Of a stretch of DNA of 64,000 nt, positions 1 to 64,000 are shown piece by piece. The notes beneath the pieces were generated by a model, which searched no databases, had not been told where the DNA came from, and was given only the letters and a program-made list of their open reading frames with translations. The position numbers were made by a program, and so were the translations under genes. Within the stretch, counting starts at the first letter, position 1. The number at the start of each line of letters is the position of its first letter. The DNA comes from Vulcanimicrobiota bacterium (GTDB taxonomy: Bacteria > Vulcanimicrobiota > Vulcanimicrobiia > Vulcanimicrobiales > Vulcanimicrobiaceae): NCBI GenBank assembly GCA_003140215.1, contig PLJL01000005.1, forward strand, positions 132,916-196,915, given 5' to 3'.

Positions 1-2175
1 CGGGTTGACGGTCGTCGGCGTGACGGTGTGATCGAGCTCGTAGTGCGGCACCTGCTCGGCGTGCGGGATCGCGTAGTCCATGAGCGTCCCGGTGAGCAGC
101 TGGCCGTTGTCGTCGTAGACGACCTCCTCGAAGAGCGCCTGGGCCAAGCCTTGCGCGATCCCGCCGTGCACCTGCCCTTCGACGATCATCGGGTTGAGCA
201 GCCGCCCGCAGTCGTCCACGGCGAGGTACTTGACGATCTGCACTTGGCCGGTCTGGGCGTCGACCTCGACGACGCAAATGTGGGTGCCGAAGGGAAAAAC
301 GAAGTTCGGCGGTTCGAAACGCCGCGTCGCGTCGAGCCCCGGCTCCAGTCCGGGCGGCAGATTGTCGCCCATGAAGGCCAAGAAGCCGGCCTCCGGCGTG
401 GTCATCGACTTGGACGGATCGCCTTTGACGCCGATCTTCCCGTCGCGGTACTCGAGGTCGTCGGGGTTCGCTTCCCACTGGTGCGCGGCGATCTTGACGG
501 CCTTGGCTTGGATCGTCTCGATCGCGAGCTTGAGCGCGGCGCCGCCGACCGCCGTACCGCGCGAGCCGAACGTCCCGACGCCGTACTGCACCTTGTCGGT
601 GTCGCCGTGGATGACGCTGACGTGGTCGATCGGAACGCCCAGCTCGTCGGCGACGAGCTGGGCAAACGTCGTCTCTTCGCCTTGGCCGTGCGGCGAGACG
701 CCGGTGAGCACCGTGATGCTGCCGGTCGGCTCGACGCGGATCGTCGCGGAGTCCCAGCCTGCTGCCGGCATCGCCGCGGACGGACCCATCCCGCAGACCT
801 CGACGTACGTCGACAAGCCGATCCCCAGGAAGCGCCCCTCGCGGCGCAGCTCTTGCTGACGCTTGCGCAGGCCCGCGTAGTCCGCCAGCGCGAGCGCCTT
901 GTCCATCGTCGTCTCGTAGTCGCCCGAGTCGTAGGTGAGCCCGGTCGCGGTCGTGTGCGGGAACGCGTCGGCCGCGATGAAGTTCTTGCGCCGCACGTCG
1001 ACTGGATCGAGGCCGAGCTTGAGCGCGACCAGATCGATCGCACGCTCGATGAAGAACGTTGCCTCGGGCCGCCCGGCGCCGCGGTAGGCGTCGGTCGACA
1101 TCGTGTTGGTGAAGACGCCCACGACTTCGGCGCTGATGTTCTCGAAGCGATAACACCCGTGTGCCATGAGCATCGTCAGCGTCGGGATGACCGGCGTGAG
1201 CAGCTGGTGATACGCGCCCAAGTTCGCGGTGATCTTGAGGCGCAGCGCCGTGATCGTGCCGTCGCTCTTCGCGGCGACCTCGATGTCGTCGATCTGATCG
1301 CGGCCGTGGATCATCGCCTGGAAGCACTCCGAGCGCGTCTCGATGTACTTGACCGGGCATTCGAGCTGCATCGCAACCCAGCTCAGGACGGCCTCTTCGG
1401 GATAGACGTTGAGCTTGGCGCCGAAACCGCCGCCGACTTCCGGGGCGATCGCCCGAATCTTGTTCTCCGGCAGCCCGAGCACCACCGCGAGCTGCGTGCG
1501 CAGCAGATGCGGGATCTGCGTCGCCGAGTAGATGGTGAGCTGCTGCATCCCGGCATCGTAGTTCGCGACGATCGAGCGCGTCTCGATCGGGACCGGCGCC
1601 ACGCGCTGGTTGACGATGCGCTGCTTGATGGTGACGTCGGCCTCGGCGAAAGCCTTGTCGGTGTCACCGGCGGCGAACGGCATGGTGAAGGCGACGTTGG
1701 TCCCGAGGGTCTCGTGCACGTAGGGCGGACCGGCTGCGGCTTTCTCGGGATCGACGACTACCGGCAGCTCCGCGTACTCGACGGCGACGAGCTCGGCGGC
1801 GTCGCGGGCCGAATACGGCGAGTCGGCGACGACCACTGCAACCGCCTCGCCGACGAAACGCACTTCGTCGAGCGCGAGCATGTAGTGCGGCGGCGTCTTG
1901 AGGTCGGGCATCTTGTGAGCGACCGGCAGCGACGACTTCAAGCCGTGCGCGTGGTGGAGATCGTCGCCGGTATAGACGGCACGCACGCGCGGATCAGCCT
2001 TGGCCGCCGCGACGTCGATGGCGGTGATCTTGGCGTGCCCGTACGGGCTGCGCACGAACGCGGCGTACACGGTACCGACCTGCCGCACATCGTCGACGTA
2101 GGTCGCTCGGCCGGTGATGAGGCGGGGATCTTCGCGGCGCCGAATGCGCGCGCCGACCATCGTCGTGAACGCCAT
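1..2175 (-). CDS. Molybdenum hydroxylase large subunit (CoxL/XdhA family), 3' end off the window
   Basis: Large subunit of the xanthine dehydrogenase / CO dehydrogenase family, which binds the Mo-pterin cofactor and forms the active site. The first 725 codons are present and the frame leaves the window at its left edge, so the C-terminal catalytic Glu of the family is not seen. The active-site loop reads AYRGAGR (residues 363-369), the form II type, not the AYxCSFR loop of form I CO dehydrogenase; the substrate therefore stays open. The ATG at 2175 shares bases with the coxS stop (TAATG), implying coupled translation. A FAD subunit (CoxM) is not in the window and may lie further left. Confidence 0.93.
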   Translation of the reverse strand, partial: MAFTTMVGARIRRREDPRLITGRATYVDDVRQVGTVYAAFVRSPYGHAKITAIDVAAAKADPRVRAVYTGDDLHHAHGLKSSLPVAHKMPDLKTPPHYMLALDEVRFVGEAVAVVVADSPYSARDAAELVAVEYAELPVVVDPEKAAAGPPYVHETLGTNVAFTMPFAAGDTDKAFAEADVTIKQRIVNQRVAPVPIETRSIVANYDAGMQQLTIYSATQIPHLLRTQLAVVLGLPENKIRAIAPEVGGGFGAKLNVYPEEAVLSWVAMQLECPVKYIETRSECFQAMIHGRDQIDDIEVAAKSDGTITALRLKITANLGAYHQLLTPVIPTLTMLMAHGCYRFENISAEVVGVFTNTMSTDAYRGAGRPEATFFIERAIDLVALKLGLDPVDVRRKNFIAADAFPHTTATGLTYDSGDYETTMDKALALADYAGLRKRQQELRREGRFLGIGLSTYVEVCGMGPSAAMPAAGWDSATIRVEPTGSITVLTGVSPHGQGEETTFAQLVADELGVPIDHVSVIHGDTDKVQYGVGTFGSRGTAVGGAALKLAIETIQAKAVKIAAHQWEANPDDLEYRDGKIGVKGDPSKSMTTPEAGFLAFMGDNLPPGLEPGLDATRRFEPPNFVFPFGTHICVVEVDAQTGQVQIVKYLAVDDCGRLLNPMIVEGQVHGGIAQGLAQALFEEVVYDDNGQLLTGTLMDYAIPHAEQVPHYELDHTVTPTTVNP

Positions 2176-2750
2176 TACACGTGCGCTCCCTGGAGCGCCG
2201 GCGGGATGATGCCCTCACCGCTGGGGGGCGGTTCCTCCGCCGGCGGGTGGATCGGCATGAGGTCGCGCACGCTGTGCTGCGGCGTCCCGGCGCGCATCGC
2301 GGCACCGGCGGCGCGCACGGCCTTGACGATGTTCTCGTAACCGGTGCAGCGGCACAAGTTGCCTTCGAGCCCGGCCCGGATCTCGTCGTCGCTGGGGTCC
2401 GCGTTGCGGCGCAGCAGATCGACCGCGCTCACGATCATCCCCGGCGTGCAGTATCCGCATTGCAGCCCGTGCGCGGACCAGAACGCTTCTTGCATCGCGT
2501 GCAGCGAATCGGCGTTTCCGATCCCTTCGATCGTCGTGACGTCGTGTCCGGCGGCCTGCACCGCGAACACCGTGCAGCTCTTCACCGAAACGCCGTCGAG
2601 CAGCACGGTACACGCGCCGCAACTCGACGTGTCGCAACCGATATGCGTCCCCGTCAAGTTCAAGTAGTCGCGCAACGCGTGCGCGAGGAGCAAGCGCGGT
2701 TCGACGTTTAACGCCGTTCGCTTCCCGTTGACGGTCAGATCGATCTGCAT
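2175..2750 (-). CDS. Molybdenum hydroxylase small 2Fe-2S subunit (CoxS family)
   Basis: Electron-transfer subunit carrying two 2Fe-2S clusters, passing electrons from the Mo site to a FAD subunit. From the chosen start it has 191 residues. The plant-type cluster is C39, C44, C47 and C59; the second cluster uses C98, C101, C133 and C135 (CGYC and CRCTGY). The ATG at 2750 was chosen because a GGAG lies 9 bases before it; an ATG three codons earlier is possible. The C-terminal tail after about residue 150 is Pro/Gly-rich and longer than usual. It is divergent from the MoxR gene at 2795, with only 44 bases between them for both promoters. Confidence 0.95.
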
Positions 2751-2794
2751 GCGGCGCATCTCCGTGGAAAAGCGGTGGGACCGGGGAGCTACCG

Positions 2795-3745
2795 ATGCCA
2801 CGCCGGAATATCCTTGCGTCTTCCCGAACCGCCTCGGCCATGCCGGAACCCGTCGACGTCGACGATCTCCGCCAACGCCTCATGCGAGCGGGATACGTCG
2901 CCGATGCCGGGCTGGCGACGGCGCTCGCATGTGCCGTAAGCTTGGAACGAGCTGTGCTGCTCGAAGGGGACGCGGGGGTCGGAAAGACCGACGCGGCGCG
3001 CGCCCTGGCGACGGTGTTCGGCGCGGAGCTGCTGCGGCTGCAGTGCTACGAAGGGCTCGACCTCGCGGCGGCGGCCTACGACTGGAACTACGGCAAGCAG
3101 CTGTTGGCGATTCGGACCGCCGAGTCGCGCTCGAGCGGCTCGGAATCTGCGCAGGATCACATTCCCGACCTCTACGCCGACGAGTTCCTCATCCGGCGTC
3201 CGCTCCTCGCCGCGCTGGGCGCCGTGCGCCCGCGCGGCGTGGTCCTGCTCGTCGACGAGATCGATCGTGCGGACGACGAGTTCGAGGCGTTCCTGCTCGA
3301 GTTTCTGGCCGACTTTGCCATGTCGATCCCCGAGCGGGGCACCGTCGCCGCCCTCCACCGGCCGATCGTGGTGCTGACGTCGAACCGCACCCGCGATCTG
3401 CACGATGCGCTCAAGCGGCGCTGCTTCTACCACTGGATCGGGCACCCGTCGGTCGAGCGGGAGATCGAGATCTTGCGCCTGCACCTGCCGCAGCTTGCGC
3501 CGGCCCTGGCCGCGGACGTTGCGCGGGCCTCCGCCGCGCTGCGCGAGCACGGGTTGCGCAAGGCGCCGGGGATCGCCGAGTCGCTGGATTGGGCCCAGAC
3601 GCTCGCGCTGCTGGGGGCTGCCCGGCTCGACGCGGCGGTCTTCGAGCCGTCGCTGGGCAGCGTGCTCAAGTACCCCGAGGATCTGCAGCAGGCGCGCGCA
3701 TCGGCGCCGGCGATCCTGGCGGCGGCGCGCGGCGCCACGGGGTGA
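2795..3745 (+). CDS. MoxR-family AAA+ ATPase (CoxD-like)
   Basis: AAA+ ATPase of the MoxR type, 316 residues. Walker A is GDAGVGKT at residues 58-65 and Walker B is VDEID at 153-157. In Cox systems CoxD with CoxE inserts sulfur and copper into the Mo active site (known for form I CO dehydrogenase). Here the role in maturing the adjacent hydroxylase is inferred from order and overlap. The ATG follows a good Shine-Dalgarno (GGGGAG, 6 bases before). Its TGA overlaps the GTG of the next gene (GTGA). Confidence 0.93.
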
Positions 3746-4893
3746 ACGGGCTCGACGAAGCCGCGCTCGCGGCCGGCTTCGACCGCGCGCTGCGCAACCG
3801 CGGCGTGGCGGCCGGTCCGCGCCGGGCCCAGACCTTCGCGGAGGTGCTGCGCGTGCTGCCGCCGGAGTCGGCGCCGGCGGCGTACTGGCGGGCGCGCACC
3901 GCGATGCTGCCGTCGATCGACGATCTCGCGGCGTTCCAGGCGGCGTTTCTGGACTTCTTCGGCTCGCTCGGCGACGCCGGCGCCCTGAGGCGGTTGGTAC
4001 GCAGCGTCGACGCGCCGGCCCCTGCGCGCAGCCCCGACGCCCCCAAACGCGAGACGCCGCCGGCACCCGGGGAGCAGCCGGCCGGAGACCGGCTCGCCGA
4101 GCGTGCGCCGACGCGCTGGATCGTCGCGTCGAGCGAGCAGCGCCTCAGCGACAAACCCTTCGAGGAGCTCGACGAACGCGAGCGCGCGGCGATGCTCGCG
4201 CTGATCGCCCGCGTCCGGGTCGCCGGCGAGTACCGGACCTCGCGGCGGCGGCGGCGGCACGCGCGCGGCGACCGGTTCGACTTTCGCGGCACCCTGCGCG
4301 CCGCGGCCCGGACGGCCGGCGAGCTCGTCCGCCGGAGCGCCACCCGGCGGCGCGAGCGGCTGCGTCCGCTCATCTTCCTCGTCGACGTGTCCGGCTCGAT
4401 GGCGCCCTTCGCGCGCGCCTTGTTGCAGTACGCGCGGGTGACCGCGGTCGCGCGGCCGCGGGTGCGGGCGCTCGCGTTTGCGACGCAGCTGACCGACCTC
4501 ACGCCGCTGCTGCGCCACGCCGGGGACGACCGGCTGATGGCGGCCTTGGGCGCGGCGGTGCGTGACTACGGCGGCGGCACCCGCATCGGGGCGGCGCTGC
4601 GCGCCTTCAACGACGGGTTGGGCCGGCGCGGCGCGGCTCGCGGCGGAACGGTCGTGCTGCTCTCGGACGGCTGGGAGCGCGACGATCCGCAGCTCGTCGG
4701 CAGCGAGATGGCGCGGCTGCGCAAGCTGTGCCGGCGCATCGTCTGGGTGAACCCCCACAAGCGTCACCCTGCCTACGAGCCGCTGGCACGAGGGATGGCC
4801 GCGGCCCTACCGTATCTCGACGCGTTCGTGTCGGGTCATAGCTTGCACACGCTGGAAGAAGTCGCGGACGCGATCGAAGGGAGAGCGAGATGA
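3742..4893 (+). CDS. VWA-domain protein (CoxE-like)
   Basis: Protein of 383 residues with a C-terminal von Willebrand factor A domain. The MIDAS motif DVSGS is at residues 215-219 and is preceded by a basic Arg-rich stretch. CoxE-type proteins partner with a MoxR ATPase in metal-centre maturation, and the immediately upstream MoxR gene fits that pairing. The start is the GTG that overlaps the MoxR stop. The N-terminal third is Ala/Pro-rich and little conserved. The stop overlaps the ATG of the next gene (ATGA). Confidence 0.92.
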   Translation: MNGLDEAALAAGFDRALRNRGVAAGPRRAQTFAEVLRVLPPESAPAAYWRARTAMLPSIDDLAAFQAAFLDFFGSLGDAGALRRLVRSVDAPAPARSPDAPKRETPPAPGEQPAGDRLAERAPTRWIVASSEQRLSDKPFEELDERERAAMLALIARVRVAGEYRTSRRRRRHARGDRFDFRGTLRAAARTAGELVRRSATRRRERLRPLIFLVDVSGSMAPFARALLQYARVTAVARPRVRALAFATQLTDLTPLLRHAGDDRLMAALGAAVRDYGGGTRIGAALRAFNDGLGRRGAARGGTVVLLSDGWERDDPQLVGSEMARLRKLCRRIVWVNPHKRHPAYEPLARGMAAALPYLDAFVSGHSLHTLEEVADAIEGRAR

Positions 4894-5204
4894 TCGACGT
4901 GCTCGATGCGATCGAACGGTGGCGCGCCGAAGGGCAACGCGTCGCGATCGCGACCGTCGTCGGCGTCGAGAAGTCCGCGCCGCGCGACCCCGGTGCCGTG
5001 CTGGCCGTCAACGAGCGCGGCGACGTCGCCGGCTCGGTCAGCGGCGGCTGCGTCGAGTCGGCGGTCTACGAGGAGGCGCAGGACGCGATCGCCGGCGGCC
5101 GGCCGCGCCTGGTGACCTACGGGATCAGCGATGCCGACGCGATCTCGGTCGGCCTGACCTGCGGCGGGACGATCCACGTCTTCGTCGAGCGGCTCGACTG
5201 GTGA
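4890..5204 (+). CDS. XdhC/CoxI-domain protein (short)
   Basis: A 104-residue protein that is essentially only the XdhC_CoxI N-terminal domain, with the typical GSVSGGCVESAVYEEA (about residues 49-64) and a C-terminal TCGGTIHVFVE segment. XdhC proteins bind molybdenum cofactor and deliver its sulfurated form to the apo-hydroxylase. The Rossmann part is on the next gene, so the function is split over two overlapping frames (coxI/coxF-like). ATGA overlap upstream and GTGA overlap downstream indicate coupled translation. Confidence 0.9.
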   Translation: MIDVLDAIERWRAEGQRVAIATVVGVEKSAPRDPGAVLAVNERGDVAGSVSGGCVESAVYEEAQDAIAGGRPRLVTYGISDADAISVGLTCGGTIHVFVERLDW

Positions 5205-5995
5205 TCTTCGAGCGCCTCGCGGCGGCGCTGCGCGCCGACCGTCCCGTCGCGCTGGTGACCCGGCTCGACGGCGCGCACGCCGGCGCGAAGCTGCTCGTGT
5301 CCGAGGACGACGCGCACGGCGATCTGGGAACGCACCTGCTCAACGCAGCGGCGGTCGGCGAGGCGCGCGCGCTGCTGGCGGTCGGCGAAAACGCGTTGCG
5401 GTCGTTCGGCGAGCACGGCGAACCGGTCGGCGTCGAGGTGCGGCTCTTCATCGAGGCGTTCGCGCCCAAACCGGTGATGTACGTCTTCGGGGCGATCGAC
5501 TTCTCGCGCGCGATGGCGCGGATCGGAAAGTACCTCGGCTACCACGTTACGGTAGTCGACGCGCGGCCGGTCTTCGCGACCAAGCAGCGCCTCCCCGACG
5601 CCGACGAGGTGGTCGTGGCGTGGCCCGACGAGTTCTTGTCGCGGGCGCCCGTCAACGCGCGCACTGCGCTCATCGTGCTCACCCACGACGTCAAGTTCGA
5701 CATCCCGCTGCTGCAGGTCGCGCTGCGCACGCCGGCGGGCTACATCGGAGCCATGGGCAGCCGCCGCACGCACGCCAACCGCGTCGAAGAGCTACGCCGG
5801 GTTGGGATCTCGGAGCAGGATCTGGCGCGTATCAGCGCGCCGATCGGGCTCGACATCGGTGCCCGCACGCCCGAGGAAACCGCCATCTCGATCGCCGCCG
5901 AGATCATCGCGACGCGCGAGCAACGCGCCGGCGGACGGCTGAGCGACGGCTCGGAGCCGGTGCACAACGCGCGCGCTCCGGCGACGCCGGCGTGA
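5201..5995 (+). CDS. XdhC-family protein with Rossmann C-terminal domain (CoxF-like)
   Basis: 264 residues from a GTG that overlaps the stop of the previous gene. The first ~90 residues look like a degenerate XdhC_CoxI domain. Residues from about 88 on form the XdhC_C Rossmann domain, with MYVFGAIDFSRAMARIGKYL and YIGAMGSRRTHANRVEELR as landmarks. Together with the short CoxI-like protein upstream it should handle Mo-cofactor sulfuration and insertion for the CoxSL enzyme. Its TGA overlaps the GTG of coxG. Confidence 0.9.
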   Translation: MIFERLAAALRADRPVALVTRLDGAHAGAKLLVSEDDAHGDLGTHLLNAAAVGEARALLAVGENALRSFGEHGEPVGVEVRLFIEAFAPKPVMYVFGAIDFSRAMARIGKYLGYHVTVVDARPVFATKQRLPDADEVVVAWPDEFLSRAPVNARTALIVLTHDVKFDIPLLQVALRTPAGYIGAMGSRRTHANRVEELRRVGISEQDLARISAPIGLDIGARTPEETAISIAAEIIATREQRAGGRLSDGSEPVHNARAPATPA

Positions 5996-6432
5996 TCATC
6001 AGCGACGCCTTCGACGTGCCGGCACCGCTCGAACGCGTGTGGCCGCTGCTCAAGGACATCCCCAAGGTCGCCGCCTGCATCCCGCGCGCCGAGGTGACCG
6101 AGGTGATCGACGACCACACCTACCGCGCCAAGGTCTCGGTGAAGGTGGGGCCCGTCGAGGTCAGCTATCGCGCCGTGATCGACGTCGTCTCGCTCGACGA
6201 CGCGACGCACACCGCGACTTTCAAGGTCAAGGGCGACGAGCTGCGCGGCCGCGGCGGCGTGACCGCGACGGTGGTGTCGACCGCGACCGAACGCGGCGGC
6301 AAGACCCACGTCGACCTGCGCACCGACGCGCAGATCAGCGGGATCGTCGCCTCGATCGGTGGACGACTGATCGAAGGCGTCGCGCAGAAAACCGTCACGC
6401 AGTTCGCCGTGAACCTGTCAAAACTGCTCTAG
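5992..6432 (+). CDS. CoxG-like SRPBCC protein
   Basis: 146-residue SRPBCC (START-like) protein of the CO dehydrogenase subunit G family. Landmarks are the N-terminal FDVPAPLERVWPLLKDIPKVAACIPR region (quoted in parts: FDVPAPLERVW, AACIPRAE) and a C-terminal IGGRLIEGVAQKTV helix. CoxG-type proteins have been linked to membrane attachment and quinone delivery for CO dehydrogenase in other bacteria; that role is inferred here. It is the last gene of the five-gene maturation operon, with a GTGA overlap at its start. Confidence 0.92.
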   Translation: MIISDAFDVPAPLERVWPLLKDIPKVAACIPRAEVTEVIDDHTYRAKVSVKVGPVEVSYRAVIDVVSLDDATHTATFKVKGDELRGRGGVTATVVSTATERGGKTHVDLRTDAQISGIVASIGGRLIEGVAQKTVTQFAVNLSKLL

Positions 6433-6448
6433 CAGAAAGGCCCGAGCG

Positions 6449-6859
6449 ATGGAACTCGAACCCTATCTCCATTTCGGCGGCGACTGCGAAGAGGCGCTGA
6501 ACTTCTACAAGGGCGTCTTCGGTGGGGAGTTCACGGTGAACCGCTTCGAAGGCTCGCCGCTGACCGCGGAGTTTCCGCCCGACTACGGCAACAAGATCAT
6601 GCACGCGAACTTCTCGTCGCCGAGCCTGAAGTTCATGGCCGCGGATGGGAGGCCCGGCAGTGCGCACGCGGGCGGCGGTCGCGTCTCCCTTGCACTCGGC
6701 GGCTCGGTCGATGACGGACAGCATGCCTTCGACGCGCTCGCGGAAGGCGGTACCGTCGTGGTGCCGTACCAGAAGATGTTCTGGGGCGCGACGTTCGGCC
6801 AGCTCACCGACAAGTTCGGGATCGAATGGATGGTGAACTGCTCGGACGATGAGCCGTAG
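6449..6859 (+). CDS. VOC-superfamily protein, PhnB-like
   Basis: 136 residues with the glyoxalase/VOC fold of the PhnB/YjdN subgroup: an N-terminal YLHFGGDCEEALNFYKGVFG and a C-terminal WGATFGQLTDKFGIEWMVN. Substrate unknown; members of this subgroup often lack the metal ligands of true glyoxalases. It follows coxG by 16 bases, with a Shine-Dalgarno-like AGAAAGG before the ATG, so it may be read through from the cox operon, but no functional link is visible. Confidence 0.88.
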   Translation: MELEPYLHFGGDCEEALNFYKGVFGGEFTVNRFEGSPLTAEFPPDYGNKIMHANFSSPSLKFMAADGRPGSAHAGGGRVSLALGGSVDDGQHAFDALAEGGTVVVPYQKMFWGATFGQLTDKFGIEWMVNCSDDEP

Positions 6860-6871
6860 CGTGCTTACACC

Positions 6872-7864
6872 GTGAGGACCGGCTTTAGCCAAGCAGGTTT
6901 GGCCGCTGCGACGGCACTGGCGTTGCTCGCGCTTTCCGCCGCTCGCGTAAGCGCAGAGCCGGCGGGACTGGAATACGATGAGATAACGTGGGTCTCCGCC
7001 GATCCGGCCTCACATCTGCCCGGCAGCTTCCAAGGCGATCTGGCCGCGATCAAGGTTGCTCTGTTGAACGGAGAATTGGGCTCCGCCGACTCGCGTAAGC
7101 GGGTGGCGGAAATCTTCAAAGAAGCGTCGGATCCGGCCAGGCGATTGGAAATGAGTGCACTTGGCCGGATTCCCGGTGTTGGAGTGCTTGCTGTTCTCAT
7201 CGCGTCAAACGCACAGCAGGTAAAGCTGAGAAGCGAGCTGCGCGGTCCGGTGGAGGCCCAGGTGGCGGCCCTTCGCCTCGAACAACAACTCGGGAAGTGG
7301 TACCACGTCACGTACCTAAACGGCTGGACTCGTCGCGAGGACGTGTCCAACCAAACGGTCCTCATTGTCAAACCCGATCAAGATACGCGAATCTATCTCG
7401 ATCTGGCGCTGCAGACCTATTACACGGCGACCGCAAATGCGCCGGGAAGCAGCGCCTCGTCGCGTGCAATGCTCTGCTCACCGTCCACAACCGTCAATCG
7501 AGGAGCCCAGGTGCTGGACGGCGTTCCGACGGATATTTTCGAGACGACGTTCGATGCGAACGGTACATCGGCGGTGATTACGCGATACGAATCCCCCTTC
7601 ACCGAGCCTCCGAAGCGCGACGCAGCGGGGAACCTGATACCGTTCGATTGTCCGGGCGCGCCGACCCATACCGGACCTGCAATGCCCATCGACCGTGTCG
7701 CGCTGTACCAGACGGTGTTCGTGCGTTCCGGCTCAAACTCGGTTACGACGGTCAACGAGGACGGCAACATCAAGCGCACGGACCCCGAGCCGGCACTGTT
7801 CGAAGTGCCCCCCGGCTTTGCCAAGAAATCTCCGTTCGACGTAATCCGTCACCCTGGGCCGTAA
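6872..7864 (+). CDS. Secreted protein of unknown function
   Basis: 330 residues starting at GTG 6872. A clear Sec signal peptide covers about residues 1-28 (hydrophobic run AAATALALLALSAA, then VSA-EP). The mature part is mixed alpha/beta with no motif I recognise; it contains two Cys (about 206 and 264) that may form a disulfide in the periplasm. It lies 12 bases after the VOC gene and is convergent with the lipoprotein gene at 7888. Base composition matches the surroundings. Confidence 0.75.
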   Translation: MRTGFSQAGLAAATALALLALSAARVSAEPAGLEYDEITWVSADPASHLPGSFQGDLAAIKVALLNGELGSADSRKRVAEIFKEASDPARRLEMSALGRIPGVGVLAVLIASNAQQVKLRSELRGPVEAQVAALRLEQQLGKWYHVTYLNGWTRREDVSNQTVLIVKPDQDTRIYLDLALQTYYTATANAPGSSASSRAMLCSPSTTVNRGAQVLDGVPTDIFETTFDANGTSAVITRYESPFTEPPKRDAAGNLIPFDCPGAPTHTGPAMPIDRVALYQTVFVRSGSNSVTTVNEDGNIKRTDPEPALFEVPPGFAKKSPFDVIRHPGP

Positions 7865-7887
7865 CGAACACGCAGGGCGTTCGACGC

Positions 7888-9102
7888 TCAGCGCAAGATG
7901 CCGGTGTGGCCGAGGGAGTAGCGGCCGGGGAGCGGCCAGACGGCGAGCCCGTGCGGTTGGGTCCCGACCGGGATCTGCCGCACCTTGCCGTGCACGGTGT
8001 CGATGGCGTACACCACGTCGTCGTAGCGGCCCGATAGCCACAGCGTGCGCCCGTCCGCGCTGACGTTGCCCATGTCGGGGCTGCCGCCCCCGGGGATCGG
8101 CCAGCGCGCCACGATGCGATGCGTCTTGAAGTCGATCACGCTGATCCCGCCGGCGAGACTGTGGCGCATGCCGTGGAGGGAATGCGAGCCGCGATTGGCG
8201 ACGTAGAGCCGCTTGCCGTCACGGCTCGGATACAGCCCGTGCGGCGCGACGCCCGTCGCGATGAAGCCGGTCCTGCGGAAACGATCGCCGTCGACGACGA
8301 AGACGCCGTCGGCGCGCATCCCGGCGACGAAGAACGTCCGGCCGTCGGGCCCGGCGCGCACGTCTTGCGGCATGCTGCCCGACGGCAGTTGAAGATAGCC
8401 GAGCACGGTGCGATGGACCATGTCGATCTTCGCCAACCGGTCGTTGAACTCGCACGTGAACAGCGCGTAGCGGCCGTCGGCGGAGTAGTCGGCGTGGTTG
8501 ATCCCCGCGCAACCCGGTGTGACCAGCGACGCGCGCAGCACCATCGTGTGCGGATCGCGGAAGTCCAGCCGCATGCGCCGTTCGGCCACGACGACCGCGG
8601 ACTTGCCGTCCGGCGTGAAGTACATGTTGTACGGGTCGTCGACGTCGAACGGCCGGCCCGGACGGCCGGTGCGCGGGTCGATCGGCGTCACGCTGCCGTC
8701 TGGGCGCCCCTCGGCCGTGTTCGTCACCCACAGCGTGCGCAGGTCCCATGAGGGCACGACGTGTTGCGGGCTGCGCCCCGCGGCGAAGCGTTGAACGACC
8801 CGAAACGTGGCCGGATCGATCACGTAGACCGAGCCACCGAGGTTGGGGACGTAGACCCGCCGCAGGTCCCGCGCGACCCGCGGCGCGAGATGCCCAGCCG
8901 ACGTCTCGCTGAAGATGTTGCGTGGATCGACGACCCGCGGCATCCCCGGCACGGTCACGACGTGCGGGGTCGCACGAGCCGCCGGGCGGTGAACGGCGCT
9001 GGAAGGCGTGCTGACGGGCACGCCGCGTTGCGGCGGTCGAGAACACCCGGCGACAATGGTCGAGACGACAAAAACGACGACCGTTAAAAAGATCCGGCCC
9101 AC
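7888..9102 (-). CDS. Beta-propeller lipoprotein (YncE/NHL-like)
   Basis: 404-residue exported lipoprotein. A signal sequence of about 18 residues ends in the lipobox VAGC (Cys 19). The rest consists of repeated ~45-residue blades such as RRVYVPNLGGSVYVIDP, KRLYVANRGSHS and RTLWLSGRYDDVVYAID, typical of YncE-type seven-bladed propellers. Such proteins sit in the periplasm and have binding or scaffold roles; the ligand here is unknown. It stands alone, on the opposite strand to its left neighbour and 58 bases from the fdh locus. Confidence 0.88.
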   Translation of the reverse strand: MGRIFLTVVVFVVSTIVAGCSRPPQRGVPVSTPSSAVHRPAARATPHVVTVPGMPRVVDPRNIFSETSAGHLAPRVARDLRRVYVPNLGGSVYVIDPATFRVVQRFAAGRSPQHVVPSWDLRTLWVTNTAEGRPDGSVTPIDPRTGRPGRPFDVDDPYNMYFTPDGKSAVVVAERRMRLDFRDPHTMVLRASLVTPGCAGINHADYSADGRYALFTCEFNDRLAKIDMVHRTVLGYLQLPSGSMPQDVRAGPDGRTFFVAGMRADGVFVVDGDRFRRTGFIATGVAPHGLYPSRDGKRLYVANRGSHSLHGMRHSLAGGISVIDFKTHRIVARWPIPGGGSPDMGNVSADGRTLWLSGRYDDVVYAIDTVHGKVRQIPVGTQPHGLAVWPLPGRYSLGHTGILR

Positions 9103-9160
9103 TCACGCTCTCGTTCCGGCGCGAGGCCCACAATCGCCTCCCCGAGCTACGTGGGGCGGG

Positions 9161-9652
9161 TCAGCTCGCTTTCGGCTTCTGCTCGATGCGCGTTGCGGTG
9201 AGGCGTTCGACGTCGCGGGTCGACAGCACGTGCTGCGCGCGCACGCGATGGCGGTCGGCCCACGGCTTCCAGGCGCCTTCACCGGCGACGAACCACGAGT
9301 CGAACGCGCCGCGCATCTCGATTCCGGCCGAGGTCGACTCGATCAGCACCGTCTGGGGCCGTAGCCCGCGCACGGCGCGCAGACCCGCGGCGAGACCGCC
9401 GCGGACGTCGGGGCGATGTACCGTCACCCACACGACGTGGGTCGCGCCGGCGGCCAGCAAACGGTCGGTGTCGTGACGGTGCTCGGCGGCCGTATCCGGG
9501 GTGAGAACCAGCACGCGCAAGTCGCACGGCTTCTCACGCACGCTGACCTTCATCGCGACCTTCGCAATCGCCGGCTCGGCGCGCAAGAGATGCTCCGCCA
9601 GGGTCGTTTTCCCAACGTTGGAAGCGCTTCCGCCGACGACGACGATCCGCAC
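9161..9652 (-). CDS. Small P-loop NTPase, last gene of the fdh locus (MobB-like?)
   Basis: 163 residues from GTG 9652. The N-terminus is a strand followed by a Walker A loop, GGSASNVGKTT (about residues 6-16), then a KVSVREKPCD segment that could carry metal or nucleotide contacts. The fold resembles SIMIBI-class NTPases such as MobB (Mo-bis-MGD synthesis). A role in cofactor supply for the formate dehydrogenase is inferred from position only: it starts 20 bases after the NrfD gene on the same strand. It could equally be another maturation GTPase. Confidence 0.72.
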   Translation of the reverse strand: MRIVVVGGSASNVGKTTLAEHLLRAEPAIAKVAMKVSVREKPCDLRVLVLTPDTAAEHRHDTDRLLAAGATHVVWVTVHRPDVRGGLAAGLRAVRGLRPQTVLIESTSAGIEMRGAFDSWFVAGEGAWKPWADRHRVRAQHVLSTRDVERLTATRIEQKPKAS

Positions 9653-9672
9653 GGCGGCGCCGGTCCCCGAAA

Positions 9673-10566
9673 CTAGGTCTGGGCGCTGAAGATGACGATG
9701 TACCGCATGATCAACACGCCCGCCAGCACCACGATCGCCGACAGCGAGCCCATCCCGGTGGCCGTGCCGGTGGTGACGACGCTGCCCGCGCCGGCGAGCT
9801 GCAAGCGCCGCCCGCCGACGAAGCCGCGGAACGCCGGCAGCAGGCTGATCATCACCAGGATCCACAGTACCAGCCACAGCCCCGAGAACATCTTGCCGGC
9901 TGCTCCAGCTTGCGAGAGCGTCAGGAAGAAGATGACGATCATCAGCAGCTCGAGCACCGCGAAGTATCCGTCGGCGACTTGCAACCGAGGTTCGGTCCAC
10001 TCGGCGCCGGCTCGAGACCGCGCGAGTAGCGTCAGCAGCGCGGCGGAACCGCTCAGTGCTGAGGCGACGAATAGCCCGCCGATCGCCCAGCTGTCGCTCC
10101 AGATCGGCTGATTGGAGACGCTCAACACGACGCCGGTGTACGAGCACAGGAACAGCGCCACGAGCGAGCCGAGGATCTCCACGACGCTGTTGCCGCGGCC
10201 CAACTTGCCCAGCGACTGCAGAAACGCCAGGAACGAGAACAAGCCGAAGATCAGCAGCCCCCAGGTGCCCAGCGAGATCGGCGACCAGGGCTTGAAGTTG
10301 AGTCCCGTATTACCGGGCGTCGTGTTGATCATCATGTGCCAGAAGCGCAGCGGCTGGCCGAGGTCGATCGTGAGCAGGATCCCGCACACGACGACCAACG
10401 GAAACGCGATCAGGAACGCCGCCCGCGCCGCGCCTTCGTCGCGCGCGCCGCCCCACAGGCGCAGCATCGTGGCCAACACGTACAGACCGCCGGCAAGCCC
10501 GGCACAGAAGAAATACCCGACGATGTACCAGCCCCAGTTCGGGGGCTGCACGAAGTGCTCGGCCAT
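9673..10566 (-). CDS. NrfD/PsrC-family membrane subunit of formate dehydrogenase
   Basis: 297-residue integral membrane protein with about eight hydrophobic segments and the NrfD-family start NWGWYIVGYFFCAGLAGGLY. These subunits anchor Fe-S/Mo oxidoreductases and exchange electrons with quinones, in place of the cytochrome b subunit of Fdh-N. The ATG at 10566 overlaps the stop of the Fe-S subunit (TGATG). Position directly after fdhA-fdhE-fdhB supports assignment as the membrane partner of the selenocysteine formate dehydrogenase. Confidence 0.92.
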   Translation of the reverse strand: MAEHFVQPPNWGWYIVGYFFCAGLAGGLYVLATMLRLWGGARDEGAARAAFLIAFPLVVVCGILLTIDLGQPLRFWHMMINTTPGNTGLNFKPWSPISLGTWGLLIFGLFSFLAFLQSLGKLGRGNSVVEILGSLVALFLCSYTGVVLSVSNQPIWSDSWAIGGLFVASALSGSAALLTLLARSRAGAEWTEPRLQVADGYFAVLELLMIVIFFLTLSQAGAAGKMFSGLWLVLWILVMISLLPAFRGFVGGRRLQLAGAGSVVTTGTATGMGSLSAIVVLAGVLIMRYIVIFSAQT

Positions 10567-11393
10567 CACGGCGCACCCGCCGGCGGTACTGCCGCATCGC
10601 CCGCGGCCGGTTCACCCGGAGCACGGCGCCGGAAAGCGATCAATCCGGCGAACACTCCGACGGCGGCGGTGACGAGCGAGCCCAGGTATCCGGGCCGGTT
10701 GTTGCGCCGCGGCAAGACCGCGTTCTCCTTGTTCGGCAAACCGTAGACTTCGGGCTTGTTCATCAGCAGAAAGAACGCGCCCAGGCCGCCGTAGATCGAG
10801 TCGTCGCGGCCGTAGAGGTTGGCATTGTCGTAGCCCTGCGACTTGAGCGCCGCCAGACGCGCGTCGGCCTTTTTGTGCAGCTCGGTGAGCGTGCCGTACT
10901 GGATCGACTGCGTCGGGCAGGCCTTGGCGCAAGCCGGCTGCATGCCGCCCTGCAGGCGGTCATAGCACAGCGTGCACTTGTGCGCGGCGCCGGTGATCGC
11001 GCTGAAGCCGATCGCGCCGAAGGGGCAGGCCGAGATGCAGTCGCGACAGCCGTTGCAGACATCTTGCTGGATGACGACGGTGTCGAACTCGGTGCGCACG
11101 ATCGCGTCGGTCGGGCACACCTCCATGCAGCTCGCGTTCTTGCAGTGCTTGCAGACGTCCGACAGCATGAGCCAGGCATTGCCGTTGCCGACGACCGTGG
11201 GCGCGTCGGGGACCAGATCGACGAACTTGACGTGGCGCCAGTTCTCGGCGTCGAGCTGCCCCGTGTTGTCGAAGCCGTCGCCGAACTTCGGCGGGTTGCC
11301 GGGGAGCTGATTCCACTCCTTGCAGGCCACCTCGCACGCTTTGCAGCCGATGCAGATGCTCGAATCGGTAAAGAATCCGACGGGTTCCGCCAT
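10566..11393 (-). CDS. fdhB: Formate dehydrogenase Fe-S subunit (four 4Fe-4S)
   Basis: 275 residues with four ferredoxin-type Cys clusters: CIGCKACEVAC near the N-terminus, CKHCKNASCMEVCP, CNGCRDCISACPFG and CTLCYDRL...ACAKACPT. This is the FdhB/FdnH/HybA type that wires the catalytic subunit to the membrane subunit. A hydrophobic segment near residues 238-258 followed by Arg-rich residues could anchor it. It starts only 3 bases after the fdhE stop and overlaps the NrfD gene. Confidence 0.95.
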   Translation of the reverse strand: MAEPVGFFTDSSICIGCKACEVACKEWNQLPGNPPKFGDGFDNTGQLDAENWRHVKFVDLVPDAPTVVGNGNAWLMLSDVCKHCKNASCMEVCPTDAIVRTEFDTVVIQQDVCNGCRDCISACPFGAIGFSAITGAAHKCTLCYDRLQGGMQPACAKACPTQSIQYGTLTELHKKADARLAALKSQGYDNANLYGRDDSIYGGLGAFFLLMNKPEVYGLPNKENAVLPRRNNRPGYLGSLVTAAVGVFAGLIAFRRRAPGEPAAGDAAVPPAGAP

Positions 11394-11396
11394 CTC

Positions 11397-12263
11397 TTAA
11401 ATCCCCATGAGGTTGGGCACGAGCTTGGTGAGGCCGCGTTCTCTGGCGTACAGGTCGAGCGGGATCGCGGCGATCTCGTCGACGAGCGGAACCGCCCGCG
11501 GGTCGCGATCGAGGTCGACGGTCAACACGTAGTGCGAACAGGTCTTGCAACCATCGATGCGTAGGTGCGGAAATTGCGCGGTCGTGGCCGGCGCGGACCG
11601 GCCCGCTCCGGGCTTGATGACCGCGCCGGTAAGTTCGGCTTGCGTCGTTCCGACTTCGCCGTGCACGACGAGCTTCGCCGTGTCGTTCTCGCCGCAGACC
11701 GCGCACGTCATTCGCGGATACGCCCAAGCCGTCGCACAACGCGAACATTCCAAATATCGATGGGCCGTAACCAAGTCCTCCGGCGAGGACGCGAAGAAGC
11801 TGAGTTGCGGAAGCCCCGCGCACGTCGGACAATGCCGTTCGTCGCGCGGGCCCGCGCACGCAGCTCCCGCCGCGGCCCCTAGGGCCTCCAATACCGGACC
11901 AGCCGCGGAGCGGGCCAGGTAGCGCGCGACGCCGTCGAGCTCGCCGCCGCGCAGCCATTCTCGGACGAACTTCGAGACGTCGATTTCGTGAAAGCGCTCG
12001 AGCACGGCCGCGGCCAGCGCGGGCGGTCCGCTCCCGACGCTCACCTCGATGACGCGTGGCGCCACGCGCTCGGCGATGTAGGCGCTCACTTCCTCGGGCG
12101 GCGGCGCGTCCTCGCAGGCTGCGGCGTACGCGCGCTCCTGCACGTCGAGCAACCGGCCGTAGAACGTCAGAACCTCGGCCGCGAACGGCCAACGCTCCTT
12201 CAGCTGTTCGGCGCGTTGCCGGCGCTTGGACCACCGGTCCGTCTCGAGGAGGACCTGCGCCAT
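11397..12263 (-). CDS. fdhE: FdhE formate dehydrogenase accessory protein
   Basis: 288 residues from the ATG at 12263, which overlaps the fdhA stop (TGATG). FdhE is a rubredoxin-like chaperone of respiratory formate dehydrogenases. Four CxxC pairs typical of the family are visible: CPTC, CSRC, CAVC and CKTC, spread over about residues 165-255. The last stretch YVLTVDLDRDP matches the conserved C-terminal region. The gene sits between catalytic and Fe-S subunits, an unusual insertion inside the structural operon, but the overlaps show one transcript. Confidence 0.93.
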   Translation of the reverse strand: MAQVLLETDRWSKRRQRAEQLKERWPFAAEVLTFYGRLLDVQERAYAAACEDAPPPEEVSAYIAERVAPRVIEVSVGSGPPALAAAVLERFHEIDVSKFVREWLRGGELDGVARYLARSAAGPVLEALGAAAGAACAGPRDERHCPTCAGLPQLSFFASSPEDLVTAHRYLECSRCATAWAYPRMTCAVCGENDTAKLVVHGEVGTTQAELTGAVIKPGAGRSAPATTAQFPHLRIDGCKTCSHYVLTVDLDRDPRAVPLVDEIAAIPLDLYARERGLTKLVPNLMGI

Positions 12264-15200
12264 CACATCTTCTCGATGGCGACCAAGAAGGCTTTGGTTT
12301 CCGGCGTCCGCGCGCTCGCGTCCCCGACGAACGGCGTCAACGCGTTGACGAGCCAAAGCATCGATCGTTCCGGGTGCAAGTCGGCGGCGACGCCGACGAA
12401 CCCCCAGTGGATCGGAATGCCGACTTGCCACGCCTTCTTGTCACCGAGATCGAGCTGCCCGACGCGATTCGTAACGACGGCACGAACCTCCATCTTGCCG
12501 CGTTTGGAGCTGACGCGCACCATGTCGCCGGTCTTGATGTTCTTCTCTTTCGCCAAGCCCGTCGGCATCTCGACGAACGGCTCCGGTGCGAGCTGCACGA
12601 GATGCGGCACTTGCTGGGTGAGGAAGTGCTCGTGCTCGGTGAGCCGGTACGTCGTCGCAATGATCGGATATTCGTCGGGCGTCCCGAAGCGATTCTCGCG
12701 GCCGGCGGCTTTGTCGTACAGAAACGCCACCGGCGAAGCGGAGTTGTCCGGATGCAACGCATTCTTGACCGGAGACTCCATCGGTTCGTAGTGCTCCGGA
12801 AACGGGCCGTCCGCCATTGTACTCGAGAACAGACGCCCGCCGCCCTCGCCGTTCATGATGAACGGCATCCACGCTTTCGCATCCTTCGGGTTCATCTTGG
12901 GCGGATAGTCCGGCACGTCGCCGACCCACTTGGAGCCGTTCCACGCGATCCCGGGCCGCTTCGGGTCCCAGGGCTTGCCGTCGAGGTCGGCCGACGCCCG
13001 GTTGTACATCACGCGCCGGTTCAGCGGCCAGCTCCAGGCCCAATTGGGGTAGAAGCCCATCCCGGTCGGGTCGTTCTTGGCCGGATCTTGGACGCCGTCA
13101 CGGCGTTTGGAGAGGTTCCCCTTTTCCGTGTAACTGCCGGTGTAGATCCAGTCCCCGGCAGTCGTGGTCCCGTCGTCGGCGAGCTTCGCAAACGTCGCCA
13201 TCTGCTTCCCGCTCTTCAAGTCTTTTCCGTTGATCTCTCTTGCGATCTCGTCGAGCAGCGGCTTGTGCGGATCCTTGTAGTCCATCGTCAGATGCATGAT
13301 CGGATCGGCGAACTTTCCACCGTTCTTCTGATACAGCGCTTTGACTCGCTGGAAGAGCTCGGCGGTAATCCAATGATCGTGACGCGCTCCGCCTTGTGGC
13401 GGGATAACTTGATCCTTCCATTGCATCCAGCGGCCGCTGTTGACGAAGGAACCGTCTTTCTCGATCCAGTGCGTCGTTGGAAGCATGAAGACTTCCGTTT
13501 GGACCGAGGCCGGCGTCATTCCGGGCCCGTGCCAGAATTCGGAACTCGTCGTCGGGAACGGGTCCATGACGACGAGCCATTTGAGCTTCGCAAGCGCCTG
13601 CAGAACCTGGTTGGAATCAGGCCCGATGCTGGTCGCCGTCATGCCCGAGAGCATGAGCCCTTGCATTTTCCCTTGCAGCGCTCGGTCGAAGATCGTCATC
13701 CACGACGAATTGCCCAACGGCTTCGGGATGTAGCTGAACGCGAAGTCGTTGTCCTTGGTCGCGGCGCTCCCGTACCACGTCTTGAGCAGGCTGACCAAGA
13801 ACTTCTTGTAGTTCGTTCCAAAGAAGTTCCAGGAGTTCGGATCGGACTTCTTCGGCGCGCTCTTGGTAACGTAGTCGTCGATGTTCTTCTGACCGGGCTG
13901 GGGGATCTTGAGGTAACCCGGCAGGATCTCCCACGATATCGCGTGGTCCGTGTTGCCCTGGATGTTGGCGTGTCCGCGTTCCGCGTTCATCCCGCCACCC
14001 GGACGTCCCATGTTTCCGAGCAACAACTGCAAGACAGCGCCGGACCGAATGAGTTGGCCGCCGGTCGTGTGCTGCGTGAGCCCGACCGCGTAGACGATCG
14101 TCATCACCTTGTCCGGGCGACCCATCTCGCCGACGAGCTCAGCGACTTTCAGGAAGGCATCCTTTGGGATGCCCGTGATCGTCGAAACCATCTCGGGCGT
14201 ATAGCGCGAATAGTGCTTCTTCAGGAGCTGGAAGACGCACCGCGGATGCTGCAACGTCTTGTCGCGATGCGCGAAGCCGTCCGGGCCGGTTTCGTAGCCC
14301 CACGCGTCCGCGTCGTACGTGCGCTTCTTGCGGTCGTAGCCGGAGAAGAGCCCCTCCTTGAAGTTGTAGCTGTCCTTCACGATGAAGGACGCGTTGGTAT
14401 AATTCTTCACGTAGTCGGCGTGGTGCAGGTTTTTCTGGAGCACGTAGTTGCTCAAGCCGCCGAAGTACGCGACGTCGGTCCCCGTACGGATGCGCAGATA
14501 CATGTCCGACACCGCCGAGGTACGCGAGAAGCGCGGATCGGCGTGGATCATCTTGGCGCCCCCGCCCTTTCCCGGCCCCCTGGCCGGATCGAGCTTGGCA
14601 CGCATGAACCATTGAAAGCCGACCGGATGAGCTTCGGCCGGATTGGCTCCGTTGATGAGGATGAGGTCAGTGTTCTTGATGTCGCGCCAGTGGTTCGTCA
14701 TCGCCCCGCGTCCGAATGTGGCGGCCAAACTGACCACCGTTGGACCGTGTCAAACCCTGGCCTGCTGCTCCAAATGGGTAAGGCCGAGCCCGCGCATCAC
14801 CTTGGTGGCGAAATAGCCCTCCTCGCTGCTGAAAGCGGCGCCGCCGGCGAACGCTATCCCGTCGGTGCGGTTGACGAGGTTGCCCTTCTTGTCCGTCGCG
14901 ACGAACGTCTGATCGCGCGAATCTTTGATCCGCTGCGCGATCTTGCCGAGCATGTCGTCCCACGACATCTTCTGCCACTCGGTCGCACCCGGAGCCCGGT
15001 AGAGCGGCTGGCCGACGCGACGCTCCGAGGTCGCAAGCTGCATCGAGGTCGCGCCCTTCGGGCAGAGCCGGCCTTCGTTGACCGGGCTATCCGGGTCGCC
15101 TTCGATCTGCAAGAGCTTGACGGACCCGTCGGCTTCCTTGCGCGTGTACGCGATCAGGGAGCAGCCGACCGCGCAGTAGGGACACAGGGAGTGGGCCTCC

Positions 15201-15337
15201 GTCGCTCCGGCGATGCGGAGCTTCTGCTTGATCTCGGTCGCCTGGGCCAGATCGAAGCCGAGCTCCGAACCGACCAGCACCGCAGCGGTACCGATGCCCG
15301 CCAAGGTGAGAAAACCGCCACGGGTGACCGTCGCCAT
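12263..15337 (-). CDS. fdhA: Selenocysteine-containing formate dehydrogenase catalytic subunit
   Basis: One 1024-residue gene read through an in-frame TGA at 14752-14750 (residue 196). The context QARV-Sec-HGPTVVSLA is the family's active-site signature, so the TGA is selenocysteine and not a stop or mutation. The 4Fe-4S ligands CPYCAVGC and CPKG precede it. The protein oxidises formate to CO2 at a Mo/W-bis-MGD centre; length matches FdnG. The ATG is fixed by an excellent Shine-Dalgarno (GAGGGGAG, 6 bases before). The N-terminus TRGGFLTLAGIGTAAVL looks like a Tat signal in which the second Arg is replaced by Gly. Ends overlap fdhE. Confidence 0.95.
14720..14752 (-). promoter_or_regulatory. 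SECIS-like hairpin for UGA decoding in fdhA
   Basis: Directly after the UGA come 11 bases, then a 7-bp stem GGTGGTC / GGCCGCC (14738-14732 with 14726-14720, two G-U pairs) closed by the 5-base loop AGTTT. The 11-base spacing equals that of the E. coli fdhF SECIS upper stem. In bacteria this hairpin binds SelB and recodes UGA as selenocysteine. The loop differs from the GGUC-type loop of E. coli. Confidence 0.75.
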
Positions 15338-15428
15338 CGAGTACTCCCCTCTCTGAGGAGAACCGTGTGTTCCTGGAGCGTTCGAAGTCCGCGGCGAAGC
15401 TTCCGGGCTGACCCTCGGCCTCCTTCGT

Positions 15429-16289
15429 CTAGCGGCGCAGCCGGTCGGCGTGGCTGTAGACGTTGACGCTGTGGCCGCGCAGTAACGCCGCCAGCGTGAT
15501 CCCGGCGGCCTCGGCCATGCGGATGGCGAGCCCGGTCGGCCGCGAGATCGTCGCCAGCAGCGAGATCCCGACGACGGCGCACTTCTGGACCAGCTCGTAG
15601 CTGGCGCGGCTCGTTACGACCGCGAAGCCGGCGGCGGGATCGACTCCCGAGCGCAGCATCGCACCGATGAGCTTGTCGAGCGCGTTGTGGCGGCCGACGT
15701 CTTCACGCGCCAGGACGATGCGGCCCTCGCTCGTCGCCCAACCCGCGGCATGGATCGCGCCGGTGCTTTCATTGTAGCGCTGCCACGCCGGCAGCTCGTC
15801 GCCGGCGCGAAATATTGCCGCGGGTGAGATCGCGGCCCGCGCAGCGACCGAGCGGCCCGGGCGCAGCGCATCGTCGATCGTCGTCACGCCGCACAGCCCG
15901 CAGCCGGTGCGGCCGACCAGCGAGCGGCCGCGGTCGCGCAGCGCCTCGGCCGCCGCCGGCGGCACCACGATCTCGACCTCGATCCCCTGGCTGTAGGGGA
16001 CGGCGTTGACGCGCTCGATCTCGCCCACGCCCGCGACGATCTCCTCGGTGACGGTGAAGCCGTAGGCGAAGTCGTCGACGTCGGCCGGCGTGCACATCAT
16101 GACCACGTGCGGCCAGCCGTTGTAGGTCAGCGCGACCGGCGTCTCCTCGGCCACCGTAGCCGACGCCGGCGTGACCGCGTCATCGGTGACCGTCTCGAAA
16201 GACCGCCGCTCGATCGGCTTTGCGTAGCCTAGGCCGAAGAGCGGATGGTCCGGATCGAGCGTCGGCCGCACGCCTGAGTCGTCGCGCAT
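15429..16289 (-). CDS. fdhD: FdhD sulfurtransferase for formate dehydrogenase
   Basis: 286 residues from ATG 16289. FdhD transfers sulfur from IscS to the Mo-bis-MGD cofactor before insertion into FdhA. Landmarks are TEEIVAGVGEI, the GRTGCGLCG segment with the two active-site Cys (CGLC), REDVGRHNALDKLIG and TSRASYELVQK. It lies 91 bases upstream of fdhA on the same strand and starts 8 bases after the SET-domain gene, so all are probably co-transcribed. Confidence 0.96.
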   Translation of the reverse strand: MRDDSGVRPTLDPDHPLFGLGYAKPIERRSFETVTDDAVTPASATVAEETPVALTYNGWPHVVMMCTPADVDDFAYGFTVTEEIVAGVGEIERVNAVPYSQGIEVEIVVPPAAAEALRDRGRSLVGRTGCGLCGVTTIDDALRPGRSVAARAAISPAAIFRAGDELPAWQRYNESTGAIHAAGWATSEGRIVLAREDVGRHNALDKLIGAMLRSGVDPAAGFAVVTSRASYELVQKCAVVGISLLATISRPTGLAIRMAEAAGITLAALLRGHSVNVYSHADRLRR

Positions 16290-16297
16290 GTGCTCCC

Positions 16298-16714
16298 CTA
16301 CTGCTTGTTGATGGTGCCGCGACAGTTCGGGGCCGAGCAGGAGCATCGCTTCCGATCCGAATGGAGCGACGAAACGTAGTCGATCGTGAGCTCTTCGCCG
16401 GCGCGAATGTCGCGCAGGGCGAGCACCAAGAGACGACCGTGCACGGTTTGCATGAAGCTGTTGGGGCGGCAGGAGTGGTTGATGTAGTGCGTGCCGTTGC
16501 CGCCCCGGCTACCGTCGATGCTCCAGCGGCCGTCCAGCCCCGAGATGCGCAAGACCCGCCGGTGACCGCGCCGGTCCGCCTCGGCGTTGGTGATCTTCTC
16601 GCCGGTGTACTCGGCGATCTTCTTGCGCCGCGCGAAACGCGCGGTCGCAAAGCACCCCATGCCGTGAATGCGCGAGGGCTTGACGGCGAGTCCCGGGGCC
16701 AGCGCCAGCCGCAT
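16298..16714 (-). CDS. Small SET-domain protein (putative protein-lysine methyltransferase)
   Basis: 138 residues comprising a complete minimal SET domain: IHGMGCFATARF near residues 17-28, the AdoMet/active-site motif YINHSCRPNSF (about 77-87), GEELTIDY (about 109-116), then a post-SET CSCSAPNC zinc-like cluster. SET proteins methylate lysines; bacterial substrates are mostly unknown. It is the gene immediately before fdhD with an 8-base gap, so it may be co-expressed with the formate dehydrogenase, but a functional link is unproven. Bacterial SET genes are often acquired laterally. Confidence 0.87.
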   Translation of the reverse strand: MRLALAPGLAVKPSRIHGMGCFATARFARRKKIAEYTGEKITNAEADRRGHRRVLRISGLDGRWSIDGSRGGNGTHYINHSCRPNSFMQTVHGRLLVLALRDIRAGEELTIDYVSSLHSDRKRCSCSAPNCRGTINKQ

Positions 16715-16754
16715 CGAGGGATGTTGCGGCGGGCGCCGGTCCGTTCCCCGTGCG

Positions 16755-17210
16755 CTAGTGGGAGAGCGAGTCGAGGGTCGCGCCCGCCGCGCCGGCGGGG
16801 ATGAACCACGTCTCGTCGCCGACGATGCCGTCGACCGTGATGCCGTGCTGGGTTTGATAGGTGCGCACGGCGGCTTCGGTCAGCGGTCCGAAGTCGCCGT
16901 CGATCGCGGCCGAGTAGAGGTGCATGACGGTCAGGCCCTTCTGCAGCCGGGTGACCGTGGGGCCCGTCGAGCCACGAGAAAGCTCGGGCGTGTCGGTGTC
17001 AGGCGGGAGGGCGTTCCAGGTCAGCGGTCCGACGATCCCGTCCGCGACGAGGCCGTTACCGCTCTGGTACTGTTTCACGGCCTGTTCCGTCTGTGGGCCG
17101 AAGTTGCCGTCGATGGGAAGACCGAGCGACTTGTTCTGCACGAAGATGCGCTGGATCCGCTTGACGTCGGCACCGGTCGAGCCGAGTTGAAGTGTCGGGC
17201 CGCTGTTCAT
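16755..17210 (-). CDS. Protein with two peptidoglycan-binding (PGBD) repeats
   Basis: 151 residues made of two PG_binding_1 domains. Each has the signature IDGNFGPQTEQAVKQYQ / IDGDFGPLTEAAVRTYQ followed by VDGIVG or ADGIVG and a Trp. No signal peptide or catalytic domain is visible, so it would be a cell-wall binding module or a cytoplasmic orphan. ATG 17210 is preferred over the upstream GTG 17219 because AAAGGG then sits 8 bases ahead. It is the first minus-strand gene after the divergent NRAMP-type gene. Confidence 0.85.
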   Translation of the reverse strand: MNSGPTLQLGSTGADVKRIQRIFVQNKSLGLPIDGNFGPQTEQAVKQYQSGNGLVADGIVGPLTWNALPPDTDTPELSRGSTGPTVTRLQKGLTVMHLYSAAIDGDFGPLTEAAVRTYQTQHGITVDGIVGDETWFIPAGAAGATLDSLSH

Positions 17211-17247
17211 GATGTACACCCTTTCTCTGGTTGGTACGCCTAGTATT

Positions 17248-17306
17248 GCAGGCGTTCGATCCGGTTGCCTGCGGGGTAGACACCTGGCGATGCCAGGAAC
17301 GCCTGC
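17248..17306 (+). promoter_or_regulatory. Nested inverted repeats in the leader of the NRAMP-type gene
   Basis: A perfect 10-bp inverted repeat, GCAGGCGTTC (17248-17257) and GAACGCCTGC (17297-17306), encloses a second perfect hairpin CCTGGC-GAT-GCCAGG (17283-17297). The 3' arm abuts the GTG at 17307. The element could be a metal-responsive riboswitch, an attenuator, or a DNA operator in this divergent 96-bp intergenic region. I could not match it to a known riboswitch consensus. Confidence 0.5.
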
Positions 17307-18596
17307 GTGATCCCTCGCAACGCGACCGCGGTGTTCGTCGGCCGCTGCCGGTCGGGCGCCGCATGGTGCTCGAAAAAGGTTGGTCCCGGCGTCGTCACCG
17401 GCGCGGCCGACGACGATCCCTCAGGGATCGCGACGTATGCCATCGCCGGCGCCTCGCTCGGCTACGGGCTACTGTGGGTCGCGCTCATCACCGCGCCGAT
17501 GATGATCGTCGTTCAGGAGATGTGTGCGCGGATCGCGATGGTCGGCGGTACCGGCCTGACCAACGCGATGCGCCGCGTGATGCCGCTGTGGCTCTTGCGC
17601 ACGCTGGTGTTCCTGGTGGTCGGCGCCAACACGCTCAACATCGCCGCCGACATCGCGGGGATGTCGTCGGCGGCGGAGCTGGTGACCCACGTCCCCTCGA
17701 GCGCCTGGGCGGTCGGACTGGGCGGGTTGCTGATCGTCGTCGAGATCTATTCTTCGTACCGGCTCTTCGCGTCGATCGTGAAGTGGCTGTGCCTGTCGCT
17801 GTTCGCCTACGTCGCGGGTGCGTTCGTCGTGGGCGTGGACTGGCTGTCGGCGCTGCGTCACACGCTGTTGCCGGAAGTGCAGCTCAATCGCGCCTGGATG
17901 GCGACCTTCGTCGGCTTTCTCGGCACGACGATCACGCCGTACCTCTTCTTCTGGCAAGCGGCGCTCGAAGTCGAGGAAGAGCGCGCGATAGGCCGCTCGA
18001 CGGTGACCCAGCGCCGCGGCGCGACCGAGGCGGAGATCCGCGCGTCGCGCGCCGACGTGACCTCGGGGATGCTCTTCTCCAACGCGGTCACCTGGTTCAT
18101 CGTGCTGACGACCGCGGCGACGCTGCACGCACACCACGTGACGATCGTTACGGTTCGCGACGCGGCTGCCGCGCTGCAGCCGCTGGCCGGACGCGGCGCC
18201 GAGCTGCTCTTCGCGCTGGGCGTCGTGGGCGCTGGACTCCTGGCCGTCCCGGTATTGGCCGGGTCCTCGGCTTACGCGCTCGCGGAGTCGTTTCGCTGGA
18301 AGTCGGGACTCGACGCCAAGCCGTCGTCGGCGCGGGCGTTCTACTCGGTCATCGCGCTGGGCATCGCGTTCGGCGTGGCCGCCGATCTGCTGCGCGTCGA
18401 CGCGATCGGGATGCTGTTCTGGTCGGCCGTGGTGAACGGGTTCGTGGCCGTCCCGCTGCTGATCGGCATCGCGCTCACCGGCAACCATCGCGGGATCATG
18501 GGCCGCTGGCGCAACGGTCGCAGCTCGAACGTGTGGATCGTCGTGACCATCGTGCTGATGGCCGCCGCGGCCGTCGGCTTTGTGGTGACCTCCTAG
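17307..18596 (+). CDS. NRAMP-related divalent metal transporter
   Basis: 429 residues with about 11 membrane segments, NRAMP (SLC11) fold. In TM1 the canonical DPGN is replaced by DDDPSG, and in TM6 the metal-binding MPH is replaced by TTITPYLFFWQ. This marks a divergent NRAMP-related branch whose substrate may not be Mn(II); Mg(II) has been shown for another non-canonical branch. The start is uncertain: GTG 17307 or GTG 17331, both lacking a good Shine-Dalgarno. The gene overlaps convergently with ppc by four bases. Confidence 0.85.
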   Translation: MIPRNATAVFVGRCRSGAAWCSKKVGPGVVTGAADDDPSGIATYAIAGASLGYGLLWVALITAPMMIVVQEMCARIAMVGGTGLTNAMRRVMPLWLLRTLVFLVVGANTLNIAADIAGMSSAAELVTHVPSSAWAVGLGGLLIVVEIYSSYRLFASIVKWLCLSLFAYVAGAFVVGVDWLSALRHTLLPEVQLNRAWMATFVGFLGTTITPYLFFWQAALEVEEERAIGRSTVTQRRGATEAEIRASRADVTSGMLFSNAVTWFIVLTTAATLHAHHVTIVTVRDAAAALQPLAGRGAELLFALGVVGAGLLAVPVLAGSSAYALAESFRWKSGLDAKPSSARAFYSVIALGIAFGVAADLLRVDAIGMLFWSAVVNGFVAVPLLIGIALTGNHRGIMGRWRNGRSSNVWIVVTIVLMAAAAVGFVVTS

Positions 18597-21178
18597 CCCG
18601 TGACGCGCAAGCCCGCGGCGATGCCGTTGATCGATAGGCGGATCGCGTCGCGCAGCCGTGGATCGCGCTCACCGGGCGCGCGATAGGCACGCAGCAGCCG
18701 CAGCTGCAGGAACGAAATCGGGTCGACGTACGGGTTGCGCAGCTCGATGCTGCGTGCCAGCGTGGGATCGCCGGCAAGCAGTCGGTCACGCTGCACGACG
18801 CGCAGCAGCGCGGCGACGGTCCGCGCGTGCTCGGCCAGGATGCGCGGCACGAAGCGGGCCCGCAAGGCGTCATCGGCGACCAGCTCGCGGGCATACCGCT
18901 CGAAGATGGTCAGGTCGGCGACCGCGAGCGCGCGCTCGACGCTGCGCAGCAGGATCGCGAAGAACGGCACGTCGCGCGCCATCGCCTGGAGCGTCGCCAC
19001 ATCGGGGCCGGCCGCTTCGACGGCCGAACCGAAGCCGTACCACCCCGGGAGCATCCCGCGCGTCTGCGCCCAGCCGAACGACCAGGGGATCGCGCGCAAG
19101 TCTTCGATCGAACGGGGTCCGCCGCGCCGGCCGGGGCGCGAACTGATCTGCAGCTCGCCGATCTCGTCGACCGGCGTGCAGGTGGCGAAGAAGGTCAGGA
19201 ATTGCGGCTCGTCCACCAGCGCGGCGTACGCCGCGTACGCCGACGCCCCGAGCCGGTCGAGCACCGCGTACCAGGCCGGCTCGGTTGCCGGCGGCGGCTC
19301 CGGCGGCGCCGCGAGCACCGCCGTGACGGCGAGCTCGAGGTTGCGGCGCGCTAGCGACGGCAACCCGTAGCGCGCGCCGATCACCTCGCCTTGCTCGGTC
19401 ACCTTGAAGCGGCCGGTGCGCGTCTGCGGCGGCTGCGCGGCGATCGCCTCGCGCGCGTCGGCGGCGCCGCGGCCGACCGACCCGCCGCGGCCGTGAAAGA
19501 ACCGCACGGCGACGCCGTGGCGCGCCGCGACCGCGTCGACGGCGAGCTGCGCGCGGTAGAGCGACCACGAGCTCGAGACGATTCCGGCGACCTTGGTGGT
19601 GTCGGAATAGCCAAGCATGATCTCCCACACCGCGCCGCAGCTCGCGACGTGTGCGCGAAACGGCGCGACCGCGAGCAGCTCGTCGCACAGCTGCGCGCCC
19701 TGCGCCAGCGCCGACGGGCTTTCGAGCAGCGGCACGATCTGCGCCGGACCCGCGTCGAGCGCGCCGGTCGCGCGCGCCAGCACGTGCAGCGCGAGCACGT
19801 CGAAGCGTGATTCGGTTCCGGCCAGGATCAACGACGTGACGCTGTCGGCGCCCCGGCGCAGACGCAGCTCGGCGACGGCACGCAGTGATGCGAGCACGTC
19901 TTCGCTGGGAGCGGACAGCGCGGTCGCCCGCGGCAGCAACGGTCGCAGCGACGTCAGCTCGCGGTCGAACCAAGCCAGCCGGGCCGCATCATCGCGCCGC
20001 GCGAGCGGCGGCAAGCCGGGCTCGACCGCGGCCACGACCTCGTCGAGCGCGGCGACGACGCGATCGCGATGCTGGCGCCACTCCAGCGCGCACAGCCGGA
20101 ACCCGAAGACGTCGACGGCGCGCACGAGGCGCCGCACCGGACGGGCGACGTCGTCGCCGCTGCCGGCGCGCACGCTCGCCTCGATCAGCGCCAGATCGGC
20201 ACGCAGCTCCGCCGGACCGGCGTAGCCGCCCGCTGAGTCGCTCGCGGTGAGCCGCAGGCGACGGTGCACGAAGGCCAGCTTGCGGCGATACGGCTCCGCC
20301 TCTTGGCGTGCGCCGATGGCGTAGCGGACGTCGGGCAACTTGGTCGCGTCGCGTTCGACCGACGCGATCAGCTCGGGCGAAGCGTGACCCCGGATCGCGT
20401 CTTGCGACAGGCGCGTCTGCAGCGCCTCGACCGCTTCGAGGTAGCGCGCCAAGACGAACCGGCGCGCCTGTTCGTGCGCACCGGCGATCGCCTCGGGCCC
20501 GACGTTGGCGTTGCCGTCACGGTCGCCGCCGATCCAGCTGCCGAAGTGCAGAAACGTCGCGATGTCCCGGCCCAGCCGGCGCTCCAAGCGTTCGAAGAGC
20601 AGCGTCGTCTCGTCGAAGATCGACTCGCGAAAGCGCGCCACCAGGTTACGAACCTCGTCTCGGACGCTGGGCGGCGTGCCGTACAGCTCGTTGGTCTGCC
20701 AAAACAGCACGATCTGCGCGCGCAGCTCGGCCTCGATCGCCGCGGACTCCTCGCCGGTGAGCACCCGCTCGTCGAGCGCGCGCAACAACTCCGCCGTGGC
20801 GGCGAGCTTCTCGCTCGTCGTGCGCCGCAGCACCTCGGTCGGATGGGCCGTGAAGACCAGCTCGATCTCCAGGCCGTCGATCCGTGCCGCCGCATCGGGT
20901 GCCAGCGTCTCGAGCGAGCCGCGCAGCGGCTCTTCACCCTGCAGCGCGCGCTCGCGCCGGCGCCGCTCGCGGTGCAGCTGCTCGGCCAGGTTGACCATCT
21001 GGAAGTACAGGTTGAACGCGCGGATGACCTCGACCGCGTCGTCTGTGCCGAGCTCGTCGAGCAGCGCGTCGATCGCCGCATCAGCCGAGGCGCCGAGCTC
21101 TTTGCGCCGGCTACGGGTCAGCGTGCGTAGCCGTTCGACCCGCTCGAAGGTGCCTGCACGCGCGTGCGAGCGCAGCAC
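18593..21178 (-). CDS. ppc: Phosphoenolpyruvate carboxylase
   Basis: Cytosolic enzyme making oxaloacetate from PEP and bicarbonate (anaplerosis). From GTG 21178 it has 861 residues, with VFTAHPTEVLRRT (catalytic His at 112), the glycine-rich FHGRGGSVGRG loop, and the C-terminal SINGIAAGLRVTG. Codons upstream of this GTG, in frame, encode LRARVALLGRLVGDVLRS (21217-21164 region), which matches the conserved N-terminus of the family. Yet no ATG, GTG or TTG precedes it; an ATC at 21244 is the only start-like codon. The true N-terminus is therefore probably about 20 residues longer. Confidence 0.95.
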   Translation of the reverse strand: MLRSHARAGTFERVERLRTLTRSRRKELGASADAAIDALLDELGTDDAVEVIRAFNLYFQMVNLAEQLHRERRRRERALQGEEPLRGSLETLAPDAAARIDGLEIELVFTAHPTEVLRRTTSEKLAATAELLRALDERVLTGEESAAIEAELRAQIVLFWQTNELYGTPPSVRDEVRNLVARFRESIFDETTLLFERLERRLGRDIATFLHFGSWIGGDRDGNANVGPEAIAGAHEQARRFVLARYLEAVEALQTRLSQDAIRGHASPELIASVERDATKLPDVRYAIGARQEAEPYRRKLAFVHRRLRLTASDSAGGYAGPAELRADLALIEASVRAGSGDDVARPVRRLVRAVDVFGFRLCALEWRQHRDRVVAALDEVVAAVEPGLPPLARRDDAARLAWFDRELTSLRPLLPRATALSAPSEDVLASLRAVAELRLRRGADSVTSLILAGTESRFDVLALHVLARATGALDAGPAQIVPLLESPSALAQGAQLCDELLAVAPFRAHVASCGAVWEIMLGYSDTTKVAGIVSSSWSLYRAQLAVDAVAARHGVAVRFFHGRGGSVGRGAADAREAIAAQPPQTRTGRFKVTEQGEVIGARYGLPSLARRNLELAVTAVLAAPPEPPPATEPAWYAVLDRLGASAYAAYAALVDEPQFLTFFATCTPVDEIGELQISSRPGRRGGPRSIEDLRAIPWSFGWAQTRGMLPGWYGFGSAVEAAGPDVATLQAMARDVPFFAILLRSVERALAVADLTIFERYARELVADDALRARFVPRILAEHARTVAALLRVVQRDRLLAGDPTLARSIELRNPYVDPISFLQLRLLRAYRAPGERDPRLRDAIRLSINGIAAGLRVTG

Positions 21179-21291
21179 GTCGCCGACGAGCCGGCCTAGG
21201 AGCGCGACGCGCGCGCGAAGCGGTGCGGCGGTGTCCCGTTCGATGCAACGGCATACGGGGGCCGGATGCCGTCTCCTCGTACGTAGCGGCG

Positions 21292-21900
21292 GTGCGGATT
21301 CAAATCGGCGTGATGGGCTCGGCCGGCGGCATCATCACCACAGACCAGCTGGGACTCGCGCAGCGGGTCGGGCGCCGGATCGCTGAGCGCGATTGCGTGA
21401 TCGTGACCGGCGCGTGCCCGGGGCTGCCGCACGCTGCCGTGCTGGGCGCGCACGAGGTGGGCGGCGAGAGCCTGGGCGTCTCACCGGCGCGCTCGCGCGA
21501 GGAGCAGGTCGCGGTTTTCCAGTCGCCGCTGGAGCCCTACTCAGCGATCGTCTTCACGGGCTCGGGGCTCATGGGGCGCGAGGTGCACAACATCCATAGC
21601 TCGGACTTTGTGCTGTTCGTCGGCGGGCGCAGCGGGACGCTGGGCGAGTTCTGCATCGCCTACGACGAGGGCAAGCTCATCGGCGTGCTGCGCGACTCGG
21701 GCGGCATCTCCAACGACTTCGCCGCGATCGCGAAGCTGGTGCAGAAGGCGACGGGCGCCGCGATCGTCGAGGACGACGATCCCCAACGCCTCGTCGATCT
21801 CTGCCTGGAGCGCTACCTGCGCGAAGATCGCCCCAGCAGCGTCGCGATGGCCACGCAGGTGGCGCACACGAAAGTCGTCACGGAGGAGACCGGTGGCTGA
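21292..21900 (+). CDS. TIGR00725/SLOG-type Rossmann protein
   Basis: 202 residues from GTG 21292, the codon just before the first beta strand IQIGVMGSAGG. Further motifs are VTGACPGLPHAAVLGA, a central GSGLMGREVHNI and FVGGRSGTLGEF. These belong to the lysine-decarboxylase-like/TIGR00725 branch of the SLOG superfamily, which binds nucleotides or related ligands. Function is unknown. The gene overlaps the start of the beta-CASP gene by 8 bases, so the two are a transcriptional unit. Confidence 0.82.
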   Translation: MRIQIGVMGSAGGIITTDQLGLAQRVGRRIAERDCVIVTGACPGLPHAAVLGAHEVGGESLGVSPARSREEQVAVFQSPLEPYSAIVFTGSGLMGREVHNIHSSDFVLFVGGRSGTLGEFCIAYDEGKLIGVLRDSGGISNDFAAIAKLVQKATGAAIVEDDDPQRLVDLCLERYLREDRPSSVAMATQVAHTKVVTEETGG

Positions 21901-23242
21901 GCTCACCTTCGTCGGCGCCGCCGGCACGGTCACCGGGAGCAAACATCTGCTGACCGTCGGCGGAAAGCATCTGTACATCGACTGCGGGATGTTCCAAGGC
22001 ACGCGCCAGACGCAGGCGCTCAACGACGCGCCGCTGCCGATCGCGCCGGCGCAAACCGACGCGATCGTCATCACGCACGGTCACATCGATCACGTCGGCT
22101 ACCTGCCCAAGATCGTGCACGACGGCTACGGCGGGCCGATCTACTGCACGCCGGCGACGGCCGGGCTGATCGAGATCGTGCTCGAGGATGCCGCGCACTT
22201 GCAGCAGTACCTTTCACGCCGCGGCTACCAGCACGAGCTGCACGCGCCACCGCCGTTCTACGACGATGCGGACGTGCAGGCGACGCTCAAGCTGCTGCAC
22301 ACGATCGCGCTCGAAACCGACTTCGACGTCTGTGGCACGGCGATGCGCTATCGCAACGCCGCGCACATCCTGGGCTCGGCCTTCGTCGACGCGCACGTCG
22401 AGGGCCGGCGCGTGATCTTCTCGGGCGACCTGGGCCGCTACGGGCGCCCGCTGCTGTACGATCCCACCCCGCTCGAGACCGCCGACGTCGTCGTGTGCGA
22501 GACGACCTACGGCGACCGCCTCCATCCGCCCGACGCCCTGGGCGACTTCGAGAAGATCCTGCTCGACGGAATCGCACGCGGCGGGGCGATCGTGATTCCG
22601 GCGTTCGCGGTCGAACGGACGCAAGACATCCTGTACTCGATCGGGGTCCTGCAAGGACGTCACGCCGAGCTGGCCCGCACGCCGGTCCACGTCGACAGCC
22701 CGATGGCGATCAAGGTCGACGCGCTGTTCGCACGCTATCCCGATGCGCACAAACCGTTCATCGACACGCCGGCACAGCCGTTCGGCTGCAGCGACGTGAC
22801 CGTGCACGTGACGACCGAGGAGTCCAAGCAACTCAACGATCTGGCCGGCCCGGCGATCATCATCGCGGCAAGCGGGATGGCCAGCGGCGGGCGCATCCTG
22901 CACCACCTGCACAATCACATCCCCGACCCCACGGCGACGATCGTCTTCGCCGGCTTTCAGGGACCCGGCACGCTCGGCAACATCCTCGTGCACGGCGCGT
23001 CCACGGTGCGCATCTTCGGCGACACGCTCGAGGTGCGCGCGACGATCGTCAATCCCAGCGGTTACAGCGCGCACGCCGATCAGGCGGAGCTGCTGCGCTG
23101 GCTGGGCACGCTCACCACCAAGCCGCGCCTCTACGCCGTACACGGCGAGCCGGCCGCGGCCGAGGTGTTCGCGACAATGGTCCAGATGAAGCTCGGCTTC
23201 GACGCGAGCGTAGCCGAACGCGGCACGACCGTGACGCTGTGA
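21893..23242 (+). CDS. Metallo-beta-lactamase / beta-CASP nuclease (RNA-processing type)
   Basis: 449 residues. The metallo-beta-lactamase core has THGHIDHVG (HxHxDH, about residues 60-68), the GSAFVDAHVEGRRVIFSGDLG region and a beta-CASP insertion with DSPMAIKV. The C-terminal IIAASGMASGGR and SGYSAHAD segments are RNA-specificity motif marks (archaeal CPSF / YpsR-type). It likely acts as a cytosolic zinc-dependent endo- or exoribonuclease. The GTG start has an ideal GGAGGAG 4 bases upstream. Confidence 0.92.
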   Translation: MAELTFVGAAGTVTGSKHLLTVGGKHLYIDCGMFQGTRQTQALNDAPLPIAPAQTDAIVITHGHIDHVGYLPKIVHDGYGGPIYCTPATAGLIEIVLEDAAHLQQYLSRRGYQHELHAPPPFYDDADVQATLKLLHTIALETDFDVCGTAMRYRNAAHILGSAFVDAHVEGRRVIFSGDLGRYGRPLLYDPTPLETADVVVCETTYGDRLHPPDALGDFEKILLDGIARGGAIVIPAFAVERTQDILYSIGVLQGRHAELARTPVHVDSPMAIKVDALFARYPDAHKPFIDTPAQPFGCSDVTVHVTTEESKQLNDLAGPAIIIAASGMASGGRILHHLHNHIPDPTATIVFAGFQGPGTLGNILVHGASTVRIFGDTLEVRATIVNPSGYSAHADQAELLRWLGTLTTKPRLYAVHGEPAAAEVFATMVQMKLGFDASVAERGTTVTL

Positions 23243-23252
23243 GACGAGGCGC

Positions 23253-23888
23253 GTGAAGGCCGTGTTCGGCGGAGCGTTTTGGGACGAGCTCTACCGCTCG
23301 CGCCGCACGGTCTGGTCGGATGAGCCCAACCCGCAGTTGGTCGCTGAGGTCTCCGGGCTCACCCCGGGTACCGCGCTCGACGTCGGTTGCGGGGAAGGCG
23401 CGGACGCGATTTGGCTGGCCGCGCGCGGCTGGCACGTCACAGCAGCCGACATTTCTTCCGTTGCGCTGGAGCGCGCGCGGGCAGTTGCAATCAGCCCCGA
23501 AATTGCGTCGCGCATCGAGTGGCTGCACATCGACCTCGTCGCCGCGGCGGCGCCAGGGGAACCCTACGACCTGGTGTCCGCGCACTTCATGCAGCTGCCG
23601 CCGGCGCAACGCGAATCGCTGTTCCGCCGCCTCGCCGCTTCCGTCAAACAAGGAGGCTCGCTGCTCGTCGTCGGCCACCATCCGTCGGACCTTCAGACAA
23701 CGGTGAAGCGCCCTCCGCTGCCCGAGCTCTTCTACACCGCCGCCGACATCGCGGCCTTACTCGAGCCGAACGACTGGGACATCATCGTCGAAGCCTCCCG
23801 CGGGCGCAGCGCCACCGACCCCGCGAACCGGACCGTCACCGTGCATGACACCGTCCTGCGCGCGCGCCGCCGCGCACGATCGAGCTAG
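23253..23888 (+). CDS. Class I SAM-dependent methyltransferase
   Basis: 211 residues from GTG 23253. Motif I is ALDVGCGEGADAIWLA (about residues 41-56), followed by VTAADISSVAL (motif II). The N-terminal WDELYRSRRTVWSDEPNPQL resembles tellurite/thiopurine-methyltransferase-like proteins. Substrate cannot be told. It follows the beta-CASP gene by 10 bases on the same strand and ends convergently in the purine permease gene with a 4-base overlap. Confidence 0.87.
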   Translation: MKAVFGGAFWDELYRSRRTVWSDEPNPQLVAEVSGLTPGTALDVGCGEGADAIWLAARGWHVTAADISSVALERARAVAISPEIASRIEWLHIDLVAAAAPGEPYDLVSAHFMQLPPAQRESLFRRLAASVKQGGSLLVVGHHPSDLQTTVKRPPLPELFYTAADIAALLEPNDWDIIVEASRGRSATDPANRTVTVHDTVLRARRRARSS

Positions 23889-25240
23889 CCGCCCAGCCAC
23901 ACGTAGCGCGCGACGAGCAGCGCGGCGACGGCGTACAAGAGCGGGTCGACTTCTTTCCCGCGGCCGCTGAGCAGCTTGATCGCGGCATACGAGATCACGC
24001 CGAAGCTCACGCCGTTGGCGATCGAGAACGTCAGCGGCATCGTGACGATCGTGAGGAAGACCGGGATCGACACCGCGTAGTCGTCCCAATCGACGTTGCG
24101 CAGCCCTTCGAGCATGAGCGCGCCGACGACGATGAGCGCCGGCGCGGTCGCCGCTGTCGGGATCACGCTTGCCAGCGGCCACAACAACGTGGAGAGCAAG
24201 AACAGCAGCGCGACCGCCAGCGCGGTGAGGCCGGTTCGGCCGCCCTCGGCGATCCCGCTGGCGCTCTCGATGTAGGCGGTCGTCGTGCTGGTCCCCAGGA
24301 CCGCGCCGCACATCGCCGCTAAGCCGTCGGAGGCGAAGGTGCGGCGTGCACGCGGCAAGTCGCCGTTCGCGTCGAGGTAGCCGGCGCGGCTCGCGAGTCC
24401 AACCAGCGTCCCTGTGGCGTCGAAGAAGTCGACGAAGAAAAACGTAAAGACAACCGCGGCGGCGCCCAGGGCCAGCGCGCCGCGGATATCGAGCGCGCCG
24501 ATCAGGCCGCTCGGCCACACGGGCGGCGCGACGATGCCGTCGGGAAACCCGCCGAACGCGACCAGCGTTCCGTGGGGTCCGGGATAGAGCGGCGCGTGGG
24601 TGAGGATGCCCAGGACGGTCGACGCGACGATTCCGTACACGATCGCGCCCGGCACGCGGCGCACCAGCAGCGTCGCCGTCACCAGCAGTCCGAACAGCGC
24701 GACGAGCACCGGCGGTGACAGGAGCGATCCCAGCGTGACCAGCGTCGCCGGGTTGGCGACGATCGCTCCGGCGTTCTTGAGGCCGATGAAGGCCAGGAAC
24801 ATGCCGATCCCCGCGGTGACGGCGAACTTGAGCGCGTTGGGGATCGCGCGCACGACCGCTTGGCGTACGCCGACCACCGAAAGCAGCACGAAGAGCAGGC
24901 CCGAGATGAACACCGCGCCCAGCGCCGTCTGCCACGGGATCTTCTGCCCGAGCACGACGGTGTAGGCGAAGTACGCGTTGAGTCCCATCCCGGGCGCCTG
25001 CGCGAAGGGATAGCGCGCGACGAGCGCCATGAGCAGGCTGCCGATCGCGGCCGCCAGCGCGGTGACGATCAGCAGCTTCGCGAAACCGTTGGGGACGACG
25101 ATCGCGCTGCCCAGCACCTGCGGGTTGACGAACAGCACGTAGGACATCGTCAGAAACGTGGTGAGACCGGCGCGCAGCTCGCGTGGGATCGTCGAGCCCG
25201 AACGCGCGATGCCGAAGTAGCGTTCCAGCGCCTCGCTCAC
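23885..25240 (-). CDS. NCS2/AzgA-family purine permease
   Basis: 451 residues with about 12-14 membrane segments. AzgA-type landmarks include the N-terminal ALERYFGI, MSYVLFVNPQVL, a GMGLNAYFAYTVV motif (QAPGMGLNAYFAY) and FFFVDFFDATGTLVGLA. Members import adenine, guanine or hypoxanthine by proton symport. The GTG start overlaps the stop of the upstream acetyltransferase gene (GTGA), so it is translated as the second gene of a pair. Confidence 0.94.
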   Translation of the reverse strand: MSEALERYFGIARSGSTIPRELRAGLTTFLTMSYVLFVNPQVLGSAIVVPNGFAKLLIVTALAAAIGSLLMALVARYPFAQAPGMGLNAYFAYTVVLGQKIPWQTALGAVFISGLLFVLLSVVGVRQAVVRAIPNALKFAVTAGIGMFLAFIGLKNAGAIVANPATLVTLGSLLSPPVLVALFGLLVTATLLVRRVPGAIVYGIVASTVLGILTHAPLYPGPHGTLVAFGGFPDGIVAPPVWPSGLIGALDIRGALALGAAAVVFTFFFVDFFDATGTLVGLASRAGYLDANGDLPRARRTFASDGLAAMCGAVLGTSTTTAYIESASGIAEGGRTGLTALAVALLFLLSTLLWPLASVIPTAATAPALIVVGALMLEGLRNVDWDDYAVSIPVFLTIVTMPLTFSIANGVSFGVISYAAIKLLSGRGKEVDPLLYAVAALLVARYVWLGG

Positions 25241-25740
25241 AGCGCGATCTGCCACAAGATCAAGTCGCCGTCTTCGGGATCGCTGCGCGTCCCGGCGCGC
25301 GCGAAACCGTTGCGCTCCAACACCCGCTGCGAAGCGACGTTGTCGGTGACGGTCTCGGCCAGCACGACGCGCACGCCGTCCCGCCGAGCAGCCGCGAGCA
25401 TCGCCGCAACGGCGCGCCCGGCGTGGCCGCGACGACGCCGCGTCGCCGCGATCCCGTAGCCGATTTCGACGATGCCGCTGCCCGTCGGGGGGTGTTTGTA
25501 GCCGCACAGACCGACGACCTCACCGCTCGCTACCACCATCCAGGCACCGCGGCAACCCGAGCCGCGCAGCCGCGCGGCGATGGCGCGCACGTGCTCGAGC
25601 ACGATCGGGTCATCGACGCCGCCCGGCGGCAGCGCGTAGCCACCCGCGAGCGAAACGCCGCGGAGCATCGCCGCGAAATCGGCGTCCGCGACCTCGAGGA
25701 TCGTCGTCTCCGCAGGATCGTCCCCAGCCGGCGCACTCAT
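25237..25740 (-). CDS. GNAT-family N-acetyltransferase
   Basis: 167 residues with the GNAT fold: VEIGYGIAATRRRRGHAGRA carries the acetyl-CoA pyrophosphate loop (RRRRGHAG), followed by the ETVTDNVASQRVLERNGF segment typical of RimJ/RimL-like acetyltransferases. The substrate is unknown. ATG 25740 is the first start that fits the domain. Coupled by overlap to the purine permease downstream. Confidence 0.88.
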   Translation of the reverse strand: MSAPAGDDPAETTILEVADADFAAMLRGVSLAGGYALPPGGVDDPIVLEHVRAIAARLRGSGCRGAWMVVASGEVVGLCGYKHPPTGSGIVEIGYGIAATRRRRGHAGRAVAAMLAAARRDGVRVVLAETVTDNVASQRVLERNGFARAGTRSDPEDGDLILWQIAL

Positions 25741-25791
25741 CCCGGTAGAAATACTGACGCCGGGGCGGGAGCCCTGTGCTAGGTTGACGGC

Positions 25792-26286
25792 ATGGACGAG
25801 ACGCCGCGGAAACGCATCGGACGACACCTCGCGATCGGCTGTTTGGGGACCCTGGCGATCGCCGTCATCGCGGTCGCGTACGCATGGCATGCCGCAAGCG
25901 AACGGGACCGCATCGCGTGCGGCGAGCCGGATCCGCCCAGCGCCGCGCAGCGGATCGCCGCCGAACGGGACCGCGCCGATCTCCAGCGCGAGCTCGACAC
26001 GAACCCGCTCGAATATTATGGCCTCAACCCGATCCACGCGCGCGTCGTACGGGTCGCCGGACACCGCGCCTATCTCGTCGGCGGCGTGAGTGCGGCGCGG
26101 CACGCCCCGGGGTATACGCCGCTCCTCGAACGGTACAAGTATTTATCCGCGTGGATCCACGTGTTTCGGCGGAATCACCCGGCCGAGGACGGGCGCGCGT
26201 CGATAACCGTCACCGCCCCCGAAGCACCCGGGGGGCCCGCCGCGGAGCAGGCCTACGCCGAGTGCGAGCCCTGGGTCACGCTGTAG
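25792..26286 (+). CDS. Small single-pass membrane protein, unknown function
   Basis: 164 residues. One N-terminal transmembrane segment (about residues 13-31, AIGCLGTLAIAVIAVAYAW) with a basic stretch before it predicts a cytoplasmic N-terminus. The soluble part contains a charged coiled-coil-like stretch (about 50-65) and two Cys. No family recognised. Divergent from the GNAT gene (51 bases between starts) and convergent with the PH-domain gene, 6 bases apart. Confidence 0.68.
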   Translation: MDETPRKRIGRHLAIGCLGTLAIAVIAVAYAWHAASERDRIACGEPDPPSAAQRIAAERDRADLQRELDTNPLEYYGLNPIHARVVRVAGHRAYLVGGVSAARHAPGYTPLLERYKYLSAWIHVFRRNHPAEDGRASITVTAPEAPGGPAAEQAYAECEPWVTL

Positions 26287-26292
26287 CCGCCG

Positions 26293-26997
26293 CTACGGCA
26301 TCTGCGTCTGGCGGATCGCTTGCGCCCACTTGTCGCCGTCGACGCCTTGGGCTACCGCTTCGAACTCGCGATAGAGCCGAACGGGATCGCGCATTTCACG
26401 GATCGTTCCGGTCCAGCTCGCCGACGGCGGCAGCACGAGGTTACCGTAACCGAACATCCGCCCGAAGACGCCCTGCCACATCGTCGTCCCCGCCAGCGCG
26501 GTGTTGCCCAGCGGCGTGACGCGACGCCCGAAGAGCCCCTCGACTACGAAAACGCGGCGGTTCGTCGTCACGACGCGAAAGCCGAAGTAGCGGATGATGC
26601 GGCCGGCCAACGCGAAGCCCTCACGCAGCACGAGCAGCGCGGCGATGACGAGCGTCGCGGTCCGCGCGATGCCGGTCAGCAAGGGCACGGTGATGTGATG
26701 GCCGCGCACGATCGGGTGGACGTCCCAGCCCAGCAGCGTTATCAGCACGATCAGGATCACGACGACGTGGATCAGCGGCCGCACGAAGATCACCGGATGC
26801 GGCGAGCTGGCAAACGTTACGGCCTCCGTCGGCAGCAGCATCCCGGCCAGCTCCGCCGGCGCAGCCACCGTCACGACCGCGGCTTGCGCCGATATGCGCT
26901 GCATCGCGCGAGTGTCGTCCAAGAGCTCACCGTTAGCAGGCGTAACCGCGCCCGTACGGGCCGCCAGTTCGCTCGCAGGTTGATCCTCAGGTCGCAT
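26293..26997 (-). CDS. Membrane protein with bacterial PH (bPH2/YdbT-like) domain
   Basis: 234 residues. Two transmembrane segments (about 72-92 and 107-125) precede a bacterial pleckstrin-homology-type domain with FRVVTTNRRVFVVEGLFGRR and a downstream RDPVRLYREFE helix, as in YdbT/YdbS proteins. The first ~55 residues are polar and variable. Function unknown; such proteins are thought to work at the inner face of the membrane. Confidence 0.8.
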   Translation of the reverse strand: MRPEDQPASELAARTGAVTPANGELLDDTRAMQRISAQAAVVTVAAPAELAGMLLPTEAVTFASSPHPVIFVRPLIHVVVILIVLITLLGWDVHPIVRGHHITVPLLTGIARTATLVIAALLVLREGFALAGRIIRYFGFRVVTTNRRVFVVEGLFGRRVTPLGNTALAGTTMWQGVFGRMFGYGNLVLPPSASWTGTIREMRDPVRLYREFEAVAQGVDGDKWAQAIRQTQMP

Positions 26998-27198
26998 GCG
27001 TCATCCCTTGAGTGCGGAGAGCAAGCCCTTCCCCGTTGCGCGCCGCTATCACTGCCGGAGCAAGTGAAGCGGTCGGTCGGCGTCGAGCGCGCATCGTGAT
27101 GCGATGACCCCGTGGCTCAGCCTTTTACCAACTTTAGTGGGTACGTGCAGCGAAAGAGCCTCGGAATCACCACCCACCGCCATCATAAAGGTATCCCC

Positions 27199-27765
27199 AT
27201 GAAACGAATCGTCCTCGGTCTCGTCGCAGCTGCCTCGCTCGCCGGCACGGCCCTGTCGCCCGCCTCGGCGCAGAGCATACCGGCCGGATCCTATCAGCAA
27301 TCATGTACCAACATCCGCGTTCGCGGCGACCAGCTCACCGCGCGGTGCAACGCTGCGCAGGGCGGAACCGTCCGCAGCACCATCAGCGTGAGTAGCTGCC
27401 GCCGCGGGGACATCGCGAACGTCAACGGCCAGCTGACGTGCAACAGCAACGGCTACGGCAACGGCAACGGGTACGGCCGCGGACATCGGGACGACCGCGA
27501 CCGCGGCAACGGTAACGGTAACGGCAACGGCAACGGCAACTACAACGGCAATGGCAACTACAACGGCAACGGCAACTACGGCCGCAACGGCTACGCCCCG
27601 GGCGGCTCGTATCAGGGGAGCTGCACGAACGTTCAGATGAACGGCTCGACCCTGACGGCCTCGTGCACGGCGCCCAACGGCAACCGGATCACCTCGTCGA
27701 TCAACGCGTCGCAATGCCGCGGCGCCGACATCGCGAACGTCAACGGCCGACTCGCCTGCCGCTGA
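27199..27765 (+). CDS. Secreted protein with two CVNH domains joined by a Gly-Asn repeat
   Basis: 188 residues from ATG 27199 (AAAGG 7 bases upstream). Signal peptide about 1-26 (SPASAQ cleavage). Two cyanovirin-N homology repeats follow: the first has GSYQQSCTNIRVRGDQLTA and GDIANVNGQLTC, the second GSYQGSCTNVQMNGSTLTA and ADIANVNGRLAC, four Cys in total per pair. Between them lies a 50-residue linker of NG/GN repeats. CVNH domains bind glycans, so a cell-surface or extracellular lectin role is inferred. Confidence 0.88.
   Translation: MKRIVLGLVAAASLAGTALSPASAQSIPAGSYQQSCTNIRVRGDQLTARCNAAQGGTVRSTISVSSCRRGDIANVNGQLTCNSNGYGNGNGYGRGHRDDRDRGNGNGNGNGNGNYNGNGNYNGNGNYGRNGYAPGGSYQGSCTNVQMNGSTLTASCTAPNGNRITSSINASQCRGADIANVNGRLACR
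27505..27590 (+). repeat. AACGGC-type tandem repeat encoding the Gly-Asn linker
   Basis: Tandem hexamer-like repeats (AACGGC, AACGGT, AACTACAACGGC variants) inside the CVNH gene, encoding NG and NYNG units. The repeat is prone to slippage, so the linker length may vary between strains. Confidence 0.8.
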
Positions 27766-27803
27766 CGGCTAACGCCGGATAGTCCCGAACAACACGGAAA
27801 CAC

Positions 27804-27841
27804 GCAACATCCCAGCGGCGAAGGCGTCGTTGGGATGTTGC
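27804..27841. terminator. Strong hairpin between convergent genes
   Basis: A 17-bp stem (three G-U pairs) with the tetraloop AAGG between the convergent CVNH and DUF5069-like genes. A T-rich tail (GTGTTTCC) follows on the minus strand only. Its outer 14 bases are nearly identical to the ssrA terminator about 970 bp away. Confidence 0.7.
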
Positions 27842-27844
27842 ACG

Positions 27845-28276
27845 CTACCCGCCGGGATAGCGTAGTGCATCGTCGGCTTCGAGGAGGTCGAACACGACGG
27901 TGTGACGTTCACGCAACGCGGCCGGATAGGCTTGCTCGAACGTCTCGCGCATGGACTCGGGAGTTCGAGCGCTTTCGAACCCCTCCATCTTGGCGTTGAT
28001 CTTGGGCTTGTCGAGCTCAGCGGTGCGTTCGAGCAGCCACGCTTCGACATCATCCTCGGATTCGGCGGTTTCGATGCGCCGCTGAAGTGCGGTCAAGTCG
28101 ACCTTCGTGTAGTGTGCCCAGAGCTCGCTGAAGCCGGTGAACGGAAAATACCCGTTCAATTCACCGCCGGGCAGCGCGGCGCGCAGCTTGTCGATGACGC
28201 GGGCCGTGAAAACGATTCCGGCAACCTGCGTTCGCGGACCGCGCGGCGGCGCGGCAAGGAAGCTCAACGGCACCAT
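27845..28276 (-). CDS. DUF5069-like protein
   Basis: 143 residues resembling the uncharacterised DUF5069 family: VFTARVIDKLRAALPGGELN near residues 22-41 is the recognisable block, followed by a helical C-terminal half with KINAKMEGFESARTPESM. No catalytic motif or membrane segment. The ATG at 28276 is followed by GTG, either could serve as start. Ends 4 bases before the hairpin at 27804-27841. It probably forms a pair with the upstream gene (16 bases apart). Confidence 0.72.
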   Translation of the reverse strand: MVPLSFLAAPPRGPRTQVAGIVFTARVIDKLRAALPGGELNGYFPFTGFSELWAHYTKVDLTALQRRIETAESEDDVEAWLLERTAELDKPKINAKMEGFESARTPESMRETFEQAYPAALRERHTVVFDLLEADDALRYPGG

Positions 28277-28291
28277 CCTCTGAGGCGGACC

Positions 28292-28666
28292 TTACTCGAC
28301 TGGGCCGCTGTCCGGAATGCGCTGCATGATCGTGTGCGCGATCGCATTCGGATCCTCGCCCTCCGGAAGCTGAACCGCGATACGCGGGAAGCGCTCTCCC
28401 CGCATCTCGATGACGAGGCAGTCGCGAGCACCGCTTGCATCGACGAAGATCAGGCCCTGGGGATTCGCGAACACACCGACGGACTTGTAGAAGCCGAGGT
28501 TCGTACCTTCGAGCTTGTACTGCAGCTCCAGGTCCTCGAAGCCGCTTACATAGGCGTTGGTCACGTGCTCAAGCGGAATGTGAAACGACCCATGAAAGCC
28601 CAGGAGCCGATCGATCAACGCAATGTCGATGCTCACGCTGTCGCCCTGAATCTTCACCTCGGCCAC
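28292..28666 (-). CDS. Small conserved-looking protein, possibly PH-like
   Basis: 124 residues from GTG 28666, chosen because AAGGGGG stands 5 bases upstream; the frame stays open further upstream but there overlaps tmRNA and its terminator, which cannot be coding. The sequence alternates short beta strands (VKIQGDSVSIDIA, FHIPLEHVTNAYV, FPRIAVQLP) and ends with a helix, the pattern of small PH-like domains. Function unknown. Confidence 0.7.
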   Translation of the reverse strand: MAEVKIQGDSVSIDIALIDRLLGFHGSFHIPLEHVTNAYVSGFEDLELQYKLEGTNLGFYKSVGVFANPQGLIFVDASGARDCLVIEMRGERFPRIAVQLPEGEDPNAIAHTIMQRIPDSGPVE

Positions 28667-28767
28667 GCGAACCCCCTTAGAGCGATCGGGATGCGTCCGA
28701 GAATTTCCGCGTTCGATCACCCAATCGCCTCCATGCTCGCCAGGTCGGCATCGAACGGCCGCCGTCG

Positions 28768-28813
28768 AAAAACGCAACATCCCAGCGACGGTCGATTGTC
28801 GCTGGGATGTTGC
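28768..28813 (-). terminator. Rho-independent terminator of ssrA
   Basis: Perfect 16-bp stem (28774-28789 with 28798-28813) starting 5 bases after the CCA end of tmRNA, followed on the minus strand by G and five T residues. Clear intrinsic terminator. The arms match the hairpin at 27804-27841. Confidence 0.9.
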
Positions 28814-28818
28814 AACGT

Positions 28819-29178
28819 TGGTGGAGCTGCCGGGGAGCCGCCCCCCGGGTCCGAAAAGCCGGACCGCCGCTTTCTCCAGGCTCAGCACCGATTTTGTCTT
28901 GAGCGCGTCAGCTTCTCGGTACAGGAATCAGACGCGCCGCAGTTCCGGTTGAGTTTCGGACGCCTCTCGGAACGGTCTCCGCGTCCTAGCCGAACTTGTT
29001 GACCGCCTGGAGGACGGCATCGGCGACCTCCCCCGGACGGTGACTGTTAACCTAGAAGGTTAGGCAGCCAGAGCGTATTCGTTGTTCGCGTGTAAAACGC
29101 TGTGATCGTTTTAGGAGGGCTCACAACTCCGCCTGCTTACGTCGGCCACGGATCTCCCCGTCGAGACTACTCAGCCCC
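28819..29178 (-). ncRNA. ssrA: Transfer-messenger RNA (tmRNA)
   Basis: About 360 nt. The 5' end GGGGCTGA and the 3' end CAGCTCCACCA pair as the tRNA-like acceptor stem; the CCA is encoded. The tag frame is 29089-29060: GCG resume codon and nine sense codons giving ANNEYALAA, then TAA. The tag ends in the ALAA degron recognised by ClpXP, but is two residues shorter than the Escherichia type ANDENYALAA-like tag. It rescues stalled ribosomes together with SmpB, which is not in the window. Confidence 0.93.
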
Positions 29179-29206
29179 TCGAGCGAGTCCGAAGCGGACT
29201 GCACCC

Positions 29207-29215
29207 ACTATAACA
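29207..29215 (-). promoter_or_regulatory. Extended -10 promoter element for ssrA
   Basis: TGTTATAGT on the minus strand, an extended -10 (TG-N-TATAAT type), about 30 bases before the mature tmRNA 5' end. No strong -35 is seen at the usual distance. The hairpin GTCCGCTTCGGAC lies between it and the mature 5' end and may be part of the precursor. Confidence 0.55.
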
Positions 29216-29288
29216 CGGGGTCCAACGGCTCGGTTGCCACGCCGCGGGTTCATCGTTTCCTCAGGTTTGGTGGGAAACGCCGAAGACT

Positions 29289-29759
29289 ATGGTAGCAGCC
29301 GCCGGGCGCCAGGCAAGGCGCGAGCACGGGACCGTTCGGATCGCGATCGCGGGCGCCGCCGCGCTCGCGCTGATCGCGGTGATCTTCGTCACGGTCGACC
29401 TCTTGACGAACCTCCACATGATGAATCAGACGCTGGGCGCGGTTGCGGCGCGCATGACCGCGCTCGATCCGATGAGCCGCAAGCTCGATCGCCTGGCGGG
29501 GATGCAGGCGCAGCTCACCACGCTGGACCGCCATCTGCGCGACATGAACGCCACGATGCAGAGCATGGACGGCAAGCTGAGCGCGACGAATGCTCGGCTC
29601 GCTTCCACGCAGCAGCACCTCGGGAGCATGGATGCCAAACTCGCGCTCATGACCACCGAGATGAAGACGCTCGATCGCGACCTCGCCTCGATGCGCGGCG
29701 ACATTCACACGATGGCGCACAAGATCTCGGGCTCGTTCCTGTTCCGCGCGGTCAAGTAG
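29289..29759 (+). CDS. Membrane-anchored coiled-coil protein
   Basis: 156 residues: basic N-terminus, one transmembrane segment (about 17-40, VRIAIAGAAALALIAVIFV), then a heptad-rich region from about residue 45 to 145 with many Met, Leu and Asp at regular spacing (LDRLAGMQAQLTTLDRHL). This predicts a long periplasmic or cytoplasmic coiled coil. It resembles MCE-associated or tether-like small proteins only in architecture. Function unknown. Convergent with pyrD, overlapping by 8 bases. Confidence 0.72.
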   Translation: MVAAAGRQARREHGTVRIAIAGAAALALIAVIFVTVDLLTNLHMMNQTLGAVAARMTALDPMSRKLDRLAGMQAQLTTLDRHLRDMNATMQSMDGKLSATNARLASTQQHLGSMDAKLALMTTEMKTLDRDLASMRGDIHTMAHKISGSFLFRAVK

Positions 29760-30819
29760 CCGCGGCGCGGGCAGCCTCGGCGACCGAGGTGAAGCCGTCG
29801 CGCCGCAGCAACGCCGCCAGCTCACGCTTGATGCGCGTCACCAGCGCCGTACCCTCATAGATCAGCCCGGTGTAGAGCTGCACGACGCTTGCGCCGGCCC
29901 GGATCTTCGCGTACGCCTCGGCGCCGCCGGCGACCCCGCCGACGCCGATGAGCAGCACCGCGCCCGCGGTCAGGTCGCGCACGCGCGCCAACAGCGCGGT
30001 CGACGGTGTCGCCAGCGGCGTTCCCGAGAGTCCGCCGGCTTCGCGCGCGTGCGCGCTGCGCAGCCCGGCGGGGCGCTCGCGCGTGGTGTTGGCGACGATG
30101 ATCCCGTCGATGCGCGCCGCAAGCAACGTCGCGATCAAGCGTTGCACCAACTCGTCGGCCACGTCGGGCGAGAGCTTGGCCACCAGGGCGGGACGTTGCG
30201 GACCCCAGTCGATCGCGCCCAAGCGCGCGAGCAGATCGGCTAGCCGCGCCGGGTCGAGGAAGACTTGACCGTTGGCGGTGTTGGGACACGATACGTCGAG
30301 GGTGAGGTAGTCGGCATAGGGCGCGAAGCGGCGCGCGAGGTGTACGAAATCGTCCGCCGGGTCGGCGCTGTCGGCATTCGAGGCGAGGTTGATCCCGAAA
30401 CCGATCGTGGGCCGCCCCTTGCGGGTCAGCCGCGCCTCCATCGCCGCCGCGCCGGCGTTGGGAAACCCTAAGCGGTTGATGACAGCGCCGTCTTCGGGCA
30501 GGCGAAAGACGCGCGGGCGCGGGTTGCCGGTCTGGGCGCGCGGCGTCACGCCGCCGACTTCGACGAAGCCGAACCCCTGCGCGCCCATCCGCTCGTAGAC
30601 GCGCGCATCCTTGTCGAAACCGGCTGCCAAACCGATCGGATTGGTCAACGGACGCCCGAACAACGTGGTCGCGAGGATGGGATCGTCCTCACGCGGCTGC
30701 CACGGAACGAGGTTCGCCTCGAGCGCGCACAAGGTCAGCTCGTGCGCGCCCTCGGGATCAAGCGCGTGCAGAAAGGGCTTGGCCAACCAGAACGGGTCGA
30801 ACACTACCTCACCGAACAC
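29752..30819 (-). CDS. pyrD: Dihydroorotate dehydrogenase (quinone), class 2
   Basis: 355 residues. Oxidises dihydroorotate to orotate with FMN, passing electrons to quinone (pyrimidine synthesis). The N-terminal helix pair FWLAKPFLHALDPEGAHEL is the class 2 membrane-association module; NPIGLAAGFDKDARV, the catalytic-Ser region LDVSCPNTANGQ and the FMN-phosphate loop LIGVGGVAGG are present. The GTG at 30819 overlaps the end of the upstream gene by 11 bases, indicating an operon. Confidence 0.96.
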   Translation of the reverse strand: MFGEVVFDPFWLAKPFLHALDPEGAHELTLCALEANLVPWQPREDDPILATTLFGRPLTNPIGLAAGFDKDARVYERMGAQGFGFVEVGGVTPRAQTGNPRPRVFRLPEDGAVINRLGFPNAGAAAMEARLTRKGRPTIGFGINLASNADSADPADDFVHLARRFAPYADYLTLDVSCPNTANGQVFLDPARLADLLARLGAIDWGPQRPALVAKLSPDVADELVQRLIATLLAARIDGIIVANTTRERPAGLRSAHAREAGGLSGTPLATPSTALLARVRDLTAGAVLLIGVGGVAGGAEAYAKIRAGASVVQLYTGLIYEGTALVTRIKRELAALLRRDGFTSVAEAARAAAT

Positions 30820-31972
30820 CGAGCGCCGCGAAATGGCTCCGCGTGTCGGTGACCGGCCCGCCGACGCGCATCCCGATCGCGCTGGGCTGCCCGCCCAAGA
30901 CGAAGCACGTCGTCAATTCCAGCCCGTCGAACACCGCGCCGTCCGCGCGCCGCACGCGGCGCCGCGGCGCGCGCGCGTAGCGCTGGAACACCATCGGCTG
31001 CGAGTCGTACGCCGGTGCGCCCAGCTCGCCGTGCGCGATCTCGGTGCCCGCGGGATCGAGGATCGCGACGCCGAGCCCCTCACGCCCGAGCACCGGCTTG
31101 CGCACGTAGGTATGACCGTCGTCGGGACGATCGAGGTAAGTGGGCAGGAATAGCCGCGCGATCGCATCACGTTCGCGCGCGTCGAACAGCTCGCCGCGCT
31201 CGTAGAGGCCCCAGATGAGCGCCTGCGTCGCTTTCGACTGCAACAGCAGCGCCGACGGCGGATTGAGCAGCCGGCACGCGCCGTCCGCGACGGCGGTGAA
31301 GAGCGCCGGACCGTCCGGATCGGCGGCCAGATGCTCGAGCGGATAGCAGCGATACAGCACGTCGAGCGGTCCGTGCGCGTCGAGCACCGCGCCGCCGGCG
31401 ACCGCGAGCTCGTGGATCGGAACGAAGACCACCTCGGCGTCGACGCGGGCCGCGATCAGATCGCGCAGCGCGTACGCCGTTCCCACGTCCTCGCGGTAGA
31501 CGTTGGTGGCGACGACGCCGATGCGCGCTTCGGCGGCGAGCGGCGCAAGCGCCGTGACGAACGCGTCGCCGAGCCGCTCGTACTCGCCCGCGTTGGGGTC
31601 GCGCAGTCCGGCGCGACGTGCCCGCCGGCCGCTCTCGACGAACGACTCCACCAGGAAGAAAGGCGTCTCGGCGTTGAGCTCCAGGACCCGGTAGCGTTCA
31701 CCTTCGCGCACGAAATCGAACCGCGCGACGAGCGTCTCACCGGCCCGTTCGTCGCGCAGGCGCACGACCTCGAAGGCCGCGGCCGGAATCCCCAGCGCCT
31801 GCAAGCCGGCGTCGGGCAACGCGCGCAGCAGCGGAGCGACCCGCGCGTACACCGACCACGCGTCGCGCGCCGCGGCGCGGATCGCATCGACCTCCGCCGC
31901 GTCGAGAACGACGACGTCGGGGAGCGCGTAGGGATGCCCTTCGTAGCTCTCCCAGAACGCGACGGGGTCAGC
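30809..31972 (-). CDS. Glutathionylspermidine-synthase-like ATP-grasp protein, start unresolved
   Basis: About 387 residues of the GSP_synth preATP-grasp/ATP-grasp family (as in YgiC/YjfC), with FWESYEGHPYALPDV at the N-terminus, RYRVLELNAETPFFLVES, KATQALIWGLYE and YVRKPVLGREG (ATP-grasp lysine). Members ligate an amine to a peptide carboxyl group; the substrate here is unknown. Coordinates begin where family-like sequence begins. No ATG, GTG or TTG occurs in frame near there; the only upstream start (GTG 32215) lies deep inside the lipoprotein gene. The frame is one base off from the upstream lipoprotein stop. Confidence 0.83.
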   Translation of the reverse strand, partial: ADPVAFWESYEGHPYALPDVVVLDAAEVDAIRAAARDAWSVYARVAPLLRALPDAGLQALGIPAAAFEVVRLRDERAGETLVARFDFVREGERYRVLELNAETPFFLVESFVESGRRARRAGLRDPNAGEYERLGDAFVTALAPLAAEARIGVVATNVYREDVGTAYALRDLIAARVDAEVVFVPIHELAVAGGAVLDAHGPLDVLYRCYPLEHLAADPDGPALFTAVADGACRLLNPPSALLLQSKATQALIWGLYERGELFDARERDAIARLFLPTYLDRPDDGHTYVRKPVLGREGLGVAILDPAGTEIAHGELGAPAYDSQPMVFQRYARAPRRRVRRADGAVFDGLELTTCFVLGGQPSAIGMRVGGPVTDTRSHFAALGVR

Positions 31973-32273
31973 CGCCGGCGCCGTGCGCTCCCGCCTTGCC
32001 GAAGCCGCCGCCGCTACCCTTGGCGTTTCCGTTCTTCCCGCCCTTGGCGCGGTTGCGGGCCGCCGCGGCGGCAGCGGCTCCGGCCCCGATCGCGCCGGAG
32101 TGCCAGAAATGAATCGACGAGTGGTGCGACGAGCTGTGCGAAGACGAGTTGCCCGTCGAGGTGCGCGGGGTCGGCGTGGCTTCCGGACGTTCCGCCAACA
32201 GCGGCGCGCCGGCACAACCGTCGAGCGCGAGCACCGCCAGCGCGATGCTCAGCAGCCGCTGCGTCTTCTCCAC
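31968..32273 (-). CDS. Small Gly-rich lipoprotein
   Basis: 101 residues from GTG 32273. Signal peptide with lipobox LDGC (Cys 20), then a Ser/His-rich segment (SSSHSSSHHSSIHFWH) that could bind metal, an Ala-rich helix and a basic Gly/Lys tail. A small secreted Ser/Gly-rich protein in front of a YgiC-like gene recalls the ygiB-ygiC pairing of enterobacteria, but sequence identity is not claimed. It starts one base after the holin-family stop. Confidence 0.78.
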   Translation of the reverse strand: MEKTQRLLSIALAVLALDGCAGAPLLAERPEATPTPRTSTGNSSSHSSSHHSSIHFWHSGAIGAGAAAAAAARNRAKGGKNGNAKGSGGGFGKAGAHGAGG

Positions 32274-32274
32274 G

Positions 32275-32628
32275 TCAGGCGGGTTTCTCCATTCCGCGGG
32301 TAAGCAACGACAGGGCCCACGAGATGATGCCCATGACGATCGCGCCCCAGAACGCCGGCCAGAACCCGTCGACGATGAGGCCGACGTGGAACGCCCCGAC
32401 CAACCAGAACAGCAGCCCGTTGATCACGAACGTGAACAACCCCAGCGTCACGATCTCGAGCGGCAAGCTGATGATGATGAGGATCGGCCGCAAGATCGCG
32501 TTGACGACGCCGAGGATCAGCGCGGCGATGAGGGCGCCGGCGATCCCCGAGACGTGGATCCCCGGAACGATGTATGCGACCGCGATCAGCGCGACCGCGT
32601 TCACGACGACCCGGATCAAAAATCCCAT
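32275..32628 (-). CDS. Phage-holin-family (DUF/PF04020) four-helix membrane protein
   Basis: 117 residues with four hydrophobic segments, matching the 'phage holin family' small membrane proteins (landmarks LGVVNAILRPILIIISLPL and LGLFTFVINGLLFWLVG). The name is historical; these genes are common in chromosomes without phage. ATG 32628 has GAAGGGG 5 bases ahead. First gene of the minus-strand set holin, lipoprotein, ATP-grasp, pyrD. Confidence 0.9.
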   Translation of the reverse strand: MGFLIRVVVNAVALIAVAYIVPGIHVSGIAGALIAALILGVVNAILRPILIIISLPLEIVTLGLFTFVINGLLFWLVGAFHVGLIVDGFWPAFWGAIVMGIISWALSLLTRGMEKPA

Positions 32629-32698
32629 GGCGGCCCCTTCAACGTCGAAGAAGGACCTCCGGCCGGTCATCGCCGATGTTGGGCACCTGGAGGAACGC

Positions 32699-33613
32699 AT
32701 GAATCGTAGCCGCTTCGTCGCCGGCACGGCGGCGGCGTTTGCCGTCGTCACCATCGCGCGGCCCGGCGCCGCGGCCGACCCGGCCGTCTTCCGCTTCCCC
32801 GTCGCGGGCGGCTCGCTCGCGTACCGCCGTTTCGGCTCGGGCGGGCCGCTGCACGTGCTGCTCAGCGGCGGCCCCGGACTGGAGCCGGTCTACCTCGAGC
32901 CGGTCGCGGTCGAACTGTCGCGCGACCGGACCATCCTGCTGCTCGACCAGCGCGGCACCGGGCTGTCGCGCGACGCGGTCGGCGACGGCTCCCAACTCAC
33001 CGTGGCGGGCGCGGTCGCCGACCTCGACGCGTTGCGCCTGGCTTTGGGGTTCAACAAGCTCTCGCTGATCGGGCACTCCTGGGGTGCGATGTTGTCGATG
33101 GCGTACGCTGGGGCACACGGCGATCGCGTCGCAGCGCTCGCGCTCCTCGATCCGGGCGGCCCCGATCCGAGCTTCAACAAGACCTTCGGAGACATCATCG
33201 GTGCGCGCTTGACCGACGCGGACAGAGCCGCGATCGACGCCGCCCAGAAGAGCGGGAAAGGAACGATGCTCGCGGTCCTGCCCGGCTACTTCCAGGATCA
33301 CGCGAAGGGCGTCGCCTACGCCGCGGCGATGCCGGAGCACTACGTGAACCCCGACGTCACGCTCGCCATGTTCGGCGATCTCCGCACGCACTACGACGTC
33401 AAGGACACTCTGCGCGACACGCCGATTCCGACGCTGCTCGTATACGGCACCGGCGATCCGGCGCGCGCAGCCGAGGCTCAGCTCGACGCGTTGTTCCCGC
33501 ACGCGACGAAGGTGATGGTCGCCGACGCCGGACACTTCCCGTGGGTCGAAAACCCGGCGCCCTTCTATGCGGCGATCCGCGCGTTCCTCAAAGGCGCGCC
33601 GGCGACGAACTAG
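32699..33613 (+). CDS. Exported alpha/beta hydrolase (proline iminopeptidase-like)
   Basis: 304 residues. Signal peptide about 1-26 (MNRSRFVAGTAAAFAVVTIA..GAAA). The hydrolase core has the oxyanion segment LLSGGPGLEP, LDQRGTGLS (S33-peptidase hallmark) and nucleophile elbow GHSWGA, with catalytic His in AGHFPWVENP. Likely a periplasmic aminopeptidase or esterase. The ATG has an excellent GGAGG 5 bases upstream. Divergent from the holin-family gene and convergent with uvrC. Confidence 0.9.
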   Translation: MNRSRFVAGTAAAFAVVTIARPGAAADPAVFRFPVAGGSLAYRRFGSGGPLHVLLSGGPGLEPVYLEPVAVELSRDRTILLLDQRGTGLSRDAVGDGSQLTVAGAVADLDALRLALGFNKLSLIGHSWGAMLSMAYAGAHGDRVAALALLDPGGPDPSFNKTFGDIIGARLTDADRAAIDAAQKSGKGTMLAVLPGYFQDHAKGVAYAAAMPEHYVNPDVTLAMFGDLRTHYDVKDTLRDTPIPTLLVYGTGDPARAAEAQLDALFPHATKVMVADAGHFPWVENPAPFYAAIRAFLKGAPATN

Positions 33614-35634
33614 CCGTCGAGCGCGGCCTTCACCTGCGACGCCAGCGCCGGGGTCATCCCCTTCACCGCGGCGATCTCGTCGACCGAGGCGCTCTTGATC
33701 GCGCGCACCGTGCCGAACGCCGTCATCAACCGTTTCTTGCGCACCGGCCCGACACCGGCGAGCGTGTCGAGCACGGACTTGGTCATCGCTTTGCCGCGCC
33801 GGTTGCGGTGGTGCGTGATGGCGAAGCGGTGCGCCTCGTCGCGGATGCGCATGACCAGGTGCAGCCCTGCGGAGTTGGGCGGCAGCACGATCGGCTCGCC
33901 GTTGCCCGGAACGAACAGCCACTCGTGCTCTTTGGCCAGACCGGCGACGGGGATGCCCCACATGTCGGTCTCGTGCAGCACCTCGACCACCGCGTTGAGC
34001 TGCCCTTTGCCGCCGTCGATGAGCAGCAGATCGGGTTTCTCGTGGAAGCGCTCGCGCCGGCGCCCCTGGGCTTCGATCGCGGCGGTCGCGACGTCGCTGT
34101 CGGCGAGCGGCGGACGGTCGGCGTCGTGGCGCAGATAGCGCAGCCGCCGGCGCAACGTCTCCTGCATCGAAGCGAAATCGTCCGGTCCCTGCACCGCCTG
34201 GATGTTGAAGTGGCGATAGTCGCTCTTCTTGGGCCGGCCTTCGACGAAGACGACCATGGACGCGACCGAGTGCGTGCCCCCGATGTTCGAGATGTCGTAG
34301 CACTCGATGCGGTGCGGCGGCTCGGGCAGATCGAGCGCCGCCGCCAACTCGGTAAGCGCGCTCGCCGACGCGGTTTCGGTCGCTTCCTGATGCACCAGAA
34401 ACGCCCGCAGGTTCTGCTCCGCGTTCTTCTTGACCAGCTCGAGGTAGTCGACGCGCTCGCCGCGCCGCGGCTCGAGGACGCGCACGCGCACGCCCTTGAT
34501 CTCCGTGAGCCAGGCCTCGATCACGCTGGCGTCGTCGGGCCGTGCTTCGACGAGGATCTCTTTGGGAACCGCAGCCTCGTAACCGGCCCGGCGGCGCCCG
34601 CGCGACTTCTCCGCCACGGGCGCCTGTTGATCGCGCGCCGCACGCAAGGCCAGCGGCGAGCCGGTGCGTTCCGCGTCGTAGGATGCGTCCATGCCGAAGT
34701 TTCCGGTACGCGACGTGTAGAACTGCTTGATGAACTCCGAGAAGATCTCGGAGTCGCCGCGCTCGCTCGTGCCTTCGAGGATGAAATACTCCTGGCCCAG
34801 CAGCTTGCCGTCGCGAACCAGAAACACTTGCATGCAGGCCTGACCCTGCGCCCGCGCCAGCGCCATGAGGTCGACGTCGATGCGCGAGCGCCCGACGACC
34901 TTCTGGCCTTCGATCGTGCGCCGCACCGCGATGATGCGGTCGCGCAAACGCGCCGCCGCCTCGAAGTTGAAGTGGGCCGCCGCGTCGCTCATCTCGTGCT
35001 GTAGGCGCCCGATGAGCGGCGCGTAGTGCCCCTCTAAAAAGAGCACCACCTCATCGACGAGCCGATCGTAGTCGTCTTCGGACTGGTAGCCGACGCACGG
35101 CGCCAGACAGCGCTTGATGTGGTACTGCAGGCAGGGCCGTTTGCGCTTGCCGTCGATCGGCTCGCGGCAGGTTCGCAGCGGGAACACGATGCGCACCAGG
35201 TCGATGAGCTCACGCAGGCCGTGCGCGTTCGTGTAGGGCCCGAAGTAGCGTGCCCCGTCGTCCTTCACGACCCGCGTGAAGGTTACGCGGGGGAACGGCT
35301 CGTTGGTGACTTTGAGGTACGGGAAACGCTTGTCGTCGCGCAGCCGGACGTTGAACGGCGGTTGATGCCGCTTGATGAGGTTGGCCTCGAGGATGAGCGC
35401 CTCGACCTCGTTGGTCACCACGATCGTGCGCACGTCGGTGACGCGCTCGACCATTTTGACGGTGCGATACGGGTGCGCGGCGGAGTCCTGGAAGTACGAG
35501 CGCACGCGGTTGCGCAGGGAAACGGCCTTGCCGATGTAGAGGATGCGGCCGTCCGCCCCGACCATCTGATAGACGCCGGGCTGGTCGGGCAGTTGCGAGA
35601 GCGTGCGTTCCAGACGCGTCGGTTCGACGGCCAT
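33610..35634 (-). CDS. uvrC: Excinuclease ABC subunit C
   Basis: 674 residues. Makes both incisions in nucleotide-excision repair with UvrAB. Domains in order: GIY-YIG nuclease (PGVYQMVGADGRILYIGKA, about 19-37), a Cys-rich patch CLQYHIKRCLAPCVG, UVR domain (FNFEAAARLRDRI), RNase H-like nuclease (YDISNIGG, LLIDGGKGQLN) and C-terminal helix-hairpin-helix (LAGVGPVRKKRL). A ~30-residue basic insert follows about residue 345. Last gene of a minus-strand operon with the esterase, dedA and ClpN genes. Confidence 0.97.
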   Translation of the reverse strand: MAVEPTRLERTLSQLPDQPGVYQMVGADGRILYIGKAVSLRNRVRSYFQDSAAHPYRTVKMVERVTDVRTIVVTNEVEALILEANLIKRHQPPFNVRLRDDKRFPYLKVTNEPFPRVTFTRVVKDDGARYFGPYTNAHGLRELIDLVRIVFPLRTCREPIDGKRKRPCLQYHIKRCLAPCVGYQSEDDYDRLVDEVVLFLEGHYAPLIGRLQHEMSDAAAHFNFEAAARLRDRIIAVRRTIEGQKVVGRSRIDVDLMALARAQGQACMQVFLVRDGKLLGQEYFILEGTSERGDSEIFSEFIKQFYTSRTGNFGMDASYDAERTGSPLALRAARDQQAPVAEKSRGRRRAGYEAAVPKEILVEARPDDASVIEAWLTEIKGVRVRVLEPRRGERVDYLELVKKNAEQNLRAFLVHQEATETASASALTELAAALDLPEPPHRIECYDISNIGGTHSVASMVVFVEGRPKKSDYRHFNIQAVQGPDDFASMQETLRRRLRYLRHDADRPPLADSDVATAAIEAQGRRRERFHEKPDLLLIDGGKGQLNAVVEVLHETDMWGIPVAGLAKEHEWLFVPGNGEPIVLPPNSAGLHLVMRIRDEAHRFAITHHRNRRGKAMTKSVLDTLAGVGPVRKKRLMTAFGTVRAIKSASVDEIAAVKGMTPALASQVKAALDG

Positions 35635-35638
35635 TCTC

Positions 35639-36229
35639 CTACGTCAACGAAGCATACCAGCGCGCGAGGTCGTGCACCTCGGGCGAGGGCATCTCGTGCG
35701 CGGCTCGGTAGCCGCGGATCTCGGCGTGCGCGCCGCTCTCGTGACGCAGGTACGCCTGCGAGCGCGCCGTGAGCGCGGGCGGGATGACGGCGTCGAGCTC
35801 GCCGTAGCCGAAGAACAGCTCGCACCCGCGCAAGCGCTGGGGCTCGAGCGCGATCCCGGCGTCGAACGGCAGCGTGCCGTGCAGCATCGCCACGCCCGCG
35901 AACCGGAGCGGCGCTGCGAGCAGCAAGGCGCTTGCCATCACCGCGCCGCCCGAGAAACCCGCCAGCCAGACGCTGCTTGCGGTTTGCCGTTCCAGCCAAG
36001 CCTCGACGTAGGCCATCCCCGCGGCCAGCGAGGCAGCGATCGGCCGGCCGACGTCATGGTGCGCATACCACCGGTAGCCGCCCTCGGCGGCGATCGGCGC
36101 GCGCAGCGCAGCCACGCTCGCGCCGGGCGGGAACGCCTGCTCGAGCGGAAAGATGTCGTGTTCGTCTGCGCCGTTGCCGTGGAGCAGCACCACGAGCGGG
36201 CCGCGCCGCTTGGCGCGGCGCCAGAGCAC
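35639..36229 (-). CDS. Phospholipase/carboxylesterase-type alpha/beta hydrolase
   Basis: 196 residues from GTG 36229. Contains VVLLHGNGADEHD, the nucleophile elbow GFSGGAVMASALLLA and a C-terminal DAVIPP...HEMPSPEV with catalytic Asp and His, as in YpfH/EstB-like carboxylesterases. Cytosolic (no signal). It begins one base after the dedA stop and ends 4 bases before uvrC. Confidence 0.9.
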   Translation of the reverse strand: MLWRRAKRRGPLVVLLHGNGADEHDIFPLEQAFPPGASVAALRAPIAAEGGYRWYAHHDVGRPIAASLAAGMAYVEAWLERQTASSVWLAGFSGGAVMASALLLAAPLRFAGVAMLHGTLPFDAGIALEPQRLRGCELFFGYGELDAVIPPALTARSQAYLRHESGAHAEIRGYRAAHEMPSPEVHDLARWYASLT

Positions 36230-36230
36230 G

Positions 36231-36872
36231 TCAGCTGCGATCGGCGGGCGCCTTGACCTTGCGCAGGCGCATCACGACGACCGCGGCGACCGCGAGCACG
36301 GCCACGCCGATGACGATGGCCAGCGTGGCCTTGTGCAACGCCCCTAAGATCGCATCGATATTGTTGCCGGCCATGTTGCCCAGGTACGCCAGCCCGAAGC
36401 AAAAGATCGCCGATCCCAGCGCGGTGTAGCTGATGAAGTAGCGCTTCTGCATGCGCGAGATCCCGGCGGGGAACGACGCGACGCCGCGGACGAAGGGGAT
36501 GAAGCGGCACCAAAACACGGTGATCGTCCCGAACCTCGCATAGAAGCCGTGGACCTTCTCCATCGCGCTGTGCTTGAAGCCGATGTACTTTCCGTAGCGC
36601 TCCAGGACCGGGACGCCGCCGTAGTAGCCGACCGCGTAGAGCGCCGTCGCGCCGCAGACCTCGGCGACGGTTCCGACGATCCCGACCAGGATCCAGGCCG
36701 GCAGCGCGCCGATCGTCGGCAGGTGCCCCTGCGACGCGAGCGCGCCGGCGGCCGGCATCACGAACTCGGTCCCGGCCGGCGCGCCCATGTTCCCCAAGAA
36801 CATGACCACGAACAGGCCCAGGTAGCCGGCGTGGACGACCAGATCGTGAAAACTCTGGCTCAGGTGTTCCAT
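36231..36872 (-). CDS. DedA-family membrane protein
   Basis: 213 residues, about five hydrophobic segments, with the DedA (SNARE-assoc) landmarks GNMGAPAGTEFVMPAAG and VFWCRFIPFVRGVASFPAG (the conserved membrane-embedded Arg residues). DedA proteins include undecaprenyl-phosphate and phospholipid translocases. The ATG at 36872 lies inside the end of the upstream ClpN gene (13-base overlap). Confidence 0.92.
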   Translation of the reverse strand: MEHLSQSFHDLVVHAGYLGLFVVMFLGNMGAPAGTEFVMPAAGALASQGHLPTIGALPAWILVGIVGTVAEVCGATALYAVGYYGGVPVLERYGKYIGFKHSAMEKVHGFYARFGTITVFWCRFIPFVRGVASFPAGISRMQKRYFISYTALGSAIFCFGLAYLGNMAGNNIDAILGALHKATLAIVIGVAVLAVAAVVVMRLRKVKAPADRS

Positions 36873-37243
36873 GCGCGCCTCAAGATGTCGGCCGCGAGCC
36901 CGCCGCCTTCGGCGCGGATCGCTTCGAAGAGGTCGAGCGGTTCGACGTCCCGGTCGCCGGCGAGCCGCTCGGCTATCTCGACGATCTTTCTCACCCGAGG
37001 TGTCACCAGGATGCCCTCCCACGTCCGTCCGTCGCCGGTTCCGAGCGCGCGCTTGACCTCAGCATGGACGTGCTCCGGCTCGACCCGGTCGGCCGCGAGC
37101 AGCGCATCGATCGTCCCGTCGTGCTCTTCGAGCAAGGCGTACAGCATGTGCTCGGCACCCACGTAGTAGTGGTTGTGGTTGCGGCACTCTTGCTCCGCGG
37201 CGCGGAGCACGCGCCGGGCGGCGGGACTGAAACGTGAGAACAA
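36860..37243 (-). CDS. Stand-alone Clp N-terminal domain protein
   Basis: 127 residues made of two Clp_N repeats: FSPAARRVLRAAEQECRNHN with HYYVGAEHMLYALLEE, then TPRVRKIVEIAERLAGDRDV and LFEAIRAEGGGLAADIL. There is no AAA+ module, so it is not a chaperone itself; it may act as adaptor or substrate decoy for ClpC. The start TTG 37243 is preferred since it gives the ClpC-like N-terminus (M-F-x-R-F); an in-frame TTG at 37318 would add 25 residues of low-complexity sequence. Confidence 0.8.
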   Translation of the reverse strand: MFSRFSPAARRVLRAAEQECRNHNHYYVGAEHMLYALLEEHDGTIDALLAADRVEPEHVHAEVKRALGTGDGRTWEGILVTPRVRKIVEIAERLAGDRDVEPLDLFEAIRAEGGGLAADILRRAWNT

Positions 37244-37356
37244 CGGCGGCCCGTTGGCCCCGCGGCAGCGTGGTACCTCCCGTCCTGGGAGCGCCCACTT
37301 CCGTGCCGGGGAAGCCAAGCGACGCGCGCGGTAGTACCGCCGCTAGGAGGAACCGC

Positions 37357-37974
37357 ATGCGATACACGTTACTCTCGGCCCTCGCCCTCGCGATCGGGGC
37401 CGGCGCGCTGGCTCAGGCGGCGGTGCCGGATTCCGTCAAAGCGCGGGTCCCACCGCACCCGCAATTTACCCGCTGCTGCCATGAGAAGGTCTGGGATTCC
37501 GCCGGAAAAGAGATCGGCGACCTGATATCCTACGACGAACGGTTTCAGTCGCAGCAGCTCGGCGGCTACGTCGCGTACCACCTCAAAGGCGGCGACGGCG
37601 TCCCGATCCTGGTCTATCCCGAAGGATTTTATCCGCTTCAGAATCCCGGCGGGAGCACGTCGCTTTTCACCACCCCGGATTGCAGCGGCAGCACCATGTT
37701 CGCGATGATCTACTCGCCGCCGCTCGCGAAGCGCTACGCGATGGTGCTCACGGGCAATCAGCAGCCCGCCACGCACGCATGGCTTTTTGTTACCGACGCA
37801 CTCCCCTCGCGAGTCGTCCCCGCGGGAACCGTCTTCCACTCGCAATGGGATTCCGGAGCGTGCTCCCCGTATCCGGCGCCGGGGTACACCGTGCCCAGCC
37901 CCGGCGGTTACTGGACGCATCGCGTCGTGGATCTGCTCGTGCAGTTCCACCGGCCGTTCTACATCGACTACTGA
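37357..37974 (+). CDS. Secreted protein of unknown function
   Basis: 205 residues, ATG 37357 with a perfect AGGAGG 6 bases upstream. Signal peptide about 1-22 (ALAQA-AVP). Mature part has a Cys pair (FTRCCHE) and two more Cys, aromatic-rich, predicted beta-rich. No family recognised. Single gene ending 15 bases before the bidirectional terminator that also serves tRNA-Pro. Confidence 0.75.
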   Translation: MRYTLLSALALAIGAGALAQAAVPDSVKARVPPHPQFTRCCHEKVWDSAGKEIGDLISYDERFQSQQLGGYVAYHLKGGDGVPILVYPEGFYPLQNPGGSTSLFTTPDCSGSTMFAMIYSPPLAKRYAMVLTGNQQPATHAWLFVTDALPSRVVPAGTVFHSQWDSGACSPYPAPGYTVPSPGGYWTHRVVDLLVQFHRPFYIDY

Positions 37975-37984
37975 CCTCGATCGG

Positions 37985-38017
37985 AAAAGAAAGCCGGCCC
38001 GCAAATGGGCCGGCTTT
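37985..38017 (-). terminator. Intrinsic terminator downstream of tRNA-Pro
   Basis: Perfect 11-bp stem (37990-38000 with 38007-38017), loop GCAAAT, followed on the minus strand by C and four T. It terminates tRNA-Pro and may also stop transcription of the secreted-protein gene from the other side. Confidence 0.85.
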
Positions 38018-38023
38018 CCGGAC

Positions 38024-38100
38024 TGGTCGGGGCGGCAGGATTTGAACCTGTGACCTCTGCGTCCCGAACGCAGCGCTCTACCAAGCTGAGCTACGCCCCG
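38024..38100 (-). tRNA. tRNA-Pro (anticodon CGG)
   Basis: 77 nt with encoded CCA. Acceptor stem CGGGGCG/CGCCCCG, discriminator A, D arm GCTCAGCTTGGTAGAGC, anticodon stem CTGCG/CGCAG with loop TTCGGGA (anticodon CGG, G37 as in proline tRNAs), T arm ACAGG-TTCAAAT-CCTGC. Confidence 0.97.
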
Positions 38101-38199
38101 TAGGCGTGCACCGAACCCCCGGGATTCGCAGACCGGTACCCCTCTCCTCCCGCCGACGCGGGAACGGCGCAAGCGGTACCGAAATCCTCAGACCGCTCC

Positions 38200-38874
38200 A
38201 TGAGATACCTGATCGTCGGCTGCGGGCGCGTGGGCTCGACCCTCGCCAAATTGCTCGTCGCCGACAAGCACGACGTTGTCGTCGTGGACGAGAACCCCGC
38301 CGCGTTTCGACGGCTGGGCAACCGCTTCGCCGGTCAGGTCGAGGTCGGTACGGGGATCGACTACGACGTGCTCAAGCGCGCCGGCGCCGAGCGCGCCGAC
38401 GGCTTCGTCGCGGTGACCGACGGCGACAACCGCAACGTGATGGCGGCGCTCATCGCGCAGCGCATGTTCCGCATCCCCAAGATCGTCGCGCGCATCTACG
38501 ATCCGCCGCGCGGGCAGCTCTATCGCGAACTCGGCATCGAGACGTTCTGTCCGACGACGATCGGTGCGCAGCTCATTCGCGACCGCCTTCAAGACGTCGC
38601 CTACGCGTCGGTACCGTCGTTCGACTTCGGCAAGCTGTCGTCGTTGGTCGCCACGGTGTCGCGCACGCAGGCCGGCAAGCGCGTCTCCGAGGTCGAGGTC
38701 GATGGAAAGATCCGCATCGCCGCGATTCGCCGCCTCGGCAGCGTCGGTATCCCCGCACCCTCGGACCTGCTCACCGAGGGTGACGAGATCAACGCGATCG
38801 TCGCCCCCGAAGCGCTGTCCCAATTCGCCGCCGACTTCGCCGCCGCACGCCCCGAAACGCGCCTGTCGGCGTGA
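38200..38874 (+). CDS. TrkA-type RCK protein (first of pair)
   Basis: 224 residues. N-terminal Rossmann (TrkA_N) domain with GCGRVGSTLA (about 7-16) and the acidic VVDENPAA that binds NAD; C-terminal TrkA_C domain from about residue 145. Such proteins gate K+ uptake channels (Trk/Ktr) in response to nucleotides; no channel gene is in the window. It is followed 15 bases later by a second TrkA-type gene, a two-gene arrangement seen in several phyla. Confidence 0.92.
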   Translation: MRYLIVGCGRVGSTLAKLLVADKHDVVVVDENPAAFRRLGNRFAGQVEVGTGIDYDVLKRAGAERADGFVAVTDGDNRNVMAALIAQRMFRIPKIVARIYDPPRGQLYRELGIETFCPTTIGAQLIRDRLQDVAYASVPSFDFGKLSSLVATVSRTQAGKRVSEVEVDGKIRIAAIRRLGSVGIPAPSDLLTEGDEINAIVAPEALSQFAADFAAARPETRLSA

Positions 38875-38889
38875 TGGTGGCGTAGCACC

Positions 38890-39558
38890 GTGTTCATCTT
38901 GATTGTCGGGGGCGGCAAGGTCGGGACCTATCTTGCGCGCGGGCTCATCAAGCAGCAGCACGAGGTCGTCGTCATCGAGAAGGACGCGCGCAAGGCGCAG
39001 CTGATGACCAACCTGCTCGAGAGCGACATCGCGGTGGTCGGCGACGGTTGCGACCCGAACGTGCTCATGCAGGCGGGCCTCGCTCGCGCCGACGTCGTCG
39101 TCGCCGATACGGGCGATGACGAGGACAACCTCGTCGTGTGCATCATCACCAAGAAACACTCGAGCGCGCGCTGCATCGCGCGGGTCAACAATCCCAAGAA
39201 CAAGCTGATCTTCGAGTCGCTCGACAGCGACCGGCCGGTCAGCGTGATCTCGTCGACCGAGCTGATCCTGGACATCATCGACGAGCGCGTAAACGCGCGC
39301 AGCCTCGAACCGCTGGCGAAGGTCGGGCACGGTGAGCTCGAGCTGGTGCAGTTGCGGATCGCCGACGACTCGCCGGCCAAAGGCAAGCGCATCGCCGACC
39401 TGGAGCTCCCGCGCGGCAGCGTGATCGTTGCGGTGGATCACGGCGCCGGCGACGTCGTCGTTCCCAACGGCGACACGACCTTGCAGCGCGGCGACGACGT
39501 GATCGCGATGATCAAGCCCGACATGCGCTTGGGCGTCTGCGCCGCGCTGGTCGGCTGA
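38890..39558 (+). CDS. TrkA-type RCK protein (second of pair), 3' end duplicated downstream
   Basis: 222 residues from GTG 38890. GGGKVGTYLARGL (about 7-19) begins the Rossmann domain; VVIEKD provides the NAD-binding acid; a TrkA_C domain covers the C-terminal third. The last 57 codons occur a second time at 42822-42993, beyond the trpS island. The copy here reads DLELPRG where the distal copy reads DLSLPRG. The distal copy is still joined to the DUF1304 gene, so the tail seen here may have been supplied by the inserted segment. Confidence 0.92.
   Translation: MFILIVGGGKVGTYLARGLIKQQHEVVVIEKDARKAQLMTNLLESDIAVVGDGCDPNVLMQAGLARADVVVADTGDDEDNLVVCIITKKHSSARCIARVNNPKNKLIFESLDSDRPVSVISSTELILDIIDERVNARSLEPLAKVGHGELELVQLRIADDSPAKGKRIADLELPRGSVIVAVDHGAGDVVVPNGDTTLQRGDDVIAMIKPDMRLGVCAALVG
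39387..39558 (+). repeat. Left copy of 172-bp direct repeat
   Basis: 172 bp, identical to 42822-42993 except for 4 substitutions, three of them clustered in one stretch of 6 bases. A further GCACACCGTC matches beyond the stop codon (39569-39578 and 43002-43011) with a 2-base length difference between stop and match. The pair brackets the trpS island. Confidence 0.97.
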
Positions 39559-39696
39559 AGGCTGCCCTGCACACCGTCGAGGACCGCTGGCGGCAGACCG
39601 ACGACCGTCAACGGCTCCCTATGAGCCGGGCTGGGCTTGGCGAGCGTCGTGCCGCTATGACGCTCTCAAGAGTGACCCCGGCAGCCGGTTTCGGTA

Positions 39697-39726
39697 TTGA
39701 CATACCGGGGTATTCTGACGTACGGT
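39697..39726 (+). promoter_or_regulatory. Promoter with dyad in the spacer, upstream of the 67-residue protein
   Basis: Perfect -35 TTGACA (39697-39702), 18-base spacer and a weak -10 TACGGT (39721-39726). The spacer begins with the dyad ATACC-GG-GGTAT (39702-39713), a likely repressor or MerR-type activator site. The start codon follows 87 bases later. Confidence 0.5.
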
Positions 39727-39812
39727 AACGACAACGCATCGCGCTTGAATCGCTTGCCGCTCATGGCAGGCCTTGCTATTGCGTGTACTCGCAAATCTCG
39801 AGGAGGCACGTC

Positions 39813-40016
39813 ATGTCACGAGCTCGGTCGATGTTGTCGCCGCTCGCAAACGGACGGGCGCCTGAAGGCTTTATTCGAGACATGCACCTCACGTTGGAGA
39901 GTGTTGAGCGCAAGATCCGCAGCAAGGTTCTCGAAGTCGCTCAGCTACGGAATACGCGGGAAGAGTTAGGGCGAGTCCTAGCCGAACTGAAGACGAACAC
40001 CAACACGAAGATGTGA
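39813..40016 (+). CDS. Small 67-residue protein of the island
   Basis: ATG 39813 has a very good GAGGAGG 6 bases upstream, and the gene has its own promoter and intrinsic terminator, so it is probably real despite its size. The protein is basic, with a helical heptad-like C-terminal half (LTLESVERKIRSKVLEVAQL) and a polar Thr/Asn/Lys tail. No signal peptide, no membrane segment, no Cys. It could be a DNA-binding or complex-forming small protein or a peptide substrate; the sequence does not decide. Confidence 0.68.
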   Translation: MSRARSMLSPLANGRAPEGFIRDMHLTLESVERKIRSKVLEVAQLRNTREELGRVLAELKTNTNTKM

Positions 40017-40054
40017 CACTCGAAAGCAATCTGACTCCGGAACATAGACTAAAG

Positions 40055-40081
40055 CACCACGTCGAAGCCGTGGTGTTTTTT
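40055..40081 (+). terminator. Intrinsic terminator after the 67-residue gene
   Basis: CACCACG / CGTGGTG 7-bp stem with loop TCGAAGC, followed by six T. Stands 39 bases after the stop codon. Confidence 0.88.
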
Positions 40082-40113
40082 CTTTATCGCCTCTGGCGCT
40101 CTTGCCGCGAGCC

Positions 40114-40839
40114 TTACGCAAGGGATATTGATGGATTGTCTTTGTGCAACAGAAATGTTCTCGCCTTACCCCCGCATTGCTCCGTCACAAACCGCGCGAT
40201 CTCTGTGGTCGCGGACGATATTTCGGTCGTGCCAATCACGTCGGTGAGACCGTCTATATCGATGACCGCAGATCGCGTCTCGGGATCGATACGCGTCGCC
40301 TTGCCGCCTTTACTGTTCCAGGCGCGGCAGAGAACCATGCGAGAGGCCGTATCATAATAAATGATTTCACCCTTCGTGGGCGAGACCACGCGGTCGTCGC
40401 CGAAAGGCTGAAACCGTTCGTTGCCCTCAGCGTAACCGAGTCGCAGGTCGCCTTGAATCTTGTCCCGGTCGACTAGCCCACTCGGCACCAAGGAAGTTAG
40501 CGACGCAAGATTTGAGATGCAAACCAGCGGTGAGATAAAAGGCAGGCTCACCATATCTTTCTTGATTCGGCGAACTAGGTTCGCCACCGACGGTTGAATC
40601 TTCTTAGCATCCGGCAGGTTGAACGAGCGATAGACATCGGCCCATGCGCGAATCCTTGGATGATCGAGAGAGATGGCATTGTCGTTCCGAATCGCCCCAA
40701 TCTTCTGCGCCAGCAAGTCTTGTAGGACGATATTTCTAGTCGCCGAATTGTCGACGTCCGATACGAACGCGACACCCCTGCAGAAACTTGGATAGGCTGC
40801 GAAAATGTCCGGATCAACGCTGTATGTCAACGAGCCCAT
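40114..40839 (-). CDS. B3/4 domain protein (PheRS-beta editing-domain-like)
   Basis: 241 residues similar to stand-alone B3/4 proteins, which share the tRNA-editing fold of phenylalanyl-tRNA synthetase beta. Recognisable blocks are AWADVYRSFNLPDAKKIQPSV (in two parts), ANLVRRI, a central strand PFISPLVCISNLASL, GEIIYYD and RAWNSKGGKATRID. In characterised cases such domains hydrolyse mischarged tRNA. Codon use and base composition differ from the genome around it. It overlaps the DUF6875-like gene by 13 bases, so both are one operon on the minus strand. Confidence 0.82.
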   Translation of the reverse strand: MGSLTYSVDPDIFAAYPSFCRGVAFVSDVDNSATRNIVLQDLLAQKIGAIRNDNAISLDHPRIRAWADVYRSFNLPDAKKIQPSVANLVRRIKKDMVSLPFISPLVCISNLASLTSLVPSGLVDRDKIQGDLRLGYAEGNERFQPFGDDRVVSPTKGEIIYYDTASRMVLCRAWNSKGGKATRIDPETRSAVIDIDGLTDVIGTTEISSATTEIARFVTEQCGGKARTFLLHKDNPSISLA

Positions 40840-41471
40840 CGGGTTTTGGCCCTCCGATACACCTCGATCAAATGCTTGTTGAAGTCTTCGATCTTGTCGG
40901 GTTCTCGGAAATAGAAGTTGAAGCGAATATCGTATTCTTTGAACGCGTTCCCGTCATTTTCAAGAAACAGGATGTCGTGGAGCGCCATGTGGCGGATCGC
41001 GATCAATGGATGCGGACTCTTGCTGGCCAAGAATGCCCCATTGTGGACACCCGCCTGCCGGCAGTTCGTGTGAAACTGGCCGACCATTAGACCGCGCCCT
41101 ACAAATGCCGGTTTGATTCGGTCAAAAACCAAATCGAGGACTCCAGTGTCACGCTCCGGCAGCTCTGGAAACACCACAAGCAGTGCCTTCGTTTGAAGCA
41201 GCTCCAATGGAAAGGGTGGAGTCCTCAGAAATTCCTCTATGTAACCTAAAAGAATGGTTTCGATTGCGGGCTCACTCTGGCCATTCACCTCGGGATGAAA
41301 GGCCATATAAAACCGATTTGTGCTCAGCGATTTCTCAACGTATGGGCACACGACTTGATTTTTGCCGGGGCGGTGTACGTATTCATTAGGAGCCACCAGA
41401 TAGGAATTTGCCCACGCTATGATCTCGTTCGCTATTGTCAGGCTCTTCGGAGTGAGAAACGCATGGCTCAT
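40827..41471 (-). CDS. DUF6875-like protein
   Basis: 214 residues. Pattern: an N-terminal helix with W, then GKNQVVCPYVEKSL (one conserved Cys-Pro), a central acidic region, GLMVGQFHTNCRQAGVHNGAFLA with clustered His/Cys, and PHPLIAIRHMALHDILFLEND. This matches my recollection of the DUF6875 family, found beside B3/4 genes and in some biosynthetic clusters; the His/Cys set suggests a metal or haem site. Function unknown. First gene of the two-gene operon, divergent from trpS. Confidence 0.65.
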   Translation of the reverse strand: MSHAFLTPKSLTIANEIIAWANSYLVAPNEYVHRPGKNQVVCPYVEKSLSTNRFYMAFHPEVNGQSEPAIETILLGYIEEFLRTPPFPLELLQTKALLVVFPELPERDTGVLDLVFDRIKPAFVGRGLMVGQFHTNCRQAGVHNGAFLASKSPHPLIAIRHMALHDILFLENDGNAFKEYDIRFNFYFREPDKIEDFNKHLIEVYRRAKTRWAR

Positions 41472-41525
41472 AGGCTCTGTCCCCGCCTGTTCTGTCGACC
41501 GGCTGTTGCTACCAAGGCATATACC

Positions 41526-41557
41526 GGATGCTCGGATGCTCGGATGCTCGGTTGCTC
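41526..41557 (+). repeat. Four tandem 8-bp units
   Basis: GGATGCTC three times, then GGTTGCTC, in the 281-base divergent region between the DUF6875-like gene and trpS. A downstream stem GGAGG..CCGCC-TACTT-GGCGG..CCTCC is also visible near 41618-41653. The rest of this intergenic stretch shows nothing I can name. Confidence 0.8.
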
Positions 41558-41752
41558 TCCTGCCATTGGCTGGCAGCCGCCTGGGGAAAATGCCATCAAG
41601 TGAGCTTTCCGGAGGTCTGTCCGCCTACTTGGCGGAGCCTCCATTCTCTCGCCGGATAGCGCAAGGGTCGAGCCGGCTCACTCAGTAGCCTGGCTGGCGT
41701 CGAAAATGGCCTGCGGGGGGTGGAAGCGGCATAACGAATCCCGACGCTTGAA

Positions 41753-42760
41753 GTGTCGACGTCAAACCAACCAAAACCGCGCGTGCTATCCGGAATCGCG
41801 GCAACAGGCAAGCTTCACGTCGGAAACTATGTCGGCGCCATGCGCACGTGGGCGACCCTCCAGGACAGTTACGACAACTATTTCTTCATAGCGGACTTGC
41901 ACGCGCTGACGATACCCGAAGCGGTGCGTCCGGACGCGCTGCGGCAACGGACGCGTGAAATCCCCGCCCTGTACATCGCCTCGGGCATCGATCCCGCACG
42001 TTCGACGATTTTCTTGCAGTCCCACGTGCCGGCACATGCCGTTCTTGCATGGATCTTCGATTGTCTAACACCCGTTGGCTGGCTCGCCAGAATGACGCAG
42101 TACAAGTCGAAGTCACAGTCGAGTTCGCCGAGCGCCGGTCTCTTCACGTACCCATGTCTCCAGGCATCGGACATACTACTATACCAGCCCCGATTCGTTC
42201 CAGTCGGCGAGGACCAGCGGCAACACATTGAAATCACACGCGACATCGCGGAACGCTTCAACGCCATGTTCGGAGAGCTCTTCACGATACCGGATCCGTG
42301 GATCCCTACCGATGGCGCGCGCATCATGGGCCTCGACGATCCCACGGAGAAGATGAGCAAGAGTACCGCCGAGGTGCGGTCCGGTCACGCTATCGGCCTT
42401 CTCGATCCTCTGGAGACGATCCGTAAGAGCATCCTGCGCGCAGTTACGGATTCCCGAACGGCGGTCGACCGTGAAGACCTTTCACCGGCGGTAAACAATC
42501 TTCTCACGCTTTATCAAGTACTTTCGGACTCGACCCGCGACCAGACGCTCGAGAGGTTCCACGGAAAGGGCTATGGTGTCCTCAAGCGCGAGTTAGCGGA
42601 CGTCGCGAGCGAAGTCATCGGATCGATCCAAGGACGGTTCAAGGAGATTACGGCCGATCCGGCCTATATCGACGGCGTCCTCGCCGACGGTGCCAGACGG
42701 GCCGCCGCCGTCGCAGACGTGACGCTTGATCGCGCGAAGCGCCTGATCGGACTGACATGA
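41753..42760 (+). CDS. trpS: Tryptophanyl-tRNA synthetase
   Basis: 335 residues from GTG 41753. Class I synthetase: the HIGH motif appears as KLHVGNYVGAM (about 19-29) and KMSKS as EKMSKST (about 197-203); LTPVGWLARMTQYKSKS and DILLYQPRFVPVGEDQRQHI are bacterial TrpRS landmarks. Charges tRNA-Trp. Because it sits within the island, it may be an extra copy serving the island (resistance or tRNA-dependent chemistry) or the only genomic copy; the window cannot tell. No convincing Shine-Dalgarno. Its stop overlaps ATG 42757 of the chimeric trkA remnant. Confidence 0.95.
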   Translation: MSTSNQPKPRVLSGIAATGKLHVGNYVGAMRTWATLQDSYDNYFFIADLHALTIPEAVRPDALRQRTREIPALYIASGIDPARSTIFLQSHVPAHAVLAWIFDCLTPVGWLARMTQYKSKSQSSSPSAGLFTYPCLQASDILLYQPRFVPVGEDQRQHIEITRDIAERFNAMFGELFTIPDPWIPTDGARIMGLDDPTEKMSKSTAEVRSGHAIGLLDPLETIRKSILRAVTDSRTAVDREDLSPAVNNLLTLYQVLSDSTRDQTLERFHGKGYGVLKRELADVASEVIGSIQGRFKEITADPAYIDGVLADGARRAAAVADVTLDRAKRLIGLT

Positions 42761-42821
42761 AAGCTCTCGCAGCTTGCGCCGCATCTCAACTCCGAAGTTC
42801 AACACGGCCGCGCCTTGTGGC

Positions 42822-42993
42822 GCGCATCGCCGACCTGTCGCTGCCGCGCGGCAGCGTGATCGTTGCGGTGGATCACGGCGCCGGCGACGTCGTCGTTCCC
42901 AACGGCGACACGACGTTGCAGCGCGGCGACGACGTGATCGCGATGATCAAGCCCGACATGCGCTTGGGCGTCTGCGCCGCGCTGGTCGGCTGA
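42822..42993 (+). pseudogene. Displaced 3' end of the trkA-type gene (right repeat copy)
   Basis: Encodes the last 57 residues of the TrkA_C domain without the NAD-binding part. An ATG at 42757 opens a 78-codon frame of unrelated residues into this remnant, but the product would have no complete domain. Still directly followed by the DUF1304 gene (7 bases), the presumed original arrangement. Confidence 0.88.
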
Positions 42994-42999
42994 GGGCTC

Positions 43000-43359
43000 G
43001 TGCACACCGTCACGCTCGTTCTGGTCGCGATCGTGGCGCTCGAGCACCTGTATTTTCTCTACCTCGAGATGTTCAGGTGGACCAGCCCGTCGACGCTCAC
43101 GGCGTTCGGCCTCACGGCCGCATTCGCGGCCGAGTCGAAGACCTTAGCCGCGAATCAAGGCCTCTACAACGGCTTTCTTGCCGCCGGCCTGGTGTGGGCG
43201 CTCCTCGCGCCGGCGGTGCTGCAACGGCCGCTGATCCTCTTCTTCGCGGCGTGCGTGCTCGTCGCGGGCATCTACGGCGGGCTCACGGTCACGCGCCGAA
43301 TCCTGGTCATCCAAGCCGTGCCTGCCGCGCTCTGTCTCGCCACGCTCGCTTTCGGCTGA
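43000..43359 (+). CDS. DUF1304-family membrane protein
   Basis: 119 residues from GTG 43000, four hydrophobic segments. Landmarks are ALEHLYFLYLEMFRW and NQGLYNGFLAAGLVW, typical of DUF1304 (small inner-membrane proteins of unknown function). The first codons lie in the stretch that also matches the left side of the island (GCACACCGTC), so this gene was probably next to trkA before the insertion. Confidence 0.92.
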   Translation: MHTVTLVLVAIVALEHLYFLYLEMFRWTSPSTLTAFGLTAAFAAESKTLAANQGLYNGFLAAGLVWALLAPAVLQRPLILFFAACVLVAGIYGGLTVTRRILVIQAVPAALCLATLAFG

Positions 43360-43369
43360 GTCCGCCGCG

Positions 43370-43534
43370 ATGACGCAGGGCGAACCCGGGGCCGCGGCCG
43401 AGCCGGTCCAGCCCCAGGGCGATGCGGTGTGCTGGCTGCACCTGGTCTGCGAGTCGTGTGGGGCGCTGCTCGAGCGCGAGGGGGATCCGCATCGGCCGGG
43501 CTGCGACGCCGCGCCGCGCGAGGCTCGACCCTAG
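43370..43534 (+). CDS. Small Cys-containing protein (zinc-ribbon-like)
   Basis: 54 residues, ATG 43370, 10 bases after the DUF1304 stop. Four Cys and one His in the pattern CWLHLVCESCGALLE ... HRPGC (Cys 21, 27, 30, 45) suggest a small zinc-binding fold. The N-terminus is Ala/Pro/Glu-rich. Too short for most gene finders; no Shine-Dalgarno of note. Function unknown. Confidence 0.55.
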   Translation: MTQGEPGAAAEPVQPQGDAVCWLHLVCESCGALLEREGDPHRPGCDAAPREARP

Positions 43535-43592
43535 CCGTTGATCCTGGCGGGGTGATCGGGGAAGCGACCACTTTGCTCCGGAGACGACCAGC

Positions 43593-44585
43593 ATGCAGAC
43601 ACAATGGCCCGCCTTGGGGCCGACCATCGACTTCTCGTCGCTCGACGCGAGCGCCGGCTGGAACTCGGTGAACCAGCCGGGGAGCGGCGCGGGTCCGTTC
43701 GGCGCCGCACAACCCGACGCGATCGCGCGCCCATGGTGGACCTGCGGAACCACCGCAGCGACGCAACCCGGCGGCGCGTTCGGCGGCGCGTTCGGCGGCG
43801 ACGGCTCTGGCGGCAACGGTGTCTCCGGGCTCCTCTCGGGCCTCCTCTCCGTCTTGCAACAGCTCGTCGGCGCGTTGCTCAACGGCGCGTCGCCGGCCGG
43901 GACGCCGCCGAACCAGGGGCCGGCGCCGAGTACGGGCGCGACCGGCTACGAACAGCCGTTCAGCAACGTCGACGTGAGCTCGACCGGCGATCCCCACATC
44001 GCCGAAGTCGGGACGAGCGTCGGGCCGGGCGGCGGCGGCCCGGTCGACGTGCGCTGGGACAGCATGACCGGCCATGACGATCTCGTCCACAGCAACCAGA
44101 TCGAAGGTGGATATCGGGTCTCGACGGCGGTCACGACGCCCGACGCCAACGGCGTCACCTACAACCAGTCCGCAACCGTGCACACCAACTTCGATCAAGC
44201 CGCGGTCACGATGAACCGCGACGGGTCGTACTCGATCTTCGACAACTTGAATGAGGTCGCGCTCGGCAAAGGTGAGTCGGCGACGCTCTCGGGCGGTGAA
44301 ACCGTCACCGCGAACCAGGACGGTTCGCTGACGGTCGGTGCGAACAACGGCGGCGCAGGTTCCATCGCGACGACGCTGCGCAGCACCAGCGCCGGGGTCG
44401 ACGTGACGACGCACGCCCAGGGACTCGCGCTCGGCGGCGACGCGATCACCCACGGCGCGCCCAAAGGACGCGCCGTCCACGCGCCGCACGCTCGACCCGC
44501 GCACCATCACCGCAAAGCTGCCGCCCCGAACTCGTCAGCGGGCGCCGCCACGCCGGTCGGTACCGAAGCACCGCTAGCGTTGTGA
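43593..44585 (+). CDS. DUF1521-like protein with GDPH self-cleavage motif
   Basis: 330 residues. Residues 60-110 are Gly/Ala-rich with a short hydrophobic stretch; from about 120 to 285 runs a beta-rich domain beginning NVDVSSTGDPHIAEVG. The GDPH motif (132-135) is the site at which DUF1521/MIIA proteins such as rhizobial NopE1 cleave themselves on binding calcium. The segment VDVRWDSMTGHDDLVHS and repeated strand pattern fit that domain. The tail is His/Lys/Ala-rich. No Sec signal peptide is present; export, if any, would use another route. Confidence 0.68.
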   Translation: MQTQWPALGPTIDFSSLDASAGWNSVNQPGSGAGPFGAAQPDAIARPWWTCGTTAATQPGGAFGGAFGGDGSGGNGVSGLLSGLLSVLQQLVGALLNGASPAGTPPNQGPAPSTGATGYEQPFSNVDVSSTGDPHIAEVGTSVGPGGGGPVDVRWDSMTGHDDLVHSNQIEGGYRVSTAVTTPDANGVTYNQSATVHTNFDQAAVTMNRDGSYSIFDNLNEVALGKGESATLSGGETVTANQDGSLTVGANNGGAGSIATTLRSTSAGVDVTTHAQGLALGGDAITHGAPKGRAVHAPHARPAHHHRKAAAPNSSAGAATPVGTEAPLAL

Positions 44586-44592
44586 GCCGGCC

Positions 44593-45804
44593 TCAGTGCG
44601 TGTGGGTGAAGTTGCCTAGCGCGACGCCGGCGGAAACGATGCGGCGCAGCGCCTCGCGCATCCCGAGCGGTTCCTGCGGCCGGCCGACTTGCGCGAAGTA
44701 CAGCTCGGGATCGATGTTCAGCGTGCGAGTCTGCACCATCGTCACGCGATGCTCGGCCAGGAAGCGCTCGAGCGCCTCGACCTCGGCGCGCTCGTCGGTG
44801 ACGCCGGGATGGGTGAGCAAATTCAGCGAGACGCGCAGGCCGCGCCGTGCCGCGAGCGCGATCGATTCCAGCACGTCGTCGAGCGCGTATCCGATCGGAC
44901 GATAGTACGCCGCGCATACGTCGGGCCGGAACGAGTTCAAGCTGATCCGCACCGCTTGCAGCCCCGCGTCGATCAGGCGCGCGAGGCTGCCGGGCAGCGA
45001 GCCGTTGGTGTTGAGGTTGATCGTTCCGTTAGGGCGCCGGGCACGCACCGCCGCGATCGTACGTTCCAGCGTCGTCGCCCGCAGCAGCGGCTCGCCCTCG
45101 CAGCCTTGGCCGAACGACACGATGCCGTCCGGCACGCGTTCGAGGTGCCGGATCGCGATGCGCGCCACGTCGCCGGCGTCGGCTTCGAAGGCCACGCGTT
45201 GCTGCGGCGACGGCAAGCCGGCGTCGGGGGCGAGTTCCGAGATGCAGCCGACGCAGGCGGCGTTGCAGCGCGGCGAGACCGGCAGCGCGGCTTCGCCGCG
45301 TTCCAGAAAAACGTTCTGCGCGGTGAAACAGCCGTAGTCGTGCGAGCAGATCGCCAGCTGGGCGAGGGTACGGTTGCCCGGATCGTCGGCTTGGCGGCGG
45401 CGCAACAGCGCGTCGAGCTCGCCCTCGGCGAAGTAGCGCGGCGTCCAGTCCTCACTTTCGTCGGTGCGCATCGCCGCGACGTGGAGCGCATCGTCGACGA
45501 CGCAGGCGAAGGTGTATCCGAACAGCGGCAAGGCGGGTGCCTCGGGCAGTCGTCGATACGCCGGCAGCAGCAGTCGCGTGAAGCCGGCGGGGAGCAGCGC
45601 CGCCAGCGCGGTGCGGCGTGACGCGACGCCGCCGCCGCGCAGCAGCGGGGCACGTCCGGGCAACATCGTGCTCACCGTGCCGGGGGGCGCCGGGATGAGT
45701 TCCTCGCTCCGGGGCGAGCGTTCGATCCCGCCGTCGGCGAGCGGCGAACGCGTCTCGTCGAAGAAGATCCGTCCGCGGGCATCGGTGTAGGCCAGCCCGG
45801 TCAT
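44593..45804 (-). CDS. Radical SAM protein of unknown substrate
   Basis: 403 residues. The [4Fe-4S]-AdoMet site is CNAACVGC (Cys 180, 184, 187; CX3CX2C), followed by the barrel with SFGQGCEGEPLL (GEP motif), NLNTNGSLP and VRISLNSFRPD. About 170 residues precede the barrel and match nothing I know; they may bind the substrate. Start ATG 45804 overlaps the dapF stop (TGATG), so it belongs to the hfq-dapF operon. Confidence 0.9.
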   Translation of the reverse strand: MTGLAYTDARGRIFFDETRSPLADGGIERSPRSEELIPAPPGTVSTMLPGRAPLLRGGGVASRRTALAALLPAGFTRLLLPAYRRLPEAPALPLFGYTFACVVDDALHVAAMRTDESEDWTPRYFAEGELDALLRRRQADDPGNRTLAQLAICSHDYGCFTAQNVFLERGEAALPVSPRCNAACVGCISELAPDAGLPSPQQRVAFEADAGDVARIAIRHLERVPDGIVSFGQGCEGEPLLRATTLERTIAAVRARRPNGTINLNTNGSLPGSLARLIDAGLQAVRISLNSFRPDVCAAYYRPIGYALDDVLESIALAARRGLRVSLNLLTHPGVTDERAEVEALERFLAEHRVTMVQTRTLNIDPELYFAQVGRPQEPLGMREALRRIVSAGVALGNFTHTH

Positions 45805-46574
45805 CAGACGACCTGCTCGAACTCCCGCACGGCGTCGCCGATGAGCGTTGCGCGTTCGCCCGGCTTCCACTGCACCTCGAGCACCCCGCCCGGAACGTCC
45901 AGCACGACCGGTGCGGCCGCCTCGCCGGCCGCAATCAGCACCGCCGCGACCGCGACCGCGCCCGTTCCGCACGCCTGCGTCGCGCCCGCGCCGCGTTCCC
46001 AATGCCGCACGCGCCAACGATCGCCGCGGCGGGCGACGAAATGCACGTTGGTGCCGCCCGGATAGCGCGCGTCGCGCTCGATCCGCGGGCCGACCCGGTC
46101 CACGTCGACGTCATCGACGTCGTCGACGCGCACCACGACGTGCGGGTTGCCCACGTCCACCGCCGTCGCGAGCAAGCCCGCGACCTCGTGCGGCTCGCCG
46201 ATGCGCGGCTCGCCCATCTCGACCGCGACGCGGTAGGGCTGACGCGAAAGGATCCGCGTCGCGATGGGGCCGGCGGTCGTCTCGACCGTCGCCGCGTCGA
46301 TGCCGTCGTGCTCGTCGAGGTAGCGGGCCACGCAGCGCATCCCGTTGCCGCACATCTCCGCATCGCTGCCGTCGGCGTTCACGATGCGCATCCGCGCATC
46401 GTAGTGCTCCGAGGCTTGCAGGAACAGAACCCCGTCGGCTCCGACGCCGTCGGAGCGGTCACAGATGCGCCGGGCGAACGCGGCCGGATCGTCGACCGCC
46501 GCTAGACGCTCGTCGACAAGCACGAAGTCGTTCCCGGTTCCGTTCGTCTTGACGATCGGAACGCCGGTCGTCAC
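45804..46574 (-). CDS. dapF: Diaminopimelate epimerase
   Basis: 256 residues from GTG 46574. Interconverts LL- and meso-diaminopimelate for lysine and peptidoglycan. The two catalytic Cys are C75 (EMCGNGMRC) and C202 (ACGTGA); NGTGNDFVLVDE marks the N-terminus. GTGA overlap with hfq upstream and TGATG overlap with the radical SAM gene downstream. Confidence 0.96.
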   Translation of the reverse strand: MTTGVPIVKTNGTGNDFVLVDERLAAVDDPAAFARRICDRSDGVGADGVLFLQASEHYDARMRIVNADGSDAEMCGNGMRCVARYLDEHDGIDAATVETTAGPIATRILSRQPYRVAVEMGEPRIGEPHEVAGLLATAVDVGNPHVVVRVDDVDDVDVDRVGPRIERDARYPGGTNVHFVARRGDRWRVRHWERGAGATQACGTGAVAVAAVLIAAGEAAAPVVLDVPGGVLEVQWKPGERATLIGDAVREFEQVV

Positions 46575-46843
46575 GGCGCGACCGCCTCCGCGTCTTCCCG
46601 GACGAGGGGAGCGGCGACCGCGCCGTTCGGCGAGATCGTCGAGACCGCGTGCTTGTAGATCAGATGCGCCTTCTTCTCGGATTCGATGACGATCGTGAAG
46701 GAATCGAAGCCCTTCACCACGCCCCGCATCTGAAACCCGTTGACGAGGTAAATGGTGACGGGCACGGCTTGGCGCTTCACTTCGGACAAGTAGGCGTCTT
46801 GGAGCTGCGGCGGGCGCGGTCCTGAGTTTGTCGGCGGGGTCAT
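46571..46843 (-). CDS. hfq: RNA chaperone Hfq
   Basis: 90 residues. Sm1 region VTIYLVNGFQMRGVVKGFDSF and Sm2 motif YKHAVSTI (quoted in parts) define a hexameric Hfq that pairs small RNAs with mRNAs. The tail after the Sm fold is short, as in many non-enteric Hfq proteins. ATG 46843 has AAGG 7 bases ahead. It lies 35 bases after miaA, the classic miaA-hfq order, and overlaps dapF. Confidence 0.96.
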   Translation of the reverse strand: MTPPTNSGPRPPQLQDAYLSEVKRQAVPVTIYLVNGFQMRGVVKGFDSFTIVIESEKKAHLIYKHAVSTISPNGAVAAPLVREDAEAVAP

Positions 46844-46878
46844 ACGAGAGCCTTATCCCCAGCCCGCTGGACTCCCGT

Positions 46879-47793
46879 CTACCAATAGGCGCCGATCCGC
46901 TCGAGCAGCTCCGGGCCGGTGAGCGCAACGATCTCCGGTTCGGTCCGAAACCACGTCGCCTGGCGCTTTGCGTAGCGCCGCGTGTTTCGGATGAGTTGCG
47001 CACGCAGCTCGGCGTCGGTGGATAAGCCCGCCAAGTACGCCAAGGCCTCGCGATAGCCGACGGCGTCGGCCGCAACGGCGCCGGCACCGACACGCTCGGC
47101 TTCTTCCAGCAGCCCGTTCGCGAGCATCGACTCGACGCGACGCGCGATGCGCCGTTCGAGCTCATCGGGTTCGATCGTGAGATAGAGTTTGCGGAACGGA
47201 ATGCCGCGCGTCCGAAGATTCGAACCGTCGTGCTGCGCCTCTCCAAGGACCGCGGCGTGTCGCGGGGCGGCTGGGCTGCGTTGGGCGAGCGCGATCTCGA
47301 GCGCGCGCGCCACGCGATACGGGTCGTTTGGCGCGATCGTGAGCGCACGCCCGGGCGCGAGCGCCCGCAGCCAGTCCGCTAGCACGGCAGGCGGATGCAC
47401 GCGGGCTTCGTGGGCGAGGCGTTCGCGCAGGACCGGATCGTAGATCGACGACAGCGTGACGTCACCCGTGAGCGCGCGCACGTAGAACCCGGTCCCGCCG
47501 ACGACGAGCGCGCGCTTTCCGCGCGCGCGAATCTCCTCGATCGCACGCAGCGCGTCGGCGACGAAACGCGCGGCCGAATAGCGGTCCTGCGGGTCGACGA
47601 AGCCGACGAGATGATGCGGCACGCGAGCGCGCTCGGCATCGCTGGGCGCGGCCGTGCCGATCGGCATCCCGCGGTAGACCTGCCGTGAGTCCGCACCGAC
47701 GATCTCAGCGCCGAACCGCTCGGCCAGCTCGAGCGCGAGCGCGCTCTTGCCCGACGCCGTCTGGCCGGCGAGGATCAGGACGCCCGGCGTCAC
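46879..47793 (-). CDS. miaA: tRNA dimethylallyltransferase
   Basis: 304 residues from GTG 47793. Adds dimethylallyl to A37 of UNN-reading tRNAs. P-loop GQTASGKSAL (about 10-19), DSRQVYRGMPIGTA (conserved Asp-Ser and Arg), VGGTGFYVRAL and the C-terminal RNTRRYAKRQATWFR. The product is the substrate of MiaB, also encoded in this window (61146-62549). GTGA overlap with mutL. Confidence 0.96.
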   Translation of the reverse strand: MTPGVLILAGQTASGKSALALELAERFGAEIVGADSRQVYRGMPIGTAAPSDAERARVPHHLVGFVDPQDRYSAARFVADALRAIEEIRARGKRALVVGGTGFYVRALTGDVTLSSIYDPVLRERLAHEARVHPPAVLADWLRALAPGRALTIAPNDPYRVARALEIALAQRSPAAPRHAAVLGEAQHDGSNLRTRGIPFRKLYLTIEPDELERRIARRVESMLANGLLEEAERVGAGAVAADAVGYREALAYLAGLSTDAELRAQLIRNTRRYAKRQATWFRTEPEIVALTGPELLERIGAYW

Positions 47794-49457
47794 ATCCGTT
47801 TGAAGAGCCGGGCGATGTGGTCGGGTTCGAGGCGCACGATCGTGGGGCGGCCGTGCGGGCAGTGCATCGGGTTCTCGCAGCGCTGCAAGCGCTCGACGAG
47901 CGCCGTCATCTCCGGATACTCGAGCTTCTCGCCGGCGGTTACCACCGAATGGCACGCCAGCGACGCCCACACGCGCTGATCGGCGTCGAGCCCGCGAGCG
48001 TCGTCGGCAAGGCACGCGATGAACTCGGCGACGTCGAACGGCCGCGTACGGCCCGCGTGCACGAGTCGCGCCGGCGTCGCCGTCACGCGGTAGGCGCGCT
48101 CGCCGAATGGCTCGACGTGTAAACCGCCCGCGGCCAGCGACTCGAGCGTCGCATCGAGCCGGTCGGCGTCTTCGGGCCGGACTTCGAACGTGTAGGGGAT
48201 GAGCAGCCGCTCGGCGGCGGCGTGCGCGGACGCGTTTGCCGCGAGTTGCTCGAAGACGATGCGTTCGTGTGCGGCGTGCTGGTCGATGAGCACCACGGCG
48301 TCGCCGTCGCTGGCGAGGATGAAGGTGCGGTCGATCTGAGCCAGCACGCGCAGCGTTTTGCGTTCGGTGCCGGCGACGGGCGCGCTCGGCGCCAGCAACG
48401 TGTCGGCCCAGTCCACCGGCACGCTTCCGGACTCGCGTGACGGCGGCGCAAACGAGATCGAGCGTTCGAGCCGCTCGACGGCACCGCGGCGCAACGCCGA
48501 CCCGATCGCATCCTTGACCGCGGCGACGACGCGGTCGCCGTGGCGCAGGCGTACGTCGCTCTTGGTCGGGTGGACGTTGGGATCGACTTCAGCGGCGGGG
48601 ATCTGCAGGTACAGCACCCCGTACGGATGCCGTCCGACCATCGCGAAGGTGCGGTACGCCGCGGCCCAGGCGCCGCTCACCAGCGTGCTGCGCAGCAGCC
48701 GCCCGTTCACGAACAGGATCTGGTTGCGGCGATCGGGGCGGTCGTCACCCGGCGAGCTGACCCAACCGCTGACGGCGGCGTGACGGTCCTCCGAACGCAG
48801 CGGAACCATCGCCGCCGCCGCGCCGAAGACGTGCCGCAAACGCGGCGCGAGATCCTCACCGGGCGCGAACGCGAACGCGGTCTTGCCGTCGTGCTCGAGC
48901 GTGAACCCAACCTGCGGATACGCCAGCGCGAGCGTCGCCAGCCACGACGCGATGCGCGCGAACTCCGCGGCCGGTGATCGCAGGTACTCGCGCCGCACCG
49001 GGACGTTGCCGAACAGCTCGCGCACCACGACGCGCGTCCCGAGCGGCCCCGCCAGCGGCCGCGGTTCCCCGATCGCGTCGGCGTGCGCATCCAGCGCCGT
49101 CGCGAGGTCGGCACCGGTAGTACGCGACACGACGGTCACCTTGGCGACCGCCGCGATCGAGGCGAGACCTTCGCCCCGAAAACCCAACGTGTCGACGTGC
49201 GCCAACTCCGCCGCGCCGGCGATCTTCGAGGTGGCGTGCCGCGTCACGGCCAGCGGGAGATCGGCCGGCGCGATGCCCACGCCGTCGTCCGCGACTTCGA
49301 TCTCGATCAGGCCGCCGCCGCGCACGCGCACCGCGATTCGGGTCGCGTCGGCGTCGAGCGCGTTCTCGACGAGCTCCTTGACGACCGAGAGCGGCCGCTC
49401 GATGACCTCGCCGGCCGCGATCTGACCGATCGTCTGTGGGTCTAGGAGCCGGATCAC
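47790..49457 (-). CDS. mutL: DNA mismatch repair protein MutL (endonuclease type)
   Basis: 555 residues from GTG 49457. GHKL ATPase domain with ENALDADATRI, DDGVGI, TSKI and GFRGEGLASI; then the C-terminal dimerisation domain with DQHAAHERIVFE, which fits DQHA(x)2E(x)4E, and CPHGRP. These are the metal-binding motifs of MutL proteins that nick DNA themselves, as in bacteria without MutH. The GTG overlaps the VOC-gene stop and the end overlaps miaA. Confidence 0.96.
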   Translation of the reverse strand: MIRLLDPQTIGQIAAGEVIERPLSVVKELVENALDADATRIAVRVRGGGLIEIEVADDGVGIAPADLPLAVTRHATSKIAGAAELAHVDTLGFRGEGLASIAAVAKVTVVSRTTGADLATALDAHADAIGEPRPLAGPLGTRVVVRELFGNVPVRREYLRSPAAEFARIASWLATLALAYPQVGFTLEHDGKTAFAFAPGEDLAPRLRHVFGAAAAMVPLRSEDRHAAVSGWVSSPGDDRPDRRNQILFVNGRLLRSTLVSGAWAAAYRTFAMVGRHPYGVLYLQIPAAEVDPNVHPTKSDVRLRHGDRVVAAVKDAIGSALRRGAVERLERSISFAPPSRESGSVPVDWADTLLAPSAPVAGTERKTLRVLAQIDRTFILASDGDAVVLIDQHAAHERIVFEQLAANASAHAAAERLLIPYTFEVRPEDADRLDATLESLAAGGLHVEPFGERAYRVTATPARLVHAGRTRPFDVAEFIACLADDARGLDADQRVWASLACHSVVTAGEKLEYPEMTALVERLQRCENPMHCPHGRPTIVRLEPDHIARLFKRM

Positions 49458-49819
49458 GCCGCGATTAGCTCGAGTCGGTTTCCGAACGGGTCGTTGACGA
49501 ACGCGCGGCGGATCCCCGGGACGCTGATGTCGTCGCGCACGTCGCACCCGGCCGCGCGCAGCCGCTCGACGAGCGCTTCGAGATCGCCGCAGCGCAGCGC
49601 GGGATGCGCCTTTGCCGAGGGTCGAAAGTCCGATTCGATTCCGAGGTGCAACTGCAGCTCGCCGCTGGCGAACCACGCCCCGCCGCGTTTGGCGAGCTCG
49701 GGCGGCTTGGGCAGCTCGGTCATCCCGCACGTCCCGACGTAAAAGGCGCGCGCGTCGTCCTCGCGTCCCGGAGGCATCGCGAGCTGCACGTGGTCGTAAG
49801 CCAGGAATGGAACGGGCAC
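49454..49819 (-). CDS. Small VOC/glyoxalase-family protein
   Basis: 121 residues from GTG 49819 (AAGGGGA 4 bases upstream). One VOC module: YDHVQLAMPPGREDDARAFY at the N-terminus (His as potential metal ligand), GELQLHLGIE, and DPFGNRLELI with the C-terminal Glu ligand. Substrate unknown. Head of the VOC-mutL-miaA unit; no relation to repair is evident. Confidence 0.87.
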   Translation of the reverse strand: MPVPFLAYDHVQLAMPPGREDDARAFYVGTCGMTELPKPPELAKRGGAWFASGELQLHLGIESDFRPSAKAHPALRCGDLEALVERLRAAGCDVRDDISVPGIRRAFVNDPFGNRLELIAA

Positions 49820-49942
49820 GGCGTCCCCTTCGCCGCGAACCGTCCGGCTACCGGGCAGGCGGCGGCAGGATCTGGTCGACGGGCACGGCGTCGTCGGGGA
49901 AAGCCAGCGGCACCGGCGGTTTCGGCAGCAGCAGAAGAGGAC

Positions 49943-50038
49943 GTGGTTCAGATTCGTCCGATCACCGTGGCAGCGTATTATCGCATGGGCGAGGTCGGGA
50001 TCATCGGCCCCGACGAGCGCGTCGAGCTGCTTGACAGC
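49943..50038 (+). pseudogene. 5' remnant of a Uma2-family gene
   Basis: GTG 49943 with AGAGGA before it opens VVQIRPITVAAYYRMG and GIIGPDERVELLD, which is the conserved N-terminus of Uma2 (DUF820, PD-(D/E)XK nuclease-like) proteins. After this the similarity stops and the frame continues into unrelated sequence. The whole 49820-50161 stretch (342 bases) between the VOC gene and mutS holds no intact gene. Confidence 0.6.
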
Positions 50039-50128
50039 GCACTCACCGCAGTGTGCTGCTCGTCGGGTTGCCGCATGGTGTCCGCTTCGTGGCTGCGCGT
50101 TGTCGCCCTGGCAGTTGAAGCGCGTGAA

Positions 50129-50152
50129 CGTGTATGCGCAACCGCATACACG
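50129..50152 (-). terminator. Hairpin after mutS
   Basis: Perfect 10-bp stem CGTGTATGCG / CGCATACACG with loop of four bases, 9 bases beyond the mutS stop on the minus strand. No T-tract follows, so it may be a transcript-stabilising hairpin or Rho-assisted terminator. Confidence 0.5.
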
Positions 50153-50161
50153 ATAACGCAC

Positions 50162-52657
50162 TTACATCTCGAAAAGCAGCGGTTGTTCGATCACGCCGGG
50201 CTTAGAGAGTTTCCCGCGCAGCGGAACGGTCACTTCGAGGCTGTCGCGGTCTTCGAGCGCGCCGGCGATCTCGCGCGCTCGCGACACCACCGCCGGCGGC
50301 AGCCCGGCCATGCGCGCGACCTCGATGCCGAACGAGCGCGACGACGAACCCGGCAATACGCGATGCGAGAACACGGGCGCCCCGCCCTTGGTCGTCTCGA
50401 CCGCGGTGATGTGGTAGTTCGCCACCAGCGGCCAGCGGTCGGCCAATGCGACGAGCTCGTGGAAGTGGGTCGCGAACAGCGCCATCGGCGCACGCGTCTC
50501 GCGCTCGAGCAAGTACTCGCAGATGGCCTGCGCGATCGCCAGGCCGTCGATGGTCCCGGTGCCGCGGCCGATCTCGTCGATGAGCAGCAAGCTGCGGTCG
50601 GTCGCCCGGCGCAAGATGTTCGCCGCCTCGGCCATCTCGATATAGAACGTCGACTGGCCCGACGCCAGGTCGTCCCCGGCACCGATGCGCGTGAAGATGC
50701 GGTCGACGATGCCGAGCTTCGCGGAACGCGCCGGCACGAACGAGCCGATCTGCGCCAAGATCACCAGTAGGGCGGTCTGCCGCAGATAGGTCGATTTCCC
50801 GCCCATGTTCGGCCCGGTCAACAGGATGAAGCGCGTCGCGTCGACCCCCAACCGCAGATCGTTGGGGACGAACGACGAGCCCAGCAGCGCTTCCATCACC
50901 GGGTGGCGGCCGTCGACGATCTCGATCGTGCTGTCCGCACCGAACGCCGGCCGCACGTAGCCGCGCTCGCCGGCGACCTGCGCGAGCGAGCAGTAGGCAT
51001 CGAGCTCGGCCAGGCCGTCGGCGGTGGCGAGCAGGTCCTCGACCCGCTCGGCGATGCGCTCCACCAGGCGTTCGTACAGCGCCTGCTCGAGGCGTAGCTG
51101 GCGTGACTCCGCCGAGGAGATGGCGACGTCGAGCTCGCGCAGCTCGGCGGTGATGTACCGCTCGCCGTTGGCCAAGGTTTGCTTGCGCGTGTAGTCCGGC
51201 GGCACGTTCGCGATCTGCGCTTTGGGGACTTCGATCGCGTAGCCGAACGCGGAGGCATACTTGACCTTGAGCGACTTGATGCCGGTCCGCTCACGCTCGC
51301 GCTCTTCGAGCGCGGCCATCCGAGAACGCGCGTCGCCGCGCAGCGCGACGCAGTCGGCCAGCTCCGGGCTGGCCTCGGCGCGAATCACGCCGCCGTCGGC
51401 CAGCGTCGCGGGCGGTTCGTCGACCAGCGTTGCCGCGAGCTCGTTCCGGGCGTCGTCGAAGTCGCAGACGCGCGCCGCGATCGCCTGCACCGCCGGCGGC
51501 AGGGACGGTTCGCGCAGCGCGTCGCCGATCGGGTCGAGCAGCGCCAGCGTGCGGCGCAGCGACGCCAGGTCGCGCGGCAGCACGCGCCGGAAGCGAATCT
51601 TCTGCGCGATGCGCTCAAGATCGAAGCAACCGTGCAAGATGTCTTGGAGCGCCAACCGTCGCGCCGCGTCGCGCAGCAGCGCTTCGACCGCGTCGGCGCG
51701 GGCACCGATCGCGCCGGCGTCGACGAGCGGCGCCAGGACCCAGCGCCCGAGCAGGCGCGACCCCATCGCCGTGCGGGTGCGGTCGATCGTCGCCAACAGC
51801 GTCGCGCGCAGGTTGGCGCCGAGCGCCTTGGTGAGCTCGAGGTGTTTGCGCGTGTTGGGATCGAGCGCCAAGAACGTCGCCTGGCGGTAGAACTGCGGCT
51901 CGCGCAGCGGCGCGCCGCCGCCGCTCTGCACGCTGACCCGGCGGACGAAGGCGCCCAGCGCGTCGAGCGCGCGGTGCATCGCCAGCGAGGCATCGAACGA
52001 AAAGCCGTCGAGTGGTTCGCGCACGCGCTCCGCGACCGCGGCGAGCACCGGTGCGGCGATGCGCGTCTGCGCGTTCTCCAGGGACGCGCGCAACGCGGCA
52101 CAAACGTCGGCTGGGACGTCGGCGACGAGCTCGGCCGGATCGAGGCGCGCGATCTCGGCCAGCACGTCCTCGAGCGCCGATTCACCGTCGAACGCGGTCG
52201 CCGAGACGTGCCCGGTGGAGATGTCGGCGTGGGCGAGCGCGATCACGTCGTCGTAGGCGGTGATCGCGGCGAGGTAATTGTGCGCGGAGCGCTCGAGGAT
52301 GTGCTCCTCGAGCAGCGTCCCCGGGGTCACCACGCGCACCACGTCGCGGCGCACCAGCTTGTTGGGGATGGGCGCTTCGAGCTGTTCCGCCAGCGCCACC
52401 ACGCGCCGTTGTGCCACCAGCTTCGCGAGGTAGCCGTCGAGCGCGTGATGCGGCACCCCCGCCATCGCGACGCGCCGCCCGCCGCCGGCTTCTTTGGAGG
52501 TCAGCGCGATCGACAGCGCCCGAGCGATCGTTTCGGCGTCTTCACCGTACGCCTCGTAGAAGTCGCCGACGCGCGACAGCAGGATCGCTTCGGGATACCG
52601 ATGTTTCATCCCGAAGTACTGCTCGAGCATCGGCGACCATGTCAGGGTCGTCGTCAT
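50162..52657 (-). CDS. mutS: DNA mismatch repair protein MutS
   Basis: 831 residues. Mismatch-binding Phe-x-Glu in GDFYEAYGEDA (about residues 31-41), connector and lever domains, then the ABC ATPase with GPNMGGKSTYLRQ (Walker A), the DDLASGQSTFYIEM signature and LLIDEIGRGTGTIDG (Walker B), and ATHFHEL. Recognises mismatches and recruits MutL, whose gene follows on the same strand after the 342-base remnant region. A TnpB gene stands 99 bases upstream. Confidence 0.97.
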   Translation of the reverse strand: MTTTLTWSPMLEQYFGMKHRYPEAILLSRVGDFYEAYGEDAETIARALSIALTSKEAGGGRRVAMAGVPHHALDGYLAKLVAQRRVVALAEQLEAPIPNKLVRRDVVRVVTPGTLLEEHILERSAHNYLAAITAYDDVIALAHADISTGHVSATAFDGESALEDVLAEIARLDPAELVADVPADVCAALRASLENAQTRIAAPVLAAVAERVREPLDGFSFDASLAMHRALDALGAFVRRVSVQSGGGAPLREPQFYRQATFLALDPNTRKHLELTKALGANLRATLLATIDRTRTAMGSRLLGRWVLAPLVDAGAIGARADAVEALLRDAARRLALQDILHGCFDLERIAQKIRFRRVLPRDLASLRRTLALLDPIGDALREPSLPPAVQAIAARVCDFDDARNELAATLVDEPPATLADGGVIRAEASPELADCVALRGDARSRMAALEERERERTGIKSLKVKYASAFGYAIEVPKAQIANVPPDYTRKQTLANGERYITAELRELDVAISSAESRQLRLEQALYERLVERIAERVEDLLATADGLAELDAYCSLAQVAGERGYVRPAFGADSTIEIVDGRHPVMEALLGSSFVPNDLRLGVDATRFILLTGPNMGGKSTYLRQTALLVILAQIGSFVPARSAKLGIVDRIFTRIGAGDDLASGQSTFYIEMAEAANILRRATDRSLLLIDEIGRGTGTIDGLAIAQAICEYLLERETRAPMALFATHFHELVALADRWPLVANYHITAVETTKGGAPVFSHRVLPGSSSRSFGIEVARMAGLPPAVVSRAREIAGALEDRDSLEVTVPLRGKLSKPGVIEQPLLFEM

Positions 52658-52756
52658 CCGAGCCGTGACCGCATCTCCGCCGACTTCCCGGCACGCACGA
52701 CGGGCTCCCTGTGGAGAGACCGTGCATAGCGCTGTGGAGAATCGTCGTGAGCATGG

Positions 52757-54055
52757 TCAGGCCGCTCCGTGCTGCCTGCCCCGAGCGGTGCCCGGTGCTC
52801 TCTTGGGCGGCGACTCCGCCCGCAGGAGGATGACCTGAGCCGCATTCACATCCGCGTCGGCCGCATGGCCGCAGCGCACGCACACAAAGCGAGGTCCCTT
52901 CCGACTTTCCTTGCAAACGCGCCCGCACGCGGCACAGGTCTGCGAAGTATACCTGGCATTGACCTCGATCACCATGCGAGCAGCGTACGCTGCTTTCTCG
53001 CGGATCAAGCTCGCCAGCATCCCAAACCCCGCGTCAAGGATCGAGCGGTTCAACCCCGCCTTTTGCGCGACGTTCGTCCCGGGTTTCTCGGTCGTACCTC
53101 TAGTACTACGGGCCATCCCGCGCAGGTTCAGCGCCTCAAGCGCGATTCGATCGTAGCGCCCTACGATCTCACCGCTGGCCTTGTGCAGCCAGTCGCGCCT
53201 GGCATTAGCCTCGCGCTCTTTGGCACGCGACAGCCTCCGGCTCGCCGCCACTCGCACAGGATCGCGCCGGTTGAGCACGTGGCCCGCGGCGTCTTTGCGC
53301 GTCGCTGTGTCGAGCGAGCGCTGGTGACGTTCGACCACGGCGCGGCGGCGCGAACCGGACCGCAGGTTCTCAATGGTCGTGCCGTCGGAGAGTGCGGCAA
53401 GCACCCGGATACCGCGGTCGATCCCGACTCTGCAACCGGTCGTCGGCAAAGGTGAAGGCGCGCGATGCGCCTCGAAGACTGCGTACCAGCGGCCGTTCTT
53501 GGTCACCAGAAAGGCCCGCCCGAACTCCGGTACCGTTCGGCCCTTGCGCAAGCGCACCGCTCCGGCGCCCGGTATCCGCACACGCCCTTGCAGCGTATCG
53601 AACTTGAGCGCGCGGTTACCGTGCGAGAATTCCAGCTGATTCCAGCGAGCCGCGCGTTTGAAGCGCGGATAGCCCGGTGTCTCACCACGCTTAAGCCGCC
53701 GGAAGAACGCTGCAAACCCCAGGTCCAAACGATGCAGCACCGCATCCTCGCACTCGCGATAGACGCACGCGAAACGCGGCTCCGCTTCGCGCAACTCGGT
53801 CAGCTGCGCGTACTGGTCCCGGCTAGGCACCGAAACGCGGCGCGTCGTCCATGCGTCGCGGCGCTGCATAAGCAGCGCGTTATAGAGCTCGCGGGTGGCG
53901 CGGAGCATCGCGACCAGCGCGCGTTCTTGCGCGCAGGTCGGATAGAGGCGGACTTTGTGCAACCACCGGAGCTGGCCATCGAAGCGTGATGCCACGTCCG
54001 CATCGTCCCACGTCGCTGTGCCAGCGTCATGGCATCTCCGGACACCGACGCTCAC
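52757..54055 (-). CDS. tnpB: TnpB (IS200/IS605 OrfB), lone RNA-guided nuclease homologue
   Basis: 432 residues from GTG 54055; GTG 53995 gives a more usual N-terminus just before LRWLHKVRLYPT. RuvC-type catalytic residues look intact: D213 (GIDRGI), E307 (ALEALNL) and D402 (DADVNAA). The zinc ribbon is C374/C377 and C392/C395 (CAACG, CVRCG). TnpB proteins are guided by an omega RNA made from the 3' end of the gene and element end. No TnpA is present, so this is a non-autonomous copy; element ends are not resolved. Confidence 0.92.
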   Translation of the reverse strand: MSVGVRRCHDAGTATWDDADVASRFDGQLRWLHKVRLYPTCAQERALVAMLRATRELYNALLMQRRDAWTTRRVSVPSRDQYAQLTELREAEPRFACVYRECEDAVLHRLDLGFAAFFRRLKRGETPGYPRFKRAARWNQLEFSHGNRALKFDTLQGRVRIPGAGAVRLRKGRTVPEFGRAFLVTKNGRWYAVFEAHRAPSPLPTTGCRVGIDRGIRVLAALSDGTTIENLRSGSRRRAVVERHQRSLDTATRKDAAGHVLNRRDPVRVAASRRLSRAKEREANARRDWLHKASGEIVGRYDRIALEALNLRGMARSTRGTTEKPGTNVAQKAGLNRSILDAGFGMLASLIREKAAYAARMVIEVNARYTSQTCAACGRVCKESRKGPRFVCVRCGHAADADVNAAQVILLRAESPPKRAPGTARGRQHGAA

Positions 54056-54241
54056 TAGACTTCACGGGCGGTTCCAACGAGCCACGCGCCGCGCTGCGCT
54101 GTGCTCCGCGACTGCTCCGGCCCGGGCCTCATGTCAAATCGCACGTCGCCCGTAATCGACGAATCGCCGCCATCCTGGCGCCTTGAGCTACCGCTCATCG
54201 CGAAGAAGGGCTTTCGGTCGGTCGCCGAGGAGGCAACGCGC

Positions 54242-55108
54242 GTGCGACGCCGCCTGATCGTCACGGTCGACGACTTCGGACTCTCGATCCCGATCAATGA
54301 GGCGATCGAGCGCGGCCATCGCGAGGGCATCGTCACCGCGGCGAGCCTCATGGTCGCCGAAGCGGCCGCCGGCGACGCGCTGGCGCGAGCGCACGCCAAC
54401 CCGACGCTGGCGGTCGGCCTGCACGTCGTCGTCGTCGCCGGACGACCGTTGCTGCCGCCCGAACGCATCCCCGACCTCGTCGGACCCGACGGTCTGCTCT
54501 CGAGCGCGCTGGCGCGCGCCGGCGTGAGCTACTTCTTCCGCCGCCGCGTGCGGGCACAGCTCGAAGCGGAGATTCGCGCGCAGTTCGAGGCGTTCCGCGC
54601 GACGGGGCTGCCGTTCGACCACGTCAACGCCCAGTGCCACTACCATCTCCATCCGACGGTGCTCGGACTGATCTTGAAGGTCGCGCGCGACTACGGCCGG
54701 CCGCCGATGCGCATACCCGACGAACCGTTCGGTCCGTCCTGGCGCGCGACGCGCGAGAATTATCGCGGCCGCCTGGCTCACGCCGTGTTTCTGGCGCCGT
54801 TTCTGCAGCTGATGAAGGCGCGGATGCGTGCCGGCGGCGTCGCGCACAACGATTACGTCTTCGGCTTCAACGACACCGGACGCATGACGCAAGAGCGCGT
54901 GCTCGGTTTTCTCGCGCAGCTGCCGCCCGGTACGACCGAGATGTACTTCCACGCCGCGACCGGTCGCTGGCCCGGGATCGCAGCCGATCTCGGCGCCTAC
55001 CGTCTGGAAGACGAGTTCGCCGCGCTGGTCAGCCCGCGGGTCGCCGACGCGGTGCGCGCCAGCGGCGCGGAGTGCGTCGCCTTCCACGATCTCGTCGATG
55101 CGCGCTGA
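54242..55108 (+). CDS. hpnK: ChbG/YdjC-family deacetylase, HpnK-like
   Basis: 288 residues from GTG 54242, chosen for GAGGAGG 8 bases upstream. The YdjC fold is shown by LIVTVDDFGLS (catalytic Asp-Asp), GLHVVVV, FDHVNAQCHYHLHPTV (metal-binding His) and TTEMYFHAATG. HpnK is the hopanoid-associated member, removing an acetyl group from N-acetylglucosaminyl-bacteriohopanetetrol made by HpnI. The adjacent hpnI (11-base overlap) supports this assignment over chitooligosaccharide deacetylase. Confidence 0.88.
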   Translation: MRRRLIVTVDDFGLSIPINEAIERGHREGIVTAASLMVAEAAAGDALARAHANPTLAVGLHVVVVAGRPLLPPERIPDLVGPDGLLSSALARAGVSYFFRRRVRAQLEAEIRAQFEAFRATGLPFDHVNAQCHYHLHPTVLGLILKVARDYGRPPMRIPDEPFGPSWRATRENYRGRLAHAVFLAPFLQLMKARMRAGGVAHNDYVFGFNDTGRMTQERVLGFLAQLPPGTTEMYFHAATGRWPGIAADLGAYRLEDEFAALVSPRVADAVRASGAECVAFHDLVDAR

Positions 55109-56267
55109 CCTGCGCGGTGTCGCCGCGACCGCCGCGCTCGGCGCGACGCTCGTCGGTATCGCCTACGCCGTCTTCGCGATCGCACGCGTGCGTGCGTTCG
55201 GACGCCGGCTGCGCGAAGCGCGTCCCGCACACGCGCGGCGGCCTCACGTCACCGTGCTCAAACCCGTCTGCGGCCGCGAACCGGACCTCGAAGAAAACCT
55301 GGCCTCGTTCTGTGCCCAGGACTACCCGGAATACGACGTCGTGTTCGGCGTGCTGGGCAAGGACGATCCCGGCCTGGACGCGATCCGGAGTGTCGCAGCG
55401 GCGGCGCCGGAACGCACCACCGTGGTCGTCGGCGACGGCGTCGCTCGACTCCGCAACCCGAAGATGGCCAACGTCGCGCCGATGCTCGCGCACGCGCGCG
55501 GCGAGATCCTGGCGATCTCCGACGGCGACATGCGGGTCACGCCCGACTATCTCGACGCGATCAGCGCGCCGTTCAGCGATCCGCGCGTCGGCGCCGTCAC
55601 GGCGCTGTATCGCGGCGAGCCTGCTGACGAAGGGCTCGCGTCGGCGCTCGGTTCGATGTGTCTCACCGAACAGTTCACCCCGTCGGCGCTCGTCGCAAAC
55701 GCCATCGAACCGGTGCGATACACCTTCGGCGCGACGATGGCGGTTCGGCGCGACGTTCTGGCGGCGATCGGAGGGATCGAGGCGCTCGGGCGCCACCTGG
55801 CCGACGACTACGCACTGGGCCGGCTGGTTACGGAAGCCGGGTATCTGGTCGTCGTGGCACCGTGCGTCGTTGTGAACGTCGTCGCGGAGCGCGATCTGCG
55901 CGCGCTCGTCGAGCACGAGGTTCGTTGGGCGCGCACGATTCGCGGCATTCGGCCGCTGAACTATCTCGGGATCGTGCTGACCTATCCGCTCCCGTTAGCG
56001 CTCGGCCACCTCGTGCTGGCGCGCAACAAACGCCTCGCGCTGGCCGTCGCCGCACTGGCCGGCTTGCTCCGGCTCGCAGTCCACGAGGTCGCACACACTG
56101 CGCTGGGCTCGCCGAGCCGCCCCGCGCGATGGCTCATTCCGTTGCGCGACATCCTCGGCGTGGCCGTCTGGGCACTCGGACTGCGGGGCGCAACCGTTCG
56201 TTGGCGCGAGCTCGTCCTGCGCGTCGCGGACGACGAACCGGACGCCGCTCGCCCCGGAATGGCGTGA
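55098..56267 (+). CDS. hpnI: Hopanoid glycosyltransferase HpnI
   Basis: 389 residues. N-terminal membrane helix (about 8-30), GT21-like catalytic domain with VTVLKPVCGREPDLEENL, the DxD-type ISDGDMRV, ADDYALG and the RWART (Q/RxxRW-like) motif, then C-terminal hydrophobic segments. HpnI attaches N-acetylglucosamine to bacteriohopanetetrol; HpnK then deacetylates it. The rest of the hopanoid pathway (shc, hpnH, hpnG) is not in the window. Confidence 0.88.
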   Translation: MRADLRGVAATAALGATLVGIAYAVFAIARVRAFGRRLREARPAHARRPHVTVLKPVCGREPDLEENLASFCAQDYPEYDVVFGVLGKDDPGLDAIRSVAAAAPERTTVVVGDGVARLRNPKMANVAPMLAHARGEILAISDGDMRVTPDYLDAISAPFSDPRVGAVTALYRGEPADEGLASALGSMCLTEQFTPSALVANAIEPVRYTFGATMAVRRDVLAAIGGIEALGRHLADDYALGRLVTEAGYLVVVAPCVVVNVVAERDLRALVEHEVRWARTIRGIRPLNYLGIVLTYPLPLALGHLVLARNKRLALAVAALAGLLRLAVHEVAHTALGSPSRPARWLIPLRDILGVAVWALGLRGATVRWRELVLRVADDEPDAARPGMA

Positions 56268-56283
56268 AGGAATCGGCCGCCGC

Positions 56284-56865
56284 GTGACCGACCGTCACCA
56301 GATGAACCGGCTGTTTACCCTCGCCGCGACGCTCGTGCTCGCGGTTGCACCGCTGGTGGCGCGCGCCGATCCGGCCGGCGACGTGCGGCGTGCGGGCGAG
56401 AAGTTTGCCCAGCTCAAGTACTTCCACGCAACGATGACGTCGCGGGGCGTCGTCAGCCAGGTCGATTGCGCCGCACCCGATCGCTACAAAGTGACGACGC
56501 CCGCCGCGATGGGAACGAGCTACATCATCGGCACCATGATGTACGTGAATGCCGGCGGCCATTACATGAGCCTGCGGATGCCTGGGCTCACCGCCATGAT
56601 GGGTTACCTGCGCACGCCTGCGCAAGCGTCGAAGTTTGCCGCGACGCATCAGATCAAGGACCTCGGCCCATCATCGGTCGACGGCGTGGCGGTGCACGCG
56701 TACGGGTTCGACGATACGTCGCACGGCATCACCACGCACGACGTCCTCGACGTCGGCCAGGCCGACGGCCTCCCGCACCGCATGACCGTCACGGGCTCGC
56801 AAGGCCCGACCGTCATCAACTACAGCCGCTTCAACGTCCCCGTCACGATCAACGCGCCGCACTGA
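56284..56865 (+). CDS. Exported LolA/DUF2092-like protein
   Basis: 193 residues from GTG 56284 (AAGGAA 11 bases ahead); ATG 56302 is an alternative and would start directly at the signal peptide (about residues 7-29, cleavage near ARA-DP). The mature protein has the pattern of half-barrel LolA/LolB-like folds, e.g. AGEKFAQLKYFHATMTSRG and PDRYKVTTP. It may carry lipid or lipoprotein. Follows hpnI by 16 bases, which would suit a role in hopanoid or lipid handling, but this is inference. Confidence 0.72.
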   Translation: MTDRHQMNRLFTLAATLVLAVAPLVARADPAGDVRRAGEKFAQLKYFHATMTSRGVVSQVDCAAPDRYKVTTPAAMGTSYIIGTMMYVNAGGHYMSLRMPGLTAMMGYLRTPAQASKFAATHQIKDLGPSSVDGVAVHAYGFDDTSHGITTHDVLDVGQADGLPHRMTVTGSQGPTVINYSRFNVPVTINAPH

Positions 56866-57436
56866 AACCGGCCGGCGCCGAAAGCAGCGCCTTCGCGGCC
56901 GAGCTCGTGCCGACCGCGAGCGCGTGCGCGAGCGCGTCCGGCGTGCACTCCGCGGGTCCGCTGAGCCAAGCCCCGATGAGGCTGAGTTGCGCTTCGGCGA
57001 GATACGCGGCGATGAGCGGCGTCGGGATCACCGGCTGCGCCGTCCGCGTGGCGGCACAGAGCGCAAGCATCCGCTCTTCGATCAGGTCGGCCAAGAACCG
57101 GAGCACGACGGCGCGCGATGAGCCGAGCAGGATGATGCCGGTCAGCTTGCGGGTGTCCCAGATGTGCGCCGTGACGAGCCTGAGGCGGTCTTCGGATTGG
57201 TCAGCGAGTACCGCATCACCGAGCGGCGACAACACGAACGCGAGCGACTCGTAGAGGAGCTGCTCCTTGTTCGGAAAGTGCTCGTAGAACGTCGAGCGGC
57301 CGATATTCGCACGCTCGATGATCCCGCGCACCGAGAGCCGCGCGTAACCACGCTCGAGCAGCAGCTCGCGAAACGCCGACATGAGCTGCTGCCGGGTCCG
57401 GTCGACCCGACGGTCGGATTTCACCGAGCTCTTCAC
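56849..57436 (-). CDS. TetR-family transcriptional regulator
   Basis: 195 residues from GTG 57436. N-terminal helix-turn-helix: RTRQQLMSAFRELLLERGYA, VRGIIERANIGRSTFYEHFP (about 12-60). The ligand-binding half is helical and not typed. The frame is open up to 57505, but that would put the operator palindrome (57451-57478) inside the gene; the shorter start leaves the palindrome just upstream, as expected for autoregulation. Divergent from the membrane-protein gene at 57565, its probable target. Confidence 0.9.
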   Translation of the reverse strand: MKSSVKSDRRVDRTRQQLMSAFRELLLERGYARLSVRGIIERANIGRSTFYEHFPNKEQLLYESLAFVLSPLGDAVLADQSEDRLRLVTAHIWDTRKLTGIILLGSSRAVVLRFLADLIEERMLALCAATRTAQPVIPTPLIAAYLAEAQLSLIGAWLSGPAECTPDALAHALAVGTSSAAKALLSAPAGFSAAR

Positions 57437-57450
57437 GACCGATTTTCCAA

Positions 57451-57478
57451 TCCGGACATCCGGCGACCGATGTCCGGA
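57451..57478. promoter_or_regulatory. TetR-type operator palindrome
   Basis: TCCGGACATC-(8 bases)-GATGTCCGGA, a perfect 10-bp inverted repeat, 14 bases upstream of the tetR start and 86 bases before the divergent gene. Position and size fit a TetR operator controlling both genes. Confidence 0.78.
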
Positions 57479-57564
57479 AACTGACATCGCAGTACGAAGA
57501 GCCATCGAATCGGTGATTCGACCTGGTATCGTTGAGATGCTTTTTGAAAGCGAGGAGGTTCCGC

Positions 57565-58248
57565 GTGCTCGAGCAGAGTTCGTCCGCCGTCGCCGACCGC
57601 CCGCAGCGCGGCAGGGTCGCCGGGATCGCGATCGTGGTCTCGGCCGCGCTGACGATCGCTGCCGTCGCGCACCACCCGACGATTACGACGGCACGAGGTC
57701 CGGCCGACGTGTTGTCGCAAGTCGCGGCGCTGAGCGTCGCCGACGAGACCGTCCACGGGTTGCTCATCGCCATGGTCGCTGCGCTGCTGTTTGGGCTCAC
57801 GGCCTTCTCACTGCGGCGCGGCCTCGGTCGCGAAACCGTTCTCGCGGGCCTGATCGTCTATGCCGTGGCGGCCGCTGCGCTGATCGGCGCGGCGCTCATC
57901 GACGGTTTTCTGGTCCCCACGCTTGCCGCACGGTATGTCGGCGCGACTCCGCAAAGCGTCGACATGACGCTGCACGTTCTCGCGGCCTGCAGCGCCGCGA
58001 TCCAGATCCTGACGAAACTCGGTCTCGGAGCCACGTCGCTCGCCCTGACGCTGTGGGCGGTCGATCTCGTTCGTTCGCGCGGCACGCTACGCGTGGCCGG
58101 CGCGATCGGCTTCGCGTCGGGGCCCCTGTCGCTGGTTCTACTCGTCTTCTCAGGGAACCTCAACCCGCACAACCTCGGCGCGATCGTCCTCCTGCAGTCG
58201 ATCTGGTACTTCGCGGTCGGCACGCTGCTGATTCGCAACGACGTGTGA
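57565..58248 (+). CDS. Multi-pass membrane protein, putative TetR target
   Basis: 227 residues from GTG 57565 (GAGGAGG 6 bases upstream). About six transmembrane segments with conserved-looking polar residues in HHP (about 36-38), DETVHG and GNLNPHNLG. Architecture resembles DUF4386-like proteins, but the family is not certain. Regulation by the adjacent TetR protein is likely from the shared operator region. Confidence 0.75.
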   Translation: MLEQSSSAVADRPQRGRVAGIAIVVSAALTIAAVAHHPTITTARGPADVLSQVAALSVADETVHGLLIAMVAALLFGLTAFSLRRGLGRETVLAGLIVYAVAAAALIGAALIDGFLVPTLAARYVGATPQSVDMTLHVLAACSAAIQILTKLGLGATSLALTLWAVDLVRSRGTLRVAGAIGFASGPLSLVLLVFSGNLNPHNLGAIVLLQSIWYFAVGTLLIRNDV

Positions 58249-58355
58249 GCAAACGCTGCGGCTGAGGGCGGGGCATGCGCTGCTGCTCGTTCGTGCAGGT
58301 TATCGACTCGAACGGCCGAACCCGTCCCACCCCTATCGGTCAAGGAGTGTGGACG

Positions 58356-59297
58356 ATGGCTGTGACTTCCGGTCAAAAACGTGCCGCGGTCGAACTCGCG
58401 GCGATTACGTATACTGACGAGGTTCAGACTGCAAATCGCGTGCGCGACATCGAGGCTGGGCTGACGAATATCCCGGCTGCGGCGAACGGCCCGTGGAAAC
58501 TCGTCTGGGGGCCTGGTGAAGTCGAAGGCATCCTAGCCTATGTAGCGCTCGCGAGCGATGCGACCACGTACGCGCTGGCCTTCCGCGGAAGCCTCGGCGA
58601 GCTGGCGGCGCACGAGTTCCTCGACAACTGGGCTCTCGACGGCGACACCTTCCGCCAGGTCCCGTGGCTCTATCCGCAGGCCAATGACGTGAAGGTATCG
58701 GCCGGGATGAATCAGGCGCTCGCATACGTCATGATGCTCACCGATCCGACGACGAACCTACACCTGCTCGACTTTCTGCGCGCCCGGATCGCCGCCACCG
58801 GAGGACCGCTGCCGCTCCTCGTAGCCGGCCACAGCCTGGGAGGCGCGCTCGCGCAGCTCGCCTCGCAATGGCTCTACTACCAGCTGGTGCAAATCGGCGG
58901 CCACAAGCACGTCACCATCACGCCGCTGACGTTTGCGGCGCCGACGACGGGCAACCAGCAGTTCGCAACGCTGTTCGAAGCAGCGTTCCCGGACAACTAT
59001 GCGCTCGTGAACACGCTCGACATCGTGCCGATGGCGTGGGCAAACCTCGACGGCATCCAGCACCAGTATCCGCCGCCGGCCCAGTCGGTCGCGCAATTCG
59101 GCGTCGGGATCGCGGGGTTGCTCGCGCTCTACAAAGACTCCCTTGCCACCGCTTACAAACCAGTGACGAGCCCACCACCCGACACGTTCCGGGGCTGGAT
59201 GCCGGCCGTTCCGGACAAGTTCGAGCACACCGTCGCCGAAAACCATACGATCAGCATCTACCGCGGCCACGTGCAATCGGTCACCGGCATCGACTGA
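58356..59297 (+). CDS. Class 3 (fungal-type) lipase
   Basis: 313 residues from ATG 58356 (AAGGAG 8 bases upstream). Lipase_3 domain: YALAFRGSLGELAAHEFLDN near the oxyanion region, nucleophile elbow AGHSLGGALAQLAS (Ser about residue 156), catalytic Asp in NTLDIVP and a C-terminal His (ENHTISIYRGHV). No signal peptide is evident, so it is either cytosolic or exported by a non-Sec route. Stands alone; ends 10 bases from a convergent gene. Confidence 0.9.
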   Translation: MAVTSGQKRAAVELAAITYTDEVQTANRVRDIEAGLTNIPAAANGPWKLVWGPGEVEGILAYVALASDATTYALAFRGSLGELAAHEFLDNWALDGDTFRQVPWLYPQANDVKVSAGMNQALAYVMMLTDPTTNLHLLDFLRARIAATGGPLPLLVAGHSLGGALAQLASQWLYYQLVQIGGHKHVTITPLTFAAPTTGNQQFATLFEAAFPDNYALVNTLDIVPMAWANLDGIQHQYPPPAQSVAQFGVGIAGLLALYKDSLATAYKPVTSPPPDTFRGWMPAVPDKFEHTVAENHTISIYRGHVQSVTGID

Positions 59298-59307
59298 AAG
59301 CCCAGCG

Positions 59308-60180
59308 CTAGGTTCCCGATATGCGCAGCCAGGCGGGGGCGTGGGTGTATCCTTCGCGCTGGAGCTTGTCGAAAAAGAACAGCGCGATGCCGAGCGTGAG
59401 ATACGACGAGAACAGCAGCGTGCCAAGGATGCCCAGCGCCACCGCCAAGCTCGTCGCTCTGGTCAGGCCGTCGAGCACGCCGACCGCCAGCACGACGGCG
59501 ACGAAGAAGACCGCGCTGCGCCAGGCGATCGAAAACACCCCCGCAGCGTAACGGAAAGCCAGCCAGATGCCGGCGACGGTCGCTCGAACGGGATCCAAGT
59601 CGTCGATCGTGATCGCGACGAGCGCTGCGACGTAGCCGACGTATTGCAGTCCGTAGAGAAACGCCGCGGCGATGAGGAACAGCACCATCAGGACGCCGTC
59701 GACCGCTGAGCCCTGCGGCAGGTGGTCCAGAATCGCGAACAGGGCGTTGCGGCCCAGCGTGAACCCCATGAACCAGACCAGCCCGAACTGCGCGTACGTC
59801 AGCCAGTTGCGCAAGACCGGGACCAAGCAGTCGCGGAACCGGGCCCTATCGTTCACGATCACGCTTTTCAAGAACAAAATCGTAGCTGCGACCGCGAACG
59901 GGTAGATCAACGCGCTGAGCATCCCGCCGAACGCCCAGATCAGGTAGTCGGGGCCGCTGGGATCCACCCGGTTCAACGCGCTCGACAGCGCGCCGGACAA
60001 GGATGCTCCGTAGTCGCGCTCGTCGGAGAACGTGCTCAACGCGTTGACGAATCCGAAGTAGTCGAGCGCGCTGGGCAACGCCATCGCCGCGACGTAGACG
60101 GCGAGCATGACCCAGAACGCGCGAACGTAGATCCGCCGCGCGATGCGCATCGAGCGGCCCATCCGAAGCGCTATCGCCAT
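59308..60180 (-). CDS. Polytopic membrane protein of unknown function
   Basis: 290 residues from ATG 60180, which lies one base beyond the stop of the upstream gene. About six transmembrane segments; the arrangement (short basic N-terminus, TM near 20-40, then five more) recalls uncharacterised glycerophosphoryl-diester-phosphodiesterase-type membrane domains, but no motif is decisive. Translated together with the upstream membrane protein gene. Confidence 0.72.
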   Translation of the reverse strand: MAIALRMGRSMRIARRIYVRAFWVMLAVYVAAMALPSALDYFGFVNALSTFSDERDYGASLSGALSSALNRVDPSGPDYLIWAFGGMLSALIYPFAVAATILFLKSVIVNDRARFRDCLVPVLRNWLTYAQFGLVWFMGFTLGRNALFAILDHLPQGSAVDGVLMVLFLIAAAFLYGLQYVGYVAALVAITIDDLDPVRATVAGIWLAFRYAAGVFSIAWRSAVFFVAVVLAVGVLDGLTRATSLAVALGILGTLLFSSYLTLGIALFFFDKLQREGYTHAPAWLRISGT

Positions 60181-60181
60181 C

Positions 60182-61141
60182 TCACTGCGCATCCTTCGTT
60201 TGCGCGGACCGGCGGCTGCCGTCGATCGCGATTTGAATCTGGGCGCGCACGGCTTCGATCACGATCGCGGCGCCGAACCCGATCAGCGCACCGATGACGA
60301 TCAGCATGACGTCGCGAAACTGCGCCTCGTCCAGCGGTTTCCAGCTCACCGTGACGAAATCGCTCGGGACGACGTTGCGCTCGTCGTTGCTGCTGCTCGG
60401 CTTCCCCGCGAGCGTCATGAGTCGAACGTCGTCGAGGTACGGCGCGGCCGCGCTAAACGCAAGCCGCGGCTCGGCGTGGTGCGGCGCGCCGCGAACCGGA
60501 CCGGGATCCTCGTTGTTGACACGCATCCGGTAGGTCGCAAACGACGTCCGTTGCGGTTGCCACACGGTCCGGCAGGTGAGCTCGGCGACTTGCACCGTCC
60601 GCCCGTAGAGCGGTACCGGCTGGTACCGAAGCTGCTTCGCCGGATCGATCTGCACCCGGCGGCCGGTCACGGTTTGTCCGTCGGCCGGGTCGGTGAACGG
60701 TGTGTCGTCGTACCAGATGCCGCCTTGGAGCGGCACCGCGGCGTCGCCGTCGGACTGCGTGCAGGCGTCCCCCGGCGCCACGCTCCCGATGCTCAACGAG
60801 CGGACCCCTTGCGGGATGAGCAGCCGTATCGTCATGGCGTTCGCCTTGCCGCCGATATCCGCCACGACCGGATCGCTCGCCGACCCCACGACCGCGACAT
60901 CGTACTCCGGCATCACCAGCCCGTCGCCGGAGAACGAGATGTACTTGGTCAAAATGTAGGTCGCCCAAAAAATCAAGATCGCGAGCGGGAGCCAACCCCA
61001 CAGCGAGCGCGCTGCGTGCTGCTGGCGCTCACGCATCCCTTGCTCCAAGAGCGCGCGCTCCGTCGCGCAGCTCGCAAGCCAGGCGCGCAAGCCCTGCTGT
61101 CGTTCACGCCAGTCCGGGTCGGACTGTTTCGTGGGGGCCAT
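60182..61141 (-). CDS. Two-pass membrane protein with large extracytoplasmic domain
   Basis: 319 residues. A charged N-terminal 45 residues, a transmembrane segment (about 48-66, WGWLPLAILIFWATYIL), a ~210-residue beta-rich outer domain with two Cys (about 127 and 189) and a second transmembrane segment near 278-298. Topology places N- and C-termini inside. No family recognised. Paired with the following membrane protein, and separated from miaB by only 4 bases. Confidence 0.72.
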   Translation of the reverse strand: MAPTKQSDPDWRERQQGLRAWLASCATERALLEQGMRERQQHAARSLWGWLPLAILIFWATYILTKYISFSGDGLVMPEYDVAVVGSASDPVVADIGGKANAMTIRLLIPQGVRSLSIGSVAPGDACTQSDGDAAVPLQGGIWYDDTPFTDPADGQTVTGRRVQIDPAKQLRYQPVPLYGRTVQVAELTCRTVWQPQRTSFATYRMRVNNEDPGPVRGAPHHAEPRLAFSAAAPYLDDVRLMTLAGKPSSSNDERNVVPSDFVTVSWKPLDEAQFRDVMLIVIGALIGFGAAIVIEAVRAQIQIAIDGSRRSAQTKDAQ

Positions 61142-61145
61142 GCCT

Positions 61146-62549
61146 TTAGACCGCGAGCAGGTCGATTACCGGCGCATCGACGCGGTCGGCGACGCCCTCG
61201 AAGGTCGGGGCACGGCCGATGCAGGTTCCGCGCACGCCCCATACCGAGGCCGCCTCGACCCGCACCTCGGCCCACGGCCGGGCGAGATCGGGAGCCGGCT
61301 CGGCGGCCGGGAAGTTGACCGTGACGTTGTCGATCGTTTTGGCGCTGAGCTTGGTGCGATCTTTGCGCGACGCGCCGTGGATGAGCGCGCGCACCGTGGT
61401 GCCGAGCTTGCGGTCGTGATACGCGCGCACCGCTTGGTCCTGCACCGCCTTGAGCCGCACGAAACGCTCCTGCGCGATCGCGCGCGGAACCGCCCCCGCC
61501 GCATGCCAGACCGCCGCCGGCGTACCGCGCCGCGGCGAGTAGACGAACATGTACGCTTGCGCGAAGATCCCGGTCGCGCAGACGTCGACGGTCCGCTGGA
61601 AGTCCGCTTCGGTCTCGCCGGGGAATCCCACGATGAGGTCGGTCGTGATCGCCCACGCCGGGTTGTGCGCTTTGAAGGTCCCGACGCGGTCGAGGAATTC
61701 CTCGAGCGTGTACTTGCGGTTCATCTTGCGCAGCATGGGGTTGGAGCCCGACTGCAGCGCGAGGTGGAAGCGCGGGTTCATCTTGGGGAGCGTCGCGCAG
61801 ACCCGCGCCAGCTTCTCGTTGAGGTCCTTGGGATGCGAGCTCACGAAAGCGACACGCTCGACGGCCTCGATCGCGCAAACCTCCGCAATGAGGTCGGCAA
61901 AATCGGCGCCGGTAGCCGGCTCTTTGTAGGCATTGACCGTCTGACCGACCAGCGTGATCTCGCGCGCCCCGCCGGCGGTCTTGAGCCGCACCTCGTCGAG
62001 AATCTCGCGCATCGGGCGATGGTCGAAGCGGCCGCGCACGTGCGGCACGATGCAGAACGTGCAGTAGTAGGAACAGCCGCGCTGCACGGTCACGAACGCG
62101 CGCAGCCCGTCGTAGGGTCCGGCGATCCCCTCGCCGGCACCGCCCATGACGGTCTCGATCTCGCGGTCCACCGTAAAGTCGTCGTCGGGATACTCAGCCC
62201 GCCATGCTGCGAGCGCATCGCCGAGCGCACCGAGCTCGCGCGTTCCGAAGATGCCGTCGACATGCGGCGCCAGCGCGCGCATACGGCCCTTGTCCTGTTC
62301 CGCCAAGCACCCCGTTACGATCACCTTCACCGTGGGGTCGGCATTCTTGACGGCCTTCCAATGGCCGATACGGCCGTAGGCACGTTGCTCGGCATTGTCG
62401 CGTACCGTGCACGTGTTGAGGACCAGCACCGCCGCGTCTTCGGGGCGTTCCGCCAACGTGAAGCCTGCCGAGAGCGCGCGCCGCTGGATGTCCTGCGAGT
62501 CCGCCTCGTTCATCTGACAACCGTGCGTCTCAATGTAGATCTGGGCCAT
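61146..62549 (-). CDS. miaB: tRNA methylthiotransferase MiaB
   Basis: 467 residues. Adds methylthio to i6A37 made by MiaA. N-terminal UPF0004 domain with cluster Cys in THGCQMNEADS, LNTCTVRDNAEQ and VTGCLAEQ; radical SAM CSYYCTFC; C-terminal TRAM domain. VGQTVNAYKE and LALQSGSNPMLRKMNRKYT are family landmarks. ATG 62549 is 3 bases after the PEGA-protein stop. Confidence 0.96.
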   Translation of the reverse strand: MAQIYIETHGCQMNEADSQDIQRRALSAGFTLAERPEDAAVLVLNTCTVRDNAEQRAYGRIGHWKAVKNADPTVKVIVTGCLAEQDKGRMRALAPHVDGIFGTRELGALGDALAAWRAEYPDDDFTVDREIETVMGGAGEGIAGPYDGLRAFVTVQRGCSYYCTFCIVPHVRGRFDHRPMREILDEVRLKTAGGAREITLVGQTVNAYKEPATGADFADLIAEVCAIEAVERVAFVSSHPKDLNEKLARVCATLPKMNPRFHLALQSGSNPMLRKMNRKYTLEEFLDRVGTFKAHNPAWAITTDLIVGFPGETEADFQRTVDVCATGIFAQAYMFVYSPRRGTPAAVWHAAGAVPRAIAQERFVRLKAVQDQAVRAYHDRKLGTTVRALIHGASRKDRTKLSAKTIDNVTVNFPAAEPAPDLARPWAEVRVEAASVWGVRGTCIGRAPTFEGVADRVDAPVIDLLAV

Positions 62550-62552
62550 CGA

Positions 62553-63284
62553 TCAGTGGGCTTCCGAAAAGAGCGTGGTGAGGAGGTCGAGCGGGAGGTA
62601 GAGGCGCCGGCCGATCAGCGTGGGCGCTTCGCCGTAGTCGACGGCCTTGCCGTCGACGCGATAGGTCGTGATCCCGATGCGTCCGACCACCAGATGCCCG
62701 CCGTAGCGCAGTACGACCTTGTCGCCCTGGAGATTGATCGCGCTGCGCGGCACGTAGTCTTCGGCCGGGGCGACGACGCTGGGGCGCGGCACTTCCACCT
62801 CGGGCTGGAACACGACGTCGGTTCGGGTTTGCGGCCAGACCGTCACCGAGCGCGCGATGCGGCCGCGCGCCGTGCGGAACGCAAGCTCGTGCGTCCCGGC
62901 CGAAGCGGGGATCGTCCCGTCCTTCGCAGGCACCGCCGGGACCCCGTCGAGATACGCCCGAGCGCCCGGCGTTCCGTGGATCGCAATCGAACCCGGCGCC
63001 GCGCGGAGGTGCACCTTGGTCGCCTCGAGCCGGGTGGAGCTCAACGTCGCCTGGTCGGCCTCGATGCTGACGTCGAGCTGCAGCGGGGTCCAGCCGCTCT
63101 TGGTCAGTCCGACGGTGTGGCGGCCGGGGGCCAGCCCACCGACCACGAGCGGGGTGCGCCCGACGTAGGTGCCGTCGACCCAGACATCCGCTGCGCTGGG
63201 CAACGTCGTCACGTACAGGGAACCGGTCGGTACGGCGGCCAGGAGGAGCACGCACGCCGCGACCGCCGCGAGGCGCCCGAGCAT
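62553..63284 (-). CDS. Exported PEGA-domain protein
   Basis: 243 residues from ATG 63284 (AAGG 10 bases upstream), which begins right at the signal peptide [23 protein letters not shown] domain follows ([36 protein letters not shown]), then a second, weaker PEGA-like repeat around [14 protein letters not shown], and a C-terminal domain ending [17 protein letters not shown] that resembles copper-amine-oxidase-N-like surface modules. ATG 63308 would overlap the der start codon. Cell-surface role inferred. Confidence 0.82.
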
Positions 63285-63306
63285 ATCAAGGGAACCTTGG
63301 TCGGTC

Positions 63307-64000
63307 ATGTCCGAAGCCCTCGCACCCTCCCTGCGCGTGCGCCCGGCGACCGTCGCGGTCGTCGGTCGCCCCAACGTGGGGAAAAGCGCGCTGTTCAACC
63401 GCCTGCTCGGCCAGCGGCTCGCGATCGTCGAGGACACGCCCGGCGTCACGCGCGACCGCCTCTACGCGCTGGCCGAATGGCGCAACCGATCCTTCACCCT
63501 CGTCGACACCGGCGGGATCGACACCGACGTCGATCCCGAGGATGCGATCGCCGCGGGCACTCAAGCACAGGCCGAATCGGCGGCCCGCGACGCCGACGTC
63601 ATCGTGCTCGTCGTCGACGCCCAGGACGGGCTGACGCCGGTCGACCAAGACGTCGCGCAGATTCTGCGCCGCACGCGGCGGCCGGTTATCCTCGTCGCGA
63701 ACAAGATCGAATCGCCCAAGCACGCGGCGTCGGTGCACGCCGAGTTCGGCGGGTTGGGCTTCGGCGAGCCGTGCGGCGTCTCCGCACTGCACGGTGAGGG
63801 CACCGGCGATCTGCTCGACGCGATCGTCGATCGACTGCCGCCCGAAGACCCGACCCGGCTCGAAGACCCCGAACTGGCGATCGCGCTGATCGGGCAGCCC
63901 AACGTCGGCAAGTCGTCGCTCCTCAACGCGTTGTTGAACGAGGAGCGCACGATCGTCTCCGACGTTCCGGGCACCACGCGCGATGCGATCGATACGCTCT
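63307..64000 (+). CDS. der: Ribosome-biogenesis GTPase Der (EngA), 3' end off the window
   Basis: First 231 codons; the gene runs off the right edge. Two tandem Era-like GTPase domains are visible: G1 GRPNVGKSA (residues 20-28) with DTGG and NKIE, and a second G1 GQPNVGKSS (196-204) followed by SDVPGTTRD. Der acts in 50S subunit assembly. ATG 63307 is in the CATG shared with the opposite strand; a GTG at residue 11 is an alternative start. Divergent from the PEGA gene. Confidence 0.95.

Follow-up and report, generated by a model that had tools for sequence, protein, structure and literature searches.

No bacterial selenoproteins are more widespread than formate dehydrogenase (FDH) alpha subunits and SelD (PMC5029168). 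The canonical bacterial decoding of selenocysteine (Sec) employs SelA, SelB, SelD, SelC and a bacterial SECIS hairpin (bSECIS), for which a published model specifies a stem of 4–16 bp, a G in loop position 1 or 2, a UGA-to-loop distance of 16–37 nt and a minimum free energy (MFE) of -7.5 kcal/mol or lower (PMC13188914). Among the enzymes, the closest described counterparts of the locus analysed here are the E. coli FdnG/FdoG proteins (TIGR01553), whose membrane subunit is a cytochrome b556 (FdoI), and FqoABC, a putative and biochemically uncharacterised formate:quinone oxidoreductase with FdnGH-like A and B subunits and an NrfD-like C subunit (PMC8076601).

The window (the whole 64-kb stretch of DNA that was analysed) belongs to a 3.88-Mb, 87% complete genome of Candidatus Eremiobacterota. 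The following features were located in it:

9673–10569, minus strand, NrfD-type quinone-reactive membrane subunit (Pfam NrfD_2, 74.8 bits; NrfD, 62.4 bits)
10566–11393, minus strand, fdhB, iron-sulphur subunit, hydrophobic stretch at its C-terminus (TIGR01582, 165 bits)
11397–12263, minus strand, fdhE-like FDH accessory protein (Pfam FdhE_central and FdhE_C)
12263–15337, minus strand, fdhA, FDH-N/FdnG-type catalytic subunit of 1,024 aa, with predicted Sec at 196
12263–14737, minus strand, open reading frame 3' of the TGA, 824 aa, GTG start, in the same frame as the 195-aa one
14720–14738, minus strand, candidate bacterial SECIS hairpin, 8-bp stem (14738–14731/14727–14720)
14750–14752, minus strand, conserved TGA, UGA codon 196, predicted to be read as Sec
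14750–15337, minus strand, open reading frame 5' of the TGA, 195 aa
15429–16346, minus strand, fdhD, sulphurtransferase for the molybdenum cofactor of FDH (TIGR00129, 181.1 bits, above the cut-off of 140.9)

The fdhA frame comprises 1,024 codons and is broken solely by the TGA at 14752–14750, being otherwise free of in-frame stops. The first-pass annotation had placed this TGA correctly in its V-Sec-HGPTV context (ARV-TGA-HGPTV on the minus strand), but had given the gene an extent of 14720–15337, which has to be replaced by 12263–15337. The read-through protein matched TIGR01553 along residues 4–1023 with 1294.8 bits (cut-off 814.2), and its top solved relative was E. coli FdnG (1kqf_A, phmmer E=2.9e-295), whose selenocysteine, written X, is paired with FdhA residue 196 in the alignment. 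The iron-sulphur cysteines are present (CPYCAVGC at about residues 52–59, a CxxCxxxC motif, plus the distal Cys in LCPKG), as is the metal-ligand motif U-H-x-P in the form U-HGP. By its sequence FdhA is a member of the FDH-N alpha subunit family, with formate oxidation as its predicted activity. The E. coli homologue used for comparison was the fdoG locus, labelled fdnG by RefSeq and carried there as a single CDS. Homology extends over the whole length of the protein, the Sec TGA of fdoG is likewise codon 196 (ARV-U-HGPTV) with the SECIS just downstream, and 34 of 45 nt are identical counting from the TGA onward. It had been anticipated that standard annotation would yield genes of 195 and 824 codons and miss the enzyme; the two fragments are indeed what a pipeline stopping at each TGA would produce, whereas the expected loss of the enzyme was overstated, the E. 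coli homologue being one intact CDS in RefSeq.

The gene order fdhA-fdhE-fdhB-nrfD is retained in relatives from several phyla. The fdhE-like gene occupies an equal place after fdhA in relatives, an fdhB counterpart (62–83% identity) lies in the same position in nearly all relatives whose locus extends that far, and both the window and its closest relatives have fdhD upstream of fdhA. In E. coli, too, fdhD and fdhE are found near the FDH genes. The TIGR01582 score of FdhB falls below the equivalog cut-off of 334.7. One difference from the E. coli enzyme lies in the membrane subunit, an NrfD-type protein here instead of the cytochrome b556. In this respect the predicted FdhA-FdhB-NrfD complex matches FqoABC, and quinone reduction is its putative function, the operon of the window differing by the fdhE gene inserted between those for A and B. 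Directly past nrfD, a reading frame at 9161–9679 contains a P-loop (GGSASNVGKTT) and is perhaps MobB-like; a Pfam search of 9161–9790 returned no match. On the far upstream side of fdhD, which begins at 16346, the gene is overlapped by the frame of a short SET-domain protein (16298–16714, ending at 16298; 138 aa, PF00856, 73 bits), adjoined by a gene for a peptidoglycan-binding protein at 16755–17219.

Conservation of the TGA was assessed in 89 related loci covering the site. It was kept in 85 of them (some of which represent one assembly twice; 54 distinct 54-nt sequences are included), and the remaining four, all distant (28–47% identity), carry TGT (Cys). Relatives with 70–83% identity along the whole protein share the TGA. 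The closest named ones (81–83% identity) include Candidatus Eremiobacterota (WPS-2) MAGs, and more remote ones are labelled Chloroflexi, Dormibacterota, Rokubacteria, ANGP1 and Actinobacteria. Within Eremiobacterota, an FDH-N match above the cut-off was obtained in 67 of 149 genomes, and the match table shows one in-frame TGA in each of the 67, with two additional TAG codons in one of them (G105). Two FDH-N lineages exist in the phylum, one close to that of the window and provided with a signal peptide, the other at about 41% identity and lacking it. The source genome also encodes a second molybdopterin oxidoreductase (C5:961107–961925), with a weak match to the FDH-N model (130 bits) and no in-frame stops.

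The hairpin announced by the first-pass annotation as a 7-bp stem exactly 11 bases past the TGA is present at that distance, with 8 pairs according to RNAfold, or 7 once the apical A-U is disregarded. Its loop is GUU (14730–14728, the apical GU at 14730–14729), situated 19 nt from the UGA, and its MFE is -12.2 kcal/mol. With 8 bp, this loop, this distance and this energy, it falls inside the ranges of the bSECIS model (PMC13188914). The predicted stem has no bulged nucleotide, in contrast to the fold of E. coli fdoG, which has one. The covariance-model search that had been proposed as a check gave no SECIS match within the 64-kb window with Rfam at gathering thresholds. Considered alone, the hairpin is weak evidence. 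Of the 1312 TGAs on both strands of the window, 20 are followed at precisely this distance by a hairpin of 7 bp or more and 12 by one of 8 bp or more, so that about 1% of window TGAs have one, which is not unusual in GC-rich DNA; the fold z-scores against shuffled sequences were just -0.4 to -1.4 and not significant. Comparison across relatives turns the hairpin into strong evidence for a SECIS. Among 27 different 36-nt sequences, 98.1% of cells are paired at the stem positions, versus 31–54% when the partner strand is slid. Changes on both sides occurred at three of the eight stem pairs, with G-C replaced by C-G at two of these, and the apical GU was unchanged throughout. The covariation score of 0.352 was reached in none of 500 shuffles, which ignore relatedness.

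The first-pass annotation had also implied that SelA, SelB, SelD and tRNA-Sec should be encoded elsewhere in the genome, and had regarded the lack of all of them as evidence against Sec decoding. All four were found in the source genome:

C5:798711–800018, selA (TIGR00474, 477.8 bits, cut-off 267.9)
C5:796841–798703, selB, directly after selA (TIGR00475, 306.2 bits, cut-off 242.25, with a SelB winged-helix domain)
C5:770167–770256, tRNA-Sec, anticodon UCA (73.5 bits)
C4:386180–387103, selD (376.7 bits, cut-off 125), interrupted in frame by a TGA (ACAG-U-ASKV)

The match of SelB to its model falls in two separate stretches, and its RNA-binding part is modelled weakly except for the last winged helix. 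The tRNA-Sec gene does not adjoin selAB; about 27 kb of the same contig separate the two. A second RF01852 match above the cut-off was an ordinary tRNA-Ser and was rejected, and a second selD match, under the cut-off, was left out of the count. Like many bacterial selD genes, the one found here contains a Sec codon, and 3' of its TGA a stem (GGCGCAG/CUGCGCC) encloses the loop GUC. All parts of the canonical decoding system are thus in the genome, the differences being just in sequence. SelA was found in 122 of the 149 searched Eremiobacterota genomes and, after intersecting the tables by hand, in 65 of the 67 with an above-cut-off TGA-containing fdhA; the two SelA-less genomes are G120 (83% complete) and G086 (70% complete). 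Many SelD proteins of the phylum have one TGA and others have none, sometimes inside one genus. G120 has two above-cut-off SelD copies, one with a TGA and one without.

Several other explanations of the interrupted frame were weighed. A nonsense mutation truncating a formerly active enzyme, i.e. a decaying pseudogene, would agree with the two fragments that a naive ORF caller delivers, but the same TGA in relatives at 70–83% identity and in 67/67 above-cut-off genomes of the phylum, the lack of any other in-frame stop in fdhA, the intact operon and the presence of the Sec machinery make this highly improbable. An error in a Cys codon (TGC or TGT) would require one wrong base in a draft assembly; the independent assemblies from many phyla that carry the same TGA leave this possibility with practically no probability at all.

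Other readings accept the TGA as genuine. UGA has been reassigned in some bacterial lineages, and a genome-wide reading as Trp or Gly would have that precedent. Nevertheless, fdhA itself terminates at a TGA (12263–12265, minus strand) which the ATG of fdhE overlaps (TGATG), indicating that the final UGA terminates and UGA196 does not. As selA, selB, selD and tRNA-Sec are all present and the solved homologue has Sec at this position, general reassignment is scarcely credible. Two chains, an N-terminal one of 195 aa and a C-terminal one of 824 aa, might instead assemble, and the GTG start of the downstream frame 12 nt past the TGA would permit it. However, neither chain would contain the active-site residue, and the covarying hairpin and the Sec machinery would be left unexplained, so this is no more probable than the pseudogene.

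Codon 196 is almost certainly read as selenocysteine, because the TGA is conserved, the stem covaries and the Sec machinery is present, and not because of the hairpin alone; the same three observations support the original proposal that this formate dehydrogenase is a selenoprotein. We consider it very nearly certain that fdhA encodes an intact FDH-N-type alpha subunit whose UGA196 would be decoded as Sec by means of SelA, SelB, SelD and the hairpin, and whose electrons would be passed to quinone. SelA would form Sec-tRNA(UCA) with selenophosphate supplied by SelD, and SelB would bind the hairpin 11 nt downstream, with its apical GU, and deliver the Sec-tRNA to the ribosome. Once incorporated, Sec196 would be a ligand of a formate-oxidising Mo/W-bis-MGD centre, from which electrons would travel through the iron-sulphur clusters of FdhB to the NrfD-type subunit in the membrane and on to the quinone pool. 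We take it to be established for the family that the Mo or W of bis-MGD is coordinated by Sec196 and that electrons reach quinone at NrfD via FdhB.

The signal sequence bears on the membrane side on which the enzyme would act. At the N-terminus of FdhA (15290–15337) the Tat motif reads TRGGFL instead of TRRxFL, so that the twin arginine of the E. coli FdnG/FdoG signal is R-G here. FdhA thus lacks a twin-arginine signal; it stays in the family because this feature is variable and lies outside the family model. The second arginine has been lost (R-G or R-Q) in six of ten distinct close Eremiobacterota FdhA proteins, namely that of the window and L089, L090, L092, L094 and L096, while the close relatives L091 and L093 keep it. 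All tree rows from other phyla have RR, and the tree requires at least two changes. A tatC gene is present in the genome. It is possible, but rather unlikely, that the Sec-containing FDH would sit on the cytoplasmic side of its NrfD anchor, or else that an unusually tolerant Tat system would export it. If this were true, the coupling of formate oxidation to energy would be altered.

With UGA196 read as Sec, the enzyme is a selenoprotein of a well-known kind, rightly spotted from the sequence and ordinary except for its little-studied host phylum. No open-access literature pairing 'Eremiobacterota' with 'selenocysteine' was found, subscription papers being mostly outside this search and absence therefore unproven; the sole open-access match for 'WPS-2' and selenocysteine was unrelated, and searching for work on how the phylum metabolises formate and trace gases brought no useful result. 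The host phylum is the sole addition, and concepts are unchanged. What the finding suggests for the organism is that an uncultured soil phylum, Eremiobacterota, makes wide use of the 21st amino acid, and that this enzyme needs UGA read-through, failing which formate metabolism in such genomes would be under-called.
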